Below are positions 1-64,000 of a DNA stretch of 64,000 nucleotides, in pieces. The notes below the pieces were generated by a model. The model did no database searches. It had not been told where the DNA came from and saw only the letters and a program-made list of their open reading frames with translations. Source of the stretch: Kangiellaceae bacterium (GTDB taxonomy: Bacteria > Pseudomonadota > Gammaproteobacteria > Enterobacterales > Kangiellaceae). The translations under genes and the position numbers were made by a program. The stretch spans positions 1 to 64,000 of the forward strand of contig JAHRVB010000142.1 in the NCBI GenBank assembly GCA_019090895.1, in the 5' to 3' direction. Within the stretch, counting starts at the first letter, position 1; the number at the start of each line of letters is the position of its first letter.

Positions 1-708
1 CTACCTGAAAAATATTCAAGCAACAAAGATAAACACTACCCTGTTATCTATTACACCGACGCTCTATGGCATGTGGAAATGCTATCTTCAACAACAGAAT
101 TTCTGATGGAAGATGTTATTTTGGTGGGTATTTCTTGGCAGAAGAATATTGACACCAAATTAATAGAAGACGCGGGAGAACATGTTAGCCGATATAGAGA
201 TTATTCAACCAAACCGTCTAGCGATCCAAAACGTCAAGCGAAGTATCAATTCGGCCAAGCCCAACACCATCTCGACTTTATTCGTAATCAAGTGATTAAA
301 ACTATAGAAAATAACTACCGAGCCGACCCCAGCGAACGCTCTTATTTCGGTTACTCTCTCGGCGGTGAATTCGGCGCATATGTATTGCTCAAACAACCCA
401 ATACTTTCAAAAACTATATTCTTGGTAGCCCATCCCTAAAGGGAGATATTACCCAATTGAACAAACTTGCGTCAAAAGCATCATTTCAGCAAGAAAAATT
501 CACAGCCAATGTGTTTATTTCCTACGGTTCACTGGAGAAAGAATTAGGCGAACATGCTGAGAAATTAATTGCTCTACTAAAATCGACCAATAAAAAACAT
601 ATATCGGTACACAATGTAGTGATTAAAGGCACTCATCAGACCGCTTTTCCTTTGACTGGCGTACGCAGCGTTACTTGGTTATCAAACTTAACAAAAGAGG
701 AAGAGTAA
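1..708 (+). CDS. Esterase-family alpha/beta hydrolase, 5' end cut by window edge
   Basis: The frame is open from base 1, so the true start lies outside the window. The visible 235 residues begin with LPEKYSSNKDKHYPVIYYTD, the usual early strand of the Esterase D / Fes-like family. The nucleophile elbow is GYSLGG, and a late KGTHQTAFP supplies the probable catalytic histidine. Known members hydrolyse esters such as ferric siderophores or S-formylglutathione; the substrate here cannot be told. It ends 3 bases before the next gene, so the two are probably co-transcribed. Confidence 0.8.
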   Translation, partial: LPEKYSSNKDKHYPVIYYTDALWHVEMLSSTTEFLMEDVILVGISWQKNIDTKLIEDAGEHVSRYRDYSTKPSSDPKRQAKYQFGQAQHHLDFIRNQVIKTIENNYRADPSERSYFGYSLGGEFGAYVLLKQPNTFKNYILGSPSLKGDITQLNKLASKASFQQEKFTANVFISYGSLEKELGEHAEKLIALLKSTNKKHISVHNVVIKGTHQTAFPLTGVRSVTWLSNLTKEEE

Positions 709-711
709 ACA

Positions 712-1614
712 ATGAATCCTATTTATATTTCGATAACTCTGGTACTTTTAGCGATATCGATGAGTAGCAACAGCTATAGCAAAGATAAAGCTGGTCAGCA
801 AGAAACTAGCTACAACGATTTCCCTGTTTTATCAGGTCCTTATATGGGACAAGAACCACCGGGTATGAAAGCTGAACCTTTTGCCCCTGGCATCATTTCT
901 AAGCAAGGCTGGGAACTTGAAGGGGTATTTGCACCTGGTATGAACGAATTTTATTTTACCACTTCTCACGCCGAACCTTTTCGTCCCACAGTTATCGGTT
1001 TCCGTCAGGAAAATAATGTTTGGCAAAAATACATTGAATTCAAACGGCGCGGCGAAATTGGATTCTCGCCTGACGGCAAACGTATGCATATGGCGAAAGG
1101 TTACAAGGACCGTTTGGGCGATGGCTGGTCTGAGCGTAAACATCTTGGCCCCCTGTTTGACCGAGAAGATTTGGGGATTATGCGTCTATCCGTCTCGGCA
1201 AAAGGCACCTATGTGTTCGACGACTACAAAAGCAATGGCCTCATTCGCATATCGACGATTAAAGATGGAAAGCGTCAAGCACCAGTACCAATAGGTCCGA
1301 TAGTCAATACAGGAAAAATGACAGCCCACCCCTTCATCGCACCCGATGAAAGTTACTTGATTTGGGATAGCGAACGAGAAGACGGCTACGGAGACTCTGA
1401 TCTTTATATAAGTTTCCGACAAAAAGATGGCGCGTGGGGGCCTGCCATCAACATGGGCGAAAATGTCAACTCCGATAAATGGGATGCCTTCGCAAGTGTT
1501 ACTCCCGATGGCAAATACATCCTTTTTAACAGAGGCATCAGTGATAACAATCGGAATGTGGATATTTACTGGGTAGACGCAGGGATCATTGCGACGCTTA
1601 GGCCGAAGCAATAA
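712..1614 (+). CDS. Secreted PD40 (TolB-type) beta-propeller protein
   Basis: A 300-residue protein with an N-terminal signal peptide (hydrophobic ISITLVLLAISM, then polar residues). The C-terminal half holds PD40 repeats, for example FIAPDESYLIWDSER and SVTPDGKYILFNR, which form blades of a TolB-like propeller. It is probably periplasmic. It starts 3 bases after the esterase stop, next to an AAAAGAGGAAGAG ribosome-binding stretch, so the two genes form one unit. PD40 proteins are usually binding or scaffold proteins; no catalytic motif is visible. Confidence 0.75.
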   Translation: MNPIYISITLVLLAISMSSNSYSKDKAGQQETSYNDFPVLSGPYMGQEPPGMKAEPFAPGIISKQGWELEGVFAPGMNEFYFTTSHAEPFRPTVIGFRQENNVWQKYIEFKRRGEIGFSPDGKRMHMAKGYKDRLGDGWSERKHLGPLFDREDLGIMRLSVSAKGTYVFDDYKSNGLIRISTIKDGKRQAPVPIGPIVNTGKMTAHPFIAPDESYLIWDSEREDGYGDSDLYISFRQKDGAWGPAINMGENVNSDKWDAFASVTPDGKYILFNRGISDNNRNVDIYWVDAGIIATLRPKQ

Positions 1615-1645
1615 TTATTAAAAAATAAGGCCAAATAAACCAAAT

Positions 1646-3682
1646 TTAGAACCGCCAGGTCGCACCAACTAATATCTCTCGACCTCTACTCGGTATTCCT
1701 TCTGTCAAAGATAGTCCGCTCGGTGCTGATAGAAGCTCTTCGTCTAGCAAGTTTTTTAGCTGCACATAACCCTGCAAGTTTAAATCGAATTCATAAACGA
1801 CCTTACTATTTAGATGCCATTGAGCATTTAAGCGAATACGGTCATTGCTAGAATTGTTTGTCGCCATTTCACTTATTCCACGATAAGCCGCCACAAAATT
1901 CATATTCCATGCATTGTGTCGAAAATTCATCATTAACGAAGCTGACCTATCCGCTTCAAGAAAACCTGAATCTGGTTTACTTAGAACACCGGAATAGGTT
2001 CCATGAAATAACCAATTACTACTAGGTTTGTAAGAGAGTTCAAGCTCGATACCGTGTGTTTCACTAATTCCTACATCGTTCTGGTATTGGCGAAGCCCAC
2101 CTCCAATATCTGCTGGTATAATCGAATCCTCGAATTTACTTGAAAAATAACCAATCGATAAATTGCTCTGTGTCCAATGAGCTACCCAAATAATATCCCA
2201 GCTTTGAACTGATTCAGATTCCAGATTTTTGTTGCCCAGAAGTACGCTGTTTGCTTCTAGGTTTAACTCATTCTCTGTCGGTGCTCGAAACGCCTCACCA
2301 TAGAGCAGTTTAATAGTGTGATGCTTATTTACATTATGAATTAAATCAAAACGTGGGGTAAATTGTCCTTCAATGCTAGAAAAATAGTCGTAGCGAAGCC
2401 CCACTGTTAGTTGCGTTTGTTCGAATATTTGCTTTTGATATTGGCCATATGCACCTGAAATATCTCTTAATGATGAAGACTGAACTATGCTAGCAAAATC
2501 AAAATCGTCAGAAGACGCAATAGGAATATCATCTACAGCTAAGGCCCCGAGATCAAAATTTCGCCTTGAAACAACATCGGATACGTCTAAATGCCGATAT
2601 TCAAAACCGAACTGTAAACTACTTTTATCTGTGATCGCTATATCATTATGTAGTTGCAGGCGCAGTTCACTATTTTCACCTAGGTCAGTTTTACCAAATA
2701 CAGCATCTTCACTAATACCACCACTCACTTCAAAAAGTTCACCTGGGGCAGTTATTTGGACATCAGAATACAATTGAGAACGGCTAAATCCGAAATACGC
2801 CCAAGATGAGACTGCGTGCCACTCGAATTCTTGTTTCAATGAAACGGAACTATAACTAGCTGCTGTCTTGTTGAAGCCGTTAGATAACCTATCTACTACA
2901 TAAAAATTTTGGACTCCGACTTCACGATGTTCTACATTTAGTTGGGTATCCGACCTGCGTAATTTGATATTCAACTCAGTCAGCTCTCGTGGATCATCTG
3001 TGTTTATACGGTTACTGCTAAAATTGTCTTGAACACTATAATCTTCGCCGTTATCGGTATCGTAACGACCAAAAAAATCTAACTGCAGCTGACCTAACTG
3101 CATTGATGCACTGGCGCTGATCTTATGACGTTTAAAACTGCCATAACTAGCAACTATTTCATTAATTTCTGATCGAGTAATAATATTAATTACACCGGAC
3201 ATAGCATTTGAGCCGTAAATAGCTGACCCCGGTCCTCTAAGAAATTCCACTCTCTCTACCCGAGCTAAAGGAAAATCGAAAATAACACCCGCGCTATCGC
3301 CATTTCGAGCATCTTGCATTCGCTGTCCGTCAACTAATACTAACGACACATTTCCTGCCCGTTGGCCTCTTGAAGAAAATGGAGTGAGGAATGAAAGTGA
3401 GCTCGAGCGAAAAGATTGAAAGCCTGGAACTAAGCTCATTAATTCGTGCAGGCTATCAAGACCGAGGAGTTTTATCTGTTCATGAGTAAATACAGTGGCA
3501 GCAGAAGGTACAGTTCTAATATTTTCCTCTGTCATAGTCGAACCTGTGACTTTCACTTTCAACAGCTGCTCCAGTGACATATCATAAAACAGGTCCATAG
3601 ACTGTTCGGCCATTACAGGAAACGATAACAGAATAAAGATTAGCGATGACCTTTTTCGCAAAGATGTAAGAGTCTTTGTCAT
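1646..3682 (-). CDS. TonB-dependent outer-membrane receptor
   Basis: About 678 residues, counted from the ATG at 3682 that has a GGA seven bases upstream; a longer TTG-initiated frame is possible. A signal peptide precedes a plug domain (TVPSAATVFTHEQIKLLG, VSLVLVDGQRM, VERVEFLRGPGSAIYGSNA, VINIIT). A 22-stranded barrel with a conserved TRNEL-like segment follows, and the protein ends in a terminal Phe (ATWRF) as BAM substrates do. The N-terminal MSLEQLLKVKVTGS is a typical mature start for this family. The substrate is unknown; iron chelates, B12 or similar are family options. It is convergent with the PD40 gene. Confidence 0.9.
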   Translation of the reverse strand: MTKTLTSLRKRSSLIFILLSFPVMAEQSMDLFYDMSLEQLLKVKVTGSTMTEENIRTVPSAATVFTHEQIKLLGLDSLHELMSLVPGFQSFRSSSLSFLTPFSSRGQRAGNVSLVLVDGQRMQDARNGDSAGVIFDFPLARVERVEFLRGPGSAIYGSNAMSGVINIITRSEINEIVASYGSFKRHKISASASMQLGQLQLDFFGRYDTDNGEDYSVQDNFSSNRINTDDPRELTELNIKLRRSDTQLNVEHREVGVQNFYVVDRLSNGFNKTAASYSSVSLKQEFEWHAVSSWAYFGFSRSQLYSDVQITAPGELFEVSGGISEDAVFGKTDLGENSELRLQLHNDIAITDKSSLQFGFEYRHLDVSDVVSRRNFDLGALAVDDIPIASSDDFDFASIVQSSSLRDISGAYGQYQKQIFEQTQLTVGLRYDYFSSIEGQFTPRFDLIHNVNKHHTIKLLYGEAFRAPTENELNLEANSVLLGNKNLESESVQSWDIIWVAHWTQSNLSIGYFSSKFEDSIIPADIGGGLRQYQNDVGISETHGIELELSYKPSSNWLFHGTYSGVLSKPDSGFLEADRSASLMMNFRHNAWNMNFVAAYRGISEMATNNSSNDRIRLNAQWHLNSKVVYEFDLNLQGYVQLKNLLDEELLSAPSGLSLTEGIPSRGREILVGATWRF

Positions 3683-3787
3683 GAGTATCCAACGGTACAA
3701 TCGTGTTTACTGTTAGTATTAAATCTAGCATATAAAGCTGTTATTTTCTAATTTCGCCGACTTTACAGAATACAAATGGTCGCTAGC

Positions 3788-3811
3788 TTCTTACTGATAT
3801 AATAGTAAGAA
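3788..3811. promoter_or_regulatory. Perfect inverted repeat upstream of the TonB receptor
   Basis: TTCTTACT-8 nt-AGTAAGAA lies about 105 bases upstream of the receptor start and about 215 bases before the divergent PQQ-type gene. Its symmetry suits a dimeric regulator. No Fur-box identity is claimed. The rest of the 3701-4026 interval is AT-rich and shows no gene. Confidence 0.35.
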
Positions 3812-4026
3812 ATTGTTTCTTTTTTAGATTTAGGTTTACTTTAAAAAAATTGAGTGGTAACTATTTCTTTTCAAATTAGTATGTTGGACATATTTATACC
3901 GCATAAACATAAAGAACGACGTTATTCATTCCCTTACACTTGATATAATTCAACCATTCAAATCAAAGTTATGAAATATATCTAATATTAATACGTTACA
4001 GTGAATTCAATAAATAGGAGAATCTG

Positions 4027-4365
4027 ATGGATAAGTTATTTTTGGGTATTAGTAGTCACGTTGTATGTTTAAGTAAAGAAACCGGAGAGCAAATCTGGAA
4101 AACCAAGCTTAAGAGCTCAAGCATCACTAATGTCTATTTTGAGGAAGATAATGTTTATGCCTATTCTGGAGGCCATTTATTCTGCTTAAGAGCTGATAAC
4201 GGAGCCATAATATGGAAAAACACACTTAAGGGATTTGGCTATGGTGCTTGTATCATCGCCAGTGAAACTCAAAATGCATCGGTTATATCCAGTCAAATAT
4301 CCGCCCAACAAGCGGTTGCCGCATCAACAATTGCAGCAACAACTGCAACACAATCGGGTAGTTAA
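4027..4365 (+). CDS. Small cytoplasmic PQQ-type repeat protein
   Basis: 112 residues with a good AATAGGAG ribosome-binding site. It contains two blade-like repeats: VVCLSKETGEQIWKTKL and LFCLRADNGAIIWKNTL. These match the PQQ/quinoprotein propeller signature (L-x-x-x-x-G-x-x-x-W). Two blades cannot close a propeller alone, so the protein may oligomerise or be a truncated remnant. The C-terminal 30 residues are a low-complexity Ala/Thr/Gln/Ser tail. No signal peptide is visible. Function unknown. Confidence 0.6.
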   Translation: MDKLFLGISSHVVCLSKETGEQIWKTKLKSSSITNVYFEEDNVYAYSGGHLFCLRADNGAIIWKNTLKGFGYGACIIASETQNASVISSQISAQQAVAASTIAATTATQSGS

Positions 4366-4448
4366 AGAACTTGTGACTTAGTTATATTGCTGTTCGAGTA
4401 CCCACGTGGTAAGTTTTCACATTCCGCAATTAAATATGAAAATTGTAA

Positions 4449-5042
4449 ATGAGAAAACTAAACCACACCTTGCTACTTTTAACTATATTTGCTGCAAGCC
4501 TCCTTACGTCATCAGCCAATGCGAAAGGCCCCGCTGGAACGGTATTATACTTTCAGCAGGGCGAACAAGTATTTCTGCTACTAGCCGATCACTCTAGCAA
4601 TTCCCGAGGTTGGGGATCTTTTGGAGGCGGAGAAAATAAAGGTGAAACTTCAATAGAGACGGCTGCACGAGAAACCGAAGAAGAAACCCGTGGATATTTT
4701 CCACGAGAACTAATCGAACAAAAAATAGCAGGACAAAAACCAGTTGTATCTAAAGGATTCTCTCTTTATTTTGTAGAAATCCCTTTTGTACCCGCACAAC
4801 GGATCAGAAATAATCCTAGCGATAAATCCGACAAGAGCACCTTTGAACGCGATCACTATGCTTGGATACCCTTTTCAGAAGTTAAGAAGGCAATCAATAA
4901 AAGGAACCCATCTATTCACGATTTAAAAATCAACTCCCTTTATCTTTCTCGCGGAACAAAAACTAACTTTTTCTGGGATGTTTGGATACAGAATATGCGA
5001 CACGCTGCCGAACAGGGTGTGGTACCTTGGGAAGTTCAATAA
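4449..5042 (+). CDS. Exported Nudix-domain protein
   Basis: 197 residues. A clear signal peptide (HTLLLLTIFAASLLTSSANA) is followed by a Nudix box, GGGENKGETSIETAARETEEE, which fits G-x5-E-x7-RE-x2-EE apart from Arg in place of the last Gly. Nudix enzymes hydrolyse nucleoside-diphosphate-linked substrates and normally act in the cytoplasm, so export is unusual. No strong Shine-Dalgarno is visible. The stop overlaps the 3' end of the convergent HNH gene by 7 bases. Confidence 0.7.
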   Translation: MRKLNHTLLLLTIFAASLLTSSANAKGPAGTVLYFQQGEQVFLLLADHSSNSRGWGSFGGGENKGETSIETAARETEEETRGYFPRELIEQKIAGQKPVVSKGFSLYFVEIPFVPAQRIRNNPSDKSDKSTFERDHYAWIPFSEVKKAINKRNPSIHDLKINSLYLSRGTKTNFFWDVWIQNMRHAAEQGVVPWEVQ

Positions 5043-5590
5043 CGCATATTATTGGAAAATTCTTTGGTTAAGAAATCCATTTGATCGGCAAAAATATTTC
5101 TATTACAAAAAGCTAAGTACTCTGCTTTGTTCGGCTTATAAGGGACGGCCAGCAAAGGCATATTCGCTTCTTCTGGCGTTCGGCATCCCTTACGATTATT
5201 ACAAGGCTTACAAGCTGTTGCAAAGTTAACCCAAGAATTTTTTCCGCCTCGCGCGCGAGGTTGGATATGGTCACAAGTTAGGGTAGAACGGCTGAATACA
5301 ACACCGCAGTACAAACACATATCGCGGTCACGTTTAAACAAAGATGCGTTACACAATCTTGGCGTACGAAGGTCGCTCTCACGAACTCGAGAGTTGGTTG
5401 CGATCACCGGCGCCATGTCTAGAATAGTTTGATTCCCCGTCATTCGAGAATGACCACCATGCAGCCGAACCGATTCGTCACCATAAGTCCATAGCACTTT
5501 ACCTTTCGCGTAAAGACACGCAGCAGTGCCCATTCCAATCCATTCCATCGCCTGCCCCGCTTTATTAAGCCGCAGGATTTTAGTTTGCAT
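5036..5590 (-). CDS. HNH endonuclease at the 3' end of the tRNA array
   Basis: 184 residues from the ATG at 5590, chosen because GAGGAG lies seven bases upstream; an earlier in-frame start adds ten residues. The C-terminal half is an HNH domain: CLYCG, then CDHIQPRARGG, then NFATACKPCNNRKG, giving two zinc-binding Cys pairs and the DH catalytic pair. The N-terminal 90 residues are uncharacterised. It lies 57 bases downstream of tRNA-Arg(TCT) on the same strand and is probably the last gene of the array transcript. HNH proteins of this size can be homing or restriction-like nucleases; the target is unknown. Confidence 0.85.
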   Translation of the reverse strand: MQTKILRLNKAGQAMEWIGMGTAACLYAKGKVLWTYGDESVRLHGGHSRMTGNQTILDMAPVIATNSRVRESDLRTPRLCNASLFKRDRDMCLYCGVVFSRSTLTCDHIQPRARGGKNSWVNFATACKPCNNRKGCRTPEEANMPLLAVPYKPNKAEYLAFCNRNIFADQMDFLTKEFSNNMRY

Positions 5591-5646
5591 TTTCTTTCTC
5601 CTCTTTTTTATTGTCAGCAATCAATTAATTAGTTTTCGCATAAAGT

Positions 5647-5721
5647 TGGCACGCATCACAGGATTCGAACCTGTTACCGTCGGCTTAGAAGGCAGAAGCT
5701 CTATCCGAATGCGCTAGTGCC
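5647..5721 (-). tRNA. tRNA-Arg(TCT), degenerate 5' half
   Basis: The anticodon loop CTTCTAA, the T-arm ACAGG-TTCGAAT-CCTGT and an encoded CCA are clear. The 5' strand does not pair well with the 3' acceptor strand when a normal D-arm is drawn. A start at 5714 would give a paired 7-bp acceptor but removes most of the D-arm. It may be D-arm-truncated or a pseudogene. Confidence 0.6.
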
Positions 5722-5728
5722 TATCAAT

Positions 5729-5803
5729 TGGAGCGACATGCCGGATTTGAACCGACGAAATTTGGGTTTGCAATCCAATACATTTCCACTCTGTCAATGT
5801 CGC
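5729..5803 (-). tRNA. tRNA-Cys(GCA)
   Basis: Perfect 7-bp acceptor GCGACAT/ATGTCGC, T73 and encoded CCA. Loop TTGCAAA gives anticodon GCA. One mismatch closes the anticodon stem (A31-C39). Confidence 0.85.
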
Positions 5804-5831
5804 AAAAATTTTTGTAAAAATGTGACCGCTA

Positions 5832-6134
5832 TTAGCGGCCACGAAACCGATACAATCGGTTAATTGATTTAATTCCTTGTTCCATTCGCTGACGCGCTGA
5901 AACATTGGCGGAATGTACCTTAATGTTCGGCGGGATCACACCATAGTCAACCACTGCTTTTTCAAGCCAAGTAATGACATCGTAACCGGTGCCGCGTTTA
6001 TCATTTCCTAAGTCATGATCTAAACTTATATCGCTTACTGCACCTGTCATTAAAAGACTAATCGCCTCTTGTGGCCAACGAACAACTTTCCAACCAGGCG
6101 GCGCCTGACGGATATCATCTAAAAAAACTTTCAT
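5832..6134 (-). CDS. Cyclic-phosphate-processing receiver-domain protein (cREC)
   Basis: 100 residues behind an excellent AGGAGG site. The whole protein is one receiver-like domain: MKVFLDDIR (acidic pair), ISLDHDLGND (phospho-acceptor-position Asp plus a histidine) and IKVHSAN. This matches the cREC family proposed, from genome-context work, to act on 2',3'-cyclic phosphates in RNA repair; that role is family knowledge by prediction, not proof. It sits inside the tRNA operon between tRNA-Thr and tRNA-Cys with no promoter of its own visible. It should therefore be co-expressed with the tRNAs, which suggests processing of damaged tRNA ends. Confidence 0.8.
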   Translation of the reverse strand: MKVFLDDIRQAPPGWKVVRWPQEAISLLMTGAVSDISLDHDLGNDKRGTGYDVITWLEKAVVDYGVIPPNIKVHSANVSARQRMEQGIKSINRLYRFRGR

Positions 6135-6154
6135 ACTATCCTCCTGGGTAAATT

Positions 6155-6229
6155 TGGAGCCGGTTATTGGATTCGAACCAATGTCGACTGCTTACAAGGC
6201 AGTTACTAAACCATCTCAGCTAAACCGGC
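6155..6229 (-). tRNA. tRNA-Thr(TGT)
   Basis: Perfect acceptor GCCGGTT/AACCGGC and encoded CCA. Loop CTTGTAA gives anticodon TGT. Canonical T-loop TTCGAAT. Confidence 0.93.
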
Positions 6230-6235
6230 ATAAAT

Positions 6236-6310
6236 TGGAAGCCCCGACTGGGTTCGAACCAGCGATACGAGAGTCAAAGTCTCGTGTGTTGCCAACTACA
6301 CTACAGGGCT
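6236..6310 (-). tRNA. tRNA-Gln(TTG)
   Basis: Acceptor AGCCCTG/CGGGGCT with one G-U pair and encoded CCA. Anticodon stem CGAGA/TCTCG closes loop CTTTGAC, anticodon TTG. Confidence 0.92.
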
Positions 6311-6317
6311 AAAAAAT

Positions 6318-6393
6318 TGGCACCCTTGGCAAGACTCGAACTTTCGCATCTTGGTTTCGTAGACCAAAGCTCTTCCAACTGAGCTACAAGGGT
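6318..6393 (-). tRNA. tRNA-Arg(ACG)
   Basis: Perfect acceptor ACCCTTG/CAAGGGT and encoded CCA. Stem TTGGT/ACCAA closes loop CTACGAA, anticodon ACG, which needs A34-to-inosine editing to read all CGN codons except CGG. The T-stem has one mismatch. Confidence 0.9.
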
Positions 6394-6398
6394 ATATT

Positions 6399-6473
6399 TG
6401 GTGTCTCCAATTGGATTCGAACCAATGTCTCGAGAATTTCAACCTCGCGCTAATCCAACTCAGCTATGAAAAC
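6399..6473 (-). tRNA. tRNA-Phe(GAA)
   Basis: Acceptor GTTTTCA pairs with TGGAGAC using two G-U pairs; CCA is encoded. Loop TTGAAAT gives anticodon GAA. Confidence 0.88.
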
Positions 6474-6480
6474 AATTATT

Positions 6481-6562
6481 TGGAACACGAGACGGGATTC
6501 GAACCTGCGAATGAATGACCAGATTGAAAGTCTGGTCACTTTGACCGCTCGTATACTCGTGT
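6481..6562 (-). tRNA. tRNA with anticodon TTC (Glu) on a Tyr/Ser-like body
   Basis: Perfect acceptor ACACGAG/CTCGTGT, T73 and CCA. A 7-bp stem GACCAGA/TCTGGTC closes loop CTTTCAA, anticodon TTC. The D-region (ACGAGCGGTCAAAG) looks like a class II tRNA such as tRNA-Tyr, yet the variable segment is only about 9 bases. Its charging identity is therefore uncertain. A conventional tRNA-Glu(TTC) lies next to it. Confidence 0.7.
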
Positions 6563-6568
6563 ATAAAC

Positions 6569-6644
6569 TGGTGTTCCTATGGGGATTCGAACCCCAGTAA
6601 CTTGGTAGAAAGCCAAGTGTCCTTAGCCACTAGACTATAGGAAC
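6569..6644 (-). tRNA. tRNA-Glu(TTC)
   Basis: Perfect acceptor GTTCCTA/TAGGAAC and CCA. Stem CTTGG/CCAAG closes loop CTTTCTA, anticodon TTC. The GTCTAGTGGC D-region is typical of tRNA-Glu. Confidence 0.93.
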
Positions 6645-6649
6645 ATGTT

Positions 6650-6726
6650 TGGTAGGCCGCCCGAGATTCGAACTCGGAACCTTCCGGTTAAAAGCCGGAT
6701 GCTGCTTCCAATTGAGCTAGCGACCT
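6650..6726 (-). tRNA. tRNA-Lys(TTT)
   Basis: Acceptor AGGTCGC/GCGGCCT with one G-U pair and encoded CCA. Stem TCCGG/CCGGA closes loop CTTTTAA, anticodon TTT. Confidence 0.93.
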
Positions 6727-6732
6727 AAAAAA

Positions 6733-6831
6733 TGGTAGTACTGGATTGAATCGAACAATCGACCTCCTGTGTGTAAGACAGGCGCTCTCCCAATCGTCTC
6801 ATTACGCCTACTTTTGGTGAGCTAAAGTGCT
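6733..6831 (-). tRNA. tRNA-Val(TAC) with a D-loop insertion
   Basis: Stem CCTGT/ACAGG closes loop CTTACAC, anticodon TAC; T-arm GATTG-TTCGATT-CAATC and CCA are present. The standard TAGCTCA and TGGGAGAGC halves of the D-arm are separated by about 21-23 extra bases. Taking the distal 5' end, acceptor AGCACTT pairs at 5 of 7 positions with CAGTACT. Taking the nearer 5' end gives a much poorer acceptor. The insert is nearly identical to that in tRNA-Ala (7069-7186). Confidence 0.7.
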
Positions 6832-6837
6832 AAAAAT

Positions 6838-6913
6838 TGGTCCCCAGAGCTGGTCATGATCCAGCCACCTCACGCTTATCAGGCGTGTGCTCTACCAGAT
6901 GAGCTATCTGGGG
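6838..6913 (-). tRNA. tRNA-Ile(GAT) with atypical T-loop
   Basis: Perfect acceptor CCCCAGA/TCTGGGG and CCA. Stem CACGC/GCGTG closes loop CTGATAA, anticodon GAT. The T-loop is ATCATGA rather than TTCRANN, which replaces the usual T54-A58 pair by A54/T58. Confidence 0.88.
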
Positions 6914-6988
6914 AAAACGGTCGAGTCGGACTTTCACCGTGACGGGTCTGTAGGGTGAAGCCTCGACCGACTTCACCATCGTTTTTCC
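6914..6988 (-). other. Structured spacer, possible tRNA-Asp remnant
   Basis: This 75-base gap between tRNA genes is longer than the others and folds strongly. GGTCGAG pairs with CTCGACC, and alternatively GGTGAAG pairs with CTTCACC. A CCGTCACGG stretch resembles the tRNA-Asp(GTC) anticodon region, but no normal T-arm can be drawn. No other Asp tRNA is found in the array. Confidence 0.3.
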
Positions 6989-7062
6989 TGGCGGATGTAC
7001 AAAGAATCGAACTTTGATCAAACGGTTAACAGCCGTTCGCTCTACCATTGAGCTACACATCC
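6989..7062 (-). tRNA. tRNA-Asn(GTT)
   Basis: Acceptor GGATGTG/TACATCC (one G-U) and encoded CCA. Stem AACGG/CCGTT closes loop CTGTTAA, anticodon GTT. Confidence 0.93.
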
Positions 7063-7068
7063 TAAAGT

Positions 7069-7186
7069 TGGTGGAGATGATGAGATTCGAACTCTTTCCT
7101 CTCGTAGCAATTCGAACTCTACAACTTGCAAAGCTTTTGCTCTCCCAATCGTCTAATAACGCCTACACTTGTTGAGCTACACCCCC
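7069..7186 (-). tRNA. tRNA-Ala(TGC) with D-loop insertion and duplicated T-arm-like element
   Basis: 118 bases. The outer ends pair fully: GGGGGTG with CATCTCC (G-U allowed), then A73 and CCA. Loop TTTGCAA gives anticodon TGC. The D-arm halves are separated by about 21 extra bases that match the insert in tRNA-Val at 26 of 28 aligned positions. After the anticodon arm there is an extra hairpin GTAG/CTAC containing AGTTCGAAT, a second T-loop-like sequence, before the true T-arm. Confidence 0.65.
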
Positions 7187-7206
7187 ATTCCAAACATTTT
7201 AATAAC

Positions 7207-7275
7207 TGGCATAGAGCGAGGGAATCGAACCCGTTTCTTAAGGCTTACAACCGTGTATAATCGCCGACATACTAT
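7207..7275 (-). tRNA. Degenerate tRNA-like gene, anticodon GTA or TGT
   Basis: Encoded CCA, T-loop TTCGATT and a GG-TTGTAAG-CC anticodon arm are visible. Only four outer acceptor pairs (ATAG/CTAT) plus one wobble form. A 7-base loop gives GTA (Tyr), while a shifted reading gives TGT (Thr). Short length and weak stems suggest a decaying copy. Confidence 0.45.
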
Positions 7276-7287
7276 GGCATCGTAAAT

Positions 7288-7363
7288 TGGTCGGAGGTAC
7301 AGGATTTGAACCTGTGATATACACTCCCAAAGCGTAGGTGTTACCAGACTACACTAACCTCCG
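7288..7363 (-). tRNA. tRNA-Pro(TGG)
   Basis: Perfect acceptor CGGAGGT/ACCTCCG and CCA. Stem TACGC/GTGTA closes loop TTTGGGA, anticodon TGG. Confidence 0.92.
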
Positions 7364-7373
7364 TTAATCAATT

Positions 7374-7449
7374 TGGTAGCAATGACAGGACTTGAACCTG
7401 TGCAAATTTTCGTATGAAGAAAACACTCTACCAACTGAGCTACATTGCT
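7374..7449 (-). tRNA. tRNA-Met(CAT), elongator type
   Basis: Perfect acceptor AGCAATG/CATTGCT and CCA. Stem TTTTC/GAAAA closes loop TTCATAC, anticodon CAT. The paired 1-72 position argues against an initiator. Confidence 0.88.
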
Positions 7450-7455
7450 AAAATT

Positions 7456-7530
7456 TGGTTGCGGATGACTGAATCGAACGGCCGACCAAAGGGACATGAA
7501 CCTTATATGCTTCCACAGCACTAACCCGCT
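7456..7530 (-). tRNA. CAT-anticodon tRNA, possibly initiator-like
   Basis: Loop TTCATGT gives anticodon CAT. The acceptor AGCGGGT/ATCCGCA pairs at six positions but has A1 opposite A72; bacterial initiator tRNA also has an unpaired 1-72. The 3' end CCGCAACCA matches the E. coli tRNA-fMet tail. The anticodon stem has only GG/CC next to the loop rather than three G-C pairs, so the identity is tentative. Confidence 0.7.
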
Positions 7531-7536
7531 TTAATT

Positions 7537-7611
7537 TGGAGCAAACACTGAGACTCGAACTCAGCCTTTAAGATTGGAAATCTTTCGTGCTACCGCTAAC
7601 ACTATGCTTGC
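7537..7611 (-). tRNA. tRNA-Gly(TCC)
   Basis: Acceptor GCAAGCA/TGTTTGC (one G-U), T73 and CCA. Stem AAGA/TCTT closes loop TTTCCAA, anticodon TCC. Confidence 0.9.
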
Positions 7612-7612
7612 T

Positions 7613-7696
7613 TGGTGGACAGCCCGGGTTTCGAACCCGGCACGCTATTAAGCATCGGATTTACAGTCCGAATGAGATCCAAATCTCCCGCTACCC
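7613..7696 (-). tRNA. tRNA-Tyr(GTA)
   Basis: First tRNA of the long distal block. Acceptor GGGTAGC/GCTGTCC (two G-U) and CCA; stem TCGGA/TCCGA closes loop CTGTAAA, anticodon GTA. It has a class II variable arm of about 14 bases and a short D-loop inside GAGA/TCTC. Confidence 0.9.
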
Positions 7697-7702
7697 ATAT
7701 TG

Positions 7703-7726
7703 ACGAGCATTGAATTAACTGCTCGT
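7703..7726 (-). promoter_or_regulatory. Leader hairpin before tRNA-Tyr
   Basis: ACGAGCA and TGCTCGT form a perfect 7-bp stem with a 10-base loop between the boxA-like site and tRNA-Tyr. It may be a processing hairpin of the polycistronic precursor. Confidence 0.5.
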
Positions 7727-7740
7727 ACTTTTTACGAAAA

Positions 7741-7807
7741 CTAATTATTAAAGAACGTTGCCCACAATTGAGGCAGTGTCACTACACCTTTCTGGCATTT
7801 GTGTGAC
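7741..7807 (-). promoter_or_regulatory. boxB/boxA-like antitermination leader for the long tRNA block
   Basis: On the minus strand GTTCTTTAATAATTAG (7741-7756) closely resembles the rrn boxA TGCTCTTTAACAATTTA. It is preceded by a bulged hairpin (7778-7807, GTCAC/GTGAC core) in the boxB position. In rRNA operons boxA recruits NusB-NusE for antitermination. Here it lies just after attenuator 3 and before 19 tRNAs, cREC and HNH. Confidence 0.6.
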
Positions 7808-7828
7808 TAAAGGTCCAACTATGGACAT

Positions 7829-7860
7829 AAAAAAACCCGAGGCTTTGAACTCTCGGGTTT
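7829..7860 (-). terminator. Terminator of attenuator 3
   Basis: On the minus strand ACCCGAGAG-loop-CCTCGGGT is followed by seven T residues: a strong intrinsic terminator. Its 5' arm can instead pair with upstream CTCTCGAGTTT (7868-7878). Confidence 0.9.
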
Positions 7861-7917
7861 AAATAAAAAACTCGAGAGAAACTTTTGCGTAACTCCCAAG
7901 TAAAACTTACTTTGAAG
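7861..7917 (-). promoter_or_regulatory. Attenuator 3 competing-hairpin region
   Basis: Segments in transcript order: 1 at 7917-7906 directly after the leader stop, 2 at 7903-7888, 3 at 7878-7868, and 4 at 7860-7850 (terminator 5' arm). AAGTAA/TTACTT pairs 1:2, GGGAG/CTCTC pairs 2:3 (one G-U), and CTCTCG-GTTT/AAAC-CGAGAG pairs 3:4. A ribosome at the stop would cover segment 1, favouring 2:3 and the terminator. Earlier stalling would allow 1:2 and antiterminator 3:4. Confidence 0.75.
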
Positions 7918-8046
7918 TTACGTTGGCGCACCTCTAGCACCAAAATAAATCTTGCTATTCATTTGCCCATGTTCGGGCCGTACAATCTCACACCAATGAT
8001 TTATCGGCTGTGTTAACTGCATCTGCTTTTGGCTATTTATTTTCAT
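7918..8046 (-). CDS. Leader peptide 3 of the tRNA array
   Basis: A 42-residue ORF starting MKINSQKQMQL, with GGAA four to five bases before the ATG and ending GARGAPT. It uses 19 of the 20 amino acids (only Asp absent). It lies between tRNA-Ile2 and terminator 3, and its stop codon abuts the first attenuator segment. No promoter fits in the 26 bases upstream, so it is probably transcribed by readthrough of attenuator 2. The position and broad composition fit a codon-sampling attenuation peptide rather than a stable protein. It precedes the block with Tyr, Gly, Met, Pro, Ala, Asn, Ile, Val, Lys, Glu, Phe, Arg, Gln, Thr and Cys tRNAs. Confidence 0.7.
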   Translation of the reverse strand: MKINSQKQMQLTQPINHWCEIVRPEHGQMNSKIYFGARGAPT

Positions 8047-8072
8047 AGTTTCCAATTTTATCTACGTTAATT

Positions 8073-8149
8073 TGGTGGGCCTGCTCAGATTCGAACTGAG
8101 ACTCTACCGATTATGAGTCGGTTGCATTAACCAATTATGCTACAGGTCC
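8073..8149 (-). tRNA. tRNA-Ile2 (CAT, probable lysidine type)
   Basis: Acceptor GGACCTG/CAGGCCC with one A-C mismatch, A73 and CCA. Stem ACCGA/TCGGT closes loop CTCATAA, anticodon CAT. C4-G69 and C5-G68, and the CGACTCATAATCG anticodon arm shared with E. coli tRNA-Ile2, fit known TilS recognition. It would then read ATA. It stands alone between attenuators 2 and 3. Confidence 0.8.
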
Positions 8150-8165
8150 AACTTATATTTTTGGC

Positions 8166-8204
8166 AAAAAAAAGCCCTGTGAAGAATATCTCAACCGGGC
8201 TTTA
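8166..8204 (-). terminator. Terminator of attenuator 2
   Basis: Minus-strand AAAGCCC-19-base loop-GGGCTTT followed by a T-run. It sits 17 bases upstream of tRNA-Ile2, so it can only serve that tRNA as an attenuator or end an upstream transcript. Confidence 0.85.
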
Positions 8205-8249
8205 GATTCGGTTCGAGACTTCAGTTAAGCCTCGAATTATTGTTCAAAG
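8190..8249 (-). promoter_or_regulatory. Attenuator 2 competing-hairpin region
   Basis: Segments in transcript order: 0 at 8249-8243, four bases after the leader stop; 1 at 8236-8227; 2 at 8221-8209; 3 at 8198-8190, overlapping the terminator. CTTTGAA/TTCGAGG pairs 0:1 (two G-U), TTCGAGGCTT/AAGTCTCGAA pairs 1:2 over 10 bp, and AACCG/CGGTT plus CTC/GAG pairs 2:3. A ribosome at the stop masks segment 0, giving 1:2 and termination. Earlier stalling gives 0:1 and antiterminator 2:3. Confidence 0.75.
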
Positions 8250-8253
8250 CACA

Positions 8254-8361
8254 CTACATCTTTCTATTTTCATATTGCCCAATAAATGGCATGCAACAAT
8301 ATTCAGCCGGCCAATAATTGGCCCGTTGTTTTATTTGTATTGTCGCTATTATCTGATTCAT
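8254..8361 (-). CDS. Leader peptide 2 of the tRNA array
   Basis: A 35-residue ORF beginning MNQIIATIQIKQRANYW. Four of its first ten codons are ATA, and the next tRNA downstream is the CAT tRNA predicted to read ATA. The peptide uses M, N, Q, I, A, T, K, R, Y, W, P, E, C, F and G. It has no Leu, Ser or His, which are exactly the residues served by the tRNA block upstream; it also lacks Val and Asp. The ribosome-binding site is weak (an A-rich tract). It is preceded by a consensus promoter at 8450-8478. It is read as a regulatory leader, with no stable product expected. Confidence 0.7.
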   Translation of the reverse strand: MNQIIATIQIKQRANYWPAEYCCMPFIGQYENRKM

Positions 8362-8449
8362 AAAACTTTTTTCAAACTAACTTTGTAAATTAAAATTTCC
8401 TAAACACTAAGAGATACAAGTTTTTCTTACTGCTCATTTGTTAAGTTGC

Positions 8450-8478
8450 ATTAAACCATTACAGAACTTCACTGTCAA
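8450..8478 (-). promoter_or_regulatory. Sigma-70 promoter P2
   Basis: Minus-strand TTGACA, 17-base spacer, TTTAAT. It drives leader 2, tRNA-Ile2 and, by readthrough, leader 3 and the long block. The rest of 8362-8663 is AT-rich and shows no gene. Confidence 0.8.
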
Positions 8479-8663
8479 CACCTAGACTATATTTTATTCA
8501 ATAATATCAAAGAGTTATAGAATTTGATGCACAATAAACCCTTCACCGTTTTTCGCAGTAAATATCTTTTAATATTTGAAACAGACCCATTCAATTCCAA
8601 ACCTACAACACCATTATCGAATTTTCAGTTAACAACTATTACTCCGTTTACTTTTTGGTAATT

Positions 8664-8740
8664 TGGTACGCCGCGAGGGACTCGAACCCTCAAAACCGGA
8701 GGCTTAAACCCCGTATGTATGCCAATTCCATCACCGACGC
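8664..8740 (-). tRNA. tRNA-Leu(TAA) with collapsed variable arm
   Basis: Acceptor GCGTCGG/GCGGCGT pairs at six positions with wobbles; CCA is encoded. Stem CGGGG/CTCCG closes loop TTTAAGC, anticodon TAA. The GATGGAATTGGCA D-region is Leu-like, yet the variable segment is only five bases instead of a class II arm. Confidence 0.8.
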
Positions 8741-8747
8741 ATTAAAC

Positions 8748-8836
8748 TGGAGGAGAGAAAGAGAATCGAACTCTAAAGGCTTTCGCCTTCCCTTTGCTTA
8801 GCAAGCAACGCCGATCACCATCACGGATTACTCTCC
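8748..8836 (-). tRNA. tRNA-Ser(GCT)
   Basis: Acceptor GGAGAGT/TCTCTCC pairs at six positions and CCA is encoded. Stem GTTGC/GCAAA (outermost pair mismatched) closes loop TTGCTAA, anticodon GCT. A class II variable arm AAGGC-GAAA-GCCTT is present. Confidence 0.88.
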
Positions 8837-8845
8837 AAAATAATT

Positions 8846-8938
8846 TGGCGGAAGCCGGAGGGCTCGAACCCCAAATCCTATTCAGGTACCACTGGTTTTC
8901 AAGACCAGGGCTTTGACCAACTCAAAGTTTCAACTTCC
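8846..8938 (-). tRNA. tRNA-Ser(TGA)
   Basis: Acceptor GGAAGTT/GGCTTCC (G-U allowed), G73 and CCA. Stem CTGGT/ACCAG closes loop CTTGAAA, anticodon TGA. The D-stem is extended (CTTTG/CAAAG) and a long variable arm is present. Confidence 0.88.
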
Positions 8939-8944
8939 TATATT

Positions 8945-9115
8945 TGGTACCCAGAGAGACTACTCAGACCATCCTTGGTCTTCATACATTCGTGCCATCG
9001 TCATTCTTCCGATGTTCGGCAATGCTCCTTCATTGCTCGTCGAACTCTTAATGAACGGATTCTAAATCCGCCGTGTATGCCGGACTATTTATAGCCAGCC
9101 TGGCACCACCTGGGC
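8945..9115 (-). tRNA. tRNA-Leu(TAG) with about 85 extra bases
   Basis: 171 bases. Outer ends pair fully, GCCCAGG with TCTGGGT (G-U allowed), then A73 and CCA. Stem GCGGA/TCCGT closes loop TTTAGAA, anticodon TAG. The D-loop is enlarged. The T-loop TTCGACG is followed by an insertion with three perfect hairpins (9019-9036, 8996-9014, 8966-8981) before the 3' T-stem. A functional tRNA would need removal or tolerance of this insert. Confidence 0.65.
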
Positions 9116-9141
9116 TTCATCTGTTTTTTACAAATCATCAT

Positions 9142-9218
9142 TGGGGTAACCAATCGGGTTTGAACCGATATCATCCGGACTCACAATCCGGAGCTCGACC
9201 AATTGAGCTATGGCTACC
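9142..9218 (-). tRNA. tRNA-His(GTG)
   Basis: Acceptor GTAGCCA/TGGTTAC, C73 and CCA, with an encoded G at -1, the His identity element. Stem CCGGA/TCCGG closes loop TTGTGAG, anticodon GTG. First tRNA after attenuator 1. Confidence 0.93.
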
Positions 9219-9254
9219 CCAATAATGACTAACAAATTTACGGAATTTCAGGCA

Positions 9255-9286
9255 TAAAAAAACCGCAAGTTTTTGGCTTGCGGTTT
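9255..9286 (-). terminator. Terminator of attenuator 1
   Basis: Minus-strand AAACCGCAAG-7-base loop-CTTGCGGTTT followed by T residues. It lies 37 bases upstream of tRNA-His. Confidence 0.9.
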
Positions 9287-9351
9287 AAAGAATCAGGTTT
9301 AATTTAAATTCTTCTTATCCGGAAGCCTGCGCTCCCAAATAAGGAAGCGAG
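9275..9351 (-). promoter_or_regulatory. Attenuator 1 competing-hairpin region
   Basis: Segments in transcript order: 1 at 9351-9343 directly after the leader stop, 2 at 9336-9330, 3 at 9327-9319, 4 at 9283-9275 (terminator 5' arm). CGCTTCC/GGGAGCG pairs 1:2, GGGAGC/GCTTCC pairs 2:3, and GGCTTCCGG/CCGCAAGCC pairs 3:4 at eight of nine positions. A ribosome at the stop would mask segment 1, leaving 2:3 and the terminator. Stalling earlier would give 1:2 and antiterminator 3:4. Confidence 0.78.
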
Positions 9352-9483
9352 CTAGATCAACAACGAATGCTCTTTACGTGTTATTGATCCACTAAATGAA
9401 TAACCCCATAAACTGAGCACAGCAGGGCTGGAGATCCGATGATCTCTTTGCACTGTATTCAGTTGATTTAGGAATGTGTTCAT
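9352..9483 (-). CDS. Leader peptide 1 of the tRNA array
   Basis: A 43-residue ORF starting MNTFLNQLNTVQRDHR, with AAAGG about 12 bases before the ATG and ending RKEHSLLI. It uses 19 different amino acids (Cys absent). Leu (6), Ser (7) and His (2) make up 15 of 43 codons. They include CTA, CTG, CTC, TTA and TTG for Leu, and TCC, TCA, TCG, AGC and AGT for Ser. The block it precedes encodes tRNA-His, Leu(TAG), Ser(TGA), Ser(GCT) and Leu(TAA), which read these codon families. A consensus promoter lies 77 bases upstream. It is interpreted as a codon-sampling attenuation leader. Confidence 0.75.
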   Translation of the reverse strand: MNTFLNQLNTVQRDHRISSPAVLSLWGYSFSGSITRKEHSLLI

Positions 9484-9559
9484 TTGCAAATTTACCTTTC
9501 AAATATAATTTCAGGCTTAGGTTTTAGTTGCTCTAAAGCCTGTCCATTCAGTTAACGAG

Positions 9560-9588
9560 AATATACCGACTTAGAATTCAACCGTCAA
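9560..9588 (-). promoter_or_regulatory. Sigma-70 promoter P1
   Basis: Minus-strand TTGACG, 17-base spacer, TATATT. It drives leader 1 and the His-Leu-Ser-Ser-Leu tRNA block. Confidence 0.85.
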
Positions 9589-9764
9589 GTGAAATTTCTT
9601 AAATACTGTTAATAATCAATATGTTACAGTTTGTGGCGTACACGAATAGATCTTCACCCTCCTTGGATAAATATTACTTCCTGGTTCATTTTATGGTTTT
9701 CATTTAAACCACTCTATCGTTTGTTGTTATATTCTTTATCACAGTTTCTCTTTTATTTAGGTGT

Positions 9765-9800
9765 AAAAAAACGCCGGTTGCTTAGTAGCTTCCGGCGTTC
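9765..9800 (-). terminator. Terminator of attenuator 4
   Basis: Minus-strand AACGCCGG-14-base loop-CCGGCGT followed by T residues. The following 176 bases down to promoter P1 hold no tRNA or convincing gene. Confidence 0.88.
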
Positions 9801-9866
9801 TTATAAAATTAAAACTTTATTTAAACTTTGGAAGCTATTCACTTCCAAATTAAGGTTGGAAGTGAA
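9786..9866 (-). promoter_or_regulatory. Attenuator 4 competing-hairpin region
   Basis: Segments in transcript order: 1 at 9866-9858 right after the leader stop, 2 at 9846-9838, 3 at 9837-9830, 4 at 9793-9786 touching the terminator 5' arm. TTCACTTCC/GGAAGTGAA pairs 1:2 (9 bp perfect), GGAAG/CTTCC pairs 2:3, and TAGCTTCC/GGAAGCTA pairs 3:4 (8 bp perfect). The order and logic match attenuators 1-3, although the antiterminator overlaps the terminator stem by only two bases. Confidence 0.7.
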
Positions 9867-9867
9867 A

Positions 9868-9993
9868 TTATCGAGGGTGCTCCCCCAATAACGATATCAT
9901 CTTATCTGCTAGACAACTGAGCACACGTGTCCAGGCAGAGATATCCCCCGCTTGAAAATAATTGCACTGTTGAATAACCGTTAAGTGAAACAA
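9868..9993 (-). CDS. Leader peptide 4 of the tRNA array
   Basis: A 41-residue reading from a TTG at 9993, beginning MFHLTVIQQCNYFQAGDI and ending GEHPR. All 20 amino acids occur. TTG was chosen because AAAGGAAGAG lies just upstream and a promoter (TTGTAT-18-TAGAAT) just before that. The frame itself is open to a GTG at 10089, giving 73 residues. No tRNA follows its terminator before the next promoter, so it is an orphan module, or the outermost gate acting by readthrough into module 1. Confidence 0.55.
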   Translation of the reverse strand: MFHLTVIQQCNYFQAGDISAWTRVLSCLADKMISLLGEHPR

Positions 9994-10022
9994 AATCGCT
10001 CTTCCTTTATTTAACTGCTCAC

Positions 10023-10052
10023 ATTCTATCGTTTTAGGTACGAAAAATACAA
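10023..10052 (-). promoter_or_regulatory. Sigma-70 promoter P4
   Basis: Minus-strand TTGTAT, 18-base spacer, TAGAAT, placed to start a transcript about 20-25 bases before the leader 4 TTG. Confidence 0.6.
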
Positions 10053-10191
10053 GCCGTTTAAATAACGAAAACTCATAAGTCCTACTCACTTCCTAATCTT
10101 GAGATTATTAGTGGACAAGATAATCAACAGTCGTTAGCCTTAACCGTAAGTGTTTTAGATAGTCAAATTTACATCAGTGACAGGGAAAGAT

Positions 10192-10608
10192 ATGAAAACA
10201 ATTATTGCGGCACTACTGCTAATTTCTAGCTTTAATGCGTCCTCAGAAGAAGAATTTGGCCTGACGCAATTTGTCGTAGGCGAATATACTTTAGTGGGCA
10301 AAGCCAATAATTCAGATAATACTTATACGGGAAAGCTTAAGATATCCAGTGACAATGGAAAGTTAGCTATCACTCGACAGATCGGGTCTACAACAATAAA
10401 GGGAAGTGGCGCTATTGAGTCAGCGATTCATGACGAAGCAAAAGTTCTTAGAATGCGCTTTCAACAGCATGAAACTGCGTTTGAGCAGACTTGCTTAGTT
10501 CAAGCAGACTTGAATAATTACGCTCGTATTAGTTGTTATCTTTATGAACCTAACAAGAAGACGAATAATCCGGGAATGGAAGTTTTTTTCCATGTTCGAA
10601 ACCGCTAA
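10192..10608 (+). CDS. Small secreted protein of unknown function
   Basis: 138 residues from the ATG at 10192, which follows an AGGGAAAG ribosome-binding site. A signal peptide (MKTIIAALLLISSFNASSE) is followed by a probable beta-rich domain with two cysteines near the C-terminus (TCLVQ, ISCYLY) that could form a disulfide. I do not recognise a family. The next gene starts 16 bases downstream and is also a small secreted protein, so the two probably form an operon. Confidence 0.65.
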   Translation: MKTIIAALLLISSFNASSEEEFGLTQFVVGEYTLVGKANNSDNTYTGKLKISSDNGKLAITRQIGSTTIKGSGAIESAIHDEAKVLRMRFQQHETAFEQTCLVQADLNNYARISCYLYEPNKKTNNPGMEVFFHVRNR

Positions 10609-10624
10609 CACGGAGAAAAACAAA

Positions 10625-11080
10625 ATGAGAACATTACTTACAGTCGCACTTTTGCTGGTTATACTTTCCTTGACTCCCCAAATAGTGCTCGGTCAAATAG
10701 TCGAAAATGACACTCTGAAGTCATGGGGTTATCAAACCAACCCTCATTCGCCTTACTTACAAGAGTTTTGTGCTACGAGTATCAAAGCAAATAGTAGTCA
10801 CTATCAAAGTATTCGATTAACAAAAAAGAGTGTGGACAGCCCTCGTTATCGATTCACTCTTGCAAAAGAAGTCTATCAATCAAAAGAAGCCGCAGAATCA
10901 GTCGTTAAGGAAGTAAAAAATCCAATGCGACATTCATCCAAATACTCGAAGATGTGCAATATGCGTAAAGCAATGAATATTGGCGAAGTTGTTTATTTTG
11001 TTCATTCAGATGTTAATTATCCTGAGGAGCAATTCGAAAAAATGCTAAACAAACTTCACCAACAAGTTTCTACAGATTAG
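10625..11080 (+). CDS. Small secreted protein of unknown function
   Basis: 151 residues from the ATG at 10625, preceded by CGGAGAAAA. The signal peptide is RTLLTVALLLVILSLTPQIVLG. Two cysteines (EFCATS, KMCNMR) may pair. A region from residue about 75 (AKEVYQSKEAAESVVKEV) is amphipathic helix. Several open frames lie upstream, but the signal peptide and ribosome-binding site fix this start. No family recognised. Confidence 0.6.
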   Translation: MRTLLTVALLLVILSLTPQIVLGQIVENDTLKSWGYQTNPHSPYLQEFCATSIKANSSHYQSIRLTKKSVDSPRYRFTLAKEVYQSKEAAESVVKEVKNPMRHSSKYSKMCNMRKAMNIGEVVYFVHSDVNYPEEQFEKMLNKLHQQVSTD

Positions 11081-11109
11081 AGTTAGACCGGACAAACCGG
11101 AGTGTTTGA

Positions 11110-12213
11110 TTAATTAACATCAATAATAATTTTCCCACGTGCTCTTCTTGATTCGGAATAAGTAATCGCTTCGGCGATTTGGTCCAACTTATAATGGCGA
11201 TCGATTTGCGGTTTTACTTTTCCGGCTTCCATCAAATCAGCCAAATACTCAAAGTCCTGTTGCTTAAATTTAGCGACAAAGAACTTAAGTTCTTCGTCGA
11301 CAAATGGTGCTTGAACCATCGCTGAAATCAATCCCTCCAACGGAGCGATCCAATTGCCCTTACCTCCGCCGACAATCACATATCGCCCCCCAGGGACAAG
11401 CGCATCACGGTTTTTAGAGATGGAGTGATTTCCAACCATGTCGACAATAAGATCATATTTTTCGCCACTTTGGGTGTAGTCTTCCTTCTTGTAATCGAAA
11501 ACATGAGAAGCCCCTATTGACTTGACCATTTCAACATTTCGGGTACTACAAACCCCAGCAACTTCTGCTCCCATTGCTTTAGCGATCTGAACAGCAAAAG
11601 TCCCTACACCACCTGAAGCACCATTAATCAGCACTCTCTCTCCCGCTTTAAGCTGCCCTTGATCGCGTAGCGCTTGTAACGCTGTCGCAGCAGCTACAGC
11701 TACCGCAGCAGATTCATCAAAAGAAATATTAGCTGGTTTTAATGTGATCCCTTTATCTTCATGAATCGTGATGTATTCACTATAAGTGCCTCGTGATCCA
11801 CCAAAAACTTCATCGCCGGGTTTAAAGCGAGTCACCTTTTCCCCAACGGCTTCAACGACACCTGAGAAGTCAGCTCCCATAATAGTACGTTCAGGTTTAC
11901 CGATGCCTCGAGCTAAACGCATAATATAGGGAGAACCACGCATCAGATGATAATCAAGTGGGTTAACACCTGCTCGATGAATCTTCACCAACACTTCGTG
12001 TTCCTCCGGAACAAGCTTATCAACCCATTCAATCGCCAACAAATCAGACGAGCCGTAGCAATAATGAGCAACGGCTTTTATTTTATTTTCGCCCGGTTCC
12101 GTTGCTGGTAGTTCTGGACAATCGGAGGTGTAACTTAAGGTAATCATTAATGACACTGTCGCTATGGCTATCACGCCAACTACGCCATTAACAATTTTAT
12201 ATCGAAGTTTCAT
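11110..12213 (-). CDS. Membrane-anchored medium-chain dehydrogenase/quinone-oxidoreductase-like protein
   Basis: 367 residues. The GroES-like half contains ADFSGVVEAVGEKVTRFKPGDEVFG. A Rossmann half follows with GASGGVGTFAVQIAKAMGA, the NADPH-binding motif of zinc-independent MDR enzymes. No zinc-ligand cysteine cluster is visible. Unusually, an N-terminal hydrophobic segment (VVGVIAIATVSLMITLSY) precedes the enzyme, suggesting a membrane anchor or export. Start ATG has GGGAG upstream. The substrate, probably a reactive enone or quinone, is inferred from the family. Confidence 0.8.
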   Translation of the reverse strand: MKLRYKIVNGVVGVIAIATVSLMITLSYTSDCPELPATEPGENKIKAVAHYCYGSSDLLAIEWVDKLVPEEHEVLVKIHRAGVNPLDYHLMRGSPYIMRLARGIGKPERTIMGADFSGVVEAVGEKVTRFKPGDEVFGGSRGTYSEYITIHEDKGITLKPANISFDESAAVAVAAATALQALRDQGQLKAGERVLINGASGGVGTFAVQIAKAMGAEVAGVCSTRNVEMVKSIGASHVFDYKKEDYTQSGEKYDLIVDMVGNHSISKNRDALVPGGRYVIVGGGKGNWIAPLEGLISAMVQAPFVDEELKFFVAKFKQQDFEYLADLMEAGKVKPQIDRHYKLDQIAEAITYSESRRARGKIIIDVN

Positions 12214-12417
12214 TTTTGTTCTCCCAAAATTTGGATTCTTAAAGTGACTTATTAGATATAAAGATCACCAAAGAATAGTGAGAGCAAATATTGTACCAAC
12301 TACTTAAGCGTTGTTTTTCACGCGCTTGCATTGCGCTAGACAATATTCGAAGTTTATTTTGACTACTTTTTAGTTGAATAGCTCATTCGTATAGATATTA
12401 ATACCATTATTAATGAA

Positions 12418-13095
12418 TCACCAAGGCAACAGTTCACCATTGCTATGCCAAAACGAACCGGTATTATCCAAATCAAGTTCATCGACTCGAGCAGCTAATC
12501 GCTCTGCAGACAAATCAGATGATATATCACCACCAAAGTTAACCATTTCTGTTTGTACATAACCGGGGTGCAATATCGCCACTGCAATCCCTTTTTCTTT
12601 TAGGTCAAGTGCTAGTGATTTTGAGGCTGCATTAAGGGCGCATTTAGACATTCGATAACCGTATTGACCACCAGAAGTATTATCTTCAATCGATCCCATC
12701 CGGCTAGTAATCATCGCAATTTTCGCCCCCGCAGAAAGACTTTCTCGTAAACCGTCTACCACTCTCATAGGCCCAATGGTATTCACTTGAAATTGCTCCA
12801 TCATTTCATCGAAATCTAAGCTGTTGAGTGATTGACTGCGAAGTATGCCTGCATTGTTGATTAGTATATCTATCGGTCGATCATTCAGCGTATTTTTTAA
12901 ATGGTCAATTCCATGCTTTTGAGTGACATCCACTGAATCGATAATTTCGATGTCGAGTTGATTTAGCGCTTCTGACGTTTGACGACAAACCCCAATCACC
13001 TGTGCCCTTCGACTTTTATATACTTTACAAAGAGCGAGTCCAATACCTCGATTAGCGCCGGTTATCAGTACTACTGATGAATTATGATTTTCCAT
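12418..13095 (-). CDS. Short-chain dehydrogenase/reductase
   Basis: 225 residues. TGANRGIGLAL is the NAD(P)-binding glycine motif; NNAGIL is the structural motif. ITSRMG carries the catalytic Ser, and YGYRMSK holds the Tyr and Lys of the active site. The overall form resembles the sniffer/carbonyl-reductase branch of classical SDRs. It is monocistronic, about 200 bases upstream of the MDR gene on the same strand and divergent from the amidohydrolase. Confidence 0.85.
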   Translation of the reverse strand: MENHNSSVVLITGANRGIGLALCKVYKSRRAQVIGVCRQTSEALNQLDIEIIDSVDVTQKHGIDHLKNTLNDRPIDILINNAGILRSQSLNSLDFDEMMEQFQVNTIGPMRVVDGLRESLSAGAKIAMITSRMGSIEDNTSGGQYGYRMSKCALNAASKSLALDLKEKGIAVAILHPGYVQTEMVNFGGDISSDLSAERLAARVDELDLDNTGSFWHSNGELLPW

Positions 13096-13222
13096 ATTGA
13101 GTCGATTCTCTCGTTAACAACGAATAATGGTTCCGATACTACCAGTTCTTAAGTCCGACGAAAACGCTAATCCATACCAACAAATTGACACAACATAATA
13201 CTTAAGTAGTATTGCAGGTTAA

Positions 13223-14647
13223 ATGGACAATTATTGGAATACATCGATGACCTTATTTTTCTCTAAGCAACAAGGCGTTAGAACATTTCTCGCTAGTTTA
13301 TTATTAGTAGTAGCCTCATCTGTTTCAGCTGCGGAATTAAAAGCGCTGGTCGGCGGCCGTTTAATTGACGGTTTTGGTCATCGTCCGGTAAACAACAGTG
13401 TCATTCTTATTAAAGACAATATTATTCAAAAAGTAGGAACGGTAGGTTCACTGAGTATTCCAAAGGGCTATAAAATAATATCAACCGAGGGCATGGATGT
13501 ATTACCAGGTCTTTGGGAAAGTCATGCTCATTTGATGATTAATGGCCATGCTGATTATAAGCACTGGGATAAAGCTTATATTAATCGACTCGAAAGTGAA
13601 ATCATGCCCGCTAGTGCAGTGCAGTTGTTACTCGCTGGAGTGACTAGCGCGAGAGACTTAGGCGCACCGCTTGAAGATTCTATTAACATAAAAAATAAAA
13701 TAGAAAACGGCGACATTCCAGGTCCTAGACTTTACGTTTCAGGACCATTTATTCAACATGAAGTTTATCCCGGTACTGATGCATTTCGTTGGAGTGTTTC
13801 AAGTGTTAAGGAAGCAAAAAAGAAGGTGACTATTCTTGCCAAGTCTGGAGTCGACATCATTAAATTGATCGACCAAGACAAGATGTCATTGAAAGTAGCA
13901 CAGGCCGTTGTTGATACCGCTCATAAATACAAACTAAAAGTGGTTGCCCATTCCCATCGTCCCAATGAGATAAGGCGTGGCTTAGAAATAGGGGTTGATA
14001 ATTTTGAACATACCGGATTAACCACAGCTCCTGAATACCCCGATGATATTATCCAAAAACTTAAAGAGCGAACAGCAACGGGGCGCGTTGCTGGCGGCCC
14101 GCTTTATTGGACACCGACTGTAGAAGGACTATGGAATTATAAGTCGTTGGTTGATAATCCGGAAAAGCTGGATTCGACTTGCTGGCATCGAGGGCTCAAG
14201 CAAGACACGATTAAAGACATTAAAAGCTCGCTAACTCAACCGGGAAAAGTTGAGTACATGCAATTAACGCCATTAAGGATGAAAACACTGAAGAAAAAAA
14301 TTCAACAACTCAGAAATACTGGCGTGGTATTTCTTGTCGGAACTGATAGTGGTATTCCAGCCAAATTTCATTGCCAAAGCACTTGGAATGAGCTTGCGGT
14401 TTGGGTTGATGAAATGAATATTAGCTCGATGGATGCGATCAGGGCAGCCACTTATTGGCCAGCAGTGATGATGGGCAAGTCCAATATTTCTGGAACGGTT
14501 AGCGAAGGAAAATATGCCGATATCATTGCCGTAAAAGGTGACGTTTTGAAATACATCAATCTTCTTTCGGATGTGAAACTGGTTATGAAAAATGGTGTGC
14601 TCTATAAAGAGAATGGTCAAGTTATCGAAGAAGCTTTACAGAAATAA
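13223..14647 (+). CDS. Exported amidohydrolase (imidazolonepropionase-like)
   Basis: 474 residues, or 466 from the inner ATG that begins the signal peptide more neatly (TFLASLLLVVASSVSAAE). Metal-binding residues of the amidohydrolase barrel are visible: ESHAHL (HxH), IIKLI (bridging Lys), VAHSHRP, NFEHTG and GTDSG (catalytic Asp). The C-terminal ISGTVSEGKYADIIAVKGD closes the small beta domain. Relatives include cyclic dipeptidases and prolidase-like enzymes; the substrate is unknown. Confidence 0.85.
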   Translation: MDNYWNTSMTLFFSKQQGVRTFLASLLLVVASSVSAAELKALVGGRLIDGFGHRPVNNSVILIKDNIIQKVGTVGSLSIPKGYKIISTEGMDVLPGLWESHAHLMINGHADYKHWDKAYINRLESEIMPASAVQLLLAGVTSARDLGAPLEDSINIKNKIENGDIPGPRLYVSGPFIQHEVYPGTDAFRWSVSSVKEAKKKVTILAKSGVDIIKLIDQDKMSLKVAQAVVDTAHKYKLKVVAHSHRPNEIRRGLEIGVDNFEHTGLTTAPEYPDDIIQKLKERTATGRVAGGPLYWTPTVEGLWNYKSLVDNPEKLDSTCWHRGLKQDTIKDIKSSLTQPGKVEYMQLTPLRMKTLKKKIQQLRNTGVVFLVGTDSGIPAKFHCQSTWNELAVWVDEMNISSMDAIRAATYWPAVMMGKSNISGTVSEGKYADIIAVKGDVLKYINLLSDVKLVMKNGVLYKENGQVIEEALQK

Positions 14648-14770
14648 TGAACAGAGTGATTTTTATGTTTGCAGTTACTTATTAGGATTAATAACCTTGT
14701 CTGACAGATAGTGTGTTCAATTCTATAAGCGCTTCCATCAGGGAGAGAATGTTAGATTCTATTAAAAGCT

Positions 14771-14790
14771 GTTTCGCAGCGCTGCGAAAC
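14771..14790. repeat. 20-bp perfect palindrome between convergent genes
   Basis: GTTTCGCAGC is followed directly by its reverse complement GCTGCGAAAC, with no spacer. It lies in the 261-base gap between the convergent amidohydrolase and epimerase genes. It could be a protein-binding site or part of a terminator, but no adjacent T-run is present. Confidence 0.45.
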
Positions 14791-14908
14791 GCCTTTGACT
14801 TTAATTCTAAAAACTCTTCGTCTCCTATAGGGGAGTAGCCAGTCCTCAATGACTAACAAACTCCCTCCTTCAATCCAATTTCATAATAATAAATTTAAGC
14901 CGTTACAG

Positions 14909-16021
14909 CTATGAATTATCCCCATTTTCATCCCAGGCTTTCAAAACCTTTGTTTCCTTTTCCGCACTAATACCTGCTCTCAATTTCGCTTGCCTTTCTG
15001 CAGGTTGTTCGGAATACCATTGGTAACAATCATTAACGATGACTTTGAGCGGTCGTTCTTTTAGACCTTTGTCATAAGCACGCTTTGAACTCATTTGTCC
15101 ACTCCCAAGGTATTCACCTTCGGGTGGAATCCAAGCTGGCATTTCTGCCCAAGGGGCCACTTCATGCTGTTGAAGAAATTCAGTCGGTACCCAGACTAAT
15201 TTGGCTTTGGGATTTAATTCAGCGACACAGGTATCTAGCAATTGCTTAATAGTAATATCACCTCCGTTTGACTGCGCGTTATAAGTTCCTACTACTTGAT
15301 GGTTTAAACAGTGCACCATCCACTCGGCCAAATCGCGTACATCAATAAATTGAATAAAATCGCTACCGTCGCCTGGCGCGAGCACCTTTCCACCTTTTTT
15401 AATCCGCACTGGCCAGTAAGTGAATCGATCTGTTTTATCTCTGGGTCCTACGATGAGTCCGGGGCGGATTATTGAAACTTTTCCAGGCATATGACTTTCA
15501 GCGGCTTGCTCACAAAGCGCCTTCAGTGGGCCATAAGTATCATTGTCTACTTTTTCGGTTTTAGGGTCGTCTAAAACACCAACTGGCGCACTTTCATCCA
15601 TGTCGATTTTATTCCAACTGTCATACACTGAAATCGTCGATACAAATAGATACTGCTTAATATTCTGTTTGAGAACTTCCATAGCCATGTTAACTGAGCG
15701 GGGATAATAGGCAGAGGTGTCGATGACAACATCCCACTTTCTACCAGCGAGTTTTTTGATATCGTCGGTATTTCTATCACCCTTGATCGTCTCTAATTCA
15801 TTAAACAAGTCTGGGTTTGTTCGTCCTCGGTTAAATAGCGTCACCGAATGTCCATACGAGAGCGCGGCATTCACAGTGTGGGGACCGAGAAATCCGGTAC
15901 CACCGAGAACCAGTATATTTAACTTTTTACCACCTGCGGATAAAATACTAGAAATAGGCAGAGTAGAAACGGTTGCCGCCGTTAATGCAGCGTTTTTGAT
16001 AAAACTTCGTCTTGAGGCCAT
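14909..16021 (-). CDS. Tat-exported NAD-dependent epimerase/dehydratase-family protein
   Basis: 370 residues from the ATG at 16021, chosen because AAGGA lies eight bases upstream and because it begins a Tat signal (MASRRSFIKNAALTAATVST). Then LGGTGFLGPHTVNAAL is the Rossmann glycine motif of extended SDRs. The VSTISVYD and DTYGPLKALCE stretches carry the Ser and YxxxK active-site positions. Relatives with this Tat signal are annotated as NAD-dependent epimerases; the folded enzyme probably acts in the periplasm with bound cofactor. Confidence 0.85.
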   Translation of the reverse strand: MASRRSFIKNAALTAATVSTLPISSILSAGGKKLNILVLGGTGFLGPHTVNAALSYGHSVTLFNRGRTNPDLFNELETIKGDRNTDDIKKLAGRKWDVVIDTSAYYPRSVNMAMEVLKQNIKQYLFVSTISVYDSWNKIDMDESAPVGVLDDPKTEKVDNDTYGPLKALCEQAAESHMPGKVSIIRPGLIVGPRDKTDRFTYWPVRIKKGGKVLAPGDGSDFIQFIDVRDLAEWMVHCLNHQVVGTYNAQSNGGDITIKQLLDTCVAELNPKAKLVWVPTEFLQQHEVAPWAEMPAWIPPEGEYLGSGQMSSKRAYDKGLKERPLKVIVNDCYQWYSEQPAERQAKLRAGISAEKETKVLKAWDENGDNS

Positions 16022-16194
16022 TTTATTTTTCCTTATTAAACCGCCGGAGCAAACGAAGTGCGCACTTCTATATCGCTTCTTTTTGCTAGTGACAGAATTT
16101 GCTTTATCTCGAAGAGTAACACCTCTTTCTTTAACCACATAACACAGGCTTGTAAAATTTTGTTTCTCTCATCCATTGCTTTTGCTACTGCCCT

Positions 16195-16938
16195 TTAAGA
16201 AATTCGATATACTTTCCGGTACTTTTTGGCTAGATAAATCGACGCAATTGCGCCTACGATCCCAGGCAGAATCCATGGAATAAGTTGCATTTGCCCAACA
16301 AAAATATCACTGAATAATCGTCGACCACCAAAAGCGAAGAAAGCAGTATATGCTCCTATTCCGGAACCGATGATATTACCTAGGTGCTCTATTAACCACT
16401 CCCTTGGCTTAAGTTCTTTTTTATAGATATATCGCATAAGACCAATAGAAGATACGATTGAAAGTATCGAGAATATACCAAATAGAATATTTCCTTTACT
16501 CAGCGCCAATAAACCCACAGCAATGCCGGCGAGAAATAATGCGACCACAGAACCTAAGTGGTCTGCTGTTCTTAATTTACTTCTATCGCTTTTGGCCTTA
16601 AGCACTAAAATGGAGTGTTTAACATTCACAAAAACAAGCAACGATAACATCATTAAAAAAATACCCAGCGTTCTATTTTGTTCAATGACTCTGGCCCTCA
16701 TCTCCACATCCTCAATTCCGTTTGGGTATCGAACACCAACTGGGTCCAATAAAAGGAACGCACTCATCAAAAGCCCACTCACAGAAACTATCATCATACC
16801 GTTAGAGAATATTTTGCCTGTATTGATGTGAAGCTTAGCTCCCTTTTTTGCTAGCATGGGCACCCAAAAAATGACGAGGCCAATAGAGCCACAAGCGATA
16901 TGTATATAAAAAAGAATTTGATGAATGATTGCTAACAT
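16195..16938 (-). CDS. Multi-pass membrane protein (DUF2306-like)
   Basis: 247 residues from the ATG at 16938, preceded by GAGGTGG. About six hydrophobic segments; early HQILFYIHIACGSIGLVIFW with conserved histidines resembles DUF2306 membrane proteins. Function unknown. It is divergent from the histidine kinase/regulator pair, whose start lies 140 bases away, so it may be a target of that system. Confidence 0.65.
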   Translation of the reverse strand: MLAIIHQILFYIHIACGSIGLVIFWVPMLAKKGAKLHINTGKIFSNGMMIVSVSGLLMSAFLLLDPVGVRYPNGIEDVEMRARVIEQNRTLGIFLMMLSLLVFVNVKHSILVLKAKSDRSKLRTADHLGSVVALFLAGIAVGLLALSKGNILFGIFSILSIVSSIGLMRYIYKKELKPREWLIEHLGNIIGSGIGAYTAFFAFGGRRLFSDIFVGQMQLIPWILPGIVGAIASIYLAKKYRKVYRIS

Positions 16939-17078
16939 TTTCCACCTCAATGTTGTTGTAATTTCGATGATTACAGTTTATCGAGTGGCTTGTTCTTTTA
17001 TTAGTGCTGAAAGTCACCAATCTAAACCATGACTTTTGGCCTATTTTGCTTGTGTTAAAAATTTGTCATAATGTCAGT

Positions 17079-18245
17079 ATGAATCAATTTAAGTTCCCAA
17101 TAAAATTTACAGATCTTGCCGGGATTGGCACGTGGGCCATGGTTTTTGGTTTAAGCCTCTATTGGCTAAATAATCAGGCTGAAGGGTTCCACCCAGATAT
17201 TCCGCTTGTATCGATCTTCTTTTTACTCTATCTCGTTTGTTTTGTTCTGATTACCCGTAATCCATCGGTTGTTATAGTTCGCAAGTGGTTATTAATTATC
17301 CTAATGGCTCAACTAGGTTGCGCTTTCGTGTTGCTTTGGTTATTACCGGTCTCATTTTTGCCCATATTGACCATCATTTGGGTTTCAGTACTCCCCCATT
17401 TATTTTCGATTGGTCGAAGTATATTGATTACTTTAGTAGTGGTGGCCTTGTGGTTCTTGGTGTACAAATTTCATTGGCAGCAAGAAGTATTTTTCTCTGC
17501 TCTTCTTTATAGTTCGTTCCACCTTTTTTCAATGCTAATGATGCATCATGCCAAAACCGCTGAAGACGCGACCAAAGAGGCTTTAAGGCTTAATGCAGAA
17601 TTGCTTTCAACCCGGCAACTACTCAGTGAAGTTTCAAAACAAAGTGAAAGGACAAGAATAGCTCGGGATCTGCATGATCTATTAGGTCATCACCTAACCG
17701 CTCTGATCATTAATTTACAAATCGCAGGACATTTAACCGAGGGCGACGCTAAATCAAAGGTTGATCAATGTCACTCATTAGCCAAGCTCTTAATGAGCGA
17801 TGTACGAGAAGCAGTGACTACTTTGCGGGAAAATAAATCCATCGACATCAATAAAATGGTTGAGATGATGACTGGAAATATTCCTAACCTAAAAGTTCAC
17901 AATTTAATCGACACTGAAATTGACATTGAGGCTATTCCTTGTGCAAAGGCACTACTAAGTTGCATCCAAGAAGCGATGACCAATACAATTAAACACAGTG
18001 GAGCCAGTGAATTTTGGATTAACCTCTCAGTCGAAGGGCCAAACTTTGTACTCACACTTTCAGACAATGGCCAGATAAACCAACAACCTGTACATGGAAA
18101 TGGACTCAAAGGAATGACTGAACGAGTGGCAGAATTGAAGGGTTCTCTTGAGATTCAAACGCTAGATCGTTCGTTGCACTTGACCATTAAACTACCGGTA
18201 AACTCTGAAATTCAATTTAACAAGCATGAAGAGATTTTAATATGA
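17079..18245 (+). CDS. NarL-type sensor histidine kinase
   Basis: 388 residues. The N-terminal half has several transmembrane segments. A HisKA_3 box follows (RTRIARDLHDLLGHHLTALI, phospho-acceptor His) and then an HATPase with IQEAMTNTIKHSGA (N box), LSDNG and GNGLKGMTERV. It is DesK/LiaS-like in form. The start at 17079 was chosen for the first hydrophobic segment; an upstream in-frame ATG exists. It overlaps the response regulator by the ATGA motif. Confidence 0.85.
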   Translation: MNQFKFPIKFTDLAGIGTWAMVFGLSLYWLNNQAEGFHPDIPLVSIFFLLYLVCFVLITRNPSVVIVRKWLLIILMAQLGCAFVLLWLLPVSFLPILTIIWVSVLPHLFSIGRSILITLVVVALWFLVYKFHWQQEVFFSALLYSSFHLFSMLMMHHAKTAEDATKEALRLNAELLSTRQLLSEVSKQSERTRIARDLHDLLGHHLTALIINLQIAGHLTEGDAKSKVDQCHSLAKLLMSDVREAVTTLRENKSIDINKMVEMMTGNIPNLKVHNLIDTEIDIEAIPCAKALLSCIQEAMTNTIKHSGASEFWINLSVEGPNFVLTLSDNGQINQQPVHGNGLKGMTERVAELKGSLEIQTLDRSLHLTIKLPVNSEIQFNKHEEILI

Positions 18246-18889
18246 GTGTCAAAGTCTTGCTAGTTGATGATCAAATGTTGGTGAGAGAAGGGATCAAAGG
18301 ATTACTTAACCTGTCAGATGAGGTCAAAGTCATTGGCGAGGCTAACGATGGCAGCCAAGTTGAATCGATTCTTAAGAGTTGTAAGCCGGATGTCATTCTG
18401 CTGGATTTATCCATGCCCATCATGGACGGTATAGCGACTCTGGCTCATTTACGTGACCGTGGCTGTAAGATACCCGTCATAATATTAACGACCTTCGACG
18501 ACCATGAATTTATTCTAAAGGGTATTCAAGCGGGGGCGATGGGATACCTGTTAAAGGACGTTTCGCTAGATACTTTGGTTGATGGCATACTCACAGTTCA
18601 TAACGGAAACCGGCTAGTTCAACCGGCTATTACAGAAAGGCTATTGCAAGGACTTCAGGGCGTTAAGTCGGAATTTACTGCTCCCGAGATGATAGAAGAT
18701 CTTTCTCCAAAAGAACTTGAGGTGTTGGGTCTCATGGCGAGTGGTTGCTCCAACAAAGAAATATCCAATGCACTGCACAAGTCCGAGGGAACGATAAAAA
18801 ATCACGTTTCGAACCTCCTTGCAAAGCTCGGTGTCCGGGACAGAACCAGAGCGGTTTTAATCGCCATTGAAAAAGGGATTTTGAGCTAA
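18242..18889 (+). CDS. NarL/LuxR-type response regulator
   Basis: 215 residues. The receiver domain has LVDDQ and the phospho-acceptor in VILLDLSMP, with the conserved Lys in GYLLKDVS. A C-terminal LuxR helix-turn-helix follows (LSPKELEVLGLMASGCSNKE, then GTIKNHVSNLLAKLGVRDRT). It partners the overlapping kinase. Targets are unknown; the divergent membrane protein is an obvious candidate. Confidence 0.92.
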   Translation: MSVKVLLVDDQMLVREGIKGLLNLSDEVKVIGEANDGSQVESILKSCKPDVILLDLSMPIMDGIATLAHLRDRGCKIPVIILTTFDDHEFILKGIQAGAMGYLLKDVSLDTLVDGILTVHNGNRLVQPAITERLLQGLQGVKSEFTAPEMIEDLSPKELEVLGLMASGCSNKEISNALHKSEGTIKNHVSNLLAKLGVRDRTRAVLIAIEKGILS

Positions 18890-18972
18890 CTTCTGCAAAA
18901 TGTGCGGATAATCAGCAATATTCAGCAATTTGACTATAATTAATGTCTAATATGCAAATCGAAAATTAATTT

Positions 18973-19242
18973 ATGACGCAGTCCACCAGGCGAACGAGTA
19001 TTCGCTTACCGATTCAGATGAAGGTTAAAATTACTTCCGACAGTTACTGTACTCAACAAGTGATTACTAAAGATTTTTCCGATGGTGGTATTTTTGTTGA
19101 GGATGCCGAACTCGCAAAACTAGATGTTGGTTCGTTGGTTACCGTTCAAGCCGATGAGGGGATCGATGACGCCCCAGTTATAAGTGCAAGAATCGCCTGG
19201 ACCAATAAGGTAGGGGCCGGAATTGAATATTTGTTAGATTAA
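18973..19242 (+). CDS. PilZ-domain protein
   Basis: 89 residues, a lone PilZ domain. RRTSIRLPI supplies the RxxxR motif, and DFSDGGIFV the (D/N)xSxxG motif, that together bind cyclic di-GMP in the family. It is a cytoplasmic effector without an output domain. The large GGDEF-EAL protein at 25055-29605 is the only turnover enzyme for that signal in the window. Confidence 0.8.
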   Translation: MTQSTRRTSIRLPIQMKVKITSDSYCTQQVITKDFSDGGIFVEDAELAKLDVGSLVTVQADEGIDDAPVISARIAWTNKVGAGIEYLLD

Positions 19243-19305
19243 TAAGTCAGTTTATTTGATAGTCAACTTATGAACCTTTCATTGACTGATACAATCAATG
19301 CTTAT

Positions 19306-19824
19306 TTAAGTCTTTTCGACTTCCCGCTTGAGCATCTCGAGCCCTTGCTTAAAACTATCTCCAATAAACATATCCATCATTAGAGCGAAGTAATTTCCAA
19401 TAATAATCGGTTTCATTTCACCCTTCATATACCAAGTCACTGTGACATTATTACCATTGTTTTGATAGGAAATTCCCGCTTGATAAACCGTGGGATCGCC
19501 CTCGAAAGTCATGTCATAAACAATGCCATTATCTATCGAAGAGTCAGTCAATGTCAGTTGACCGCTTCCACTGGTACTCACCCAAGATTGAGACGCGCCA
19601 ACGCCTGAATGGATTTCACCGAGAGTCGTTTGAATACTGGGGTCGGACTGAATCCAAGGCGACCATTTTGGCCAGCGTTCCAAATTATTGGTGAATCGAT
19701 GAATTTGTTCATTAGATGCGTTAATAGTGACACTTCGTCTCACATCAACTTCGTTTGGGATAATTAGTCCGATTATGATGACTAACAAGCAGATGACGCC
19801 AAAAACCTTCAAAAATTTATTCAC
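19306..19824 (-). CDS. SRPBCC/polyketide-cyclase-like membrane-anchored protein
   Basis: 172 residues from the GTG at 19824 (a GGGG stretch just upstream); a longer TTG frame adds six. An N-terminal hydrophobic segment (VFGVICLLVIIIGLIIP) precedes a START-like SRPBCC domain: RSVTINASNEQIHRFTNNLE and WPKWSPW are typical. Such domains bind hydrophobic ligands. Function unknown. Confidence 0.75.
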   Translation of the reverse strand: MNKFLKVFGVICLLVIIIGLIIPNEVDVRRSVTINASNEQIHRFTNNLERWPKWSPWIQSDPSIQTTLGEIHSGVGASQSWVSTSGSGQLTLTDSSIDNGIVYDMTFEGDPTVYQAGISYQNNGNNVTVTWYMKGEMKPIIIGNYFALMMDMFIGDSFKQGLEMLKREVEKT

Positions 19825-19941
19825 GATCCCCAATTCTCCCAATCATTATTTTGCTGATTGGCGATGATAACATAAAGAGCTGAGGCGCCGAGAAGGCCGC
19901 CTATTTCAATTTAGTAATGAATAAACCTATAAAACGTCGGG

Positions 19942-20067
19942 CTATTCCGCAGAAGATTTCTGGTCGTGAGTCCAGTCCGCAACCTTCTTTTTCGCATATC
20001 GGAAGACTTGCCCCCAAAACTCGTGAAAGGTCGCGCCTATAATAATACCGATAGTTAATTCAATCAT
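19942..20067 (-). CDS. Small single-pass membrane protein
   Basis: 41 residues from the ATG at 20067, chosen because GAGGAG lies six bases upstream. One hydrophobic segment near the N-terminus (ELTIGIIIGATFHEFWG) is followed by a basic then acidic tail. No family recognised. The strong ribosome-binding site is the main support. Confidence 0.5.
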   Translation of the reverse strand: MIELTIGIIIGATFHEFWGQVFRYAKKKVADWTHDQKSSAE

Positions 20068-20405
20068 TTGCTTCTCCTCAATTAAGACCATTTTTGAAAT
20101 ATCGTTACAAACTAATATTAGCAAGATCCAAGCCACACCCTAACACATTGTTTTTACGCGACTTTATGCAATTCAATTCTACAGATTAATACCTAAGGTG
20201 GTGATTCCCACTAAAATTTAGTAAGTATTGAGGGGATACCGCTATTTCAGATAATTAAATTAATCGATGATATGCCTCAACAGTCGCAAACCATAGGCGG
20301 TCATTTGAGTGTGCTAGCCAGTTGATTCTTATGGAAAAAGAATTTGTCAAGATTCAGAGGCAAAAAAACTGGTTAAAAAAACCGCAATTTTCTCACATAT
20401 GTCGT

Positions 20406-20433
20406 TTCCAACTGATTTGAAAAGGTGTAAAAT
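20406..20433 (+). promoter_or_regulatory. Candidate promoter of dusB-fis
   Basis: TTCCAA, 16-base spacer, TAAAAT, followed by a GC-rich TTTGCGGC. The remainder of the 20137-20507 gap is AT-rich and shows no gene. Confidence 0.35.
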
Positions 20434-20507
20434 TTGCGGCTTTCTTGACCAATCAGTATTTCTCGACACCAGCACTGTCGTCTATTCTGCCGGCGGTTTT
20501 ATTTAGT

Positions 20508-21596
20508 ATGAGAATTGGCCCTTACGAGCTTGACAATAATCTGTTTCTTGCGCCTATGGCGGGTGTAACTGATTTACCTTTTCGTCGACTTTGTAAGCGT
20601 CTTGGTGCCGGTGTTGTCGTCAGTGAAATGGTGACTTCTGACCCTTTGCTGCAAAACTCGCGCAAAACGAGGTTAAGATTAGCTCAAGATTTTGGTTCGC
20701 AAGGAATCGACTCATTAAGTACTGGGTCTTTAAAAAGTGAAACAGCGGAAACCCGGCAAGAGTCTCTGCGTTTAGGCATTGACAAATCAACCGTTGGTAC
20801 GGGTTTAAGAGTCGTGCAAATAGCCGGGGGTGACGCCGAAATTTTGGCCAGTGCAGCTATCAGCAATGCTGAAAAGGGAGCGCAAGTCATTGATATTAAT
20901 ATGGGGTGTCCTGCTAAGAAAGTTTGTAAGAAAGCCGCAGGTTCAGCTCTGCTTAAAGATCCAAAGCTAGTTGAACAGATATTGAAAGCGGTAGTCAGTG
21001 CGGTTGATATACCGGTGACACTAAAAATTCGCACCGGTTGGGATAGTGATAATAAGAATGCTTTACAGATAGCAAAATTGGCAGAAGACAATGGTATTGT
21101 GTCCCTTGCCATTCATGGACGAACAAAAGCGTGTAAATATCTGGGCACAGCGGAACACGATACTACTGCTTTGGTAAAGCAAAGTATTAGTATCCCAGTG
21201 ATTGCCAATGGTGACATTACTAGCCCGGAACGAGCGAGAGAAGTTTTAGATTATACCAAAGTTGATGGTTTAATGATTGGCCGAGCCGCTCAGGGACGAC
21301 CATGGATATTTAGAGAGGTGGATCATTTTCTAACGCACGGAGAGCATTTAGCAAAGATTGCAAAGAACGAGATAGAACTAATTCTGTTAGAGCATGTTAA
21401 AGCACTGCATGAATTTTATGGAGAACACCAAGGAGTGAGGATTGCGCGTAAACACACCTCTTGGTATTTAGCGGATGAACAGTTATCGGGTAATGGTACT
21501 GGCAATGACTCCGCTAAAGAATTTAAGAAAAAATTTAATTATTTATTGTCTGCTAGTGAGCAACTAGACGCATTGGCAGACTATTTTGAAAACTAA
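20508..21596 (+). CDS. dusB: tRNA-dihydrouridine synthase B
   Basis: 362 residues from the ATG at 20508, where MRIGPYEL aligns with E. coli DusB. It reduces uridine in the tRNA D-loop with FMN and NADPH. LAPMAGVTDLPFR, DINMGCPAKKV (catalytic Cys) and IHGRTKACKYLG are all present, as is GRAAQGRPWIF. E. coli DusB is 321 residues; the excess is an insertion of about 36 residues near positions 61-98 (SQGIDSLSTGSLKSETAETR and what follows). It starts the classic dusB-fis operon. Confidence 0.95.
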   Translation: MRIGPYELDNNLFLAPMAGVTDLPFRRLCKRLGAGVVVSEMVTSDPLLQNSRKTRLRLAQDFGSQGIDSLSTGSLKSETAETRQESLRLGIDKSTVGTGLRVVQIAGGDAEILASAAISNAEKGAQVIDINMGCPAKKVCKKAAGSALLKDPKLVEQILKAVVSAVDIPVTLKIRTGWDSDNKNALQIAKLAEDNGIVSLAIHGRTKACKYLGTAEHDTTALVKQSISIPVIANGDITSPERAREVLDYTKVDGLMIGRAAQGRPWIFREVDHFLTHGEHLAKIAKNEIELILLEHVKALHEFYGEHQGVRIARKHTSWYLADEQLSGNGTGNDSAKEFKKKFNYLLSASEQLDALADYFEN

Positions 21597-21635
21597 GTAG
21601 CACAACTACTCAATCTATTTTAAGGCAAAAAACAG

Positions 21636-21953
21636 ATGAATCTAGACAGTATCAATCTTGACGGAATGAATGGCTCAACACCAACAGAACAAAATGAGGC
21701 GAATTCATTCACTTCTGAAGAGCACAACTTTACTCTAAGAGAAAGTGTCGAGTTAGCGATGAAAAATTATTTCACTCAACTTGATAATGAACAACCTCGT
21801 GATCTTTACGAACTAGTGCTCGCTGAAGTTGAAGCTCCTTTAATGGAAGCCGTTATGAGCTATACCCAAGGAAACCAGACAAAGGCATCTCAGGTACTCG
21901 GTCTAAATAGAGGCACTTTAAGAAAGAAACTAAAAACTCACGGGCTCAACTAA
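21636..21953 (+). CDS. fis: Nucleoid protein Fis
   Basis: 105 residues, close to the usual 98. The C-terminal helix-turn-helix ([20 protein letters not shown]) and the core [20 protein letters not shown] are diagnostic. Fis bends DNA and activates stable RNA promoters, which may be relevant to the tRNA array. It lies 40 bases after dusB, as in Enterobacteria. Confidence 0.96.
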
Positions 21954-21974
21954 GCGAGTAATCAGTTAATAAAC

Positions 21975-22001
21975 AAACGGGCGAATGCCCGTTTGTCTTT
22001 T
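21975..22001 (+). terminator. Terminator after fis
   Basis: AAACGGGC-GAAT-GCCCGTTT followed by GTCTTTT. Confidence 0.85.
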
Positions 22002-22124
22002 CTAGCAACTAATTTAATTTTTTGGAACCTAAACCTCCGAGCCATTTTCTACGAAGAAATCTTCGGAAAATATTCTTCGAAACAAGCTCTCAGAAACAGG
22101 CTCTTTGAACCAAACAGGATTATT

Positions 22125-23696
22125 ATGAGTACCATACGTCCAATAAAACGCGCCTTGATCAGTGTCTCTGACAAAAACGGCATTCTCGAACTAGCTACCG
22201 CATTGGTTCAAAAAGAAGTCGAAATCCTTTCTACCGGTGGTACAGCGAAACTACTTATGGAAAACGATATTCCAGTCACTGAAGTATCGAGCTACACAGG
22301 TTTTCCGGAAATGATGGACGGCCGTATCAAAACTTTACACCCAAAAATTCACGGTGGTATTTTAGCCCGTCGAGGTACAGACGAAGCAGTTATGGAGAAA
22401 CATGGCATTCAGGGAATTGATTTACTCGTAGTAAACCTCTATCCGTTTGAAGCGACTATCGCTAAACAAGATTGCCCGCTTGCAGACGCCATCGAAAATA
22501 TCGATATCGGTGGTCCAACCATGCTTAGAGCAGCGGCAAAAAACCATAAAGATGTCACTGTTGTTGTAGAACCAGAAGACTATCAAAGCGTCCTTAAGCA
22601 ACTTGACGAGCAACAAGGTACTGACTATAAATTACGCTATAAGTTAGCGTGGAAAACATTTGCACACACCGCAAAATACGATGGTATGATCTCTAATTAC
22701 TTGGGTCAACGCATCAATGATCTTGAAGCACCTGAGGCATTTCCAGAAAGCTTCTCGGTCCAATACAAGAAAGCTCAGACAATGCGATATGGTGAAAACC
22801 CCCATCAATCTGCCGCATTCTACACGGAGCATAATCCAACGGAAGCGTCAGTATCTACTGCAACTCAAATTCAAGGTAAAGAACTATCATTTAATAATGT
22901 AGCCGATACCGATGCGGCTTTAGAATGCGTTAAGCAATTTGACCAACCTGCATGTGTTATCGTCAAACACGCTAATCCCTGCGGTGTTGCTGTCGCAGAT
23001 AGTATTACCGAAGCTTACAGCAAAGCTTTCCAAACTGACCCGACGTCTGCATTTGGTGGCATCATTGCTTTTAATCGAGAACTTGACCCAGAAACCGCTA
23101 AAAGCATTGTAGATAAACAGTTTGTTGAAGTAATCATAGCGCCAGTTGTTTCTGAGAGAGCAAAGCTCATTGTTGCCGAAAAGAAAAACGTGCGGTTACT
23201 TGAGTGTGGCGAATGGAGCAAAAGTGCACCAGGCCTAGACTTCAAAAAAGTGAATGGCGGTCTACTTATTCAAGACAAAGATTTAGGTGAGATAACACAG
23301 GGCGACTTGAAAGTAGTTTCTAAAGTACAACCAACACAAGCTCAAATCGAAGATTTACTCTTCTGTTGGAAAGTCGCTAAGAGCGTCAAATCAAATGCTA
23401 TTGTATACGCTAACAAACTGCAAACAATCGGTGTTGGAGCGGGTCAAATGAGCCGCGTCTATTCCGCAAAAGTGGCAGGAATAAAAGCGGCTGACGAAGG
23501 TCTACAAGTTGAGGGTTGTGTTATGGCGTCCGATGCTTTCTTCCCATTTAGAGACGGCATAGATGCTGCGGCAGACGCTGGTATTAGCGCAATAATCCAA
23601 CCAGGTGGTTCAATGCGAGATCAAGAAGTGATCGCTGCTGCGGATGAGCACGGAATGGCTATGGTCTTTACCGGCATGCGTCACTTCAAACACTAG
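22125..23696 (+). CDS. purH: Bifunctional AICAR formyltransferase / IMP cyclohydrolase
   Basis: 523 residues from the ATG at 22125 with AGGA upstream (family about 529). It catalyses the last two steps of purine synthesis. The N-terminal cyclohydrolase carries [18 protein letters not shown] and [15 protein letters not shown]. The C-terminal transformylase carries [25 protein letters not shown] and FPFRDGID. It is followed 50 bases later by purD, the usual pairing. Confidence 0.97.
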
Positions 23697-23746
23697 AATA
23701 GCTTGATAAAAACTCTACTTTAAGAATATTAGCGGGTTAGAAATTT

Positions 23747-25027
23747 ATGAAAATATTAGTAATAGGCAGTGGCGGGCGAGAGCATGCATTAGCATGGAAA
23801 GCAGCTCAATCCAATGAAGTTAGTCAGGTATTTGTTGCTCCTGGAAATGCAGGTACTGCACAAGAAGATAAAGTACAAAACGTAGCCATCGACTCCGAAG
23901 ACATCGATGCGTTATTAGTATTTACACAACAAGAAGCCATCGATTTGACCATTGTTGGTCCCGAAGCGCCGCTTTGTTTGGGTATTGTCGATACCTTCAC
24001 CGAAGCCGGCCAAAAATGTTTCGGCCCGACAAAAGGTGCTGCACAGTTAGAAGGTTCAAAAGCGTTCACCAAAGATTTTTTGGCACGCAATAATATCCCT
24101 ACTGCCGCATATTGTAATTTTACTGAAATTGAAGCCGCTAAAAACTACGTCAAAGAAGTTGGCACTCCGATTGTTATAAAAGCAGATGGATTAGCAGCTG
24201 GTAAAGGCGTCATCATTGCTGAAACTGAACAACATGCGTTTGAAGCAATCGACGATATGCTCGCAGGCAATAAGTTCGGTGACGCTGGTCACCGAGTGGT
24301 TGTTGAAGAATTCTTAGTGGGTGAAGAAGCGAGCTTTATAGTCATGGTTGATGGAAAGAATATTCTTCCGCTGGCAACTTCTCAGGATCACAAAGCCAGA
24401 GATAACGGTGACAAAGGTCCTAATACCGGTGGTATGGGAGCCTACTCACCAGCAGCCGTTGTAACCAAGGAAATGCACGATACGATCATGCAACAAGTAA
24501 TCGTTCCGACCGTAGAAGGTATGACCAAAGAAGGTAATCCATACACTGGCTTCTTGTACGCCGGAATTATGATTTCACCTGAAGGTATACCTAAGGTACT
24601 TGAGTATAATTGCCGATTTGGCGATCCCGAGACTCAACCAATTTTGTCTCGACTAAAATCTGATATTGCGACTTTATGTTTGGCTGCTCTCGATAAGAAA
24701 CTTGACCAAACGAGTATCGAATGGGACTCTCGTTTTGCGGTAGGTATCGTAATGGCAGCAGGCGGTTATCCTGAAAGTTATGCGAAAGGTGAAGTCATTT
24801 CTGGATTGGATAATCAACTCGAACATACTAAAGTATTTCATGCTGGAACCGCGCTAGACAATGGCAATATTGTTACTTCTGGTGGCCGTGTTTTGTGTGT
24901 GGTGGCGTTAGGCGATTCAGTTTCAGAAGCGCAATCTCTTGCTTATGATCGTGTTAGTAATATCCAATGGAACAAGGTTTATTACCGCAATGATATTGGC
25001 TACCGGGCTATTGCACGAGAAAGTTAA
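23747..25027 (+). CDS. purD: Phosphoribosylamine-glycine ligase
   Basis: 426 residues, the normal length. Starts MKILVIGSGGREHALAWK. ATP-grasp features follow: KADGLAAGKGVIIA, VVEEFLVGEEASFIVMVDG and LEYNCRFGDPETQ. It makes glycinamide ribonucleotide in purine synthesis. Convergent with the GGDEF-EAL gene; a 9-bp hairpin CAAGCCCAC/GTGGGCTTG near 25045-25080 may end transcription. Confidence 0.97.
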   Translation: MKILVIGSGGREHALAWKAAQSNEVSQVFVAPGNAGTAQEDKVQNVAIDSEDIDALLVFTQQEAIDLTIVGPEAPLCLGIVDTFTEAGQKCFGPTKGAAQLEGSKAFTKDFLARNNIPTAAYCNFTEIEAAKNYVKEVGTPIVIKADGLAAGKGVIIAETEQHAFEAIDDMLAGNKFGDAGHRVVVEEFLVGEEASFIVMVDGKNILPLATSQDHKARDNGDKGPNTGGMGAYSPAAVVTKEMHDTIMQQVIVPTVEGMTKEGNPYTGFLYAGIMISPEGIPKVLEYNCRFGDPETQPILSRLKSDIATLCLAALDKKLDQTSIEWDSRFAVGIVMAAGGYPESYAKGEVISGLDNQLEHTKVFHAGTALDNGNIVTSGGRVLCVVALGDSVSEAQSLAYDRVSNIQWNKVYYRNDIGYRAIARES

Positions 25028-25054
25028 AAAAGCTACTTTTGTACAAGCCCACAA

Positions 25055-28000
25055 TTATTCTTCTTGCAGGTGGGCTTGCTCTTCATTCTCGTAAATATTT
25101 TTATCTATAATTTCCAAAATTTGGTCACCGCGAATTGGTTTAGAAAATAAATAGCCCTGAGCATAGTCTACGTCCGCGTTCTTAAGAAAATTAAATTGCT
25201 GGTATGACTCTATACCTTCTGCTACGGTTTTTAATCTTAAGGATTTAGCAAGAGAAATAATGGATTGAATGACCGCATCATTTTCGTAGCTTGCCCCTAT
25301 GTGTTGCACGAAACTCATATCGATTTTTAACTTACTGATAGGTAGCCGACTCAAGTATTTAAGTGACGAGTAGCCAGTACCAAAATCATCCAATGCAAGT
25401 TCAATTCCTCGCTTGTGTAATTCTTCAAAGACTTTTCGCGCTTTATGAATGTCTTCCATTAAAATACTTTCGGTTAACTCGAGTTCGAGAAACTGAGTTG
25501 CCTTTGGATATTTATCAATTAAAAAATCGATAAATTCGATAAAACTATCGTGATAAATATGAACCGCCGAAATATTAAATGCTAATACCATTTCTCGTCC
25601 CTTAACATTCCAACGGTCAAGAGACTCTAATGCTTCTTGCATTAATTTCTCTGTGATAGGAATTATGAGTGCGAGCTCCTCAGCTAACGGTATAAAACTC
25701 CCTGGTGAAATGTTCTCTCCTGATTTAGTTCTCCAACGAGCTAATGCTTCCACGCCTCGAATAGATCCTGTAGAGATATCGAACAACGGTTGATAAACCA
25801 ATGAAAACTCTTCGTCCTCCACTGCAGTTCGAAGCATTCCTTCAAGGGTTAATCGATATTTCGCGGCTCGATTCATAAAGTCTTGAAAATATCTAAAATT
25901 ATTTCGACCAGCATTCTTGGCATGATACATTGCGATGTCTGCGTGCTTTAGCATGGTACTTGCGTCTGCTGCATCCTGTGGATATATTGAAACTCCGATA
26001 CTAGCGGTAATTGTGACCAAGTTCTCCTGTAATTGAAATGGCTCAGATATTTTGTCTAGAATAGACTGTAAGATACGGCTAATCGATCTAACGTTCTCCA
26101 AGTCTTCTAGCATAACCACAAATTCGTCTCCGCCCAACCGAGCGACTGTATCACCTTCACGGCAACAAGATTTTAAAACGTTTGCAGCTGCTATCAACAA
26201 TTTATCGCCTGCATCATGACCGAGCGTATCATTAATTTGCTTGAATCTATCTAGATCGACAAAAAAGACAGCTAATTGAGTTCCTGCCCGGTCGCAGTGG
26301 GGTATCGCTCGACTAATTCTGTCGATTAATAGAGTGCGGTTTGGCATACTGGTTAAAGGATCGTAATTCACCAACTTTTTGAGCTCTGACTCCGCTTCTT
26401 TTTGTTTACTAATATCAGAAATCGAAAGGACATAACATTGATCGGTTTCGTCATCGACAAACAATGCTATGCTCATCAATACCGGCAAGAGATTTCCTTT
26501 GCGATCTTTTAGAAAAGATTCGCCACTCCACTGTCGTTTACTCTCGATATCTCTAAAGATCACTTCCTTCACACTTCGATTACGAGGCATATCTAACAAA
26601 AAATCGAGTTCCTTCTCAATCAATTCGTCAATGCTCCAGCCCGAAGTTTGTTGCAAAGCTAGATTGCCTGCAGTTATTTTTCGCTCTCTATCAAGAATAA
26701 TAATACTATCCAATGCATTTTCAAAAGCATGAGAATACAATCTCATTTTTTCGGTCGCGCTCTGTACTTCGGTAATATTTGTGAATGTACCTGTCACACG
26801 AGTTGGCCTTTGCCTAACGTCTAATTCAGATATCATTGCAACGTCTCTATACCACTGCCAGAGTCCACCGTCATCTTTCATTCGATAATTAGCGTCGAAA
26901 ACAGGTTGCCCACCTCGAAGAAAACTTCGCCACTTTAGAGTGAATGTGTTTTGATCATTGAGATGAATAGCTTGCAACCTTTGTTGAAAAGGAATTGTTT
27001 TTTCGATTGAATCTTTACTATCCAAAATGCGTGGTTCAAATACCCTATCCTCTTTTGCATGCCAATCCCACAAACCACTTTTACTCCCTTTGAGAGCCAA
27101 ATTTAATCGCTCTTCACTGCGTTTGATTCGCAGTAATGTTTGTTCTTTTGCTATTTGTTTTCTTCGGTATCTTTGCCAATTTATCAAGGCAAGAAAAAAT
27201 GCGACAACTGAGTAGACGATAATGGCGTTTCGGGAAGCCCACCATGCGGGGTGACTTATTATTGTCATAACGGCCGGTTGCGATTCCAGCCCGTTACGAT
27301 AGTCTACCGCGGAAATATACAACTTGTTTTTGCCTTCCTGAAAGCGAGAGAAAAACAGCTCGCTATCACCAACAGGGGTTTTCTCGATTTGACTATCTCC
27401 AGAAAGCCAGTAATAGAATTTAACTTGCTCTGGCTTATCAAATAGCATTGCCGAAAATCCAACATTTAAGCCGAAGTCATTATGTTGTAAATTGACAACT
27501 GAATCATTAAAGTGAAAAGCCTTCCTGGGATTCTTTTTTGATAACAGTGACACATTTGTAATGAACGGCATAATTGGTTTTACTGCATTGTCATGTATTT
27601 TGCTGGGGTCAAATAAATATACTCCTTTAACAGACCCGAGCAATACCGCTCCGGTGTCTAAAGTAACTTTTGTCGCCCCCATAAATTCGCTACTGGCAAA
27701 ACCGTCTCTGCGGTCAAACTTGGTGAATTGATAGTTAAATTTATTCATCCTAAACAAACCATCATTCGTTGTAATCCAGAGATTTCCATGCGCATCGGGA
27801 AATAAGTCCATCATAGAATTGGCACCGATACTTTCTTCCGAAAAGAACTCTAACTCTTTACCAGTATTGGCATCCAATTTATACAAGCCTAAACCTGAGT
27901 AGGTCACCCAATAACTATCGTTATCTTTTAAAATGTCTCCGGCGGAAAGCTCCTTAGATTCGTTTTTTTTCAACTGATGAAATTCTTTAATGCTCTGGGT

Positions 28001-29605
28001 ATCAATATCATACTTTACGAGCTTATCTAATCCAGCCAATAAATACTCACCTTCAATGCCCGTTGAAGTATCAAAAAAACCATAGTACATCTTTGTGTCA
28101 TCACCGTGACTGGCTGTCGACTCGGAAAGCGAGATAGTGTTAGTTGCCAAATCATAGTCGTAAATTCCCGCATCATTGACGATGAGTAACCGGTCTTCAG
28201 AAATCGGATAGACCTGCATTGCAACTGAATTGAAAACGTCTTTCTCCGTTTGCGGAAAAATCAAACTATCCTTTGTTAGAGTATCTAAATCGAAGCGCTC
28301 TATTCCTTGTGCTGTGTTTAACCACATCTTATTTCCCTGAACGGAAATAGAATAGATAGTACTTGCCGATGCCACTGCTTTTTCGTCAAGGTTAACAAAA
28401 TATGTTTTGGTTAAACCCGTTTCATAATCGATTTGAGTCAATCCGTTATTAGTTGCTATCCATATATTTTCTTCGTGATAGAGAATGTCGTTTACTTGGT
28501 CATCAACTAATTGTCGACCTTGCTCGCCATTCTCCCACCAATGCTCTTCAACCGCTTCGTTTGGCCGCCACTTAAAAACACCATCCGCGTTCGTTCCAAG
28601 CCACAAAATACCTTCTCTGTCCTCTATCATGCTAACGATGTCATCATCACTTGTAGCAAAAGGGGTGTCTGAAAAACGAAAAACATGTTTTAAAGTTGAG
28701 TCTTGGTCGCTTGGCGCAACAGGTGTGTATTTGTAAAGGCCGTCATTAGTAGCAACCCAATAGAAATGATCTTTCTCGATAATATCCCAGACATTTAGGT
28801 TTTCGATTAATTGGGTGCTTCGTTGTCGTTTCGTCCCTAACCTCAATTCTTGGACAGGTAGCATATATAGCCCTTCCACAGCTCCAATGAGTAACTGTCC
28901 TTGCTTGTTAATTATTAGTGTCTTTGCATCGTTTCTGTCACGGTTGTACTCAACATTATCTGGTAAATGGTTCAACAATTGGTGTTTCTTAGATTGTGTG
29001 TCTAACGAATAAACGCCATTGGAAGTCGCAATGACTAACGTTTCTTCCACGAGTACGATGTCTCGTAAGATATACTTTTTTTCGTCATCCTCATACAAAT
29101 CAGGCAACGAAAGTACAAAGTTCAATCGGTCGTTGCTTCGATCGTAAAAATACAGCTCTCGGTAGGTGATAACCCAAACATCACTATTAAGATCTTCTTC
29201 AGAGTCTACTATCACTGGGTATTCAAGCTTGTATTCTGGAGGTGCTTCGAAATGAAGCAATCTAAGCTCATTGGTTTCTTTATTGAATAAGTAGTTATTC
29301 TGAGGGTTAGAGCCTATCCAGATAAGGCCTGTTGAATCCTGCCGGACGTATTCATTACCATATAACTGAAGATTGTCAGTGGGGCTATCAATAGTCGACA
29401 TTCGATAACCATCAAAGATATTCAAACCTTCACTGGTTGAAATCCACAAAAATCCTTGGTCATCCTGCTGAATATTATAAATGGTATTTTGGCTTAATCC
29501 GTCCTCCGTCGTGTATTGAGTGAGTTTCACATAGGCAAACGCCTTGTTAGCTACAAACAAGCCACAGAGAACAAAAATAAGAATAGTCGGAATGAACTTA
29601 TACAA
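25055..29605 (-). CDS. Propeller-sensor diguanylate cyclase/phosphodiesterase hybrid
   Basis: 1516 residues. A signal peptide is followed by many Reg_prop repeats (LTQYTTEDGLSQNTIYNIQQ, LWISTSEGLN, LWIGTNADGVF) over roughly residues 25-690. Then come a Y_Y_Y-like domain, a membrane segment (AIIVYSVVAFFLALINW) and two PAS domains. GGDEF follows with intact RLGGDEFVVML, and EAL with VEALARW and DDFGTGYSSLKYL. Both signalling motifs look intact, so it may make or degrade cyclic di-GMP depending on the periplasmic signal. It is encoded alone, convergent with purD. Confidence 0.93.
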   Translation of the reverse strand: MYKFIPTILIFVLCGLFVANKAFAYVKLTQYTTEDGLSQNTIYNIQQDDQGFLWISTSEGLNIFDGYRMSTIDSPTDNLQLYGNEYVRQDSTGLIWIGSNPQNNYLFNKETNELRLLHFEAPPEYKLEYPVIVDSEEDLNSDVWVITYRELYFYDRSNDRLNFVLSLPDLYEDDEKKYILRDIVLVEETLVIATSNGVYSLDTQSKKHQLLNHLPDNVEYNRDRNDAKTLIINKQGQLLIGAVEGLYMLPVQELRLGTKRQRSTQLIENLNVWDIIEKDHFYWVATNDGLYKYTPVAPSDQDSTLKHVFRFSDTPFATSDDDIVSMIEDREGILWLGTNADGVFKWRPNEAVEEHWWENGEQGRQLVDDQVNDILYHEENIWIATNNGLTQIDYETGLTKTYFVNLDEKAVASASTIYSISVQGNKMWLNTAQGIERFDLDTLTKDSLIFPQTEKDVFNSVAMQVYPISEDRLLIVNDAGIYDYDLATNTISLSESTASHGDDTKMYYGFFDTSTGIEGEYLLAGLDKLVKYDIDTQSIKEFHQLKKNESKELSAGDILKDNDSYWVTYSGLGLYKLDANTGKELEFFSEESIGANSMMDLFPDAHGNLWITTNDGLFRMNKFNYQFTKFDRRDGFASSEFMGATKVTLDTGAVLLGSVKGVYLFDPSKIHDNAVKPIMPFITNVSLLSKKNPRKAFHFNDSVVNLQHNDFGLNVGFSAMLFDKPEQVKFYYWLSGDSQIEKTPVGDSELFFSRFQEGKNKLYISAVDYRNGLESQPAVMTIISHPAWWASRNAIIVYSVVAFFLALINWQRYRRKQIAKEQTLLRIKRSEERLNLALKGSKSGLWDWHAKEDRVFEPRILDSKDSIEKTIPFQQRLQAIHLNDQNTFTLKWRSFLRGGQPVFDANYRMKDDGGLWQWYRDVAMISELDVRQRPTRVTGTFTNITEVQSATEKMRLYSHAFENALDSIIILDRERKITAGNLALQQTSGWSIDELIEKELDFLLDMPRNRSVKEVIFRDIESKRQWSGESFLKDRKGNLLPVLMSIALFVDDETDQCYVLSISDISKQKEAESELKKLVNYDPLTSMPNRTLLIDRISRAIPHCDRAGTQLAVFFVDLDRFKQINDTLGHDAGDKLLIAAANVLKSCCREGDTVARLGGDEFVVMLEDLENVRSISRILQSILDKISEPFQLQENLVTITASIGVSIYPQDAADASTMLKHADIAMYHAKNAGRNNFRYFQDFMNRAAKYRLTLEGMLRTAVEDEEFSLVYQPLFDISTGSIRGVEALARWRTKSGENISPGSFIPLAEELALIIPITEKLMQEALESLDRWNVKGREMVLAFNISAVHIYHDSFIEFIDFLIDKYPKATQFLELELTESILMEDIHKARKVFEELHKRGIELALDDFGTGYSSLKYLSRLPISKLKIDMSFVQHIGASYENDAVIQSIISLAKSLRLKTVAEGIESYQQFNFLKNADVDYAQGYLFSKPIRGDQILEIIDKNIYENEEQAHLQEE

Positions 29606-29876
29606 TACTAAATACGCTAATTATTGGAATGCTTTAAGTATAGCAGTCTGATTCGATAAATCTTTGAAATTGCCTTTATAAATGTAGCGCTAATACACTG
29701 ATATCTAAGCAAATATTCCATGAGTAATGATTTATTGGGCTGTAGAGAACAGATTCTTACATTTTCTCGTTTGCCTTTTTGCAACTAAACAGTAAGTATT
29801 TGGCGCGATAAATATAATAAGTGCTGGTTATACAATCTGATAATCACAATAAGCTAACCAAGAATAGGTGAAACTA

Positions 29877-31508
29877 ATGGAAAGAAGAGACTTCATTAAA
29901 TTGACCGGAGCGGGCATGGGTGGGTTAATGTTACCCATCACCGGTAATATGGTATCCGCCGCGCAACTACTCGAAAGACCGATGGACGTAGCGATGAAAA
30001 AGCAGCTCGCTGACGTTGCTCTTAATGCTGCAAAGAGTGCGGGAGCCACATACGCTGACGCACGAATAGGCCGTTACCTTAATCAATTTATTACGACTAG
30101 AGAAAAAGTCGTTAATAATGTCGTTAATACCGAATCAGCTGGTATTGGTATTCGAGTCATTGCCAATGGTACTTGGGGTTTTGCCTCAACTTCTCTTATA
30201 ACACCTGAAAGTATTGCTAAAACAGCTAAGCAGGCTGTTGCAATCGCTAAAGCAAATTCGAAATTTCAATCTGAGCCTGTTCAGTTGGCACCGGTAAAAG
30301 GCGTCGGAGAAGTGAGCTGGAAAACACCTATCGTCAAAAACGCGTTTGAAATACCTATTAAAGACAAAGCTGACATGTTGTTAGAGGTAAACAATGCCGC
30401 TATGAGTAACGGCGCTAGTTATATTACATCGATCTTTTTCTTAGTCAATGAACAAAAGTACTTTGCATCGACTGAAGGCTCTTACATCGATCAAGATGTT
30501 CATCGTTTATGGGCTCCGTTCTTCGCTAGCGCAGTCGGAAAGTCAGGGTTTAAACAACGCTCCAGTTTAGGTAATCCAGTTGGCATGGGCTTCGAATACC
30601 TCGATGGTAAGAAAGAGGATAAGGTCTACGTTGACGGCGCTAACATTGGTTACAACAACTCGTATGACATGCTTGAAGATGCGACCAATGCGGGTAAACA
30701 GTTGCAGAAGAAACTAAAAGCAAAATCCGTTAAACCTGGAAAATATGATTTGGTACTGGATCCAGCACACTTGATGCTCACCATTCACGAATCAGTTGGT
30801 CATCCATTAGAACTCGATCGAGTATTAGGCTACGAAGCCAATTTCGCAGGAACGAGTTTCGCGACCTTGGATAAGTGGAAAAGTAAAAAATTCCAATATG
30901 GCTCAGACATTGTTAACTTAGTCGCAGATAAAACTCAGCCTCATTCACTCGGTTACGTAGGCTATGATGACGAAGGTGTAAAAACCAAAGAGTGGGATTT
31001 GGTAAAAGATGGAATATTAGTCAATTACCAAGCGACTCGCGATCAAGTTCATATGATTGACCAAAAAGAGTCTCACGGCTGCTGTTATTCGCAAAGCTGG
31101 CGTGACGTTCAATTCCAAAGAATGTCGAACGTTTCTCTGAAACCAAATCTAGAAGAAGATCTGAGCGCTAACGATATTATTAAAGGTGTTGAAAAAGGCA
31201 TTTATATTGCCGGTCGAGGGTCATTCTCTATCGATCAACAACGTTACAATTTCCAATTTGGCGGTCAGTTATTCTTTGAAATCAAAGACGGAAAAATTGT
31301 CGACCAAATCGAAGATGTCGCATATCAATCGAATACACAAGACTTTTGGAACTCTTGTGTTCAGCTCGCAGGGAAATCAGACTACCGTGTAGGTGGGTCT
31401 TTCTTTGATGGTAAAGGCCAACCGCCACAAGTAAGTGCGGTTTCTCATGGTTGTCCAACAACCCGATTTAATAACATTAACGTGCTCAATACTAAACGTA
31501 AAGTATAG
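29877..31508 (+). CDS. Tat-exported TldD-family metalloprotease
   Basis: 543 residues from the ATG at 29877 with AGGTG upstream. It begins with a Tat signal (MERRDFIKLTGAGMGGLMLP), unlike cytoplasmic TldD. The zinc motif HESVGHPLELDR is intact. TldD and its partner TldE/PmbA form a heterodimer that degrades unstructured peptides in the cytoplasm; here the Tat signal implies periplasmic action. It is followed 32 bases later by a TldE-like partner. Confidence 0.9.
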   Translation: MERRDFIKLTGAGMGGLMLPITGNMVSAAQLLERPMDVAMKKQLADVALNAAKSAGATYADARIGRYLNQFITTREKVVNNVVNTESAGIGIRVIANGTWGFASTSLITPESIAKTAKQAVAIAKANSKFQSEPVQLAPVKGVGEVSWKTPIVKNAFEIPIKDKADMLLEVNNAAMSNGASYITSIFFLVNEQKYFASTEGSYIDQDVHRLWAPFFASAVGKSGFKQRSSLGNPVGMGFEYLDGKKEDKVYVDGANIGYNNSYDMLEDATNAGKQLQKKLKAKSVKPGKYDLVLDPAHLMLTIHESVGHPLELDRVLGYEANFAGTSFATLDKWKSKKFQYGSDIVNLVADKTQPHSLGYVGYDDEGVKTKEWDLVKDGILVNYQATRDQVHMIDQKESHGCCYSQSWRDVQFQRMSNVSLKPNLEEDLSANDIIKGVEKGIYIAGRGSFSIDQQRYNFQFGGQLFFEIKDGKIVDQIEDVAYQSNTQDFWNSCVQLAGKSDYRVGGSFFDGKGQPPQVSAVSHGCPTTRFNNINVLNTKRKV

Positions 31509-31540
31509 CGTCTAAATGAAAAGAATAAGCGAGGTAAACC

Positions 31541-32887
31541 ATGTCAATTATAAGTGAAAAAGAAGCAAAAATACTGCTCAAGAAAGTTCTTGCATTTTCT
31601 AAAGCAGATGAGTGTGAATGTAACCTAGATGGCCAACTTACCGGCAATATCCGTTACGCAAGAAATACCGTTACCACCGCTGGAGAAGTCAGTGATTTAA
31701 CCTTAGCGGTGCAGTCTACTTTTGGAAAAAAAATGGGTGTAGCAACTATCAATGAATTTGATGATGCATCACTGGAAAAAGTTGTACGTCGAGCAGAAGA
31801 ACTCGCCAAGCTTGCTCCAGACAATCCTGAGTTAATGCCTAATTTAAAACCTGCTAAGTATGCAAAAATGAATACTTACTTTGACTCTACTGCCAGTGTA
31901 ACCCCTGAATATAGAGCACAAGCTGCAGATGATGGCATTGCACCGTCAAAGAAAAAGAATCTTGTTGCTAGTGGATTCCTGACGGATTCTCATACTATGC
32001 AGGCGGTTATGAACAGCAATGGTTTATTTGCCTACAATGTTGACACCAATGCAAGTTTCTCAGCAACCATAAGAACAGCAGACGGTAAAGGCTCCGGCTG
32101 GGTTACCCGCGACTATTCGGACATTAACAAGATGGATACCTCTGAAGCGTCAAGTATTGCAATAGAAAAGTCATTGGGCTCCGTTGATGCGAAAGAAATG
32201 GAACCTGGCAAGTATACTGTTATTTTAGAACCTGCCGCGGGCGTGGGGTTGCTTGGGCGATTATTTAATGCAATGGGACAACGAGCTGCGGATGAAGGTC
32301 GAAGCTTTGCAAGCTACAAGCCGAAGGAAGGTGAAGAAAATCCACCTAAAAACAAACTCGGTGAGAAAATGTTTGATGAACGTGTCAATATCTATTCCGA
32401 CCCACATCATCCAGAAGTACCAACGGCTTCTTTCGCGAGTGATGGAGCGCCAGTAGAAAAGACTTATTGGGTCAAAAACGGGAAAATTGAGAACTTTCAA
32501 AATTCTCGTTTCTGGGCCGATAAGACAGGTAAGAAATATAACCCTACGGCTGCAGGCAGCGGTCAATGGTTAATGTCAGGTGGTGATGAAAGCTTGGAAG
32601 ATATGATTAAAAATACCCGTCGTGGAGTTTTGGTCACTCGACTTTGGTATATCAGACAGCTTGACCCCCAAACTTTGCTTCACACGGGACTCACCAGAGA
32701 CGGTACTTTCTATGTTGAGAACGGAAAGATAAAATACCCAGTCAAGAACTTCCGTTTTAACGAAAGCCCGATAGTCATGTTAAATAATATCGAAGCGCTT
32801 GGGAAACCGGTAAGAATCAATGGTAACATGGTTCCACCGATGAAAATTCGAGACTTTACCTTTAGCAGTTTGTCTGATGCTGTCTAA
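31541..32887 (+). CDS. TldE/PmbA-like partner protein
   Basis: 448 residues. The fold matches PmbA/TldE: LTGNIRYARNTVTTAGEVSD, KYTVILEPAAGVGLLGRLFN and LLHTGLTRDGTFYVENGKI. It has no HExxxH, as expected for the non-catalytic partner. It has no signal peptide of its own, so if the pair is periplasmic it may be carried by the Tat signal of the upstream TldD. Strong GAGG ribosome-binding site. Confidence 0.85.
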   Translation: MSIISEKEAKILLKKVLAFSKADECECNLDGQLTGNIRYARNTVTTAGEVSDLTLAVQSTFGKKMGVATINEFDDASLEKVVRRAEELAKLAPDNPELMPNLKPAKYAKMNTYFDSTASVTPEYRAQAADDGIAPSKKKNLVASGFLTDSHTMQAVMNSNGLFAYNVDTNASFSATIRTADGKGSGWVTRDYSDINKMDTSEASSIAIEKSLGSVDAKEMEPGKYTVILEPAAGVGLLGRLFNAMGQRAADEGRSFASYKPKEGEENPPKNKLGEKMFDERVNIYSDPHHPEVPTASFASDGAPVEKTYWVKNGKIENFQNSRFWADKTGKKYNPTAAGSGQWLMSGGDESLEDMIKNTRRGVLVTRLWYIRQLDPQTLLHTGLTRDGTFYVENGKIKYPVKNFRFNESPIVMLNNIEALGKPVRINGNMVPPMKIRDFTFSSLSDAV

Positions 32888-32911
32888 ATAAAATCGAAGG
32901 AAGAAGGTACT

Positions 32912-32944
32912 AATAAAGGCGCAGAAATTGCGCCTTTATTTTAT
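32912..32944 (+). terminator. Terminator after the TldD/TldE pair
   Basis: AATAAAGGCGC-7 bases-GCGCCTTTATT followed by TT, separating this pair from the DUF4159-MoxR group. Confidence 0.8.
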
Positions 32945-32987
32945 CTAAAAATAAAATGATTAAAATTAATAGCCAAGCCCTACGCCA

Positions 32988-33692
32988 ATGAAACGACGAA
33001 GCCTGATAAAAAAACTAGTCTTATCGAGTGCAGCCGTTCCTTTTGCAACGGTTAAAATGGCTAACGCAGGATCAGAATCGTTTGACTTCTACTTTACTCG
33101 GCTTAGCTATGAGTCTGGCGATTGGGATGTCGACGAAAGAATGCCTGCAAATTTATTAAATTCGCTGATCGAATATACAACTATTACGGTAGATCTCAAC
33201 GAACGAATTGTTCCATTAGCTGATCCAGCCATGTTAACCGCACCTTTTTGTTATCTCGCTGGCCACCGCCTAGTCGAGTTCAATCACGCAGAGAAACAAA
33301 ATTTTGAGAGCTATGTAAAAAATGGAGGATTCGTTTTTGTTGATGATTGTAATCACGACATTGATGGCGTTTTTGCACAGACATTTGAAGCTCAAATGGC
33401 CGAAATATTCGGTCCGGAAGCCTTAAAAAAGATCCCCAATGATCATCCACTTTATTCTTCGTTCTTCCAATTTGATGGCCCACCCGACACAGGATTGGAA
33501 TTAAATGGCTGGGGAGATGATCTAGTCCATGATTACCTAAAAGCCATCGAGATTGATGGTAGGATTGCTGTCCTATACAGTAATAAAGACTTGGGTTGTG
33601 AATGGGATTACGACTTCAGAAACAAACGTTTTCTTGCCAAAGACAATACCAAGTTTGCAGTTAATATTGTCGTTTACTCTATGACAGCTTAA
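32988..33692 (+). CDS. DUF4159-domain protein with Tat-like signal
   Basis: 234 residues. The N-terminal MKRRSLIKKLVLSSAAVPFA is Tat-like. The body FYFTRLSYESGDWDVDERMP, APFCYLAGHRLVEF and GGFVFVDDCNHD is typical of DUF4159, a family seen beside MoxR-DUF58 genes. Biochemical role unknown. It lies 33 bases before moxR and probably starts that operon. Confidence 0.8.
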   Translation: MKRRSLIKKLVLSSAAVPFATVKMANAGSESFDFYFTRLSYESGDWDVDERMPANLLNSLIEYTTITVDLNERIVPLADPAMLTAPFCYLAGHRLVEFNHAEKQNFESYVKNGGFVFVDDCNHDIDGVFAQTFEAQMAEIFGPEALKKIPNDHPLYSSFFQFDGPPDTGLELNGWGDDLVHDYLKAIEIDGRIAVLYSNKDLGCEWDYDFRNKRFLAKDNTKFAVNIVVYSMTA

Positions 33693-33724
33693 CGTTAAAT
33701 TTAATTCAAGATGGATCAATAAGA

Positions 33725-34717
33725 ATGAATGAACAACAAATCCAACAAAAAATTAGTCGCTTAACTGATATAAAACAAGAAATAGCCAAAGTGATCGTTG
33801 GTCAACAGCAAATCGTTGAAGAATTACTGATCAGTATTTTAGCTGGTGGACATTGTTTACTGGAAGGTGTCCCCGGTCTCGCAAAAACACTGTTAGTTAG
33901 CACCCTTGCAGAAACGATGAAACTCGATTTTCATCGGGTTCAATTTACCCCTGATTTAATGCCGAGTGATATCATTGGTACCGAGATTCTTGAAGAAGAT
34001 CATACAAGCGGCAAGCGATTCTTTAAGTTTCAAAAAGGCCCAGTATTTACCAATATATTATTGGCTGATGAAATAAACCGAACGCCACCAAAAACTCAGG
34101 CAGCCTTACTTGAAGCTATGCAAGAAAAACGTGTGAGCTACGGCGGAAAAACCTATCAACTTCCAAGCCCATTCTTTGTTTTAGCAACTCAGAACCCAGT
34201 TGAGCAATCTGGAACTTACCCGTTACCCGAGGCACAGCTCGATCGTTTCTTAATGTTTATTAGAGTAGGCTATCCCTCGGAATCAGAAGAAACTGAAATA
34301 CTAAAACGTACAACAGGAACCAAGTCAGTAAAACTTAAAGCTCTGATGCATGCCGATGAAATAGTAGAGCTGCAACAGTTAGTACGAGAAGTCGAAATAT
34401 CTGAATCACTATTGGCTTATGTTACTCGAGTAGTTAGACAAACACGTCCTTCCGATACGCAAGTCGAAAGTGTCAAGAAGTATACACGCTGGGGGGCTGG
34501 ACCAAGAGCAGGTCAAGCACTCGTGTTATGTGCCAAGGCAAAAGCGCTTTTGTCCGGCCGATACGCTGTTACTTTGGACGATATTGCCTTTGTTGCGCCA
34601 GCGGTACTGCGACACAGAATATTAACCAATTTCCAAGCTGAGGCGGATGGAATGACTAATGACAAACTTGTCCAAGAGTTACTTATTCTTGTAGAAAAGC
34701 CAAAAAGTAAACTCTAG
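33725..34717 (+). CDS. MoxR-type AAA+ ATPase
   Basis: 330 residues. Walker A is LLEGVPGLAKTLL, Walker B is NILLADEINRTPPKTQ, and sensor 1 is FVLATQNPVEQSGTYPLPEA. MoxR ATPases act as chaperones or maturases with vWA-domain partners. The next gene is the usual DUF58 partner. Confidence 0.93.
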   Translation: MNEQQIQQKISRLTDIKQEIAKVIVGQQQIVEELLISILAGGHCLLEGVPGLAKTLLVSTLAETMKLDFHRVQFTPDLMPSDIIGTEILEEDHTSGKRFFKFQKGPVFTNILLADEINRTPPKTQAALLEAMQEKRVSYGGKTYQLPSPFFVLATQNPVEQSGTYPLPEAQLDRFLMFIRVGYPSESEETEILKRTTGTKSVKLKALMHADEIVELQQLVREVEISESLLAYVTRVVRQTRPSDTQVESVKKYTRWGAGPRAGQALVLCAKAKALLSGRYAVTLDDIAFVAPAVLRHRILTNFQAEADGMTNDKLVQELLILVEKPKSKL

Positions 34718-34745
34718 TTATCTAAGAAAGTGGACAGTTAGCCTA

Positions 34746-35672
34746 ATGCAACGATATATCGATCCAAAAACAATTGCTCGAATAAAAGATCTTCCCTTGG
34801 TAGCCAAAACCATTGCAGAAGGTTTTTTGCATGGGTTGCAACCAAGCATGCAGCGTGGTGTCGGTATCGAATTTAGTCAATATAGGGCCTATGAAGAAGG
34901 TGATGAACTAAATCGTATGGACTGGAAGCTATTTGCTAGAAGCGATCGCTATTTTGTAAGAGAGGCAGAGAGAGAAAGCGAGATTGACATATGGTTTCTT
35001 CTCGATACGAGTCGATCAATGCTGCAACAATCCCAACAGTCAGAAGAAGGATGGAACAAACTTGAATATGCCAAGAGTTTGATCGCAAGCTTAAGTTACT
35101 TAGCTAACAAGCAAGGTGATTCGTTTGGATTTATGACCTTAGATTCGGCAAAAACGAAAGCCATAGCATCCGATAATAATAATCAACTCATGCAGAGTAG
35201 TTGCGGTGAACGTCATTGGCAAAAACTGCTGATTAATTTGCTTTCCATTACTGATAGCCCTTTCTTTCCAGCGGTTGAAACATTGACACATCAACTCGAG
35301 AAACTTCAAAAGCCATCCCTAATTTTTGTCATAAGTGATTTCTATGAGAGAAATTCTGAGATCAGTGATTTTCTTTCAAAGATTAATACGTCTCTGTCGG
35401 AAGTAGTTGCTCTACAACTATTTAGTCGTGACGAGAAAGAGTTCAATTATAACAGCGCAGTTCGCTTTAAGGATCTCGAATCAAATGAGGAGGTTCTAGT
35501 ATCGGCTAAGAATGCTAAGTCCGCCTATCTGAATGCGTTACGCCAGTTCGATCAAAAGCTCAGTACTGATCTTGCACATAAAAATATGGCTCATTGCTCT
35601 CTCAATATTGACAGCCCATTAGATGTTGGATTATCTGAATTTTTAAGGCATCGTAATCGGGTGAGCCGTTAA
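34746..35672 (+). CDS. DUF58-domain protein
   Basis: 308 residues. GVGIEFSQYRAYEEGDELNR followed by MDWKLFARSDRYFVRE is the DUF58 signature, then a vWA-like segment with a MIDAS-type DTSRSM. It is a conserved partner of MoxR. Its stop overlaps the next start (TAATG), showing translational coupling. Confidence 0.92.
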   Translation: MQRYIDPKTIARIKDLPLVAKTIAEGFLHGLQPSMQRGVGIEFSQYRAYEEGDELNRMDWKLFARSDRYFVREAERESEIDIWFLLDTSRSMLQQSQQSEEGWNKLEYAKSLIASLSYLANKQGDSFGFMTLDSAKTKAIASDNNNQLMQSSCGERHWQKLLINLLSITDSPFFPAVETLTHQLEKLQKPSLIFVISDFYERNSEISDFLSKINTSLSEVVALQLFSRDEKEFNYNSAVRFKDLESNEEVLVSAKNAKSAYLNALRQFDQKLSTDLAHKNMAHCSLNIDSPLDVGLSEFLRHRNRVSR

Positions 35673-37069
35673 TGCCGTGGCTATCTGAATTCGTTTTATC
35701 GAATCCTGTGGCATTGTTTTCATTGCTTGCGCTACTCATTCCTGTGCTAATTCATCTGTTTAATCCTAGCCGAGGAGTATTGGTATATGTGGGTAATATT
35801 AAGCTCATTGAAAAAGCAAAAAATCTGAAAGTGACGGAAATCAAAATTCGTCAGTGGTTACTTTTGATATTACGACTGATCATTTTTTCACTTCTTACCC
35901 TCATATTGGCAAACTTACTTGGGCCCAATAATCAAGCAGTTAAAGAAGGTCAAAGTGTATTTATAAGTGCTAACTGGTTTAATAAAGCTAGCGATAAGGA
36001 TAAGCGACAGCTTGCTAAGTCACACCCTGTTGCGAAGTTTTATCGTTTTGAACGGGGATTCCCGCCAATCGAAAATGTTAATGACACCAACATTCTTGTT
36101 GGTCAATTGGAAACGATTAATCGCTTTCGGACAGATAGTTTGATTGCTGAATTGATTGATTCTACTTTGTTAACCAATGATACATTTATTTATACTACAA
36201 ACCTGCTAAATCAATTCTCTGCACAACGAAACCTTGCATCCCTCATATTGCCGAAAGGGTCGACAATTCACTGGAAAATGTTAGACCAAGCGATTAATCA
36301 TAACAATTCAATGACTGTACAAGTCTATTATGATACGAGTCGTACCGAAGACATAAGCTATTTTAATCAAGCATTCAAAATACTTAATGAAAGTTCGGCG
36401 TCACTAACTGTTCAATATTTTAATATTCCTAGCTCTGGAGAAATCGAAAATGAAAACGAAACACCACGGCAACAGAGCGACGAATCAGAAAATGAAAAAT
36501 GGATAATATGGTTAAGCGACAGCTCGCTTCCGACTTCACTCTACGAAAGGATATTTGAAGGTAGCAATCTAATTACAGACAATCCCTCTTCGGAAATTCA
36601 ACTATCTCGAGCGCAACCTCTTTCGTTGGTAAGAGTCGGTTTAGTCGATATTAAATTAACCCATAAATTGCCCCCCTTAAACGATGATCATTCTGTAGTA
36701 ATTTGGAAGGACTTGCAGCAACGTCCACTTCTAAGTCAATTATCAAAGCTCGATAAGAGAGAACTTAACTCTTCCTCGGGTTCCTATTTTCAATTCCACA
36801 GTCGATTTAATCCTGCATGGAGTGATTTGGTTGAGGGAATTCAATTTCCAATAGTATTAAGCAAAGTACTTTCTTTAAGCGGTCGGAATCAAGTCGGTAA
36901 GTTAATTGGTCAGACAGAACTACCCGAATTCAAACCAACATTAGAAGTAGAAGATATAGCTCACAAGACTTTTGCTACTTCTTATCGAGCATTCCTACTA
37001 TTACTTTTATCCATGATTTGGTTACTAGAGCGTTGGTTAAGTGAACGGATAATTCGATCTCATGATTGA
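35672..37069 (+). CDS. BatA-like membrane protein
   Basis: 465 residues. The N-terminus (PVALFSLLALLIPVLIHLFN) is the BatA/aerotolerance N-terminal membrane domain; a second segment is LLILRLIIFSLLTLILANLL and a third lies near the C-terminus (AFLLLLLSMIWLLERWL). The central part is probably periplasmic and shows no clear MIDAS. It overlaps both neighbours by a few bases. Confidence 0.8.
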   Translation: MPWLSEFVLSNPVALFSLLALLIPVLIHLFNPSRGVLVYVGNIKLIEKAKNLKVTEIKIRQWLLLILRLIIFSLLTLILANLLGPNNQAVKEGQSVFISANWFNKASDKDKRQLAKSHPVAKFYRFERGFPPIENVNDTNILVGQLETINRFRTDSLIAELIDSTLLTNDTFIYTTNLLNQFSAQRNLASLILPKGSTIHWKMLDQAINHNNSMTVQVYYDTSRTEDISYFNQAFKILNESSASLTVQYFNIPSSGEIENENETPRQQSDESENEKWIIWLSDSSLPTSLYERIFEGSNLITDNPSSEIQLSRAQPLSLVRVGLVDIKLTHKLPPLNDDHSVVIWKDLQQRPLLSQLSKLDKRELNSSSGSYFQFHSRFNPAWSDLVEGIQFPIVLSKVLSLSGRNQVGKLIGQTELPEFKPTLEVEDIAHKTFATSYRAFLLLLLSMIWLLERWLSERIIRSHD

Positions 37070-39419
37070 TGCATTACTTCGCCAATTCCGGTTCAGGAAA
37101 CTACTCCAGATATTCATCTCTAGTTTCATTTTTGCGCTGATGGTATTGAGTATTAATCACTCACTCAACAGTCACTTTAATGGCTCGCTTATTGTCACAC
37201 TCGCATTTCTGCTGCCTTACTTTGTCTTCCATCTTAGAAAATATCGCTCTATCAGCAAGAGTAATTTATTGGAGCATATTAATCGTAGCTATCCAGATTA
37301 CGAGGAAAGTGCTCAGCTAATTCAGAACTCGGTCCACTCACAGGAGCTGAATATTTTAGCTCGACTACAAAAACAAAAAATCGAAGATAAATTAGACCAC
37401 GATATAAAATCCAAACGGTTTTCTCTGTTATACCCCCGAATCCGCTGGAAGTCCTCGTTTTTAATGTTAGTGACTACCCTCTTATTCTTAAGTTACGGTA
37501 CGGAAACTATCTCGTTCATACAGGTGATGTTTCAAAACAGACAACTTGCAGGCCAAACAGAGACTTCAAATGTGAGCGTGGCTTTAAAAGAACCCAAAAT
37601 AACCTCAAGCAAAACTCTTATTCGGCCAGCTCTATATACCCAACTTAAGTCTAAAGAAACTCATCAACTCAACTTCGAAGCAGAACAACAAGCTAAACTT
37701 TTTTGGACAATTGAATTTAGTAACTCAAAACTGGACTATTTCTATTCTCCATCGGGCCAAGCTCCACAAAAAATGAAAAGAAATGGGAAGCACTTTTCCA
37801 TAGAGGATGTAGCGACTCAGACTCAGCTGTATAAATTTAGTTATCAAAAAGATACTAAACTAATCGACTTAGATGGCATATACGCCCTTTCTGTAATAAG
37901 AGACCGCCCACCAAAAATTGAGATTAAGGAGCCTAAACTCAACCTTATTGAATTCCCGAAGAGTTCGACTGCCGAATTCAATCTTAAGGTTAATGTTAGA
38001 GATGATTATGGTATCTCTGATGTTAAGATTCTGGCCTCGGTGGCTAAAGGATCGGGAGAGGCTGTAAAATTTAGAGACAAAGTATTCCGCTTTACGGAAA
38101 GCGAGGCGAAAATAACGACTGGCGATGCTCCCAATTCCCTACGAGTTTCACAGCTATATCAGCGACACTGGCGCCTATCTGATCTAGAAATGGAACCAGG
38201 AGATGAAGTGTATTTTAGTATTCAAGCCAAAGATAACCGCTCCCCTAACAACCAAATCGCTAAGTCAAGTAGTCTAATAATCCGATGGTTGGATGAAGAA
38301 GAAGTTGAAATGGCGGCTGAAGGAATACGAATTCGCTTTGTACCGGAGTATTTTCGAAGTCAGAGACAAATTATCATTGAAACAGAAAAACTCGTTCAGG
38401 ATAGGCAAGACCTGTCGATTGATTCATTTCAACAAACATCCCAAGACCTTGGATATTCACAAAGTGACTTAAAACGAAAATATGGTCAGTATCTTGGAGA
38501 CGAATTTGGGGAAGGCCCAGAAGAACAGTTTGGTTTAGCCGATGGTTATCACGGAGGTGAGTCTATGTCATCAGGCGAAGCTAACACCGGCGTTGAACAA
38601 CATCATGATAAAGCTTCCACACAAGAAGATGAAGACGATCATCAAGTTTCCCAACAGCCGGAAATCGATGACCATAGCCATGAGCATTCATTAGATGACT
38701 CCCCGACTAATAATAATGACCGAAGTGGCGCTACCGAACTTATTCAAAAATTTGGTCATAATCATGGAACAATCGAAATCGCACCTTTGTCGAAGCGCGA
38801 TCCCAAAAGTTGGATGAAAATGGCTGTCAATGAAATGTGGCAGGCAGAACTTCACTTAATGGTTTCTGAGCCAGAGAAGGCATTACCCTTCGAATATAAT
38901 GCGTATAATTATTTGAAACTGGCTCGCCAAGCCGAAAGAATTTACGCCAAGCGATTGGGCTTTGAACCGCCACCGGTGAGTGAAGACCGACGACTGAGTG
39001 GCGAATTGATGGCTATACTTGAGTACGATTTATCTTATGTAGATAACAAAGATGACACCACAGATTCGATTCTTTTTGAGAAATCATTTCATATCCTTAA
39101 CACTTTTGGAAGTGATTCCCTTTCTCAATTAGAGGCTCCCCAAACCAAGTTGTTTTCAAAACTAAGTCATCGCTTAGTAGAGTTGTCCGGCGAGCGACCT
39201 ATCTTAATTAAGTATGCAGCCATAGCAGAAAGAGTAGCGCTGGCTAAAACAACGCTTCTCAAAAATTGCGATAATTGTATCGACGATTTGCGAAGCAAAC
39301 TCTGGCAATTATTGCCCGCCCCAATAAGCCAACCTGGTCGATTATTGAATCCTCAGCCAGTGAGACTAGACCAAGAAAAACGCTATCTAAATTCGATTTT
39401 AAACGAGAGCATAAAATAA
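37062..39419 (+). CDS. DUF4175-like membrane protein with acidic/His-rich segment
   Basis: 785 residues. Two N-terminal hydrophobic segments and a third near residue 130 are followed by a long probable periplasmic part. Around residues 500-560 there is a low-complexity stretch rich in Asp, Glu, His and Gln, including DDHSHEHSLDD. It resembles DUF4175 proteins found with MoxR-DUF58-Bat genes. Function unknown; possibly a scaffold. Confidence 0.65.
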   Translation: MIDALLRQFRFRKLLQIFISSFIFALMVLSINHSLNSHFNGSLIVTLAFLLPYFVFHLRKYRSISKSNLLEHINRSYPDYEESAQLIQNSVHSQELNILARLQKQKIEDKLDHDIKSKRFSLLYPRIRWKSSFLMLVTTLLFLSYGTETISFIQVMFQNRQLAGQTETSNVSVALKEPKITSSKTLIRPALYTQLKSKETHQLNFEAEQQAKLFWTIEFSNSKLDYFYSPSGQAPQKMKRNGKHFSIEDVATQTQLYKFSYQKDTKLIDLDGIYALSVIRDRPPKIEIKEPKLNLIEFPKSSTAEFNLKVNVRDDYGISDVKILASVAKGSGEAVKFRDKVFRFTESEAKITTGDAPNSLRVSQLYQRHWRLSDLEMEPGDEVYFSIQAKDNRSPNNQIAKSSSLIIRWLDEEEVEMAAEGIRIRFVPEYFRSQRQIIIETEKLVQDRQDLSIDSFQQTSQDLGYSQSDLKRKYGQYLGDEFGEGPEEQFGLADGYHGGESMSSGEANTGVEQHHDKASTQEDEDDHQVSQQPEIDDHSHEHSLDDSPTNNNDRSGATELIQKFGHNHGTIEIAPLSKRDPKSWMKMAVNEMWQAELHLMVSEPEKALPFEYNAYNYLKLARQAERIYAKRLGFEPPPVSEDRRLSGELMAILEYDLSYVDNKDDTTDSILFEKSFHILNTFGSDSLSQLEAPQTKLFSKLSHRLVELSGERPILIKYAAIAERVALAKTTLLKNCDNCIDDLRSKLWQLLPAPISQPGRLLNPQPVRLDQEKRYLNSILNESIK

Positions 39420-41359
39420 TGGTCAAGTTAGAATCAATACTTAACTTCCCTTTGCTATTCAGTAGCATGCTATTCATATTGTTGGCGTTAGTACTCTCCG
39501 TCTACAAACTCCTTACTCGACTGAAAGATGCGTCTAAATTTCATCGAATAGGATTGTTATTTTTGAATCTAGTTTTCTTTTTGTCGTTTATGGGGCTAAT
39601 CATCCAGCCTCATTATAATGATTCATCGAATCGCATTAGCAAGCTGCTAATCCAAGATGATTTAACTGTGATGAAAAAATTGGACAAAGACGAATTTCTA
39701 CTCGTTTCTTCACTCAGTCAGTTAGGACAACTAAGTCAACAATACCAATTGAAGTTTTCGAGCCAGATATTAACTGAACCCGAACAATTACAACTAAAGT
39801 CCCCCGCTTCTGAAATCGAATTAATTGGTGACGGTTTGTCAGAAACTCAATTGGCCGCTTTCGATAATATGCGGTTGAACTTTGTCAGTGCAGAGTTAAA
39901 AACAGGACTAATATCTCCCGAGTGGCTAGAAAGCATCTGGCTGGGCAATCACTTTTCTGTCAAGGCGACATTACAGACTTCAAGTAACGGAATATTCACT
40001 GTCGAATTAGTTGATCCTATCGGTCAAGTGGTGCAACAGCTGTCGCTTAGGTCTAACGAAAGATTTGAAATGAGCAGTACACCAAAAACGATTGGCAATC
40101 ATTTATACCAAATAAGAATAATTGATAGCAAAGACAAAATAGTATCGAACGAAACTATTCCTGTATCCGTTCAGCGCTCAACTCCAGCTAAACTATTGAT
40201 CCTCCAATCTTCGCCGTCATTTGAAGTGAAACAATTACAAAACTGGTCAGCTGAAAATGGTGCGAGTTTATTTGTGAGATCAAGAATAAGCCAAAACAAA
40301 TTCGTTTCTCGTTCCACCAACCTCGAACTATCAATTTTCGAATCTACCAAAGGAACATCGCTCAGTTCAAGAAGCCTATCATTATATGACTTATTGATTA
40401 TTGATGGCCGAGAACTTCTATCGATTTCAGATGGCCAAATTAAGACAGTTAAAGACGCTATTCGAGATGGTCTCGGATTGTTAGTATTAGTTGATTCCTA
40501 TTTAGTAGACAACAAAAACGAATCTCTAGCCGATTTACTTAAAGACTTTCCTCTTTCTCCTTTAGAACAACAGACCGAATCATCGATTGTATTGGTGAAA
40601 AGTGAGACCGACCTTGTCAACCTTTCGAATATAACCTTACCTATCGCAACGCGCCCGTTTGATTCGACCAATAGTCTCCCACCCTCTGTGATTCCATTGA
40701 TCACAGATCTTCAAGGAAGAGTGGTTGTAGCATCGTCACAATTAACTCTTGGCAAGTTAGGATTAAGCATTATTCAAGATACCAATCGTTTAGTTACCAG
40801 CGGTCGACGACAAGAGTTCAGTCTCATTTGGCATCACCTGATTGAGCAGATTGGAAGGAAAGAACAGGGTAGCCAATTACAAGCAAGAAATCCTGCCAAG
40901 CGTTTCACCATCAATCAGCTCGCTGAAATTTGTATCAATATTCCGATGAAAACACCAGTAAAAGCTAAGACTGAACAAGAGACTTTTCGAGTCTCTCATT
41001 CTTTTCAGCAAGCTGATGAATCACAGCACGTGTTATCTTTCGAACGAAATCCATTCTTAAGTGGTGAATTTTGCGCAGATTTTTGGCCAAAACAATCTGG
41101 TTGGCATCAGTTACTTGATAACAGCCTATCGCAAGATAATATGATAAAAGAAAACCTCTGGTTTTATGTTCACGATGAAGATGGATGGCAAGCTGATAAT
41201 CAGCTTACTACATTACTAGCGACCAAGAGTCGGATTAAACGTAACCCGAGTTCAGCAAGTAGAAAAGGAGTATCTTTACCTATAAGTGATTGGCTATTTT
41301 GGAGCCTAATGGTGATCTCAAGCGGATTAATCTGGATTGAAAGAAAATACTGGTCCTGA
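39419..41359 (+). CDS. Bat-cluster membrane protein, glutamine-amidotransferase-like fold possible
   Basis: 646 residues from the ATG at 39419 that overlaps the previous stop (TAATG). Two N-terminal and one C-terminal transmembrane segments (WLFWSLMVISSGLIWIERKY) enclose a soluble region. A central stretch (YDLLIIDGRELLSIS, then DGLGLLVLVDSYL) resembles the class-I amidotransferase-like domain in Bat-associated proteins, but I see no catalytic Cys. It ends the operon. Confidence 0.65.
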   Translation: MVKLESILNFPLLFSSMLFILLALVLSVYKLLTRLKDASKFHRIGLLFLNLVFFLSFMGLIIQPHYNDSSNRISKLLIQDDLTVMKKLDKDEFLLVSSLSQLGQLSQQYQLKFSSQILTEPEQLQLKSPASEIELIGDGLSETQLAAFDNMRLNFVSAELKTGLISPEWLESIWLGNHFSVKATLQTSSNGIFTVELVDPIGQVVQQLSLRSNERFEMSSTPKTIGNHLYQIRIIDSKDKIVSNETIPVSVQRSTPAKLLILQSSPSFEVKQLQNWSAENGASLFVRSRISQNKFVSRSTNLELSIFESTKGTSLSSRSLSLYDLLIIDGRELLSISDGQIKTVKDAIRDGLGLLVLVDSYLVDNKNESLADLLKDFPLSPLEQQTESSIVLVKSETDLVNLSNITLPIATRPFDSTNSLPPSVIPLITDLQGRVVVASSQLTLGKLGLSIIQDTNRLVTSGRRQEFSLIWHHLIEQIGRKEQGSQLQARNPAKRFTINQLAEICINIPMKTPVKAKTEQETFRVSHSFQQADESQHVLSFERNPFLSGEFCADFWPKQSGWHQLLDNSLSQDNMIKENLWFYVHDEDGWQADNQLTTLLATKSRIKRNPSSASRKGVSLPISDWLFWSLMVISSGLIWIERKYWS

Positions 41360-41469
41360 TAATCTTGGTTGCGGGCGATCTGAACGCTAATTTAAGTAAG
41401 TCATGAAGCAATAAGTAAGATTTGAATTTATAACGTTAGAATTTATAAAAATTTCTACCAGGAGCTAGA

Positions 41470-42036
41470 ATGTCTCAGTCATTTCGATTAGTATTTATCG
41501 CAATCGCGACGTGTTTCTCTCTCATTTTATCGTCAGACCCCGAAACACACGAAGCCCAATTTCGAGCCATGAAAGGTCCCATTTTTAAAAACTATGGACC
41601 GGTATTTAAGATTGAAAACACAGATACTCCCTTAGTCCAAGACACCAAATATAAAGTATTTTTTGATGTTGCCGAAGCATCAAAAAAAACTACATCCCTC
41701 AACAGAAGAATAGAAAGTGTCGCTCGCTATATTAATATGCATGCGATGAACGGTGTAAAACTGGAGGACATGGATATTGCTGTTGTACTTCACGGAAGTG
41801 CGACTCGAGATGCGCTAAATTCCAAGGCATATGACAAACAGTATCTAAGCAGTAACCCTACTCTGGATCTCATTGAACAGCTTCATTCGAGAGGTGTTAA
41901 ATTCTACCAATGCGGACAGAGTTTGTATTTTAAACAACATACTAAGTCTGACTTAGCACCGCAAGTTCAACTAGCGCTGTCTGCAATGACGGCTTCAACA
42001 CAACTGCAATCGGATGGATACACGCTCATTCCATAA
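41470..42036 (+). CDS. Exported DsrE/DsrF-like protein
   Basis: 188 residues. A signal peptide (RLVFIAIATCFSLILSSD) precedes a DsrE-like Rossmann fold: YKVFFDVAEA, IAVVLHGSATRDAL and GVKFYQCGQSLYF. The Cys in YQCGQS is at the position often conserved in this family. Family members handle sulfur relay or have unknown roles. The gene stands alone, with an AGGAGC ribosome-binding site. Confidence 0.78.
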   Translation: MSQSFRLVFIAIATCFSLILSSDPETHEAQFRAMKGPIFKNYGPVFKIENTDTPLVQDTKYKVFFDVAEASKKTTSLNRRIESVARYINMHAMNGVKLEDMDIAVVLHGSATRDALNSKAYDKQYLSSNPTLDLIEQLHSRGVKFYQCGQSLYFKQHTKSDLAPQVQLALSAMTASTQLQSDGYTLIP

Positions 42037-42048
42037 GCGAAATAATTA

Positions 42049-42408
42049 TTATTTTGATTGTGCTCCAAACAAACGACTTAATTCTCCTCTGAGTTGACCA
42101 CGCAGCGCTAAATAGAACATCTTATAGTCTCCCATCAGAGACCATAATGGATACTTAAATGTCGCCGGTCTGTTTTTCTCAACAAAGAAATGACCGACCC
42201 AAGCTGGTCCGTAGCCCGCAACTAATACAAAAGGAAGCCAGCTCCATAGTTGTAAACCGACAAGATAAACTAATAACACTGCCGAACCAACGGTACCGAT
42301 ATAATGAAGGGCCCTGCAATTAATTAGCCGATGTTCATGCAGATAATATGGCCAAAATGCTTCAAACGATTGAAAACGGCCCGTTTCACTGTCCGGTTGA
42401 TATTGCAT
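42049..42408 (-). CDS. DUF962 / Mpo1-like membrane protein
   Basis: 119 residues from the ATG at 42408 with GGGAG upstream. SFEAFWPYYLHEHRLINCRA and FVEKNRPATFKYPLWSLMGD are typical of DUF962/Mpo1-like proteins. Two transmembrane segments lie between. The yeast relative is an Fe-dependent dioxygenase in fatty acid alpha-oxidation; the HxxxN-type histidines are present here, but that activity is inference. Confidence 0.85.
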   Translation of the reverse strand: MQYQPDSETGRFQSFEAFWPYYLHEHRLINCRALHYIGTVGSAVLLVYLVGLQLWSWLPFVLVAGYGPAWVGHFFVEKNRPATFKYPLWSLMGDYKMFYLALRGQLRGELSRLFGAQSK

Positions 42409-42510
42409 AGTTGGCTCCCAGTTTATTCGCTTCAGTAAAGTATGATGCTTATATTTACAAGCTACCATACAAAATGTTGTTCAATTTTTCCAGTATTGTA
42501 TTTCTCAGAC

Positions 42511-42542
42511 AAAAAAAAGCCTCCAATACAGGAGGCTTTTAA
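42511..42542 (-). terminator. Terminator after the FKBP gene
   Basis: AAAAGCCTCC-loop-GGAGGCTTTT with T-runs on both strands, so it may work in both directions. Confidence 0.85.
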
Positions 42543-42572
42543 TGGCCTATTTCAGGCTAAGTTCTATTCTTA

Positions 42573-43409
42573 TTATTTCTTAGCCGCCGCTTCTTTTACG
42601 GCTTCTTTCTTAGGGTTTATCTCTAATAATTCAATTTCAAATTGCAATACAGAATGCCCAGGTATTCCTGGCCGTCCATTTGGACCGTACGCTAATGCCC
42701 AAGGAATTACAAAGTGATATTTGCTTCCGATTGACATCAATTGCAGACCTTCAGTCCAGCCTTTAATTACACCGTTTAGTCCAAATTCGGAAGGTTCGTT
42801 TCGGTCAACGGAACTATCAAATACTTTTCCGTCAATAAATGTGCCGTGGTAATGAACTTTTACCCTATCAGTCGCTTTTGGAGTGGCAGCACCTGATTCA
42901 CCTTCTTTCATTACTCGATATTGAATCCCTGTTTCAGTCGTTTTAACACCGTCTTTTTTAGCATTTTCTACTAAGAACGCATCGCCCGAGGCGATAATTA
43001 TCTTAGCGTCTTCTTCCGCTTTGGCTTTGGCTACTGCTTGTGCTTGCTGATGAGCGGCTTGAATTGCCTGCTGAAATTTGACAAATTGTTGATTGATTTC
43101 CTGTTCGCTCATCTGTGAATTACTAAGCATCGCATCATTAAACCCGTCAGTGATTGCTTTTTTATTCACATTCGGAAGGTTATATTTTTCTAAGTCGTCG
43201 CGAATAAATTTGGCCATTTTAGCGCCGAGGGCGTAACTGACTTTATCTTCTTCTTTAATATCTGAAGTCACTACTTGCTCAGTAGCGTCTTTTTGTTCAG
43301 TGACCGTTGACGTCCCTTCATCTTCAACTTTAGTATCCGGTTGGCAAGCCGTTAGTAATGCTCCGGTTGCCAATGCCATTAGTAATTTCTTATAGTCCCA
43401 ATTAATCAC
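42573..43409 (-). CDS. FKBP-type peptidyl-prolyl isomerase lipoprotein
   Basis: 278 residues from the GTG at 43409 with GAGG upstream. The lipobox is LLTACQ. The N-terminal dimerisation domain (VSYALGAKMAKFIRDDLEKY) is followed by a long helix and a C-terminal FKBP domain (VKVHYHGTFIDGKVFDSS, SEFGLNGVIKGWTEGLQLM, PWALAYGPNGRPGIPGHSVL). This is the Mip/FkpA arrangement for periplasmic protein folding. Tail is Ala/Lys-rich. Confidence 0.93.
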   Translation of the reverse strand: MINWDYKKLLMALATGALLTACQPDTKVEDEGTSTVTEQKDATEQVVTSDIKEEDKVSYALGAKMAKFIRDDLEKYNLPNVNKKAITDGFNDAMLSNSQMSEQEINQQFVKFQQAIQAAHQQAQAVAKAKAEEDAKIIIASGDAFLVENAKKDGVKTTETGIQYRVMKEGESGAATPKATDRVKVHYHGTFIDGKVFDSSVDRNEPSEFGLNGVIKGWTEGLQLMSIGSKYHFVIPWALAYGPNGRPGIPGHSVLQFEIELLEINPKKEAVKEAAAKK

Positions 43410-43565
43410 AATTTGCCTCTTATTGTTTATCGTTCCAAAATGACAACATTTAATCTGTTTTGCCAAGATTAAATGCCAAAAATAATCTGGCAGTCTATAC
43501 TCTAAAGAACTAAAAAAACAGCGCTTATCCTACTATTTATTACTTATTTGCGACCCGATACTCGA

Positions 43566-44564
43566 ATGTTAATAAAAATCGTTTTTAAATCGACCCTTAC
43601 ACTGCTTCTAGCGCTCTTCTTCTTAGGTTGCAATCAGTATGAAGGCTCTGTCTCCGAAGCAAAACACACTGCTGTGGGTTCGCTCGATGCTGTCATATCG
43701 AAAGATGCTCAATTTGCGATAGTCTCTTCTGTCAACCATGGAGCTGGCTTTTGGGATCTAAAGAAGAATGTTCTGCTTTTTAATTGGAGCCACGGCGATG
43801 ACCCAAATGGTCACATTACTGCTACAAACATATCTCCCGATTCCAGTAGAGCGATTACAGCTGATAATCGGAATTTTACCATTTGGAATACCACCAGTGG
43901 GAAAGCCTACGGTTATTGGAAAGCGCCAGCAAAAATTAGAGCAGTCGCCATTTCGGACAAAGGGCGATACGTTTTGCTTGGTTTAGAAGACGGTCGAGCG
44001 ATTCATATAGACATGAACACAGGGCGCCGACTTGAATTCACGGGCCATCGTCAAGAAGCCGTTGCGAGTGTCGATTTGTCCGCAAATGGACTTTGGGCAT
44101 TTACAGGGGGTGCCGATTACCGAGCCATATTATGGAATACAAAATCAGGTAAGCCAAAAAGGTTATTTGAACACAAAACCAGAGTGACTAAATTAAGATT
44201 GGGAGCAGAAGGAAGGCTCGCTTTTAGTGCCGGTACTAAAGGCAATGCGCATATTTGGGATCTCACTACAGGTGAAAAAAAATCTAGCCTTAAACTGCGC
44301 GAAAGAGAGTACGTCATAGTATCAGCGAGCTTCTCCCACACGGGTCAATTACTAGCAACAGGCGCTCCCGGTAAAGATATCAGTTTATGGGATATCAATT
44401 CCGGAGAACGGATCAAACGCTGGCACGCAAGGACTCGAGACCAGTGGAAACCCAGTGGAGCTATTATCTATGCGGTTGAATTCTCGCCGGACGATCGACA
44501 TTTATATACAGAAAGTTCAGCAGGATTTGGTGAAAAATGGTCTATCAAATCAAAAAATCCTTAA
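43566..44564 (+). CDS. WD40-repeat lipoprotein
   Basis: 332 residues from the ATG at 43566; a TTG 18 bases upstream is also in frame. Lipobox LFFLGCN. Five to seven WD40 blades follow, for example LWAFTGGADYRAILWNTKSG and RLAFSAGTKGNAHIWDLTTG. It is probably an outer-membrane or periplasmic scaffold. Function unknown. Confidence 0.82.
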   Translation: MLIKIVFKSTLTLLLALFFLGCNQYEGSVSEAKHTAVGSLDAVISKDAQFAIVSSVNHGAGFWDLKKNVLLFNWSHGDDPNGHITATNISPDSSRAITADNRNFTIWNTTSGKAYGYWKAPAKIRAVAISDKGRYVLLGLEDGRAIHIDMNTGRRLEFTGHRQEAVASVDLSANGLWAFTGGADYRAILWNTKSGKPKRLFEHKTRVTKLRLGAEGRLAFSAGTKGNAHIWDLTTGEKKSSLKLREREYVIVSASFSHTGQLLATGAPGKDISLWDINSGERIKRWHARTRDQWKPSGAIIYAVEFSPDDRHLYTESSAGFGEKWSIKSKNP

Positions 44565-44715
44565 AGATTATTCACACTTAGTTACTAATTATTACTACCT
44601 ATAGAGGCAATTGTGATAGTTCTGCGATAACTTATTATCAGTATATTTGCGATAATATTCGCTGTGTTACAATTCCGGTGCGGACCAAACGTACCTCAAC
44701 TATATGGAGTATAGT

Positions 44716-45330
44716 ATGACTGATATCACTGCCCTTTCTGAAGAGCAGATACTAGAAAAGTTATTGGGTGGTAATGAAATCGTTTTTGAACAGGTTTTTA
44801 ACAAGTACCATAGCTCGATGCAGTCTGTCGCTTACGCGATTGCAGGACCTATTATAGCGGATGAAGTCGTCCAAGAAGCTTGGGTCTCAGCTTTGAAAGC
44901 CTTACCTAAATTTGAAGGCCGCTCTTCGCTAAAAAGCTGGTTAATTAGAATAGTTGCTAACGAAGCCAAAACCAGGAGACGGAAAGAGAATCGCTCAGTA
45001 TCACTGGAAGCAATTCAAGACTCTTGGTCAACTGACCCGCGATTTTCAGAAAATTCTCAGTGGAAAAATCCCAGCTCCCAATGGCACGGTGATACCCCTG
45101 AAGAACTTTTATCCGCAGAAGAATTAAAAAACTGTATAGAAAAAAGTATGTTGAAATTACCCGAAAATCAGCTCGCCGCGTTAAGACTAAGGGATTCTGG
45201 TGGATTGTCTATGGACGAATTATGTAACATCTTAGAAGTCAGTTCTTCTAATGTACGAGTTTTGCTCCATAGAGCAAGGGATAAAGTCTTAAAGGTCATC
45301 GACCATTTTCAAATCACTGGAGAGTGCTGA
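44716..45330 (+). CDS. ECF-type RNA polymerase sigma factor
   Basis: 204 residues from the ATG at 44716, with GGAG seven bases upstream. Region 2 is FNKYHSSMQSVAYAIAG through DEVVQEAWVSALKALPKFEG. Region 4 is LPENQLAALRLRDSGGLSMD with SSSNVRVLLHRARDKV. It is adjacent, with a TGAATG junction, to a zinc-finger protein that is probably its anti-sigma factor. Confidence 0.92.
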   Translation: MTDITALSEEQILEKLLGGNEIVFEQVFNKYHSSMQSVAYAIAGPIIADEVVQEAWVSALKALPKFEGRSSLKSWLIRIVANEAKTRRRKENRSVSLEAIQDSWSTDPRFSENSQWKNPSSQWHGDTPEELLSAEELKNCIEKSMLKLPENQLAALRLRDSGGLSMDELCNILEVSSSNVRVLLHRARDKVLKVIDHFQITGEC

Positions 45331-45585
45331 ATGCTGCCAAATTGTAAACAAATGGCTGAGCTTGCATCCAAAAACCTAGATACCCCGCTTACAGGCATGG
45401 CTTGGCTAAAAAGAAAGATTCACATGCTGATGTGTAAGCATTGTTCACGATATAGTGACCAAATCAAATTATCGAGTAAAACGGTGAGTACCTTAGACCT
45501 GGATTTACCAATCAATGAAGACGTTAAAAAGAATGTCGAAAAAACCTACCAAGAATTGCATTGTCGTAAAGACGTTAGCCAGTAG
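45331..45585 (+). CDS. Zinc-finger anti-sigma-like protein
   Basis: 84 residues with no membrane segment. CKHC near residue 35, together with an upstream Cys and His, matches the zf-HC2 fold of zinc-binding anti-sigma proteins. Position directly after the sigma factor supports this role. The ligands seen are MLMCKHCSRY and LPNC. Confidence 0.75.
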   Translation: MLPNCKQMAELASKNLDTPLTGMAWLKRKIHMLMCKHCSRYSDQIKLSSKTVSTLDLDLPINEDVKKNVEKTYQELHCRKDVSQ

Positions 45586-45664
45586 ATTACAACTGATCAG
45601 CCGAGCCAATCGATCATTTTAAATCTTTGCCGAACAATTAAGTACCGAATAAAAGAAATAAGGA

Positions 45665-45997
45665 TTAATTTTCGTTTTCCGTTACAAGCTCTTCAGAGAG
45701 CTCATAATCACCTTCAGCACTAATCAACTTATCATCTGTAAAGTAAAGATCCAGTCGCTTGGAACGATCAACGCCTCTTTTTTCGTTAGTATAACTGTAT
45801 AAATATATCCAATGGTCATCAGAAAAGCTGTCGTCAACCACAGGTCCACCCAATACAAATAACACTTGATTTTTACTCAGTCCGGGCCGCAATTTATCGA
45901 TTTCTTTTTGATCCAAGATATTGCCTTGCTGAATATCGAGCGTGTAAACACAGGAAGAAGTCAAAAGAATAAAAACTAAACAAACTAACCTAATCAT
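45665..45997 (-). CDS. bamE: Outer-membrane assembly lipoprotein BamE
   Basis: 110 residues. Lipobox LTSSCV. The SmpA/OmlA fold carries QGNILDQKEIDKLRPGLSKN, QVLFVLGGPVVDDSF and WIYLYSY. It belongs to the BAM complex. Divergent from fur, a common gammaproteobacterial arrangement. Confidence 0.93.
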   Translation of the reverse strand: MIRLVCLVFILLTSSCVYTLDIQQGNILDQKEIDKLRPGLSKNQVLFVLGGPVVDDSFSDDHWIYLYSYTNEKRGVDRSKRLDLYFTDDKLISAEGDYELSEELVTENEN

Positions 45998-46233
45998 GCC
46001 AATACCTTGTAAATAAATTTGTTTGAGGCATCTTCAATTCTAGAAGATATGCTCGTATGTAAATGTTGTAGACCAAAATTCAGTCCTAAGTAATCGAACG
46101 ACGACTCTTTAATAGCGGCTATTCTATATGAAATCGTGTAAAACCGGGTAAAAAAAGTTTATAATGTCCTTCTATAGTCAACTTTATTCAAAATTAATTC
46201 AATAGAAAGCGAAAAATTGATCAGGAGCTATCA

Positions 46234-46638
46234 TTGAGCAATCAACAACTCAAAGCAGTCGGCCTAAAAGTAACCCTTCCACGGCTAAAAATTCTCAGTA
46301 TATTAGAAAATGCTGAAGACCGGCATCTTAGTGCTGAAGACGTCTATAAGCTTCTTTTAGCTGCGGGGGAAGACGTTGGTCTGGCGACAGTGTATCGAGT
46401 ACTAACTCAATTTGAATCAGCTGGATTAGTTTGTCGACATAATTTTGAAGAAGGTCATGCGGTTTTCGAACTAAGTAGCGAGCATCATCATGACCATATG
46501 GTCTGTGTGGATACCAATGAAGTGATTGAGTTTGTAAACAAAGATATCGAATCGCTCCAGCATAAGATTGCCGAAGAACACGGTTTTGAATTGATTGATC
46601 ATAACTTAGTGTTATATGTTAGGAAGAAAAAAAGTTGA
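46234..46638 (+). CDS. fur: Ferric uptake regulator Fur, TTG start
   Basis: 134 residues. The start is TTG with AGGAGC upstream, giving MSNQQLKAVGLKVTLPRLKI. LATVYRVLTQFESAGLV is the recognition helix; HHHDHMVC is the metal site. Only one Cys follows where E. coli Fur has CxxC, and the short C-terminus lacks the second Cys pair, as in pseudomonad Fur. It probably governs iron genes, possibly including the TonB receptor. Confidence 0.95.
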   Translation: MSNQQLKAVGLKVTLPRLKILSILENAEDRHLSAEDVYKLLLAAGEDVGLATVYRVLTQFESAGLVCRHNFEEGHAVFELSSEHHHDHMVCVDTNEVIEFVNKDIESLQHKIAEEHGFELIDHNLVLYVRKKKS

Positions 46639-46664
46639 CCCTCGCTGATCAAAAACGGTAAAGT
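46635..46664 (+). promoter_or_regulatory. Candidate pheL-pheA promoter
   Basis: TTGACC, 18-base spacer, TAAAGT. The predicted start site would be within a few bases of the leader ATG at 46673, so either the leader is almost leaderless or another promoter is used. Confidence 0.5.
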
Positions 46665-46672
46665 TATTTGTA

Positions 46673-46738
46673 ATGAATCAGACAACAACAAATCATCGTT
46701 TTTTTATGCTGTTTACCATGCCAAAATTGGAGAGGTAA
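46673..46738 (+). CDS. pheL: Phenylalanine leader peptide
   Basis: 21 residues, MNQTTTNHRFFMLFTMPKLE then Arg, with three TTT Phe codons (positions 10, 11, 14). It precedes an intrinsic terminator and a pheA-type gene, the standard attenuation layout. The Phe run is much weaker than E. coli PheL. GAGGT at the end of the ORF can pair with ACCTC of the terminator 5' arm, forming an antiterminator. Confidence 0.65.
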   Translation: MNQTTTNHRFFMLFTMPKLER

Positions 46739-46764
46739 TAGCTAACTGCGTAACAACAGTAACT

Positions 46765-46795
46765 AAAAACCTCCCACTTAGGGAGGTTTTTTTTT
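46765..46795 (+). terminator. pheA attenuator terminator
   Basis: AACCTCCC-ACTTA-GGGAGGTT followed by a run of T. It lies 20 bases before the pheA start. Confidence 0.9.
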
Positions 46796-46814
46796 GATAA
46801 CAAAGAAGGCAGCC

Positions 46815-48866
46815 ATGACTACCGAAAAACCTGCTCACTCCGATAACTCAGCAAATAGCCCGGACGACCTTTTAGGAATTCGGGAGGCAATAACAAAATT
46901 AGATGACACCTTGCTTTCCCTTTTAGCAAAGCGGAGAAACTACAGTCTTTCCGTTGCCAAGGCGAAACAGAACATGGAAAAGCCACTTAGAGATCAAGTG
47001 CGAGAAAAGGACTTGCTTGAATCATTGCTCATTAAAGCCAGCGTTCAGGGACTCGAATCAAACTTTGTAACTCGAGTGTTTACTAGCATCATAGAAGATT
47101 CAGTCAGACACCAACAAAACTATTTACAATCACTTATTTCACCAGATCTGCACAGCCCACAAAAAAAATCTATCGCTGTACTCGGTGGTAAAGGGGCCTA
47201 CTCCTATCTTGCGGCTAAAAAATTCTTCCGCCAAAGCGAAAACACTTATTCAGCCTGTTCTTCTTTTAATGAAATAATCGATAAAGTAGAGTCCGCTGAA
47301 GTCGAATATGGAGTGATGCCAATCGAAAATACCACTTCAGGGGGTATAACAGAAGTTTATGATCTGTTACTCAGCTCCAATTTGAGTGTAGTGGGCGAAG
47401 AAAAAATCACTATTGACCATTGTCTGGTTTCTAAAGCTAATGTCAAACTAAAAGGTATTCGAGAAATAGTTGCACATCCACAAGCGAGTCGACAATGTAG
47501 CGACAGCCTTGCAGGATTAACCCTTGCTAAAATAACCTTAGCTGAAAGCACTGCCCACGCATTGGAAATCGTCGCAAAAAACAGTCGTTCAAATATCGCA
47601 GCTATTTCGAATGAACAAGCCGCTGAACTTTTTGGTTTAACCGTGCTTAAGAAAGATCTCGCGAATCAAAGAAAAAACTTAACTCGATTTTTGGTTCTCT
47701 CTCGTTCATCGATTTCAGTGTCATCTGCAGTACAAAGCAAGACGAGTATCGCACTCTGCACCGGACAAGAACCTGGGTCCCTGGCAGAAGTTCTAACGTT
47801 GTTTAAAGAAGCCAACATTCCATTGAGTAAATTAGAGTCGCGGCCAATTCCAGAAAGACCATGGGAACAAATGTTTTATATTGATCTAGAAGGAAATATC
47901 GAGAATTCGGATGTAGCGGAAACACTTAAATCTTTGGCCAAGATGTGTCGGTTTTTACGTAATTTCGGGACTTATCCAACGGAAGATATTAGAGCAACGC
48001 AAGTGTCCCCAGGTAAACTCGCCAACGCTAAATTAACCCGAGACAAGCAAACAAAACAATCCAAATTGACCGTTGGTCGGGACTCTACTAATCCTTCTGG
48101 CCAAACTTCTTATCCTAGAAAGGAGCGAAGCGGTGTTGTAATAACTGATGGTGCAAAGGTAGGAGACGGTCATTTTTTAGTCATTGCAGAACTTGCAAAA
48201 TTTGCTACTGAAGCTGAAATTATCTCCCAGAGCAAACAAGCAAGTGAATCTGGTGTCGTGGTATTGGGATGTAGTTTTTCCGAAAATCAAGATTTAACCG
48301 AAGATAGAAGTTTCTCCATAGAACAAGTTGCCCGTGCTGCTAGCACCAATAAATTATCGGTTGTTATTGAAGTCAATAACGTAGCCGAATTAGATTTGGT
48401 CGCCAATAATGGAGGAATTCCTAACATTGGCTGTGATAATTTACTCAATACAAACCTACTTAAATCTGTGGGTCAGTTAAATTGTCCGGTTGTTCTATCC
48501 TGCCACTCTAGCATGACTATAGAGGATTATCTAAAAGCGGTTGAGCTTGTAATGTCTCAAGGTAACTTACAAGTAATACTCTGTATCCGCGAGCAGCAAT
48601 CACCATTTAAAGAAACAGAATTTACTATCGATCTAGCGCGAATCGTCTTGTTAAAACAGAAAAGTCACTTGCCGTTATTAGTCGATCTTACCCACACTTC
48701 AGAAAAAATCGAGTTAACCCTGCCTCTCGTTAAAGCGGCGAAAGCAGCAGGAGCAGATGGGACCTTTGTTGACTTCGAGAATATTAGTGCAGCTCCGAAC
48801 AAACAATCCAATAATACTCAAAATAGTACATTGTTAGCGGAATTAATGAGTGAGATATATGGTTAG
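46815..48866 (+). CDS. pheA: Chorismate mutase-prephenate dehydratase-ACT fused to a degenerate DAHP-synthase-like domain
   Basis: 683 residues from the ATG at 46815 (GAAGG upstream). Residues about 20-105 are an AroQ chorismate mutase (IREAITKLDDTLLSLLAKRR). About 118-300 are prephenate dehydratase (ENTTSGGI, NLTRFLVL). About 315-395 are an ACT domain with ESRP for Phe binding. About 425-670 resemble type I-beta DAHP synthase (VMSQGNLQVILCIREQ, FTIDLARIVLLKQ, LPLLVDLTHTSEK, VKAAKAAGADGTFVDF). However, the metal/PEP motifs GPCSVE, KRG and DPSHATG are replaced, so this domain is probably inactive. Normal PheA is about 385 residues. The extra domain may be regulatory. Confidence 0.88.
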   Translation: MTTEKPAHSDNSANSPDDLLGIREAITKLDDTLLSLLAKRRNYSLSVAKAKQNMEKPLRDQVREKDLLESLLIKASVQGLESNFVTRVFTSIIEDSVRHQQNYLQSLISPDLHSPQKKSIAVLGGKGAYSYLAAKKFFRQSENTYSACSSFNEIIDKVESAEVEYGVMPIENTTSGGITEVYDLLLSSNLSVVGEEKITIDHCLVSKANVKLKGIREIVAHPQASRQCSDSLAGLTLAKITLAESTAHALEIVAKNSRSNIAAISNEQAAELFGLTVLKKDLANQRKNLTRFLVLSRSSISVSSAVQSKTSIALCTGQEPGSLAEVLTLFKEANIPLSKLESRPIPERPWEQMFYIDLEGNIENSDVAETLKSLAKMCRFLRNFGTYPTEDIRATQVSPGKLANAKLTRDKQTKQSKLTVGRDSTNPSGQTSYPRKERSGVVITDGAKVGDGHFLVIAELAKFATEAEIISQSKQASESGVVVLGCSFSENQDLTEDRSFSIEQVARAASTNKLSVVIEVNNVAELDLVANNGGIPNIGCDNLLNTNLLKSVGQLNCPVVLSCHSSMTIEDYLKAVELVMSQGNLQVILCIREQQSPFKETEFTIDLARIVLLKQKSHLPLLVDLTHTSEKIELTLPLVKAAKAAGADGTFVDFENISAAPNKQSNNTQNSTLLAELMSEIYG

Positions 48867-48939
48867 AGTTAGATTCAGGTTTTCGCATTGAACATGCGAT
48901 TTTCGATGGTCTCGTTATCAGATTACTACCAACTGAGAT

Positions 48940-49236
48940 TTAACCTAGAATATGACTATTCTCTAGTACCACGACTCTTTCCTCAGTTTCAAGCAATGGC
49001 TTCATTTCTTCCATCACTTCAAGTCGTTCTTTCGCTTCTGCCCAATTACTCCAGGACTCATAGTCTTCCCAGCTTGAAATTATAATTGCTAAGTTTGGAT
49101 TAGTTTTCTCTTGCAGCAATTCGCCAGCAATAAATCCGTCGATAGTATTGGCTCGTTTACGTGCTCGTCGACTCAGTTCCAAGTAATCATCAATTCTACC
49201 TTGACGAATATTTCTTTCAATAATTACTCTTATCAT
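48940..49236 (-). CDS. Antibiotic-biosynthesis-monooxygenase-fold protein
   Basis: 98 residues from the ATG at 49236 with AAGG eight bases upstream. The single ABM ferredoxin-like domain shows MIRVIIERNIRQGRIDDYLE and IIISSWEDYESWSNW. Members are haem-degrading or quinol monooxygenases or simple binding proteins. Specific activity unknown. Confidence 0.75.
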   Translation of the reverse strand: MIRVIIERNIRQGRIDDYLELSRRARKRANTIDGFIAGELLQEKTNPNLAIIISSWEDYESWSNWAEAKERLEVMEEMKPLLETEERVVVLENSHILG

Positions 49237-49327
49237 ACTATTGCCTTCTGCAAAAAAAATTACTGCAATTCTAACAAACTGCCACACTTAGTTTCCGACC
49301 GAAATAAATTTCAAAGGCCCGAAAGTT

Positions 49328-49786
49328 TTAGTGTCTAGTTTTTAAGGTATCGATGAGATTATCTTCCAGATCAACTCGTTTCGCAATCGCTTCACCGAGC
49401 AAAGAAAGGTCTTCGTCGAACCTAGACATCATTTGGCCGTCATTGGCGATCATTTTAGAGTACTTTTCATTAAAATCAACGACTATATCTGTCGTTTTAG
49501 ATATGTCAGGATAAAGTTCGTTAAGTAGCTGAATACTCGATGGACCATTTATTTCACAGTCATTTGCTATCTGCTGATAAACTTCGAAATGACCGGCAGA
49601 GACATAATCGATGAGAACATCACAGAAACCGTTAATTTGATCGCTTTCAGGTAATTTAGTTTGGTTACGAAAACCCGATAAACGACAGTACATTACTATC
49701 ACTTGACTGCGCTCTGCCAACCAATTACTGACAGCCGTATTCTTATGCTCTACGTCTTTATTTTCGATTGATTGAGTACTTAGCAT
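49328..49786 (-). CDS. rsd: Regulator of sigma D (Rsd/AlgQ family)
   Basis: 152 residues from the ATG at 49786; an upstream ATG adds seven. NWLAERSQVIVMYCRLSG and the following helices match the Rsd/AlgQ helical bundle that binds region 4 of the housekeeping sigma factor. It is divergent from a PAS histidine kinase. Confidence 0.85.
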   Translation of the reverse strand: MLSTQSIENKDVEHKNTAVSNWLAERSQVIVMYCRLSGFRNQTKLPESDQINGFCDVLIDYVSAGHFEVYQQIANDCEINGPSSIQLLNELYPDISKTTDIVVDFNEKYSKMIANDGQMMSRFDEDLSLLGEAIAKRVDLEDNLIDTLKTRH

Positions 49787-49981
49787 AGTTTGACCGCCCC
49801 ACTGCATTTGTTTTATTAGTTATTCATATTCATTTTTACCACATTATCTAATCAGAAAAAACACAAAACTCCATTTATTTGCATTGATTGCTTTTGGGAA
49901 CAACAAAATGAACATTAATGCTATTTTGGTATAGACTAAATAATAGCCAACATCATTGTTAACTTTGCAACCGGACATTGA

Positions 49982-51940
49982 ATGCCCCACCAAAATCATA
50001 ATGCCACATTCAGCAGAACACAATTCGCAAAACATTGGTCTGTTAAAGGGTTCACAGCGACTCTAATCATCATCGCAGCGTTACTACCTGTAGTCAGTGC
50101 GCTAAGTATTAATTTCTGGTTAGATGGATATTTGGATTGGAATGAAGCGACACTGGAGCTTGGGGTCGCTTGTATGACTTTGGCTTTCATCGCTTATCCT
50201 GCATTCTATTTACTCCGTTGGGAAACGGAACAGGCAACCCGTTGGGATGAAACTCGCCAAGATTTCTTATTACTCATGGATCAAGCGGTTGATATGGTGA
50301 TTGTTAGCACTCCTCAAGGGTTAATCAAAGAAGTAAACCAAAAAGCATGTGACCGATTGCAATATACTCGAGCAGAGCTGCTCAGCATGTCTACATTAGA
50401 TCTGGATATTGATTGTCATCTTCAACGCAGTCCCGAGCTAGTTAAATCGATGCTCAGCGGGGAAGATGTCTATTATGAAACAATTTTTCGTCTTAAAAAC
50501 GGTAAAAAAATCCCCATAGAGTCTCGGGCAAGGATGGCGGGATGGCTAGAACAACCCCATTATATTGAATTCATTTCTGATATATCTCACCGCCGAGAAG
50601 CTGAAAAAGAGCTTCATTTGTCTCATGAAGCGCTCGAGAAAACGAGAAATCTACTTGAACTCAGAATCGCTCAACATTCAAGCGAGATTAAAAAACAAAA
50701 GAAAGGTAGAAAAATAGCTGAGAAGCAATTTGATGCGTTACAAAATTATTTAGCAAGGCTCATCGATTCTATGCCTTCTGTCATTATTGCGCTCGATAAT
50801 GAGAATTGTATATTACAGTGGAACAAAGAAGCCGAAAATATGACAGGTATCGGCCCAGAAGAAGCGGTTGGTAGTACTCTGGGCGAGCTCTATCCTCTGT
50901 TAGACCACAAAATCATCCAGGCTAAATCCACCAGCGATTTGTTAACACAATCAATCAACTTTCGAATGGAGCAGGAAGTTAATTTATCATTGCGAACCCT
51001 GGAAGTGATGGTATACGGCATATACAACACGCGTGAAGAAAATATGGGCGAAGTAGTTCGTATTGACGACATCACCGAAAAAGTGAAGATTGACGCAACG
51101 TTAGTTCAAACCGAAAAGATGCTTTCCCTCGGTGGATTAGCCGCTGGCATGGCCCATGAAATAAATAATCCTCTTGGCGCCATTATGCAAAGTACTCAGA
51201 ATATCAAAAGACGATTGAGCAGTGATTTGCTGCGAAATCACAAAGTTGCTAGTGAGAACAATTTAACCATTGAACAAGTTTCAAGCTATGTTCAGCAACA
51301 GAGCATTGATACATTTCTCGATGGCATTCTGGCTTCAGGAGAACGCGCAGCAGATATAGTGGGCGACATGTTGAGTTTTGCCAAGCCGATCGCACACCAG
51401 TCTGGTCATGTTGATCTGACCGTTGCCCTCGATACGGCCGTTAGATTGTCAGCAAAAGACTACAACCAAAAGAAACAATTCGATTTCAGAAAAATACAGA
51501 TTAGAAAAACCTATGCACCAAATGTTGGAAAAGTCTTCGCACAAAAGAATCAGTTAGAACAAGTTTTCCTTAATTTATTAGTCAATGCCGCCCAGGCGTT
51601 GGCTAGTCAAGCTGATAAGAACAAAGAACCACTTATAGAACTTATTCTCAGGCGCGAAGGAAAGACTGCGGTAGTTGAAGTGATAGACAATGGTCCTGGT
51701 ATGCCAGAAAAAGTACGGAAGCGTGTATTTGAACCTTTCTTTACCACCAAGGATGAAAACACTGGAACAGGTTTAGGCCTTTCCGTTTCTTATTTCATTA
51801 TTAGTGAACAACTGGGAGGAGAACTTCGAGTAGAGTCCCAAAGTGGGCGAGGCTCGCGGTTTACCATACGATTGCCCTCAATAGACAACTCCGCTACTAC
51901 TCAAGGTCCCCAAGATGAACAGATAGAACTGCCTTTGTAG
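49982..51940 (+). CDS. PAS-domain sensor histidine kinase
   Basis: 652 residues. Two transmembrane segments near the N-terminus (TLIIIAALLPVVSALSINFW and LGVACMTLAFIAYPAFYLL) are followed by a PAS domain, a coiled coil and a second PAS. HisKA carries GMAHEINNPLGAIMQSTQNI (phospho-His), and the HATPase carries DNGPGMP, FEPFFTTK and GTGLGLSVSY. No regulator gene is adjacent; the orphan ompR 3.5 kb downstream is one candidate partner. Confidence 0.92.
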   Translation: MPHQNHNATFSRTQFAKHWSVKGFTATLIIIAALLPVVSALSINFWLDGYLDWNEATLELGVACMTLAFIAYPAFYLLRWETEQATRWDETRQDFLLLMDQAVDMVIVSTPQGLIKEVNQKACDRLQYTRAELLSMSTLDLDIDCHLQRSPELVKSMLSGEDVYYETIFRLKNGKKIPIESRARMAGWLEQPHYIEFISDISHRREAEKELHLSHEALEKTRNLLELRIAQHSSEIKKQKKGRKIAEKQFDALQNYLARLIDSMPSVIIALDNENCILQWNKEAENMTGIGPEEAVGSTLGELYPLLDHKIIQAKSTSDLLTQSINFRMEQEVNLSLRTLEVMVYGIYNTREENMGEVVRIDDITEKVKIDATLVQTEKMLSLGGLAAGMAHEINNPLGAIMQSTQNIKRRLSSDLLRNHKVASENNLTIEQVSSYVQQQSIDTFLDGILASGERAADIVGDMLSFAKPIAHQSGHVDLTVALDTAVRLSAKDYNQKKQFDFRKIQIRKTYAPNVGKVFAQKNQLEQVFLNLLVNAAQALASQADKNKEPLIELILRREGKTAVVEVIDNGPGMPEKVRKRVFEPFFTTKDENTGTGLGLSVSYFIISEQLGGELRVESQSGRGSRFTIRLPSIDNSATTQGPQDEQIELPL

Positions 51941-51993
51941 GCTATAGCTGCTGTCTAATAGAAATACAAGTCGAAATAATTATCTCTGACAGC

Positions 51994-52509
51994 TCAGCCA
52001 AAGATCCTCCGATTTGGCTTAAAGTTCCTAAACAACCGCCAGGTAAGCAGTAACATCGTTGCAACAAAGAAGAGCAGTAGCCAAGCAGGCATGCTTAGCC
52101 CCAAAAGATCCCAACTGACTTTGGCGCATTCTCCTGAACCTTTTAATACCACATCAAGCACATCCATAAACGGGAGCATATCAACTAGATAATCCAGAGA
52201 AGGTCCACAAGCAGGCACTTCGTCTGCTGGTAAGTTTTGTAAATAGGCGTGACGACCTGCTATTCCCGCTCCTACCATTGTTGTGATCAACCCACCAATA
52301 TTGTAAAGCTTATGCCATCGGCTTCCTGCCAGCGGTTTATGCAGACCATGTAATAGAAACCAAACCCCGAGTGAAAATACAGCTACGCGTTGAAAAATAC
52401 AGAGAGGGCAAGGTTCCATTCCCTCAACATATTGAAAATAAAAGGCGGCAATGAGAAGTTGGTGGCAAACAAACGCCATAAATAGATTAAAACCGCGGGA
52501 TTCGAACAT
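51994..52509 (-). CDS. dsbB: Disulfide bond formation protein DsbB
   Basis: 171 residues from the ATG at 52509 (AGGA eight bases upstream), matching the normal length. Four transmembrane helices. PCPLC is the first redox pair; ACGPSLDYL and GECAKVSW hold the second. FQYVEGMEP precedes the first pair as in E. coli. It passes electrons from DsbA to quinone. Confidence 0.95.
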   Translation of the reverse strand: MFESRGFNLFMAFVCHQLLIAAFYFQYVEGMEPCPLCIFQRVAVFSLGVWFLLHGLHKPLAGSRWHKLYNIGGLITTMVGAGIAGRHAYLQNLPADEVPACGPSLDYLVDMLPFMDVLDVVLKGSGECAKVSWDLLGLSMPAWLLLFFVATMLLLTWRLFRNFKPNRRIFG

Positions 52510-52639
52510 CAATAGTTCCTGAATGAGGTGTATATTTTGATTAAGGAAGACTATCAGAAAAAGGATAAATAAAACAATTGTCGCAACGAGCAACATGCCC
52601 ATTGGCTAGGCAAATATAATGCACAATCAGTAGGTATAA

Positions 52640-52662
52640 AAAAGCCTCAATGAAGAGGCTTA
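52640..52662. terminator. Hairpin between dsbB and tex
   Basis: AAGCCTC-AATGA-AGAGGCTT, with A residues before and a short T/A tail; it may act weakly in both directions. Confidence 0.5.
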
Positions 52663-52811
52663 TAAAGTTTCCAGTCTGCAGGTCCCGTTCTTACGGGCTT
52701 CTATTATTCGCTAGCGGACATATTTATAACAAACTGATATTAAGCTTGCAACATTTATTTACAAAATGACGTCATTTTTTATCTCAAATTGCGAATTTTT
52801 AGAACACAGAG

Positions 52812-55115
52812 CTAGTTCTTCTTCTTTAAAGCGTCGGCTAAAGCCATGCCAAAAGCTGAATTAATCGGCGTCTCTTTTTTCGCTCTATGCTTTGGTCGCA
52901 ATGCCTTATGAGAGTTTTTACTGTTGGGCTCATTCTCTTCAGTTCGTGGACCAACCATCGATAAACTGACTCGTTTCCTAGTAACGTCAACAGAAATCAC
53001 ATGAACTTTGACAATATCTCCCGTTTTAACGACTTCGCGCGGGTTAGAAATAAACTTATCGCTCATCAAGGAAATATGGACGAGACCGTCTTGGTGTACG
53101 CCTACATCCACAAATGCGCCAAAATCAGTGACATTGGTAACAGTACCCTCAAGAGCCATATTCGATTTCAGGTCAGACAACGTCTCAACACCCTTCTTGA
53201 ATTTTGCAGTCTTAAATTGCCCCCTTGGATCGCGCCCAGGCTTATCGAGCTCTTTCAAAATATCGGCTATGGTTGGTAAACCAAAGGTTTCGGAAACGTA
53301 TTCTTTTGGCTTGATATCACCAAGAACTTGGCTATTCCCCATTAAATCGCCAATACCACCAGTAATTTTGGCTAACATTTGTTCAACGATAGGATAAGTT
53401 TCTGGATGAACACCTGAACGATCAAGGGCATTATCGCCATCGGTGATTCGTAAGAATCCTGCGGCTTGTTCAAATGCTTTCGGCCCAAGTCTTTCTACAT
53501 CACTCAATTGCTTACGATTAACGAAACGACCATTATTTTCTCGATATTTTATGATGTTTTGCGCAAGCGTCTTGTTTAGCCCCGAAATATGGGCCAATAA
53601 AGGCGCTGATGCCGTGTTTAGGTCAACCCCCACTGCATTTACGCAATCTTCTACAACGCTTCCGAGGGTCTTTCCCAGCTGACTTTGACTAACATCGTGT
53701 TGATATTGACCGACACCTATTGCTTTGGGCTCAATTTTGACTAATTCTGCCAGCGGATCTTGCAATCGCCTTGCGATAGAAACCGATCCACGATACGTTA
53801 CATCAAGGTCAGGAAATTCTTCTGCTGCCAATTTTGAAGCCGAATAGACCGACGCGCCTGCTTCACTCACCACAATTCTTTTTAAACCAAGTTCCGGGTG
53901 TTTTGACTCTAATTCTGCAACTAAATTATCAGTTTCTCGTGATGCGGTACCATTACCGATACTCACCAATTTAACTTTATGTTGTTTGCAAAGTGATGCC
54001 AATTTAGCCAGCGATTGGTCCCACTGTCTTTGGGGTGCGTGAGGGAAAATAGTTGAATAGGCGAGCAACTTCCCAGTGCCGTCCACTACAACGGCTTTTG
54101 TACCAGTCCTTAGCCCTGGGTCTAAACCCATGGTTGAATAATTGCCGGCCGGTGCAGCCATTAGCAAATCTCTTAGATTGCTGGCAAAAACGCCAATTGC
54201 ATTTGTCTCAGCAAGCTCTCGCAGTTTTCCTAAAGATTCGGTCTCAAAGAAATTGTGTAACTTTACTCGCCAAGTCCATAGAACGACACTTTGCAACCAA
54301 TCATCCGCTGCACGTCCCTTAGATGAAATACCCGCATGCCTCGCGATAAGATATTGAGCGTAATTTGATTCTTTATTATCCTTAAGTAGTTTCTCATCAA
54401 CCACTAACTCAATACTCAATACTCCTTCGTTTCTACCACGGAATAATGCCAGTGCTCGATGAGATGGGATCTTATTCCATTTTTCCGAATATTCGAAATA
54501 GTCTCCAAATTTCTGCCCTTCCTTTTCTTTCCCCTTGACCACCGTAGAACGAATAAAGGCATTTTCTTTCAAATAACTACGTACTTCGGACAATAATTGC
54601 GCACTTTCCGCAAACTGCTCCATTAAGATCTGCTTAGCGCCATCTAAAGCGTCTTTATTAGTGACAATTTTAGCTTCTGAATTCAAATAATTAGCAGCAG
54701 TCTCTTCTGGATTTAATTCATGATCTCCCAGTAATGCATCGGCCAAAGGTTGCAAACCAGCCTCACGCGCAATTTGAGCTTTTGTTCGTCGCTTCGGCTT
54801 ATAGGGCAAATACAGATCTTCTAACTCACTCTTCGTATCAGCTAACATGATACTAGTCTTCAATTCTGGGGTTAGTTTTTCTTGCTCTTCTATACTTTTG
54901 AGAATCACCGCTCGGCGATCTTCAAGTTCTCTTAGATAACCCAAACGTTCTTCAAGATCTCGCATTTGGGTGTCATCTAGTCCTCCCGTCACCTCTTTTC
55001 TATAACGCGAAATGAATGGAACACTTGCACCTTCATCGAGCAGCGTAATAGCGGCTGTAACTTGGGTTTCTTTGACAGCGAGTTCTTTCGCTATTTGTAG
55101 AGAAATCTTTTGCAT
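52812..55115 (-). CDS. tex: Tex RNA-binding transcription accessory protein
   Basis: 767 residues, the usual length. N-terminal [17 protein letters not shown]; YqgF-like core [20 protein letters not shown]; helix-hairpin-helix region [21 protein letters not shown]-terminal S1 domain [20 protein letters not shown]. It is involved in transcription and RNA metabolism. Confidence 0.96.
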
Positions 55116-55489
55116 TGAGAATCCTAAAGGGTATTCGTTAAGACTGTGAGCAAAGTCGGGAGCTCGAAGTTAAAATTCGCTGGCGATTATATACAAATCT
55201 CATTTTAATTGCATGACCAACGACTAGAATTAACTACCATTTCAATTAACTAATAAAGATACCTTTTCCTTTCTTAGTTTACTGAACGGAGTATTCCTCA
55301 AAGTTTACTCTTGAGGCCGCTATTATTGGGTTATACTCTGTAACAATTACGCAATAAAATGGCTTTGCAATTCAAACGCTTAATAAGCCACAATAGCCAC
55401 TGCACAATTAAATCAGAATTTATTCATATAGTTTCAATCATTTAAGAAGATTGCATCTACAAAAACATCTCAGTTTAAGGGGAGTTATA
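55116..55489. other. Divergent tex/ompR intergenic region
   Basis: 374 AT-rich bases between the tex and ompR starts. It must hold the promoters of both genes, but I see no confident consensus pair, repeat or small gene. Confidence 0.4.
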
Positions 55490-56212
55490 ATGAGCGAAGA
55501 AACACAAAAAATACTCGTGGTTGACGACGATCTTCGCTTGCGGAGTTTGCTAGAAAGGTATTTCAAGGAACAAGGATTTATCGTAAAAGCGGCCGCAGAT
55601 TCGGAACAAATGGACCGATTCTTAGAACGAGAGAACTACCATCTTATGATTCTCGACCTAATGCTGCCCGGTGAAGATGGGCTTTCAATTTGCCGTCGTT
55701 TACGCGGAATGGATAATAATATACCTATTATCATGCTGACAGCCAAAGGAGATGATGTTGACCGAATTATAGGTTTAGAGCTGGGAGCGGATGATTACTT
55801 AGCCAAACCGTTCAACCCTAGAGAGCTATTAGCACGAGTGAAAGCAGTTTTACGTCGTAAGACTAGCGAATTGCCGGGCGCGCCTAGTGGAGAAGAGAAA
55901 ATGGTCGAGTTTGGACATTTCACTCTAAATCTGGCGACCAGAGAAATGTGTAAGGATGGTGAACCAATGACATTAACAAGCGGTGAATTTGCTGTATTAA
56001 AATCACTCGTTACCAATCCTCGCCAACCATTGTCCCGGGACAAATTAATGAATTTAGCTCGTGGCAGAGACTACAGTGCCCTCGAGCGAAGTATCGATGT
56101 CCAAGTCTCCAGACTCAGGCGAATGATCGAGGAAGACCCTGCAAAACCAAGATATCTACAAACTGTTTGGGGTATCGGTTACGTATTTGTACCGGATGCT
56201 GAAGAAAAATAA
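55490..56212 (+). CDS. ompR: OmpR response regulator without adjacent EnvZ
   Basis: 240 residues from the ATG at 55490, with GGGGAG upstream. The receiver has VVDDD, LMILDLMLPGEDGL and IIMLTAKGDD. The winged helix carries LTSGEFAVLKSLV and ERSIDVQVSRLRRMIEEDP then VWGIGYVF. The whole-protein resemblance to enterobacterial OmpR is strong. The usual envZ partner is absent: the next gene is on the other strand. Confidence 0.9.
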   Translation: MSEETQKILVVDDDLRLRSLLERYFKEQGFIVKAAADSEQMDRFLERENYHLMILDLMLPGEDGLSICRRLRGMDNNIPIIMLTAKGDDVDRIIGLELGADDYLAKPFNPRELLARVKAVLRRKTSELPGAPSGEEKMVEFGHFTLNLATREMCKDGEPMTLTSGEFAVLKSLVTNPRQPLSRDKLMNLARGRDYSALERSIDVQVSRLRRMIEEDPAKPRYLQTVWGIGYVFVPDAEEK

Positions 56213-56281
56213 TTCTCCACAGTAGCCTCCAAGCTGCATACTTAGGGGCTATTTGGAACAATTTTATCAATAAAAATGTTG

Positions 56282-58414
56282 CTAGAATTTATATCCAATG
56301 CTTATAGAAACGTAATTCACTGATTGGTTACTATCCAATTGTTCTAGCAGCAGAACATCGACTAAGCTGTCAGCAGCTAGCGCATAATCTGAAATTAAAT
56401 CATCTTTGTAAGATTGATGAATGAAACGACTACTGAGTGTTGTGTCCTCGTTGATCTGATAAGACATATAAAATTCAACACTCGATATGTCTACATTCAC
56501 TTCGGGCAACGACTCAATACTTAGCAATAGCACCTCACTATTCAGATCATTAATTTCTTCGGACTCTGAATAAACAACGTCAGCTCCTAGGCTCAATTCC
56601 CCTTCCCAAATACTGTACTCAAATCCAGCGCCAGTTGTTATTGTTGTATCGAGTAAATCATTAAACCAATCGGCGGTGGTAAAATTCTGACTACCCGATT
56701 GAGAAGACTTATATCGCTCGTAACCTGCAAATGAATAAAAACTTAAGGAGTCGTTTACAAGCCAGGAAAGATCCAAACTGTAATTCTCGAAATCGGATTC
56801 TAATAGTCCCAACGAAGTACTAGAATAATCATCCTCACCAAAATCGGCAGAGAAACTCATATCGAAATTATCGGATATGTAATATGCCAGATCGATCTGA
56901 ATATGATCTCGTTGTCGATCAGCAAGATTAAACTTTTCCATCAAAAGGTTTTCAGTACTTAATACCGCGCCCACTGATCTTCGCGCGTCACCATCTCTGT
57001 CTGATGATTCAAGTTTAACTCGAGCATCAATTTTTTCAGAAAACGAAGTCTTATAAGTCATTCGATAAGTACTCTCTTCAGTTTTCTTTCTTACTTGATA
57101 AGTCCTATCATATTGCTCTAAATCGAAGCCCGCTATGATTTTTGTTTTGTTTGAAAAACGGTATTCCAGATCCGAAGATATCAGTGACTTTGAGAAGCCA
57201 TATGGAATATTAGTTCTAGTGACTAATGACTCAATTGTATCGGCAATCACGTAATCATAAGAATTAGTGATCGTTTTATTATCTTTTTCATCAACTCGTA
57301 AATTCGCATTTAAACGAAGAGACTTCGAAAAACGAGTATTAAATTTTAAGTTTCCTGTCCAAGTATTCACTTTACCATCAAGCGAGCTCGCCGGTAATAA
57401 TTGTGTACCAATTGCCGGATTGATAGTGAAATCAGAAAAAGACTCATTTTGTCTCATCTGTCCATAAGCCATGTGGCCAGTAATCGTAGTATCAGTTGAG
57501 TATTGATGACTTACAGAAAAATAAATTTGTTCAAAATGGTTGTCTGGCGCAGCTCCGAACTCTCCCCACCCATCTACTCCATTAGAGAACGGATTTTGCC
57601 AACGTACTCTACTACTGTTATCGGAGAAAAAGGAACTATACAGGCCTGCTTGTAATTGCCAACCAGGAATATGATAACTCAACTGTGCATCAACCTGTTG
57701 AGTATCGTAATCAAAGGAAAGAGGTAAAATAGAACTGTTAACGTCGAATGCGTTATCGATTCCGATTGCAGCACCAACACTTCTGGTACCTTTCTTGTTT
57801 TGTTTGCTATAGCTTAAATTAAATTTAGGTAAATCATTTTGCGCTTGCCATTCAAAACCGATACTCGCTGTTTTACGTTTCGAACCAAGCTTATATTCTA
57901 TCAAACTCTCTGGTAATAGTGTCAAATCTTCCACTTGAAAACCGAAAACCCACTGCGGAGGCAGATTCAAACTCTGGCTTCCAGTCTCTATAAACGGCGA
58001 CTCGACTCTGCTATTCCAACGACTCTGCTCTTTATAACCCAAATCAAGACGATAACTTCCCATCACACCGCTTGCAAAACTCAAAGCTCGATTATTGCTC
58101 GCTAGTGATTCCCCTTTCACTTGCCAAAAGTAACCTTCCTCATCAAGAGACTGGCCACTGAAGTTAGCTATTCCAAACGAACCGTCGTTGCTCAAACCAC
58201 TATTTTGCATGAAATAGTTACTTTCTTCTGAAAGATTTCCAAGTCCTAACTCAACATTCCAGTTGACGCCATAGGCCTCATCAAATTCACACCACTTACA
58301 TTTCCATTTTTCCATTTGGATAGAAGTGTCTTCTGCATTGGCATGAACTAAACCCGGTAGCCCACATACGAGTGCGATCGCAACAACCTGTCGCTTTATT
58401 TTATAATATTTCAT
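56282..58414 (-). CDS. MtrB/PioB-type outer-membrane barrel of an electron conduit
   Basis: 710 residues. A signal peptide is followed by CKWC, the N-terminal CxxC typical of MtrB. A long beta-barrel with alternating aromatic strands follows and ends in GYKF. MtrB sheaths a periplasmic decahaem cytochrome (MtrA) so that electrons cross the outer membrane. It lies 7 bases after the decahaem gene. It is convergent with ompR. Confidence 0.88.
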   Translation of the reverse strand: MKYYKIKRQVVAIALVCGLPGLVHANAEDTSIQMEKWKCKWCEFDEAYGVNWNVELGLGNLSEESNYFMQNSGLSNDGSFGIANFSGQSLDEEGYFWQVKGESLASNNRALSFASGVMGSYRLDLGYKEQSRWNSRVESPFIETGSQSLNLPPQWVFGFQVEDLTLLPESLIEYKLGSKRKTASIGFEWQAQNDLPKFNLSYSKQNKKGTRSVGAAIGIDNAFDVNSSILPLSFDYDTQQVDAQLSYHIPGWQLQAGLYSSFFSDNSSRVRWQNPFSNGVDGWGEFGAAPDNHFEQIYFSVSHQYSTDTTITGHMAYGQMRQNESFSDFTINPAIGTQLLPASSLDGKVNTWTGNLKFNTRFSKSLRLNANLRVDEKDNKTITNSYDYVIADTIESLVTRTNIPYGFSKSLISSDLEYRFSNKTKIIAGFDLEQYDRTYQVRKKTEESTYRMTYKTSFSEKIDARVKLESSDRDGDARRSVGAVLSTENLLMEKFNLADRQRDHIQIDLAYYISDNFDMSFSADFGEDDYSSTSLGLLESDFENYSLDLSWLVNDSLSFYSFAGYERYKSSQSGSQNFTTADWFNDLLDTTITTGAGFEYSIWEGELSLGADVVYSESEEINDLNSEVLLLSIESLPEVNVDISSVEFYMSYQINEDTTLSSRFIHQSYKDDLISDYALAADSLVDVLLLEQLDSNQSVNYVSISIGYKF

Positions 58415-58421
58415 TCCTAAT

Positions 58422-59387
58422 TTACCGTGTTAATTTCGCGCCAGACGGATGGTTAGAACCATGAATCTGAGAATGACAGTTTAGGCAATTTTTACCGACT
58501 ACAAATTTACCTATTCCACTATGTCTTCCACCAGGTAGAGAAGTTGCACTGGGAGACAAGCTAGGGTGGCCTGCGGGTGAATGACACTCTCGACATAACA
58601 ACTGGGTCCGTTTCTTTAACAAGGCAACTTGATTGCTTCCGTGTGGAACATGACACAACCCGCAGTCTTCATCAACAGGCGCGTGCTGCCACAAGAAAGG
58701 CCCCCTTTTTTCTGCGTGGCAGGAATAACAAGTTTCGTTTAGATTTGATTTGACCAAAAGTTTATCAGAAGTCGAGCCGTGAGGTTGATGACAACTACTG
58801 CACTGCAATTGGTCATATTGCATAGAATGAACGCTTCTTTTGTGAAGTTCTGCTCGCTGTCTTGTATGGCAGCTTAGACAAACCTTTGTCTGAGTCGTCG
58901 GCTGCATGACAGGATCTTTAGCGACATGAATTTGATGGCAGCTGACACAGGTTAGATCTTCTTGCTGATGGGCACTGCCGGGCCAATGACCTCGCTCAGT
59001 ATCTTGATGACAATCGATACATTTCTCATTTTGAAGTTCGATACTGGTGGTCGAATTTTTACCAAAATGTATAATTGTCCCAGCTACATCATCTGACCGT
59101 TTTGCCTTTTTAGCATGGGCTTGTCCGGGACCGTGACAAGACTCACATTGCAAATTGTTGAAAGGGGCCTTTTCACCAAAAGGTTGCCCATGAGGCCCTT
59201 TAAAGATAGGCATAACTGGATATTCATTGTCCTCATCGTGACAACTCAAGCATGTATCTGCACCTTTTGCCGTATAAGCTTGATGAGCCTTGGCCAACTC
59301 TTCAGAGTCTGTCGCCGCACTAATCTTCAAAGAAAATATAGCACTCATTAGCAATACAAAGAAAACTGCCAATGTGTTCTTATTCAT
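58422..59387 (-). CDS. Periplasmic decahaem cytochrome c (MtrA/DmsE family)
   Basis: 321 residues from the ATG at 59387. A signal peptide is followed by ten CxxCH haem sites: CLSCH, CESCH, CIDCH, CVSCH, CLSCH, CSSCH, CYSCH, CGLCH, CRECH and CLNCH. The number and spacing match MtrA/DmsE. It would be the haem wire inside the MtrB-like barrel. Confidence 0.93.
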   Translation of the reverse strand: MNKNTLAVFFVLLMSAIFSLKISAATDSEELAKAHQAYTAKGADTCLSCHDEDNEYPVMPIFKGPHGQPFGEKAPFNNLQCESCHGPGQAHAKKAKRSDDVAGTIIHFGKNSTTSIELQNEKCIDCHQDTERGHWPGSAHQQEDLTCVSCHQIHVAKDPVMQPTTQTKVCLSCHTRQRAELHKRSVHSMQYDQLQCSSCHQPHGSTSDKLLVKSNLNETCYSCHAEKRGPFLWQHAPVDEDCGLCHVPHGSNQVALLKKRTQLLCRECHSPAGHPSLSPSATSLPGGRHSGIGKFVVGKNCLNCHSQIHGSNHPSGAKLTR

Positions 59388-59418
59388 TTTGGATTGTTGG
59401 CTACGATGTCGAGATTTT

Positions 59419-62313
59419 TTATTTTTTATTAACACTGAGATCCGCCTTCAACATTTTAACTAGTTCTTCCCTATTAAGAGGTCTTGCACCAGGATGCGAA
59501 TTCTCTTTCAGCTCTCTGCCTAGCTCGTCCATAAACCGATCAAGCTGTTGCACATCAACATGAACTTTACTCGTTGATAGTGCTTCCACAGGACCTATCA
59601 AAACCGGTTGATAAGGGTCATTGACATTTACCACTTGTAAACCACGGCTATCACTTGCGATAAATGCAAAATCATTTACTCCCGGAGGTGCAGGGTGACT
59701 AAACACATCTATATCGTTTGCAATACCGCCATTAAGTTCAAGCTGAGCAATGCTTTCGATTGCATCCGGTGCAGCAATGTCGAAAATATGTAAACCTGAA
59801 CTTCCGGCGACGGCATAAAGATAGTCATGCTCTCGAGACGGCGTATCTTCGTCAGCTAATTTGTACCTAGTGTAAGTATCAATAGCTTTGACACCTAACA
59901 AAGGAAGTGTTTGAACTAATCTCGGTGAATCGAAATTAGGCAACAGGTCGATGACATGTATTCCCACGGTTGGATCCGCGACATAAGCACGCGACGCATA
60001 CTCATTACTTTTTTGAAAATGAGCATATAAATGCACTTGTTCAGCATTGATATTTGCCACTTGGCCAACTACCGCGGGGTTTGCTAAATCTGAGTAATCG
60101 AGTACTTGTAGACCGTTACTACCGGCCGCCACGAATAAATGAACTCCCCAAAGTTTGGCTGACTTCACCATAGGAACTTCAATTGAAGAAACTAATTGGG
60201 GTTGAGTTGGAATGGTTACATCATATAAATTAATTCCAGCATCTAGGTTTGTAACAAATAACAATCCAGCCGCATAAAACACATCAATTGCATTTGCGCT
60301 GCCAATGGTCGCAACAGAATTTTCTGGTATGCCATTTTGCATATCGAAAACAGATACACCAGCCGTTCCTGTCGCAATATAAACATAGTCAGCTCGTCCA
60401 GAAACTATATTGGCTTGGACAGCGATGGCCTTCCCGTCTGCTGGGAGACTAATCGTTTGAGTCAATGATGGGTTTTCTGGGTTGGCCCAACGCTCATAGA
60501 CTCGTAATTTATCGTTAGCAAGAGTATAAGCATGTGTTCGACCTAAATTATAATTACCCGATCCTAATCCAAGTGCAGGTGGCGAACGATGACACTCGAT
60601 ACATTTTCTAACCTCACCGGTACTTCTTGTTGTATGAGTATTTGCTGGATTAAAGGCTAATCCAGAAAGTCCTTTGACCTTCGTTTTGGGCATTACAAAA
60701 TCTAGCTTTTTTGTACCATCAGCTGCGGTTACATCTGCAATCGGATGACAACCTACAATGAAAGGAGAGATTTTGCTCTGAGAGTTAAGGCCTAAGGCAA
60801 AGTGCTTCATACTGACAAACATTTTATTGTTAGTGCTTGCTTTGCCAATAACTTCTTCTCGAGTGATAAGATTAATTCCTGTTTTTGTCTCGTCACGTTC
60901 GAAATGGCAGCCAAAACAATTTGGCATCCAAGATGAATGACAGGCATAACATTCTAATCCACCTTCTTCTTTTAAGTGATGATCGTTCATGGCAGCAGCA
61001 GCCAACGGATTAAACTCGCATGACTGCGGGTCAACTATTTTTTTCACCTGTGGCACAATATGCTTTTTACCAGAAACCTTAGACGTTAAAACAGCGGTCC
61101 CATCTTCCTCGATCACAATGTTGTTCAACATTAAGCCATCTTTATCAATAAAAGTCGGTGTTTCATTCGGCATACCGTGACAAGTACGACATTCGATCTT
61201 GGTTGCTTGATCCATATGTCCGTATATATTGCCGTCCCCCATGATTCCGGCTTGAGTGTGACAATCAACACAATGCATACCCGCTTCGCCATGAATATCT
61301 TTAGGGTTAGTCTCGTCATCAGAATAATGATAATTAGTATTAAATCGAGTATCAGTGGTTCCAGGAACTCCAGGCCCCGAAGGCAACCCAGGAGGCATCT
61401 GCGATTTTCCTTGCCAACTCAAACCAATTCGTGCGCCACGGTGATGACAATGAATACATTGCTCTGATGGGATTGCGCTGGTAACTCGATGAGTTTTTGG
61501 GTGTCCAGGTTCTTCATGGTTAATGCTCATATCGGCACTTTCAGATAATCCAGAATTAGAATATGGCATATGACATGCGGCACACCCATCAGCCCGATAA
61601 AGACCATCTTTTCCTTCGGCTCCGCGATAGCCTTTTCCTCGAGTCCATAAATGACACCTAGCGCACGCTTGTGCAGGGACCGCGGCATAATGAGTAGCGA
61701 ATTCGGATTGATCAGCTTCTGGATCGTAATCGATTAAATCAATAACACTTTGAACGGCGCCATCTTCAGTTGGAACTTCGCCGTCATCGTCAGTTGTAGC
61801 GAAAGTGCCAAAAGTAGGTATCTTAGTTTCGTCAACACCATTTAGATACAGACCACCAGAGTGATGACCAGTGGTAGTAGCCATCAAACTTTTCATGACA
61901 GTATCCACGTGCGGTTCATGACAATTACCACAAGTTTCCTTTACAACTCTTAAGTTTGAGGGATTGACAAAACGTTCATAGGGTAAGTCATAATCGAGAG
62001 GTTTAACCGTCGCGTCATTTATAACCGGCCTGCTAGGCTGTACATGAGCTACATCTCGCAGGCTTGAAGTAAAATCTCCACCGTGACAGTCGGTACAGGC
62101 AATTTCTACTCGCTCATGAAATTTCTCGATCGCCTCATGACAAGTCAAGCATCCCGGATCGGATTTGGAGAATCCGGTGGGATTTCCATTGTCACTTTGG
62201 ACTAGTGCGGAATCTTCGGAACCACCTCCACAAGCACTGATGAAGAGCATAAGAAAAACAGCATATAATGATGGAATCCAATGATTCCGAGAATTACTTT
62301 TACTACGACACAT
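59419..62313 (-). CDS. 11-haem lipoprotein cytochrome with C-terminal LVIVD-type propeller
   Basis: 964 residues. The lipobox is LFISACG. I count eleven CxxCH sites, the first ten between about residue 50 and 500 (CLTCH, CTDCH, CGNCH, CARCH, CAACH, CIHCH, CVDCH, CRTCH, CYACH, CFGCH) and the last CIECH. From about residue 600 repeats such as VHLFVAAGSNGLQVLDYSDL and DYLYAVAGSSGLHIFDIAAP form an LVIVD-like propeller. Its position suggests it replaces MtrC/OmcA as terminal reductase or is a large periplasmic module. Substrate unknown. Confidence 0.85.
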   Translation of the reverse strand: MCRSKSNSRNHWIPSLYAVFLMLFISACGGGSEDSALVQSDNGNPTGFSKSDPGCLTCHEAIEKFHERVEIACTDCHGGDFTSSLRDVAHVQPSRPVINDATVKPLDYDLPYERFVNPSNLRVVKETCGNCHEPHVDTVMKSLMATTTGHHSGGLYLNGVDETKIPTFGTFATTDDDGEVPTEDGAVQSVIDLIDYDPEADQSEFATHYAAVPAQACARCHLWTRGKGYRGAEGKDGLYRADGCAACHMPYSNSGLSESADMSINHEEPGHPKTHRVTSAIPSEQCIHCHHRGARIGLSWQGKSQMPPGLPSGPGVPGTTDTRFNTNYHYSDDETNPKDIHGEAGMHCVDCHTQAGIMGDGNIYGHMDQATKIECRTCHGMPNETPTFIDKDGLMLNNIVIEEDGTAVLTSKVSGKKHIVPQVKKIVDPQSCEFNPLAAAAMNDHHLKEEGGLECYACHSSWMPNCFGCHFERDETKTGINLITREEVIGKASTNNKMFVSMKHFALGLNSQSKISPFIVGCHPIADVTAADGTKKLDFVMPKTKVKGLSGLAFNPANTHTTRSTGEVRKCIECHRSPPALGLGSGNYNLGRTHAYTLANDKLRVYERWANPENPSLTQTISLPADGKAIAVQANIVSGRADYVYIATGTAGVSVFDMQNGIPENSVATIGSANAIDVFYAAGLLFVTNLDAGINLYDVTIPTQPQLVSSIEVPMVKSAKLWGVHLFVAAGSNGLQVLDYSDLANPAVVGQVANINAEQVHLYAHFQKSNEYASRAYVADPTVGIHVIDLLPNFDSPRLVQTLPLLGVKAIDTYTRYKLADEDTPSREHDYLYAVAGSSGLHIFDIAAPDAIESIAQLELNGGIANDIDVFSHPAPPGVNDFAFIASDSRGLQVVNVNDPYQPVLIGPVEALSTSKVHVDVQQLDRFMDELGRELKENSHPGARPLNREELVKMLKADLSVNKK

Positions 62314-62350
62314 AAACCTACAATCCCTAAAAAACCTTAACTATAACCAG

Positions 62351-62980
62351 TTACTTTTGTTGAGAAGCAAAGAAATGAAGTAATGCATCGATACTTTCCG
62401 GGCCTGATTTCTTAATTAGGCGATCCAGTTTCTTCTTCATTTTCTTACCGACCTCTCTTTCACCAGAAACAATCTGTTCGAGTGTGTCCTTAAGATATTG
62501 TCCATGCTGTCCAGCCAGAATTCCAGCATCGTCATCCTTTGAGCGTCCACTATCTTCGTGACATTTTTCACAATACTTTTTGAAATGTTTCTTTCCAGTT
62601 TTAGCTAGTTCAGGGGTGAACTCTTGGATAACCGGGATGAAGGCTTGTTTTGCATAATAAGAAGCGAGTTGTTTTGTCATATCCTCAGTTAACTTATCTG
62701 CACACTCTTGCATGTCCGTATCGGGAAATCCATCTCTTGATTGAGTTGAAGCTGGACGTTCGCCTTTTTTAAAGGAAGACATAGTATCGAGGAAGTAATA
62801 TTCTGAAATCCCCGCGATGGTTGGAATATGGGAAGCTTCACTATTTCCATTTTTGCCATGACAAGAATCGCATTCTTTAACAGCGTCTTCGAATGTTACT
62901 TCCATTTCCGCCGCTACTAGCGAGCTGATTGATAACACAGTCCCTAAAACAATTGTTTTAATGATGTTATTCTTATTCAT
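62351..62980 (-). CDS. Diheme class I cytochrome c
   Basis: 209 residues from the ATG at 62980, after a G-rich ribosome-binding stretch. Signal peptide T-I-V-L-G-T-V-L-S-I-S. Two haem sites, CDSCHGKNG and CEKCHEDSG, each followed by a typical cytochrome c4-like domain. It may carry electrons between the NapC-like protein and the decahaem protein. Confidence 0.85.
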   Translation of the reverse strand: MNKNNIIKTIVLGTVLSISSLVAAEMEVTFEDAVKECDSCHGKNGNSEASHIPTIAGISEYYFLDTMSSFKKGERPASTQSRDGFPDTDMQECADKLTEDMTKQLASYYAKQAFIPVIQEFTPELAKTGKKHFKKYCEKCHEDSGRSKDDDAGILAGQHGQYLKDTLEQIVSGEREVGKKMKKKLDRLIKKSGPESIDALLHFFASQQK

Positions 62981-63117
62981 TATTCCCCCCCCCAAATATA
63001 GCTATCCATTTGGGTATTTACTCTCAGTTGCAATCCGTACCTGCTAACTTCTTTCAACACCACCCGTATCAAAAGAAACAACATCCCAAAATTTTCTACT
63101 ACAGTAAAAAAGCATAT

Positions 63118-63675
63118 TTACTCGTCGCTAGATTCTTCTTCATCCATATCGGGAAGCTCGTGAGCAATCCCCTTGTGACAATCAATGCATGTCATTCCGT
63201 TTTGCCTCGCCGATTGATGCTTTCGACGTGCACTTCTATCTTGATATTCGAAATCCATAGCCTCGCCCTTGTGGCAACTTCTGCATTCACGAGAGTCAGA
63301 CTCTTTCATATAAGCCCAAACCACCTTTGCCATGCCTAGCCGATGTTCTTCAAATTTTTCTGGCGTATCCATAGTACCGAGAATCCAGTGATACACATCT
63401 TTGACCGCAATAATTTTTTTCATCACCAAAGGACCAAACTCGTGAGGGACATGGCAGTCCGCACAAGTAGCTCTTACACCAGAAGGATTAACGTCGTGAG
63501 GTGAATCTAGGAATTCCTGATAGACATTATCGGCCATTTCATGGCAAGAAATACAAAATGTTTCGCTATTGGTATAGGTTACGAATTTATTTGTACCAAC
63601 GGTCGCAAAAATCCCAAAAAAGAACGCGACCAAAACTATATACTTAAGCGGCAATTTCCGCCCAATAAACCTCAT
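63118..63675 (-). CDS. NapC/NirT-type tetrahaem quinol dehydrogenase (CymA-like)
   Basis: 185 residues. An N-terminal membrane anchor (YIVLVAFFFGIFATVGTNKF) is followed by four haem sites: CISCH, CADCH, CRSCH and CIDCH. GAG ribosome-binding site AAGGAG lies upstream. Such proteins oxidise menaquinol or ubiquinol and feed periplasmic cytochromes. It is the first gene of the five-gene electron-transfer operon. Confidence 0.92.
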   Translation of the reverse strand: MRFIGRKLPLKYIVLVAFFFGIFATVGTNKFVTYTNSETFCISCHEMADNVYQEFLDSPHDVNPSGVRATCADCHVPHEFGPLVMKKIIAVKDVYHWILGTMDTPEKFEEHRLGMAKVVWAYMKESDSRECRSCHKGEAMDFEYQDRSARRKHQSARQNGMTCIDCHKGIAHELPDMDEEESSDE

Positions 63676-64000
63676 ACATTTGACTCCTTTCTTACAATAC
63701 CGCTATTTTTCTATATTGATTCCACTGAATCAAGAAATCTCAAATATCATAAAACATTCGATTAATAATCAAAAATTGATAAATATTAGAAAAATCACTT
63801 GTAACATCTATCCAATCTAACAGTCTAACTAAGTTAAAGTATAAATTGCCATCCAAAGGATGGAATATAAAACAATTAACGATTTAGCAAGTTTTTTGTA
63901 CAAGTTAATTCAATAACTCGTACATCACCGCTTAGAGATATAATAACTTGATATATGACAATGAGTTAGACGCATAATAAGCGACAATAGATCAGCTAAT
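63676..64000. other. AT-rich upstream region of the cytochrome operon
   Basis: 325 bases at the window edge. It must contain the promoter of the cytochrome operon. I see no gene, terminator or confident consensus promoter. Confidence 0.4.

Follow-up and report, generated by a model that had tools for sequence, protein, structure and literature searches.

In the 64,000-nucleotide window analysed here (positions 1 to 64,000 of contig JAHRVB010000142.1, assembly GCA_019090895.1, Kangiellaceae bacterium), a tRNA array is read from the minus strand and is interspersed with four units, U1 to U4, each made of a short open reading frame (ORF) ending in a strong intrinsic terminator. U1 and U2 precede any tRNA. 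The first tRNA gene, tRNA-His(GUG), lies at 9142..9217 and is followed, within 8664..8938, by two serine-type genes missed by ARAGORN (8938-8850 and 8837-8751) and by tRNA-Leu(UAA) (8740-8664). The two serine-type genes are best matched by the tRNA-Sec model, at 35 and 42 bits, below its gathering score. tRNA-Met(CAU), at 8073..8149, is the only tRNA between U3 and U4. The rest of the array, at 5647..7696, comprises Tyr, Gly, Met, Met, Pro, Asn, Ile, Val, Lys, Glu, Glu, Phe, Arg, Gln, Thr, Cys and Arg, with a gene for a cREC (cyclic-phosphate processing receiver) protein inside it (5832..6134; Pfam PF20274, E=1.9e-28). An HNH endonuclease gene (Pfam HNH; 5036..5620) occupies the 3' end of the array. 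With 20 genes found by ARAGORN plus the two serine-type genes, the cluster is redundant with the host set, the genome as a whole giving 61 tRNA matches.

The sequence-only reading had proposed that the four units are leader-peptide attenuators, and the ORFs, terminators and pairing segments it described are confirmed. The U1 leader ORF (9868..9993) has a TTG start with an upstream AAGGA, and its 41 codons, MFHLTVIQQCNYFQAGDISAWTRVLSCLADKMISLLGEHPR, include all 20 amino acids. Its attenuator (9769..9870) begins at the stop codon, 9870-9868, and consists of segment 1 (9866-9856), segment 2 (9848-9838), segment 3 (9837-9823), segment 4 (9800-9786) and the terminator (9800-9769). The U2 leader (9352..9483; 43 codons) contains 19 different amino acids, lacking only Cys, and has orthologues in 7 other arrays; its attenuator (9260..9354) has segments 1 to 4 at 9349-9343, 9336-9330, 9327-9319 and 9283-9275 and a terminator at 9286-9260. 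The U3 leader (8254..8361; 35 codons) contains 15 different amino acids, and its attenuator (8171..8256) has the corresponding segments at 8256-8243, 8236-8222, 8219-8209 and 8197-8188 and a terminator at 8203-8171. The U4 leader (7918..8046; 42 codons) contains 19, lacking only Asp, and its attenuator (7833..7922) has segments at 7922-7907, 7903-7888, 7878-7868 and 7860-7850 and a terminator at 7860-7833. In contrast, the claim that three units have sigma-70 promoters is only partly supported. U2 has TTGACG-17-TATATT (9560..9588) and U3 has TTGACA-17-TTTAAT (8450..8478, recognized by eye), both consensus matches only; the U1 candidate is weak, and the region as a whole has no more promoter-like sites than shuffled sequences (13 against 12.0±3.1).

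In each unit five segments pair in a chain. Helix 1:2 starts from 2 bases before to 5 bases after the first base of the stop codon, and helices 2:3, 3:4 and 4:5 follow. All four units pass a strict chain test that 6% of dinucleotide-shuffled linkers pass (48/800). We recovered related arrays through the HNH and cREC genes, and the same architecture is present in 23 of 23 units from nine arrays in two bacterial orders, against 4.3% of shuffled linkers (197/4600), although the unit types share no obvious sequence. Homologous arrays lacking the ORFs and alternative pairings, the outcome the sequence-only reading had named as contrary to its proposal, were thus not what we found among these relatives. 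The HNH gene is conserved in all 8 related arrays and the cREC gene in 4 other arrays, whereas none of the window's flank proteins is found beside any of the 8, indicating that array and leaders travel together between non-syntenic sites. HNH alone, however, is not a marker of arrays, since its relatives in one family of the order (f7) have no tRNAs nearby. Two plasmid loci with cREC showed no array either, but this is weak evidence because the annotation lists no RNA genes.

The leaders are selected for diversity. The four in the window contain 73 distinct residues summed, against 62.9±2.9 for protein segments of the same lengths (P=0.00015), although U3 alone is not more diverse than chance. 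Over 21 leaders the sum is 386, against 339±6.5 expected, a value reached by none of 20,000 simulations, and six leaders contain all 20 amino acids. Without any choice of start codons, the last 40 codons are more diverse in the leader frame than in the other two (Wilcoxon P=6e-5). Homologous leaders are too few and too diverged for a convincing test of coding selection by codon-position counts, with only a weak hint in L092/L097. A link between the His/Leu/Ser content of U2 and the tRNAs directly behind it is suggestive at most (27% against 18-25% in other types).

The strongest evidence came from phages. Several phages with smaller tRNA operons carry the same leader/terminator device, and the composition of each leader matches the tRNAs of its own operon. 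This is the case for 4 of 4 operons in Salicola phage SCTP-2, for 4 of 4 in a 735-kb megaphage (LR756501) and for several uncultured phages; in the phage operon designated L315, 29 of 31 residues are cognate to 14 downstream isotypes. For 19 curated units the summed z score is 55.4, which 0 of 200,000 permutations reach (best sampled about 28.5), and with all 30 automatic hits, false ones included, 0 of 100,000 match as well. The plain isotype-coverage statistic is weaker when all automatic hits are included (1341/100,000), and among individual cases L171 is indifferent and Gundel_1 is not matched to its whole cluster. As for long arrays, leaders with all 20 amino acids precede phage arrays of 25 and 38 tRNAs, and a leader with 19 precedes the 27-tRNA array of a Methylibium plasmid. 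Many other tRNA arrays lack the device. It was not found in the tRNA-rich phages T5, XacN1 and Mx1, in a Variovorax plasmid array or in Kehishuvirus, while the stretch of KVP40 examined gave no tRNAs and was uninformative. Furthermore, a scan for the Salicola-type terminator found 12 contigs without tRNAs, so the hairpin alone is not diagnostic.

These data are best explained, and we consider it very likely, by ribosome-mediated transcription attenuation of the trp/his type acting on tRNA genes. By sequence and folding, if segment 1 at the stop codon is free, 1:2 and 3:4 pair and the 5' arm of the terminator is sequestered; if segment 1 is covered by a ribosome at the stop codon, 2:3 pairs first and the 4:5 terminator is free to form. 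The logic of the sequence-only reading (a ribosome at the stop leads to termination, one stalled earlier to readthrough) follows from the segment order in all 23 bacterial units and in nearly all phage units, although two different pairing designs are used. Before segment 4 is made, masking the stop codon gives the 2:3 hairpin in 23/23 units. At equilibrium, however, only 14 of 23 show a clear drop of antiterminator when the stop is masked, and U1-type units need kinetic trapping of 2:3. Mask profiles switch when the free RNA begins near the stop; most phage units are sharp in this respect, but the Methylibium unit and L167 are not. Translation of the leaders and induction by tRNA depletion are inferred, and most start codons have weak Shine-Dalgarno matches. 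In this scenario, with enough charged tRNAs the ribosome reaches the stop codon and transcription ends before the tRNAs. When any tRNA needed for the leader becomes scarce, through an anticodon nuclease, a toxin, host shut-off or starvation, the ribosome would stall upstream and RNA polymerase would read on into the replacement tRNA genes. Leaders in front of full-complement arrays would act as general sensors, those in front of small phage operons as specific ones, and the tandem units U1 to U4 would keep the array silent and let it be released in stages. The likely purpose is to restore translation after tRNA attack, the array being an acquired, mobile cassette of leaders, divergent tRNAs, usually cREC, and HNH.

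It is tempting to go one step further and to envision a distributed class of tRNA-supply sensors, in which mobile bacterial arrays and large phages measure the availability of individual tRNAs, or of all 20 at once, by translating a purpose-built test peptide, and transcribe exactly the replacement tRNAs that are missing. This would amount to an inducible anti-anticodon-nuclease system whose leader sequence predicts which tRNAs are expected to be attacked. We regard this broader view as probable, but less secure than the attenuation mechanism itself.

Alternative explanations survive less well. The arrays might be silent relics of phages, whose attenuators once worked in a phage but do nothing useful in these bacteria. 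HNH relatives and the leader device do occur in phages, the array tRNAs are divergent from those of the host (51-79% identity where compared) and some look degenerate. Yet segments and leader diversity are kept in nine arrays at different sites and at 48-77% protein identity, which needs continuing selection at least in the mobile cassette, making this view unlikely though not excluded. More doubtful is the possibility that the leaders sense translation in general (ribosome-targeting antibiotics, low ribosome supply or uncoupling), regardless of peptide content. The RNA switch alone would respond to any stalled or absent ribosome, and the Anabaena tRNA array is induced by translation-targeting antibiotics (PMC10272220). 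However, this model predicts no bias in composition, whereas composition is biased twice, towards all 20 amino acids in array leaders and towards cognate residues in phage leaders. It is very improbable that the terminators are ordinary ends or insulators between tRNA genes and the small ORFs fortuitous or coding for small proteins. Shine-Dalgarno sequences are weak, promoter matches are at chance level and short ORFs are common, but 23/23 units have mutually exclusive pairings anchored at the stop of the ORF, U1 and U2 precede any tRNA and so are not 3' ends, and peptide sequences diverge while architecture and diversity persist. Finally, T-box-like or protein-mediated antitermination is very improbable, despite repression of the Anabaena trn operon by TrcR (PMC10272220), since no T-box or other Rfam regulatory family reaches threshold in the window and neither mechanism explains the stop-anchored chain.

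Why phages and bacteria carry tRNA arrays, and how these stay silent until needed, is debated, and as far as we found the induction mechanism is known only for Anabaena. Here it can be read from sequence if, as inferred, the leader states which tRNAs are sensed. This makes the replacement-tRNA hypothesis directly testable in a cultured phage, SCTP-2, offers a way to find regulated tRNA operons in genomes and suggests ready-made sensors for tRNA depletion. Literature searches for attenuation or leader peptides controlling tRNA arrays or phage tRNAs found nothing, within a collection lacking subscription papers and preprints, and to our knowledge a test peptide with all 20 amino acids is undescribed.

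The Anabaena PCC 7120 trn operon, a long tRNA array (L-array), resembles the present one in being a horizontally acquired, supernumerary array; in Anabaena it is normally silent and is induced by translational stress, and HNH genes of the same family sit beside other arrays. Anabaena, however, uses a ribbon-helix-helix repressor, TrcR, at the promoter, and the text of the paper mentions no leader ORF or attenuator (PMC10272220). Mycobacterium tRNA array units (PMC5966550, PMC12803027) are likewise mobile, with an embedded HNH gene, unrelated flanks and a proposed antidefence role, but a text search of PMC12803027 shows no leader ORFs or attenuation. Phage tRNA genes can counter tRNA-cleaving defence, as with the tRNA-Tyr of T6 against Septu (PMC13096335), and replacement of tRNAs after nuclease attack is the likely purpose here too; that work, however, describes gene amplification through SegB, not regulated transcription. 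In the erm, vmlR and bmrC attenuators, ribosome stalling on a leader ORF also releases downstream expression, but these sense antibiotics through stalling, and the composition match to downstream tRNAs has no counterpart. The units share with the attenuators of amino-acid biosynthesis operons (trp, his, thr, leu, ilv, phe) a short leader ORF, mutually exclusive antiterminator and terminator, an outcome inferred to be set by ribosome position and a leader rich in codons for what the operon supplies. They differ in that the output is tRNA genes, not enzymes, in that the inferred input is a set of tRNAs, up to all 20, instead of one or a few, and, in the bacterial arrays, in the five-segment chain that begins at the stop codon.

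The cassette examined here lies on one contig of a 4.96-Mb bacterial assembly and occupies the minus strand from about 9,993 down to 5,036. It comprises four leader/attenuator units, a tRNA array, a cREC gene (PF20274, E=1.9e-28) and an HNH endonuclease gene. ARAGORN identifies 20 tRNA genes in the array, to which two serine-type genes, seen only by covariance model, can be added. Where a comparison could be made, the array tRNAs are 51-79% identical to the host isoacceptors. A degenerate, partly duplicated tRNA-Ala-like sequence, with two T-arm-like repeats, the anticodon TGC and a weak tmRNA-model match, is found at 7186-7069. The same genome carries a second HNH relative on another contig (C91, 44273-44842) which contains an in-frame TAA and has no tRNAs nearby; this is probably a relic or a solitary copy.

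The sequence-only reading had described four leader ORFs, each followed by a terminator, with peptides containing 20, 19, 15 and 19 different amino acids. The ORFs, their lengths, the amino-acid counts and the four terminators are all as described; however, the claim that three of the units have sigma-70 promoters is weaker than stated. Folding of the transcript cut off before the 3' arm of the terminator gives, in all four units, a hairpin between segments 1 and 2 (1:2) that starts at the stop codon, plus a 3:4 helix that occupies the 5' arm or the loop of the terminator. When the bases up to about 12 past the first base of the stop are masked, as they would be by a terminating ribosome, 2:3 replaces 1:2 and segment 4 is left for the terminator. 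In the first unit, U1, this requires that 2:3 form before segment 4 is made.

HNH and cREC relatives led us to eight more arrays, seven in genomes of the same family and one in a Pseudomonadales genome. In all of them, leader ORFs with strong terminators sit in front of or within the tRNAs. None of the proteins flanking the window's array lies beside any other array, while HNH is always there and cREC is present in four more, so the leaders move with the cassette. A chain criterion, calling for at least six 1:2 pairs, six 3:4 pairs and four 2:3 pairs using the same segments, is met by 23 of 23 units and by 197 of 4,600 dinucleotide-shuffled linkers. It should be noted that the leader stop of each unit was picked by eye from the ORFs near the terminator, which gave the real units a small freedom that the shuffles did not have. 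Furthermore, the 23 units are related, so the product of their probabilities is not meaningful; for the four window units alone it is about 1e-5. Equilibrium folding shows the switch in 14 of 23 units, whereas the rest depend on folding order. The units fall into about four types that share no obvious sequence, so the common architecture is not simple descent. Within type 2, compensatory changes are seen in the terminator and in 2:3, although with only eight sequences this evidence is modest.

The composition of the leaders is consistent with a role as test peptides. Over 21 leaders, the summed number of distinct residues is 386, against 339±6.5 for protein segments of the same lengths, 346±6.0 for random draws and 342±6.7 for other small ORFs; no simulation reached the observed value. 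Six leaders have all 20 amino acids, and Trp, Cys and His are typically present once or twice. Start codons are uncertain in several leaders and some Shine-Dalgarno matches are weak; however, the result does not depend on the choice of start. In the 40 codons before the stop, the leader frame has 404 distinct residues in total, against 364 and 359 in the other frames (paired P=6e-5); the other frames lose a few positions to stops.

An independent test of this idea came from phages. The HNH relative in the cultured Salicola phage SCTP-2 (440 kb) led to tRNA operons each headed by an ORF and a terminator. Leader A (12 Asn, 6 Ile, 4 Met, 4 Asp and 3 His after the start) precedes Asp, His, Met, Ile and an interrupted Asn gene. 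The latter, a tRNA-Asn(GUU) gene at 1329-1447 of the phage segment examined, L066 (about 298,729-298,847 of the phage), is interrupted inside its anticodon loop by about 44 nt. With the insert left out the loop reads CUGUUAA, and the insert is possibly a small intron or a scar. Leader B (Lys, Phe, Trp, Val, Ser, Gly, Ala) precedes Lys, Phe, Trp, Val, Ser, Gly and a weakly scored Ala. Leader C (Thr, Ser, Glu, Arg) precedes Ser, Glu, Thr and, at L066 12564-12640, what looks like the 5' half of a tRNA-Arg(ACG) gene without its 3' half nearby. Leader D (Gln, Leu, Pro, Tyr) precedes Leu, Pro, Leu, Tyr and Gln. The true pairing of leaders and operons is the best of 24 (9.2 against 6.8). In this phage the end of the leader itself pairs with the 5' arm of the terminator, so that the design has three segments instead of five but the same sign.

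To see whether this finding could be replicated, we carried out an automatic scan for terminator, ORF and pairing, in which composition was not used, on 80 HNH-related viral contigs, 80 cREC-related contigs and 16 contigs chosen by terminator sequence. The scan gave many more units, although the cREC-related contigs themselves gave almost nothing. Examples include MRTTLLHTLLLDRQGLLRRLMP before Leu, Arg, Leu; MKTTIKHMVFSTQQKSICWYERMRDCSSDVILG before Glu, Val, Phe, Lys, Cys, Trp, Tyr, Met, Gln, Arg, His; and MKRINKHNIQVVKSQFSNCWYPRMLFIGSVKS before 14 isotypes, with 29 of 31 residues cognate. Upstream of the leaders in two of the phage loci, L171 and L186, and in their relatives, TTG / TAnnTTTG-like promoter sequences suggest hosts in Bacteroidota for some phages with matched leaders. 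A 735-kb megaphage record (LR756501) gave four of four: a Leu-rich leader before five Leu genes; Lys/Asn/Asp/Tyr/Cys/Ile before Ile, Cys, Asp, Asn, Tyr; Gln/Met/Ile before Met and Gln; and Ser/Lys/His/Phe/Trp before Trp, His, Phe, Lys, Ser. In contrast, the cultured Tenacibaculum phage Gundel_1 (12938-13056 of the segment examined, L319) has a leader, MKTKLYSYSCFSSWFKNRAG, and an attenuator before Phe, Ser, an undetermined tRNA and Ser, but the leader is not matched to the rest of the cluster.

The match between leaders and operons was evaluated by permutation. With ten units, 0 of 200,000 permutations matched as well, and all 52 isotypes were present in their own leaders. With all 30 non-redundant automatic hits, including evident false ones, the figure was 0 of 100,000 for the match score and 1341 of 100,000 for plain coverage; with 19 curated units, it was 0 of 200,000. 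The curated set was assembled by us after seeing the match in some of its members; the 30-hit test is the unselected one. Long phage arrays of 25 and 38 tRNAs have 42- and 51-codon leaders with all 20 amino acids. The megaplasmid of Methylibium petroleiphilum PM1 has a 60-codon leader with 19 amino acids before 27 tRNAs, but its predicted switch is not sharp. More generally, the array-type HNH endonuclease family occurs on plasmids (Variovorax, Methylibium, Nostoc, Mycobacterium and others); the three that we opened, from Variovorax, Methylibium and Nostoc, carry tRNA arrays of 42, 27 and 20 genes, so this family may be a marker of mobile tRNA arrays in several phyla. Other tRNA-rich phages and arrays do not have the leader device, which is thus widespread but not universal.

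While the anatomy of the units, the mutually exclusive pairings and their sign, the composition biases and the co-mobility with the array are apparent from the data presented here, translation of the leaders, coupling of ribosome and polymerase, and induction by scarcity of aminoacyl-tRNA are inferred. The likely physiological cause is attack on tRNAs during phage-host or toxin conflict. The presence of cREC, predicted to process cyclic phosphates or cyclic ADP-ribose in jumbo phages (PMC7824862), would fit this view, although this too is inference.

The device works like, and by every feature tested here is, a ribosome-mediated attenuator. We found no description of leader-peptide control of tRNA genes in the open-access literature, our search not extending to subscription papers and preprints. 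The present system differs from described attenuators in what is controlled and what is sensed. The nearest biological precedent is the Anabaena L-array, which is silent and is induced by translational stress, but which is controlled by the repressor TrcR (PMC10272220).

Follow-up and report, generated by a model that had tools for sequence, protein, structure and literature searches.

Two serial leader-terminator units that look like a double lock on a tRNA array in a Kangiellaceae bacterium

The tRNA array and its leader units

The window analysed here, a stretch of 64,000 nucleotides from a Kangiellaceae genome of 4.96 Mb, carries a tRNA array that runs on the minus strand from about 10 kb down to about 5 kb. 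Twenty tRNAs recognised by ARAGORN are packed into about 3.6 kb, a density of tRNA genes by which the locus qualifies as a tRNA array unit, and the array also holds several degenerate tRNAs, a cREC_REC gene and an HNH endonuclease gene. Four leader-terminator units, L0 to L3, punctuate it, in the order L0-T0 (no tRNA), P1-L1-T1, tRNA-His/Leu/Ser/Ser/Leu, P2-L2-T2, tRNA-Ile2, L3-T3, a boxA-like site and a long tRNA block. The features are as follows.

9868..9993, minus strand: leader 0 ORF, 41 codons, all 20 amino acids, TTG start assumed
9560..9588, minus strand: promoter P1, TTGACG-17-TATATT, score 11.6, reached by 1 of 300 shuffles
9352..9483, minus strand: leader 1 ORF, 43 codons, 19 amino acids, ahead of tRNA-His, Leu, Ser, Ser, Leu
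9260..9286, minus strand: attenuator 1 terminator
8575..8594 (8594-8575), minus strand: conserved element upstream of P2, TTGAATGGGTCTGTTTCAAA, with similar copies upstream of leaders in loci L023, L024, L025, L026 and L027
8450..8478, minus strand: promoter P2, TTGACA-17-TTTAAT, score 13.0, reached by 0 of 300 shuffles
8254..8361, minus strand: leader 2 ORF, 35 codons, 15 amino acids, four AUA codons
8171..8253, minus strand: attenuator 2, segments A GCTTTGAA, B TTCGAGGC, C GTCTCGAACCG and D/E terminator 8203-8171
8073..8149, minus strand: tRNA-Ile2 (CAT) by ARAGORN, between the two gates
7918..8046, minus strand: leader 3 ORF, 42 codons, 19 amino acids (without Asp)
7833..7917, minus strand: attenuator 3, segments A CTTCAAAGTAA, B TTACTTGGGAG, C CTCTCGAGTTT and D/E terminator 7860-7833
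7745..7757, minus strand: boxA-like site, CGTTCTTTAATAA, between T3 and the long tRNA block
5647..7696, minus strand: long tRNA block, 17 ARAGORN tRNAs plus about three degenerate, with the cREC gene inside
7283-7207, 7186-7069 and 6985-6916, minus strand: degenerate tRNAs after T3, by sequence reading
5832..6134, minus strand: cREC_REC protein gene within the array, Pfam PF20274, E 1.9e-28
5036..5590, minus strand: HNH endonuclease gene at the array end, Pfam HNH_5, E 2.3e-14

The first-pass annotation had described a 19-tRNA block, a figure that is approximate only, given 17 ARAGORN tRNAs after T3 and about three degenerate ones read by eye. The HNH gene serves as a marker of related arrays; assignment of its product as PtuB (PADLOC, best E 2.8e-9) was rejected, the matches being confined to the HNH part. 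A terminator-like hairpin (5842-5822, minus strand) lies 3' of the cREC gene, ahead of the last two tRNAs, tRNA-Cys and tRNA-Arg, and the HNH gene.

The terminator of leader 0, at about 9802-9770 on the minus strand, has no tRNA downstream, and the sigma70 scan found no clear promoter upstream of this leader. Units of this L0 type, a leader and terminator with no recognisable tRNA before the next promoter, occur in the window and in L024, L026, L027, L143 and L144. The conserved element upstream of P2 is palindrome-like (TTTGAAATTGAATGGGTCTGTTTCAAA, then TTCACTG..GGTGAAGG, 5' of leader promoters), and its core is the sole match in its own genome at up to 3 mismatches; it is a possible operator. 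At the corresponding position, L143 and L144 share a different element.

In alignment with E. coli genes, the tRNA between the two gates scores 30.0 against ileX and 25.5 against metT, and it has the anticodon stem-loop CCGACTCATAATCGG; on these two grounds the earlier label tRNA-Ile2 is a fair one. Leader 3 follows it just as previously described, with a gap of 26 nt (the earlier figure of 27 counts one end).

Switch structure and codon content of the leaders

The leader ORFs are 30 to 60 codons long or more, and the stop codon of each adjoins a five-segment RNA switch, in which segments A to E can each pair with the next and D:E forms the terminator. A short leader ORF just 5' of an intrinsic terminator was found for all 29 leaders of the set. 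The stems of T2 (8203-8171, minus strand) and T3 (7860-7833, minus strand) have folding energies of -13.1 and -13.7 kcal/mol, and against 200 shuffles each the five-segment chain gives p=0.005 for L2 and p=0.010 for L3. Under a strict overlap rule the chain A:B, B:C, C:D reaches p<=0.05 in 19 of the 29 leaders, including all four of the window. That rule missed leader 1 types; a relaxed rule, accompanied by a control of 40 non-array terminators, detects antiterminator and terminator as mutually exclusive folds (p<=0.05) in 23 of the 29, among them 21 of 21 from Kangiellaceae, versus 4 of the 40 terminators outside arrays. The leaders failing the relaxed test among the 29 are L064_B, L066_B, L035 and three beta leaders.

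Dependence of the structure on ribosome position comes from modelling, in which the RNA ahead of the ribosome was folded with the ribosome at each codon and its potential to sequester D was scored. This antiterminator potential keeps roughly one level through the ORF until the last codons, where it falls: for L3 from 0.71 to 0.03-0.10 at the ORF end (drop 0.62, 0 of 30 shuffles), and for L2 from about 0.6 to 0.27 (drop 0.28, 1 of 30 shuffles). A drop of more than 0.15 is seen in 18 of 29 leaders, and no leader shows the opposite trend (combined p against shuffles 5e-5); under equilibrium folding the drop is absent or nearly so (<=0.06) in L0, L024_L0, L025_L2, L027_L0, L027_L1, L064_B, L143_L2, L143_L3 and L144_L3. 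Run on E. coli trpL, hisL, leuL and thrL, the same script scores antiterminator potential as high where their known control codons lie, and the switch logic of the array therefore belongs to a known kind of attenuator. The gates might be taken as a plain inversion of trp logic, but a similar plateau in E. coli thrL weakens that view. Among the points against the model, leader 2 lacks a clear Shine-Dalgarno sequence. Searches with Rfam for a T-box, riboswitch or other RNA family gave tRNA matches only at the gathering score; for the T-box there was no match at E up to 10 in 5500-10200, and nothing else below the gathering score was convincing.

The leaders sample an unusually broad set of codons. 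Summed over the 29 leaders, the different amino acids number 537, where coding windows of equal length would give 475.6 (z 7.7), and the tRNA classes, of 24, number 620 against 533.1 (z 9.4), values of z that are an upper guide because related leaders are not fully independent; many leaders, moreover, had initially been selected for at least 15 or 16 different amino acids, a threshold near the null mean. That threshold was not applied to the five leaders of L143 and L144, and the three plasmid and four phage leaders, with 12 to 20 different amino acids, were listed by length rather than composition. For the four leaders of the window, tRNA classes sum to 84 against 72.3 expected. Without L143 and L144, 12 of 24 leaders contain all 20 amino acids. 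The search with the HNH gene returned 82 loci (80 genome, 2 viral), from which the loci carrying tRNA arrays were kept; L099, L108, L109 and L105 (incomplete) were left out of the leader set, two leaders that had been read, the first in L144 and the second in L029, were not counted, and some leader start codons were chosen by the analyst. Three plasmid arrays, found only through the HNH gene, have leaders with 20, 19 and 20 amino acids, and the ORF-end drops of these three leaders are not above codon shuffles.

In the Kangiellaceae leaders AUA is enriched (34 versus 13.1 expected) and AUU depleted (21 versus 33.7), a pair of biases that fits sensing of tRNA species. Leader 2 is no richer in amino acids than chance (15 versus 15.5 expected), and AUA makes up 4 of its 34 codons (P=0.0012); across first gates AUA accounts for 7 of 95 codons (P=3.8e-4), which is marginal against 27 of 850 in the other Kangiellaceae leaders (p=0.046). 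Codons for D, H, L, S and V are missing from leader 2, and for D alone from leader 3. Leader 1 is rich in His, Leu and Ser, the amino acids served by the tRNAs of its own unit, with 15 of 42 codons against 5 of 75 in leaders 2 and 3 together (p=1.1e-4 in a post hoc comparison), a signal that is weaker across relatives (95 of 334 versus 66 of 359, p=0.0012).

Correspondence between a leader and the tRNAs it precedes can be examined in Salicola phage SCTP-2, a jumbo phage reached through the HNH search, which has four leader-terminator-tRNA units in 270,000-345,000 of its 440,001 bases. Codons for the amino acids of the leader's own tRNAs are 11 of 43 (Asp/His/Met), 12 of 42 (Lys/Phe/Trp), 18 of 36 (Ser/Glu/Thr) and 13 of 27 (Leu/Pro/Tyr/Gln), with P=0.014, 0.014, 1.8e-5 and 5.4e-4 respectively. 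All off-diagonal combinations of leader and tRNA set have P>=0.53, and of the 24 possible pairings the true one ranks best. The antiterminator segment sits within the last codons of the leader ORF; antiterminator potential falls from 0.57-0.82 to near zero by the ORF end, a drop matched by 0 of 40 codon-shuffled ORFs for each of the four leaders. A match between control codons and operon product is thus seen in this phage matrix and in the coverage of tRNA classes, not in every leader. The scanned parts of phages T5 (23 tRNAs) and XacN1 (28 tRNAs) contain no leader-terminator-tRNA units.

Serial order in related arrays

The first-pass annotation had placed attenuators 2 and 3 in series, and that order recurs in two other genera of Kangiellaceae (L143 from G010 and L144 from G018): P2, leader 2, terminator, AUA-reading tRNA-Ile, about 25 nt, leader 3, terminator, boxA-like site and block. 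The layout is therefore conserved, not an accident of one genome, and an impression from L023, L024 and L025 that the series is private to the window is ruled out by L143 and L144. Leader 2 has 33 codons in L143 and 30 in L144; in all three genomes, leader 2 encodes I-Q-I at codons 8-10, codon 8 being AUA. The inter-gate tRNA of L143 and L144 is degenerate, with an anticodon read as UAU (AUA-reading Ile). Among the nine Kangiellaceae array loci read, the series is present in these three and missing from L023, L024, L025, L026, L027 and L029; L030 is the same locus as L025 (G023, Aliikangiella marina), and L032 the same as L023 (G017, a Kangiellaceae MAG).

In two arrays of other families, L064 (Microbulbifer) and L066 (a Cellvibrionaceae MAG), the order is attenuator, CAT tRNA, attenuator, block; the CAT tRNA is closer to ileX (19.0 and 19.5) than to the alternative (14.5), and the second leader has upstream space enough for a promoter. 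In 12 of 15 arrays tested, a boxA-like site with 0 to 3 mismatches stands between the last gate and the block, the exceptions being L024, L064 and L107; none of the five first gates tested, which precede a CAT or UAU tRNA, has one. The site in the window has 3 mismatches, a level reached by 24 of 500 shuffles, and some relatives have exact or near-exact copies. In an IMG/VR contig (L110, 160-520) an initiator-like tRNA-Met is followed, about 20 nt on, by a leader-like ORF and a hairpin, behind which lies a tRNA block that has a boxA-like site; here too a CAT tRNA stands directly ahead of a leader.

Serial action depends on where leader 3 RNA begins. Scans for promoters used the sigma70 consensus, with scoring built on hexamer frequencies and each score compared with 300 shuffles. 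From T2 to the ATG of leader 3 the best score is 4.1, reached by 243 of 300 shuffles, against 13.0 (0 of 300) for P2, which supports the earlier claim that leader 3 lacks a promoter of its own. Corresponding stretches give 5.5 in L143 (253 of 300) and 7.6 in L144 (127 of 300), where P2 scores 12.1 and 12.1. That the two attenuators work independently, with leader 3 served by a promoter inside tRNA-Ile2 or T2, or by a non-sigma70 promoter, would draw support from the restriction of the scans to sigma70 and from the comparable arrays L064 and L066, where there is ample DNA upstream of the second leader and, in L066, a TTGACA-18-TATTCT that scores 10.8; the agreement of the best scores with shuffles in three genomes makes it quite improbable. 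About equally improbable, to our minds, is a decaying tandem duplication in which one of leaders 2 and 3 is a relic and a single gate works: in Aliikangiella-type arrays (L023, L025) a single leader does precede the boxA site and tRNA-Tyr, and the window's own leader 0 terminator has no tRNA downstream, but both ORFs and both switches are intact in the window, L143 and L144 despite sequence divergence. With no recognisable promoter of its own, leader 3 RNA should therefore originate at P2 or further upstream. The proposal that it comes from P2 by readthrough holds in this wider form: transcripts from P1 could also enter, because no leader-type terminator is seen between tRNA-Leu and P2.

A possible double lock and its relation to known systems

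The leader ORFs, the five-segment pairing, the terminators, the boxA-like site and the lack of a recognisable third promoter are read directly from the DNA. Taken with the folding model, they suggest a reserve tRNA set held under ribosome-mediated transcription attenuators, with the two serial gates forming a double lock, a reading to which we give a probability of roughly 0.78. RNA polymerase starting at P2 would transcribe leader 2. Were its ORF fully translated, the ribosome at the stop would cover A, B:C would pair, D would be free for E, and transcription would terminate. With a ribosome stalled for a missing charged tRNA, or with none present, A:B and C:D would form in place of the terminator and polymerase would pass into tRNA-Ile2. 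Leader 3, reached by readthrough alone, would repeat the test with a wider codon set, and a second ribosome failure there would let polymerase run past the boxA-like site into the long block. Leak through such a double lock would fall multiplicatively, with the AUA-reading tRNA freed at gate 1 and the full set at gate 2. The attenuators thus seem, under the model, to sense missing charged tRNA and to release the reserve. We infer folding in the cell, the double-lock behaviour and the stall signal, be it tRNA cleavage, starvation or ribosome-targeting drugs.

The first reading of the locus proposed an AND of two inputs, which finds no support in this form, as both gates are predicted to answer one event, a ribosome not finishing the leader ORF. 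Should both leaders check whether translation has run to the end, the block would open only when both checks fail; since leader 2 lacks D, H, L, S and V and leader 3 lacks D, this would happen only for shortages visible to both. In the model the two gates resemble a double lock whose codon sets overlap more than they do an AND of separate signals. With tRNAs for His, Leu and Ser supplied by the leader 1 unit, the series may confine the response of the block to shortages not met upstream, and may lower leak.

We think it unlikely, though less so than the two alternatives above, that the leaders sense general translation failure (ribosome antibiotics, or uncoupling of transcription from translation), their rich codon content being incidental. 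The model is ON without any ribosome, and the tRNA array of the Anabaena trn operon is induced by antibiotics that target translation (PMC10272220), both as such a sensor would behave; against this, coverage is stronger for tRNA classes (z 9.4) than for amino acids (z 7.7), the phage leaders match their own tRNA sets, and AUA is enriched. Sensing of missing tRNAs remains our preference, and with somewhat less confidence than for the window itself we lean towards a general form of it. Bacterial, plasmid and jumbo-phage tRNA operons would be autoregulated by leader peptides that mirror their own tRNAs; small operons would use mainly their own amino acids, and large arrays a near-universal leader acting as a single sensor for the loss of any tRNA, for example under anticodon nuclease attack. 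The Kangiellaceae arrays would add two serial gates that free the AUA-reading tRNA and then the whole reserve.

In E. coli amino-acid attenuators the leader runs for 14-28 codons up to its stop and has control codons for one or two amino acids. The array units resemble those of trpL, hisL, leuL and thrL in their short leader ORF, competing antiterminator and terminator, and modelled dependence on ribosome position. They differ in serving tRNA genes rather than biosynthetic genes, in leaders of 30-60 codons or more that cover up to 20 amino acids plus AUA, and in an extra pairing segment. A boxA-like site before a long untranslated tRNA block is reminiscent of rrn boxA antitermination, from which the array differs in that its putative site is placed after an attenuator.

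In the full-text literature searched, which covered few subscription journals and no preprints, control of tRNA operons by leader-peptide attenuation was nowhere described, and the Anabaena operon was the only regulated tRNA array met there. As is proposed for the array described here, Anabaena trn is a long tRNA array tied to translational stress, silent until induced by antibiotics that hit translation, and its regulon includes rtcB; it differs in being controlled at the promoter by the RHH repressor TrcR, and the strings 'attenuat' and 'leader' appear nowhere in the main text (PMC10272220). For tRNA array units, dense tRNA clusters on chromosomes, plasmids and phages proposed as antidefence, the main text mentions no leader, attenuator, terminator or promoter (PMC12803027).

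The arrays in L023 (1163-11028) and L025 (3595-12897) lie among genes that, by sequence reading, are putative RNA-repair genes (rtcA, slipin, RNase Z-like); a putative repair nucleotidyltransferase, named in the same way, lies by the array in L023 only. By analogy, this putative context and the induction seen in Anabaena favour a reserve tRNA set for tRNA loss. A leader that samples nearly all tRNA classes would, if the reading is true, be a genetically encoded sensor of tRNA loss wired to tRNA supply, a new way for cells to sense missing tRNAs in arrays tied to tRNA damage and repair. The hypothesis is open to simple reporter tests.

Several array tRNAs have inserts in the T-loop region, roughly 75-85 nt with small hairpins and a core like CGAACATCGG..GACGATGGC, and were missed by ARAGORN (window, about 9111-8931, minus strand; L144, 7665-7826, 8160-8318 and 8410-8570). 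These inserts are possibly intron-like. The core motif occurs in 5 of 11 array loci scanned (window, L023, L025, L026 and L144), with 2 matches in 45 kb outside the array. In the window, tRNA-Val (6806-6733) and the Ala-like tRNA (7186-7069), both on the minus strand, have D-loops longer by 22-27 nt, and the extra segments are alike around AGGCGT and AGACGA.

Follow-up and report, generated by a model that had tools for sequence, protein, structure and literature searches.

A Kangiellaceae tRNA gene array with candidate ribosome-dependent attenuators, one of which precedes a predicted AUA-reading tRNA-Ile2

The window, i.e. the whole 64,000-nucleotide stretch of a marine Kangiellaceae-type bacterium analysed here, carries on its minus strand a tRNA gene array that runs from position ~10000 down to 5036. 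The array comprises four leader/terminator modules (numbered 0 to 3), 20-plus tRNA genes and genes for a cREC and an HNH protein (Table 1). ARAGORN predicted 20 tRNA genes in 3.6 kb and missed Ser and other genes; with ~20 or more densely packed tRNA genes that are redundant with the genome's housekeeping set, the locus qualifies as a tRNA array. Among the loci found, its nearest counterparts are in Aliikangiella and Pleionea. A second HNH copy in the window's genome (G000:C91) and several HNH loci in relatives lack an array, and the plasmid relatives of the HNH protein are all less than 60% identical to it.

Table 1. Features of the tRNA array, listed in the direction of transcription (window positions)
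Feature	Position	Strand	Remarks
Module 0 leader	9868-9993	-	TTG start, 41 aa, all 20 amino acids
Module 0 terminator	near 9797-9764	-	
Module 1 leader	9352-9483	-	43 aa, Leu/Ser/His-rich
Module 1 terminator	9260-9286	-	
Block 1	8664-9217	-	tRNA-His, Leu-TAG with T-loop insertion, two Ser, Leu-TAA
27-bp palindrome-like element TTTGGAATTGAATGGGTCTGTTTCAAA	8575-8601	-	conserved, upstream of module promoter
Promoter-like TTGACA-17-TTTAAT	8450-8478	-	read from sequence
Leader 2 ORF	8254-8361	-	35 codons; ATA at codons 4, 5, 8, 10
Inverted repeat GGCCAATTATTGGCC	8309-8323	-	within leader 2, 3' of ATA cluster; strand from sequence, scan gives + strand
Switch strand 0 (GCTTTGAA)	8243-8250	-	3 nt past leader 2 stop codon
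Switch strand 1 (TTCGAGGC)	8229-8236	-	partners strand 0 or strand 2
Switch strand 2 (GTCTCGAACCG)	8209-8219	-	partners strand 1 or strand 3
Intrinsic terminator AAAGCCC..GGGCTTT + T-run	8166-8203	-	strand 3 (CGGTTGAGAT, 8197-8188) in its 5' half
Lone tRNA-Ile2, CAT	8073-8149	-	predicted lysidine 34; ARAGORN; Rfam tRNA 68.6 bits
Module 3 leader	7918-8046	-	42 aa, 19 amino acids present
Module 3 terminator	7834-7859	-	
Block 3, rest of array tRNAs	5647-7696	-	ARAGORN, Rfam
cREC cyclic-phosphate-processing receiver protein	5832-6134	-	within array; Pfam PF20274, E 1.9e-28
HNH endonuclease	5036-5590	-	closes array; Pfam PF14279/PF01844; conserved with arrays

Block 1 supplies Leu, Ser and His tRNAs, in agreement with the first-pass annotation: ARAGORN called the His and Leu-TAA genes, and the two Ser-type genes are sub-threshold Rfam matches at 8938-8850 and 8837-8751 with the anticodons TGA and GCT, as read from the sequence. 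Several tRNA genes in arrays of this type are degenerate, and some have unusual features. Inserts of ~85-110 nt lie directly 3' of GTTCGA in the T-loop of several different array tRNAs (window 9111-8944, minus strand, and the loci L041, L044 and L066); they have a common core, GCCGAACATCGGA ... GGTCTGAGTA, and may represent small introns or mobile inserts. A D-loop insertion, TAGGCGT.AT.AGACGATTGGGAGAGC, is common to the Val-TAC and Ala-TGC-like tRNAs at 6806-6733 and 7187-7068 (minus strand). The tRNA at 7280-7190 (minus strand) has the anticodon GTA and a relative's tRNA-Asp at the same position has GTC; an otherwise tRNA-Lys-like array tRNA in L042 (11956-12029) carries a CAT anticodon, a possible anticodon switch. 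A pseudoknot-like spacer, GGTGAAGTCGGTCGAGGCTTCACC...ACGGTGAAAGTCCGACTCGACC, at about 6978-6918 (minus strand) gave no Rfam match and has apparently covarying copies in the L041, L042, L254 and L260 arrays.

Module 2 begins with a promoter-like site that is absent from our promoter scan list, since the scan accepts a -10 box only if its second base is A. The 27-bp element upstream of it has 7 copies across 6 genomes, in every case some 100-130 bp 5' of a module promoter, and the window's genome contains just this one. The Shine-Dalgarno site of leader 2 is weak, or none is clear, and the inverted repeat within the leader is a possible pause hairpin. Beyond the leader lie the switch strands and the intrinsic terminator, i.e. 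the anatomy of an attenuator: a short ORF that ends just 5' of mutually exclusive hairpins. These parts support the earlier proposal that leader 2 and its terminator form a module gating the lone tRNA gene. T-box control of the array was rejected, as Rfam matched no T-box anywhere in the window. Elsewhere in the window an Rfam Phe leader match (46683-46795, plus strand; 39.1 bits against a cut-off of 55) is probably a conventional attenuator 5' of a chorismate mutase/prephenate dehydratase-like gene.

We identified 29 such leaders in 13 genomes, and most share a four-strand switch that begins just 3' of the stop codon and recurs, above shuffled controls, despite diverged sequences. In the shuffle test of 27 modules, the hairpin formed by strands 0 and 1 from the first nucleotides past the stop had a mean pairing probability of 0.75 compared to 0.23 in the shuffles, and joint 0:1 and 2:3 pairing reached P≤0.05 in 22 of the 27. 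Window module 3, where the automatic terminator finder chose the wrong hairpin, was left out of this test; the finder gave no terminator for leader 1 of L254. Leader starts were picked by hand where several were possible, and the homologs are few and partly related. A blind detector returned 13 modules from 256 kb of array loci, and every one was a leader of the arrays described here. The HNH loci that lack arrays (226 kb) gave one module, and 178 kb of phage tRNA arrays, including those carrying cREC, gave none.

Folding of partial transcripts suggests how the switch might respond to a ribosome. With the ribosome upstream, the window module 2 transcript is predicted to fold into 0:1 and 2:3, while masking of 12 nt from the stop favours 1:2, which frees strand 3. 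The values changed from 0.60 to 0.00 in window module 1, from 0.60 to 0.32 in window module 2 and from 0.76 to 0.37 in Cellvibrionaceae module 2. Not every module switches; module 2 of Pleionea G010 showed no switch in equilibrium folding (0.71 vs 0.70). Module 1 in six genomes has a constant spacing (stop, 2 nt, strand 0) that together spans 12 nt, which is about the length covered by a terminating ribosome, and from this we infer that finishing the leader would close the module and stalling would open it.

The lone tRNA gene downstream of leader 2 should encode a lysidine-type tRNA-Ile2, as the first-pass annotation proposed, with lysidine predicted at position 34. It has the anticodon CAT and the pairs C4-G69 and C5-G68, together with an A3.C70 mismatch that had gone unmentioned, and TilS is encoded in the same genome. 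It matches the housekeeping Ile2 at 56 positions and the elongator Met at 45; its anticodon arm is identical to that of the housekeeping Ile2, to which it is closer than to either Met tRNA. A Rfam Plastid-ycf2 match over the gene was below cut-off and was discarded. AUA is read by a TAT anticodon and likewise by a CAT anticodon that carries lysidine. In Aliikangiella marina (L064) and a Kangiellaceae MAG (L066) a lone CAT tRNA lies between rtcA and a slipin gene, and in a third relative (L254) a TAT tRNA with similar arms occupies the same slot. This swap is the best evidence for AUA reading, since a Met tRNA would not be replaced by TAT at an equivalent position. A degenerate TAT tRNA also lies 3' of the leader 2 homolog in Pleionea G010 (L043) and G018 (L044), the former too degraded to be recognised in the Rfam search.

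Leader 2 starts ATG AAT CAG ATA ATA GCG ACA ATA CAA ATA, i.e. four of its first ten codons are ATA, and its peptide, MNQIIATIQIKQRANYWPAEYCCMPFIGQYENRKM, lacks Leu, Ser and His (P about 4e-4 for 34 codons), both as first noted. The probability of at least four ATA among codons 2-10 is 6e-6 at the ATA frequency of the window CDS (1.5%), 8e-5 at that of the other leaders and 4e-4 from leader 2's own base composition, and for the ATA count of the whole leader the corresponding values are 0.0016, 0.017 and 0.054 (own composition A-rich), all for a site picked after the ATA cluster had been seen. Hence, the early cluster is unusual while the overall ATA count is only modestly so. Absence of ATA enrichment from homologous leaders had been named beforehand as one outcome that would refute the proposal, and it was borne out in part. 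The four homologous leader 2 peptides (Pleionea G010 and G018, Cellvibrionaceae and Microbulbifer) contain Leu and Ser and have 1-2 ATA each, with no significant excess (5 of 121 codons vs 33 of 1133 in other leaders, P 0.30; 9 of 155 and P 0.056 with the window included). Each nevertheless keeps at least one ATA, and the motif ATA CAA ATA/ATT is common to three lineages.

The suggested complementary split of codons between modules was not supported in the form proposed. Leu, Ser and His codons make up 63 of 210 in module 1 leaders compared to 26 of 160 in module 3 leaders of four genomes (Fisher P 0.0014, which is optimistic as the peptides are related in two of the four), supporting a tendency of leaders toward richness in the codons of their own block. 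Against a clean split, the window's leader 3 has Leu, Ser and His as well as two ATA, and Leu and Ser return in the leader 2 homologs. All 20 amino acids are present in 8 of the 29 leaders and 19-20 in many; distinct residues sum to 527 over the 29 (484 expected) and Cys is 3.8-fold over-represented. We rejected the all-20 leaders as proof of pan-sensing and retained them as a lead, since random-codon peptides are also varied and Cys-rich.

Taken together, we propose, with somewhat better than even confidence, that window module 2 acts as a ribosome-dependent transcription attenuator for a spare tRNA that reads AUA and that the other modules act likewise for their own blocks. RNA polymerase would start at the promoter-like site or arrive by readthrough from block 1, with a ribosome translating leader 2. 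On reaching the stop codon its footprint would cover strand 0, so that strands 1 and 2 pair, strand 3 is left free and the terminator stops transcription before the tRNA. A ribosome that stalls before this point, above all at the rare AUA codons if tRNA-Ile2 is absent, cleaved or uncharged, would instead let 0:1 pair and strand 2 capture strand 3; the terminator would fail and tRNA-Ile2 would be made. The array would then be a backup tRNA set that is set free by ribosome stalling. The AUA-specific claim is weaker than that of attenuation, as a strong ATA excess is seen only in the window.

A strong rival, which we rate as possible though not probable, keeps the attenuator and makes it a sensor of ribosome slowing in general: the lack of any tRNA, or an antibiotic that acts on the ribosome, would open each module, and the clustering of ATA in leader 2 would be incidental. 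Because the switch strands lie 3' of the stop, a stall at any earlier codon would work, and leader 2 codons other than AUA could stall ribosomes too; the unconserved ATA excess and the wide amino acid sampling of the leaders point the same way, although random codon content could also give the latter. A precedent is the trn array of Anabaena sp. PCC 7120, which is induced by translation-targeting antibiotics (PMC10272220). However, the clustering of ATA at codons 4-10 of the window's leader 2 and the Leu/Ser/His bias of module 1 leaders suggest tuning to the downstream block, and we favour an attenuator that is gated by stalling and for which AUA is, in the window, a prominent trigger.

It is improbable that the leader ORF is untranslated or senses nothing, with terminators that do no more than divide a decaying array into units or with a protein on the 27-bp element in control. 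The weak Shine-Dalgarno site, the degenerate tRNAs and the conservation of the element upstream of promoters would fit such a reading, but the ORF, the stop-to-strand-0 spacing and the four-strand pairing come back in sequences that have diverged, while control loci have next to none of them. Finally, that the lone gene is a methionine tRNA, the label ARAGORN gives to CAT tRNAs, which would deprive leader 2 of its AUA logic, is scarcely credible given that elongator-like and initiator-like Met genes are already present in the array, in addition to the lone gene's proximity to housekeeping Ile2 and the TAT replacement in a relative.

Both the array and the switch are of known kinds. In ribosome-mediated attenuation of amino acid operons of the trp, his and pheA type, a short leader ORF precedes alternative hairpins and an intrinsic terminator, and stalling opens the operon. 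The window modules share these parts, but their output is tRNA genes rather than enzymes, the first switch strand lies just 3' of the stop, and the leaders are long and varied rather than one-codon runs. The Anabaena trn operon is a similar stress-induced backup array, with 26 tRNAs that are silent in normal growth and induced by translational stress; it is held off by the repressor TrcR, the regulon of which also includes rtcB, a slipin gene and HNH genes (PMC10272220). Control there is by a DNA-binding repressor, and that paper uses neither the word leader nor the word attenuation. The bacterial and phage tRNA array units (Mycobacterium; PMC5966550, PMC12803027) have dense and redundant tRNA genes as well, and those of M. 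avium an embedded HNH gene (PMC12803027), but attenuator terms are absent from PMC12803027 and our scan of phage arrays detected no attenuators. The array of three relatives adjoins rtcA and the slipin gene with the lone tRNA in between, which recalls RtcR-rtcBA systems; the window array is unlinked to that operon and has sigma70-like promoters, and rtcR-rtcBA lies elsewhere in the genome. There (L287, G000:C72), rtcR is divergent from rtcB-rtcA and a tRNA-Gln gene lies directly 3' of rtcA at the contig end. tRNA arrays combined with leader peptides or attenuation were not found in the literature searched, most subscription journals being outside its coverage, which is limited evidence that the combination of a stress-gated backup array with this switch is new.

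A broader and more tentative view is that the leaders, each sampling most codons, are integrity sensors of the whole tRNA pool, with a dedicated AUA channel for tRNA-Ile2, beside cREC/HNH and RtcB-type RNA repair. Damage to any tRNA, e.g. cutting by an anticodon nuclease in phage defence, would then stall leader ribosomes and turn on the spare tRNAs. Attenuation is textbook knowledge for amino acid enzymes; if our proposal is true, a missing tRNA would trigger its own replacement, closing the loop directly, and it would become clear how backup tRNA arrays can be kept off until they are called for with no protein regulator involved. The purpose of such arrays would thereby become testable by simple reporters.

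Follow-up and report, generated by a model that had tools for sequence, protein, structure and literature searches.

Putative ribosome-mediated attenuators with codon-matched leaders precede tRNA blocks in tRNA arrays of Kangiellaceae

Phages, plasmids and bacterial chromosomes carry arrays of tRNA genes for which a role against tRNA-cleaving immunity is suspected (PMC5966550, PMC12803027), and the locus described here raises the question of how such an array might be switched on. The window, i.e. the whole stretch of 64,000 nucleotides that was analysed, comes from a draft gammaproteobacterial genome (4.96 Mb, 269 contigs) and carries a tRNA array on its minus strand (9217-5647), the strand on which all the window features given below are located. 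ARAGORN called 20 tRNAs within 3.6 kb of this array, which thus meets the definition of a tRNA array unit (≥20 tRNAs, ≥2 per kb; PMC5966550). Four short ORFs, here termed leaders 0 to 3, each lie directly 5′ of a hairpin region and an intrinsic terminator. Our reading, which we consider likely (probability roughly 0.7) in the absence of expression data, is that the array is a reserve tRNA operon made up of blocks, every one of which is controlled by its own ribosome-mediated transcription attenuator.

The array also includes a gene for a protein with a cREC (cyclic-phosphate processing Receiver) domain (5832..6134; PF20274, E 1.9e-28), tRNA-Cys and tRNA-Arg(TCT) genes (5647..5803; ARAGORN) and, at its end, an HNH endonuclease gene (5036..5590; PF14279/PF01844) with homologues in other arrays. 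cREC is predicted to process the 2′,3′-cyclic phosphate ends left by RNA cleavage (PMC7824862), and its presence in the operon would fit an RNA-repair neighbourhood, the activity being inferred here from a domain match only. At five homologous loci (L002, L003, L004, L007 and L008) a cREC gene likewise adjoins the array, and the named homologues of the window gene include proteins of Kangiellaceae (uncultured Kangiellaceae and Pleionea), a little-studied family of marine bacteria. Outside this family, the loci of cREC relatives that were examined held no tRNA array, one lone tRNA-Asn aside, whilst a search of phages and plasmids for homologous arrays returned just short, tRNA-sized matches. 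Many array tRNAs are interrupted or degenerate, and parts of the arrays may for this reason be decaying.

Leader 1 (9352..9483; ATG at 9483, TAG at 9352) encodes 43 amino acids, MNTFLNQLNTVQRDHRISSPAVLSLWGYSFSGSITRKEHSLLI, ending in EHSLLI; two codons further upstream lies an alternative TTG start, at a more favourable distance from an AAGG motif. A consensus scan, the only evidence for it, places a promoter-like TTGACG-17-TATATT at 9560..9588. The original prediction was that the codons of this leader match the tRNAs of the block that it precedes, and the observations on which it rested all held: 15 of the 43 codons specify Leu (six: CTA, CTG, CTC, TTA, TTG, TTG), Ser (seven: TCC, TCA, TCA, TCG, AGC, AGT, AGT) or His (two), both Leu and both Ser codon families are used, and block 1 consists of tRNA-His(GTG) (9142..9217; ARAGORN, Rfam), tRNA-Leu(TAG) (8945..9115; homology and insert alignment), tRNA-Ser(TGA) (8846..8938; read from the sequence, with a tRNA-Sec-like Rfam match), tRNA-Ser(GCT) (8751..8837; tRNA-Sec-like match and homology) and tRNA-Leu(TAA) (8664..8740; ARAGORN, Rfam), with no further His, Leu or Ser tRNAs found in the window array. 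Taken alone, the enrichment is marginal and constitutes weak evidence: 15 of 42 codons compares with an expected fraction of 0.24 from pooled leaders (p = 0.05) or 0.21 from random codons (p = 0.02), and the leader holds 19 of the 20 amino acids.

ARAGORN missed tRNA-Leu(TAG) because a structured T-loop insert of ~80 nt splits the gene. A conserved structured RNA of this size occupies the same T-loop position in several array tRNAs (window 9045-8959; L010, L073 and L077), with the sequence GTTCGA^CGAGC..GGAACGCTGCCGAACATCGG..GATGGC..GAAGACCAAGG..GGTCTGAGTA and stems that appear to covary; it had no Rfam match in the window or L010, and it may be a tRNA intron or a selfish RNA. Other elements recur within the arrays, namely inserts in the D-loop (AGTAGGCGTWATKAGACGA) and anticodon arm (GCAGATTTTTGCTCCTGCAAAATCTGC) (window 6830-6733 and 7190-7068; L010, L012, L073 and L077), and a non-tRNA RNA of ~70 nt between tRNAs (window 6985-6915), with the motif ACGGTGAAAGTCCG-ACTCG and two flanking stems, which is found again in L010, L011, L071, L073, L074, L077 and L083. 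At L010 7120-7400 (array orientation) a tRNA-Gln is broken by a MITE-like insert of ~270 nt with perfect 25-nt inverted ends.

Leader 2 (8254..8361; 35 amino acids, MNQIIATIQIKQRANYWPAEYCCMPFIGQYENRKM) is preceded by a promoter-like TTGACA-17-TTTAAT (8450..8478; read from the sequence), homologues having a similar TTGAC box at this position, and followed by a terminator predicted by folding (8172..8202). None of its 34 codons specifies Leu, Ser or His, an absence with a chance of about 1.4e-4 given uniform codons or about 3e-4 at a frequency of 0.21, and four of them are ATA. Block 2 is a single tRNA(CAT) (8073..8149; ARAGORN) with an anticodon arm, CCGACTCATAATCGG, identical to that of its best host match; this match is a tRNA that we read, by inference from sequence alone, as Ile2, which would decode ATA. 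In L012 and L015 the block 2 slot seems to be occupied by an interrupted tRNA whose anticodon, TAT, likewise reads ATA; it was identified by eye, ARAGORN having made no call there. A conserved element, TTTGAAATTGAATGGGTCTGTTTCAAA, lies ~100-150 nt upstream of the promoter-like sequence (window 8602-8575) and upstream of leader 1 or leader 2 promoters in L010, L011, L071, L073 and L077; it is possibly an operator or a small RNA.

Leader 3 (7918..8046; 42 amino acids, MKINSQKQMQLTQPINHWCEIVRPEHGQMNSKIYFGARGAPT), with a terminator predicted by folding at 7833..7860, includes all 14 of the amino acids served by block 3. This block (6155..7696; ARAGORN and homology) comprises Tyr, Gly, Met, Met, Pro, a degenerate Asp-like gene, an interrupted Ala-like gene, Asn, Ile, Val, Lys, Glu, Glu, Phe, Arg, Gln and Thr, and is preceded by a boxA-like sequence, GTTCTTTAATA (7746..7756). 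Sequence matches to boxA, the sole evidence for this element, were found in six further loci, making seven in total and including a perfect GCTCTTTAACA. Leader 0 (9868..9993; 41 amino acids, MFHLTVIQQCNYFQAGDISAWTRVLSCLADKMISLLGEHPR) has a TTG start with AAGGA 9 nt upstream, carries all 20 amino acids and ends with a stop that abuts helix 1 of a full switch (9771..9870), with helix 1:2, an antiterminator (TAGCTTCC/GGAAGCTA) and a terminator (9798-9771), all supported by folding and a covariance model match, yet no tRNA block follows before the next promoter.

Homologues were sought with the cREC and HNH genes beside the array, with the DNA of the leaders and with a covariance model. This yielded 27 units, window included, in 14 loci (12-13 arrays) of 12 Kangiellaceae genomes, each unit with a short leader ORF, its translation inferred, upstream of an intrinsic terminator. 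The loci are the window locus (W), L010, L011, L012, L085 and L105 (these three in one genome), L015, L016 and L106 (one locus split over two contigs), L071, L073, L074, L077 and L083; the homologues are thus few, related and from a single family. Leader ORFs were chosen by stop position and open frame, and in many leaders of types 2 and 3 the Shine-Dalgarno sequence is weak or absent. L085, counted among the 14 loci, precedes no tRNAs: there (4293-7100, reverse strand) two attenuators of the same type and a boxA stand before a tandem repeat and a gene for an EF-Tu-like protein, which scored 546.8 bits, the EF-Tu cut-off being 522.4. The covariance model, built from 13 units, found nothing new in 369 genomes of the class except a match in G763, which we rejected as an array attenuator as it sits before a gene read as leuA and is probably a convergent leu attenuator.

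Behind the leader stops five RNA segments are conserved, the stop falling, in hand-read folds, between the inside of helix 1 and ~8 nt before it. Segments 1, 2 and 3 of window leader 1 (9319..9349) can form helix 1:2 (CGCTTCC/GGGAGCG) or helix 2:3 (TATTTGGGAGC/GCTTCCGGATA), whilst segment 4 (..CCGCAAGCC) pairs either with segment 5 as the terminator (9261..9285) or with segment 3 as the antiterminator (CGG..GGCTT with CCG..AAGCC). With no ribosome on the stop the predicted fold is 1:2 plus 3:4; when a ribosome on the stop was modelled by masking 13 nt from the stop, 2:3 formed and segment 4 was freed. The probability of finding the terminator arm in the antiterminator thereby fell from 0.68 to 0.03 for window leader 1 and from 0.74 to 0.10 for window leader 3. 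Two orthologues showed drops from 0.66 to 0.03 and from 0.66 to 0.14; the change was smaller in the other units. Summed over the 27 units, antiterminator pairs numbered 267 against 200 (maximum 247) in 100 dinucleotide-shuffled sets, and the switching gain on masking was 0.153 against -0.078 (maximum 0.030), the real values exceeding every shuffled set. About a third of the units individually showed little or no gain, and the equilibrium folding model disregards kinetics.

Covariation was assessed in an alignment of 13 units. For the ON helix set 91.8% of cells were paired, six of 15 pairs were changed on both sides and the covariation score was 0.229 against 0.135 in shuffled alignments (0/500); for the OFF set the values were 89.9%, eight of 22 pairs, and 0.381 against 0.189 (0/500). 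Covariation and the comparison with shuffles therefore both indicate that a terminator and a mutually exclusive antiterminator are conserved. We rejected a T-box or other known riboswitch as the identity of this structure, since neither a T-box, a specifier loop nor any other known riboswitch was matched in Rfam at gathering thresholds or at E ≤ 1.

These data bear on the explanation that the leaders are chance ORFs and the hairpins ordinary terminators between the tRNA units of a decaying mobile array. The many interrupted tRNAs, the leader peptides, which are barely conserved apart from certain ends, and the weak ribosome sites of many leaders speak for it. Against it, the helices that precede the terminator (1:2, 2:3 and 3:4) show conservation with covariation and exceed shuffles, the ORF stop abuts helix 1, and codon content follows the block, as set out below; we consider this explanation very unlikely.

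Whole-leader Leu, Ser and His content discriminates only weakly between leader types (0.27 vs 0.20-0.24) and was rejected for this purpose, and pairing tests were therefore used. A block was taken to comprise all tRNAs lying between two successive leaders, with tRNAs inventoried from ARAGORN calls and BLAST matches of called tRNAs covering the anticodon, giving 16 leader-block pairs. The whole-leader match to the downstream block reached a sum z of 17.85, compared with 1.04 ± 4.0 for permuted pairings (0/20,000; p < 5e-5), and that of the last 22 codons 26.44, compared with 2.67 ± 5.1 (0/20,000; p < 5e-5). When leaders were swapped only within arrays, the true pairing ranked second (whole leader) and first (last 22 codons) of 48. 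The signal survived the omission of any one of the six arrays tried (p ≤ 2.5e-4). Of the 113 amino acids with a tRNA in the leader's own block, leaders held 111 (random-ORF mean 96.2 ± 3.2), compared with 178 of the 207 remaining ones; the permutation p was 0.004, and this inclusion was significant solely in the leader frame. The match of the other five frames was weaker or absent, the next best giving a sum z of 10.9 (p = 0.006). That a wrong frame attains this value suggests that relatedness inflates the test somewhat and, given that the permutation ignores phylogeny, our p-values are optimistic.

The match is a bias and not a rule, nor is it exclusive, because the leaders hold nearly all amino acids (18.1 of 20 on average, the corresponding figures for random ORFs and real proteins being 17.1 and 16.6). 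At the level of codon boxes, 45 codons matched and 27 fell in the other box, with about 40 matches expected from pooled box usage, and isoacceptor-level matching across leaders was not significant. A lack of correlation between leader codons and downstream tRNAs across homologues would have refuted the original prediction; in the homologous arrays the correlation is present, mostly in the leader frame. The proposed match is thus supported as an enrichment with near-complete inclusion, whilst exclusivity failed and specificity for isoacceptors was not shown.

Could the match merely reflect common descent within a few leader types, ends rich in His, Leu and Ser having been inherited beside their block without any functional link? 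The type 1 leaders of W, L071, L073, L077 and L010 do share an H/S/L-rich C-terminus (EHSLLI, GEHHLLLI, GRHQSLLV, GRHQSLLI and GEHHLTIS amongst the leader 1 orthologues), and all but that of L010 share a GTGCTCAGT stretch. Against this, the signal remains when only one of the four leaders of His/Ser(/Leu) blocks is kept (p ≤ 3e-4), the Leu and Ser codons of the shared end vary synonymously (CTA TTA, TTG TTG, CTG TTA), and unrelated leaders contribute, namely the third leaders of L012 and L015 and the leader of L105. We regard ancestry alone as unlikely to account for the match.

Individual leaders illustrate the relationship. In L077, 14 of the last 22 leader codons specify Leu, Ser or His ahead of a block of His, Leu, Ser and Ser tRNAs. 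Leader 3 of L012 has 40 of its 46 codons within the 14 amino acids of its block and lacks His and Tyr, tRNAs for which were not found in the L012 array. The L105 array (Tyr, Asn, Glu, His, Ser, Lys, Leu, Asn, Lys) follows a leader ending in QKHSNAKKEYSLLN, in which 12 of the last 15 codons are in-block and the Ser and Leu codons are only TCN and CTN, which fits its Ser(TGA) and Leu(TAG) tRNAs. L010 has no block 2 leader; its leader 1, which contains all 20 amino acids, stands ahead of the entire array.

It is possible, though we consider it rather unlikely, that the leaders sense slow translation in general, caused by starvation or a ribosome-targeting drug as for whiB7, and that the match is a by-product of broad coverage. 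The breadth of the leaders relative to random ORFs and real proteins favours such a sensor, as do leaders of the leader 0 type, which cover 18-20 amino acids without a tRNA block, the default-ON logic described below, by which nearly any stall would be effective, and the attenuator pair with boxA in L085, an arrangement that fits a broader role in sensing failing elongation. Against it stand the true leader-block pairings, which beat permuted ones in the leader frame, the lack of any Leu, Ser or His codon in window leader 2, and leader 3 of L012, nearly free of codons for tRNAs missing from its block.

Returning to block-specific attenuation as the preferred reading, the data show a conserved architecture of ORF plus switch, covariation and a codon-block match; the direction of switching, the inducing signal, the functionality of the tRNAs and a role in replacing tRNAs cleaved or depleted in conflict are all inferred. 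In the proposed mechanism RNA polymerase would transcribe the short leader ORF and then the five RNA segments. If the whole leader is translated, the ribosome on the stop would cover segment 1, so that 2:3 and 4:5 form and transcription terminates before the tRNAs; if the ribosome stalls within the leader, or is absent, 1:2 and the 3:4 antiterminator would form and the tRNA block would be transcribed, making the switch default-ON. Because a stall anywhere except at the last codons leaves segment 1 free, the leader would work as a checklist, enriched in the codons of its own block's tRNAs (His, Leu and Ser for block 1), such that a shortage of those charged tRNAs would turn the block on and restored supply turn it off. 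Past the attenuator, the boxA before the long block would probably recruit rrn-type antitermination, the recruitment of NusB/S10 being inferred from the sequence match. The array tRNAs appear divergent: those compared, which did not include the last ones, share 57-75% identity with the host tRNA that has the same anticodon; together with the cREC gene, this makes a response to tRNA cleavage the most likely purpose, again by inference.

The logic has precedents. In amino-acid operon attenuation (trp, his, leu, ilv) a short leader ORF likewise carries codons for the sensed amino acids, and ribosome position selects terminator or antiterminator. The Kangiellaceae leaders differ in that they would control tRNA genes and each lists many amino acids, and the switch in consisting of five segments, the first of which follows the stop, and in a predicted ON state without translation; in the trp attenuator, absence of translation means OFF. 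Closer in logic is the whiB7/wblC uORF of actinomycetes, in which full translation leads to the terminator and disrupted translation to the antiterminator, with induction by drugs and amino-acid starvation (PMC11550727, PMC12121999); however, it controls a single resistance regulator, without a codon-to-product match, and in other taxa. T-box riboswitches also sense tRNA charging through transcription attenuation; they have no leader ORF and bind uncharged tRNA themselves. The tRNA array units of mycobacteria, phages and plasmids resemble the Kangiellaceae arrays in their density (≥20 tRNAs), a nearby HNH endonuclease, divergent or variant tRNAs and a suspected anti-defence role (PMC5966550, PMC12803027), whereas blocks with attenuators, boxA and cREC set the latter apart; the words 'leader' and 'promoter' are absent from the main text of both papers. 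We found no description of leader-peptide attenuation of tRNA operons in the open-access full texts searched, and the novelty would lie in applying ribosome-mediated attenuation to tRNA operons.

A bolder version, for and against which we find little to choose, is that the blocks are self-auditing, each leader being finishable only by the tRNAs of its own block or their host equivalents. Were this so, lost tRNAs would switch on just the blocks that replace them, in a modular response to tRNA damage that includes a gene for processing cyclic phosphates. The five-segment switch, with its diversifying leaders, may also be a natural template for multi-tRNA sensors. If our main reading is correct, attenuation would govern the tRNA pool as well as amino-acid synthesis, and the Kangiellaceae arrays offer a testable answer to how such arrays are switched on, namely by codon-matched attenuators that would sense the loss of the very tRNAs encoded downstream.
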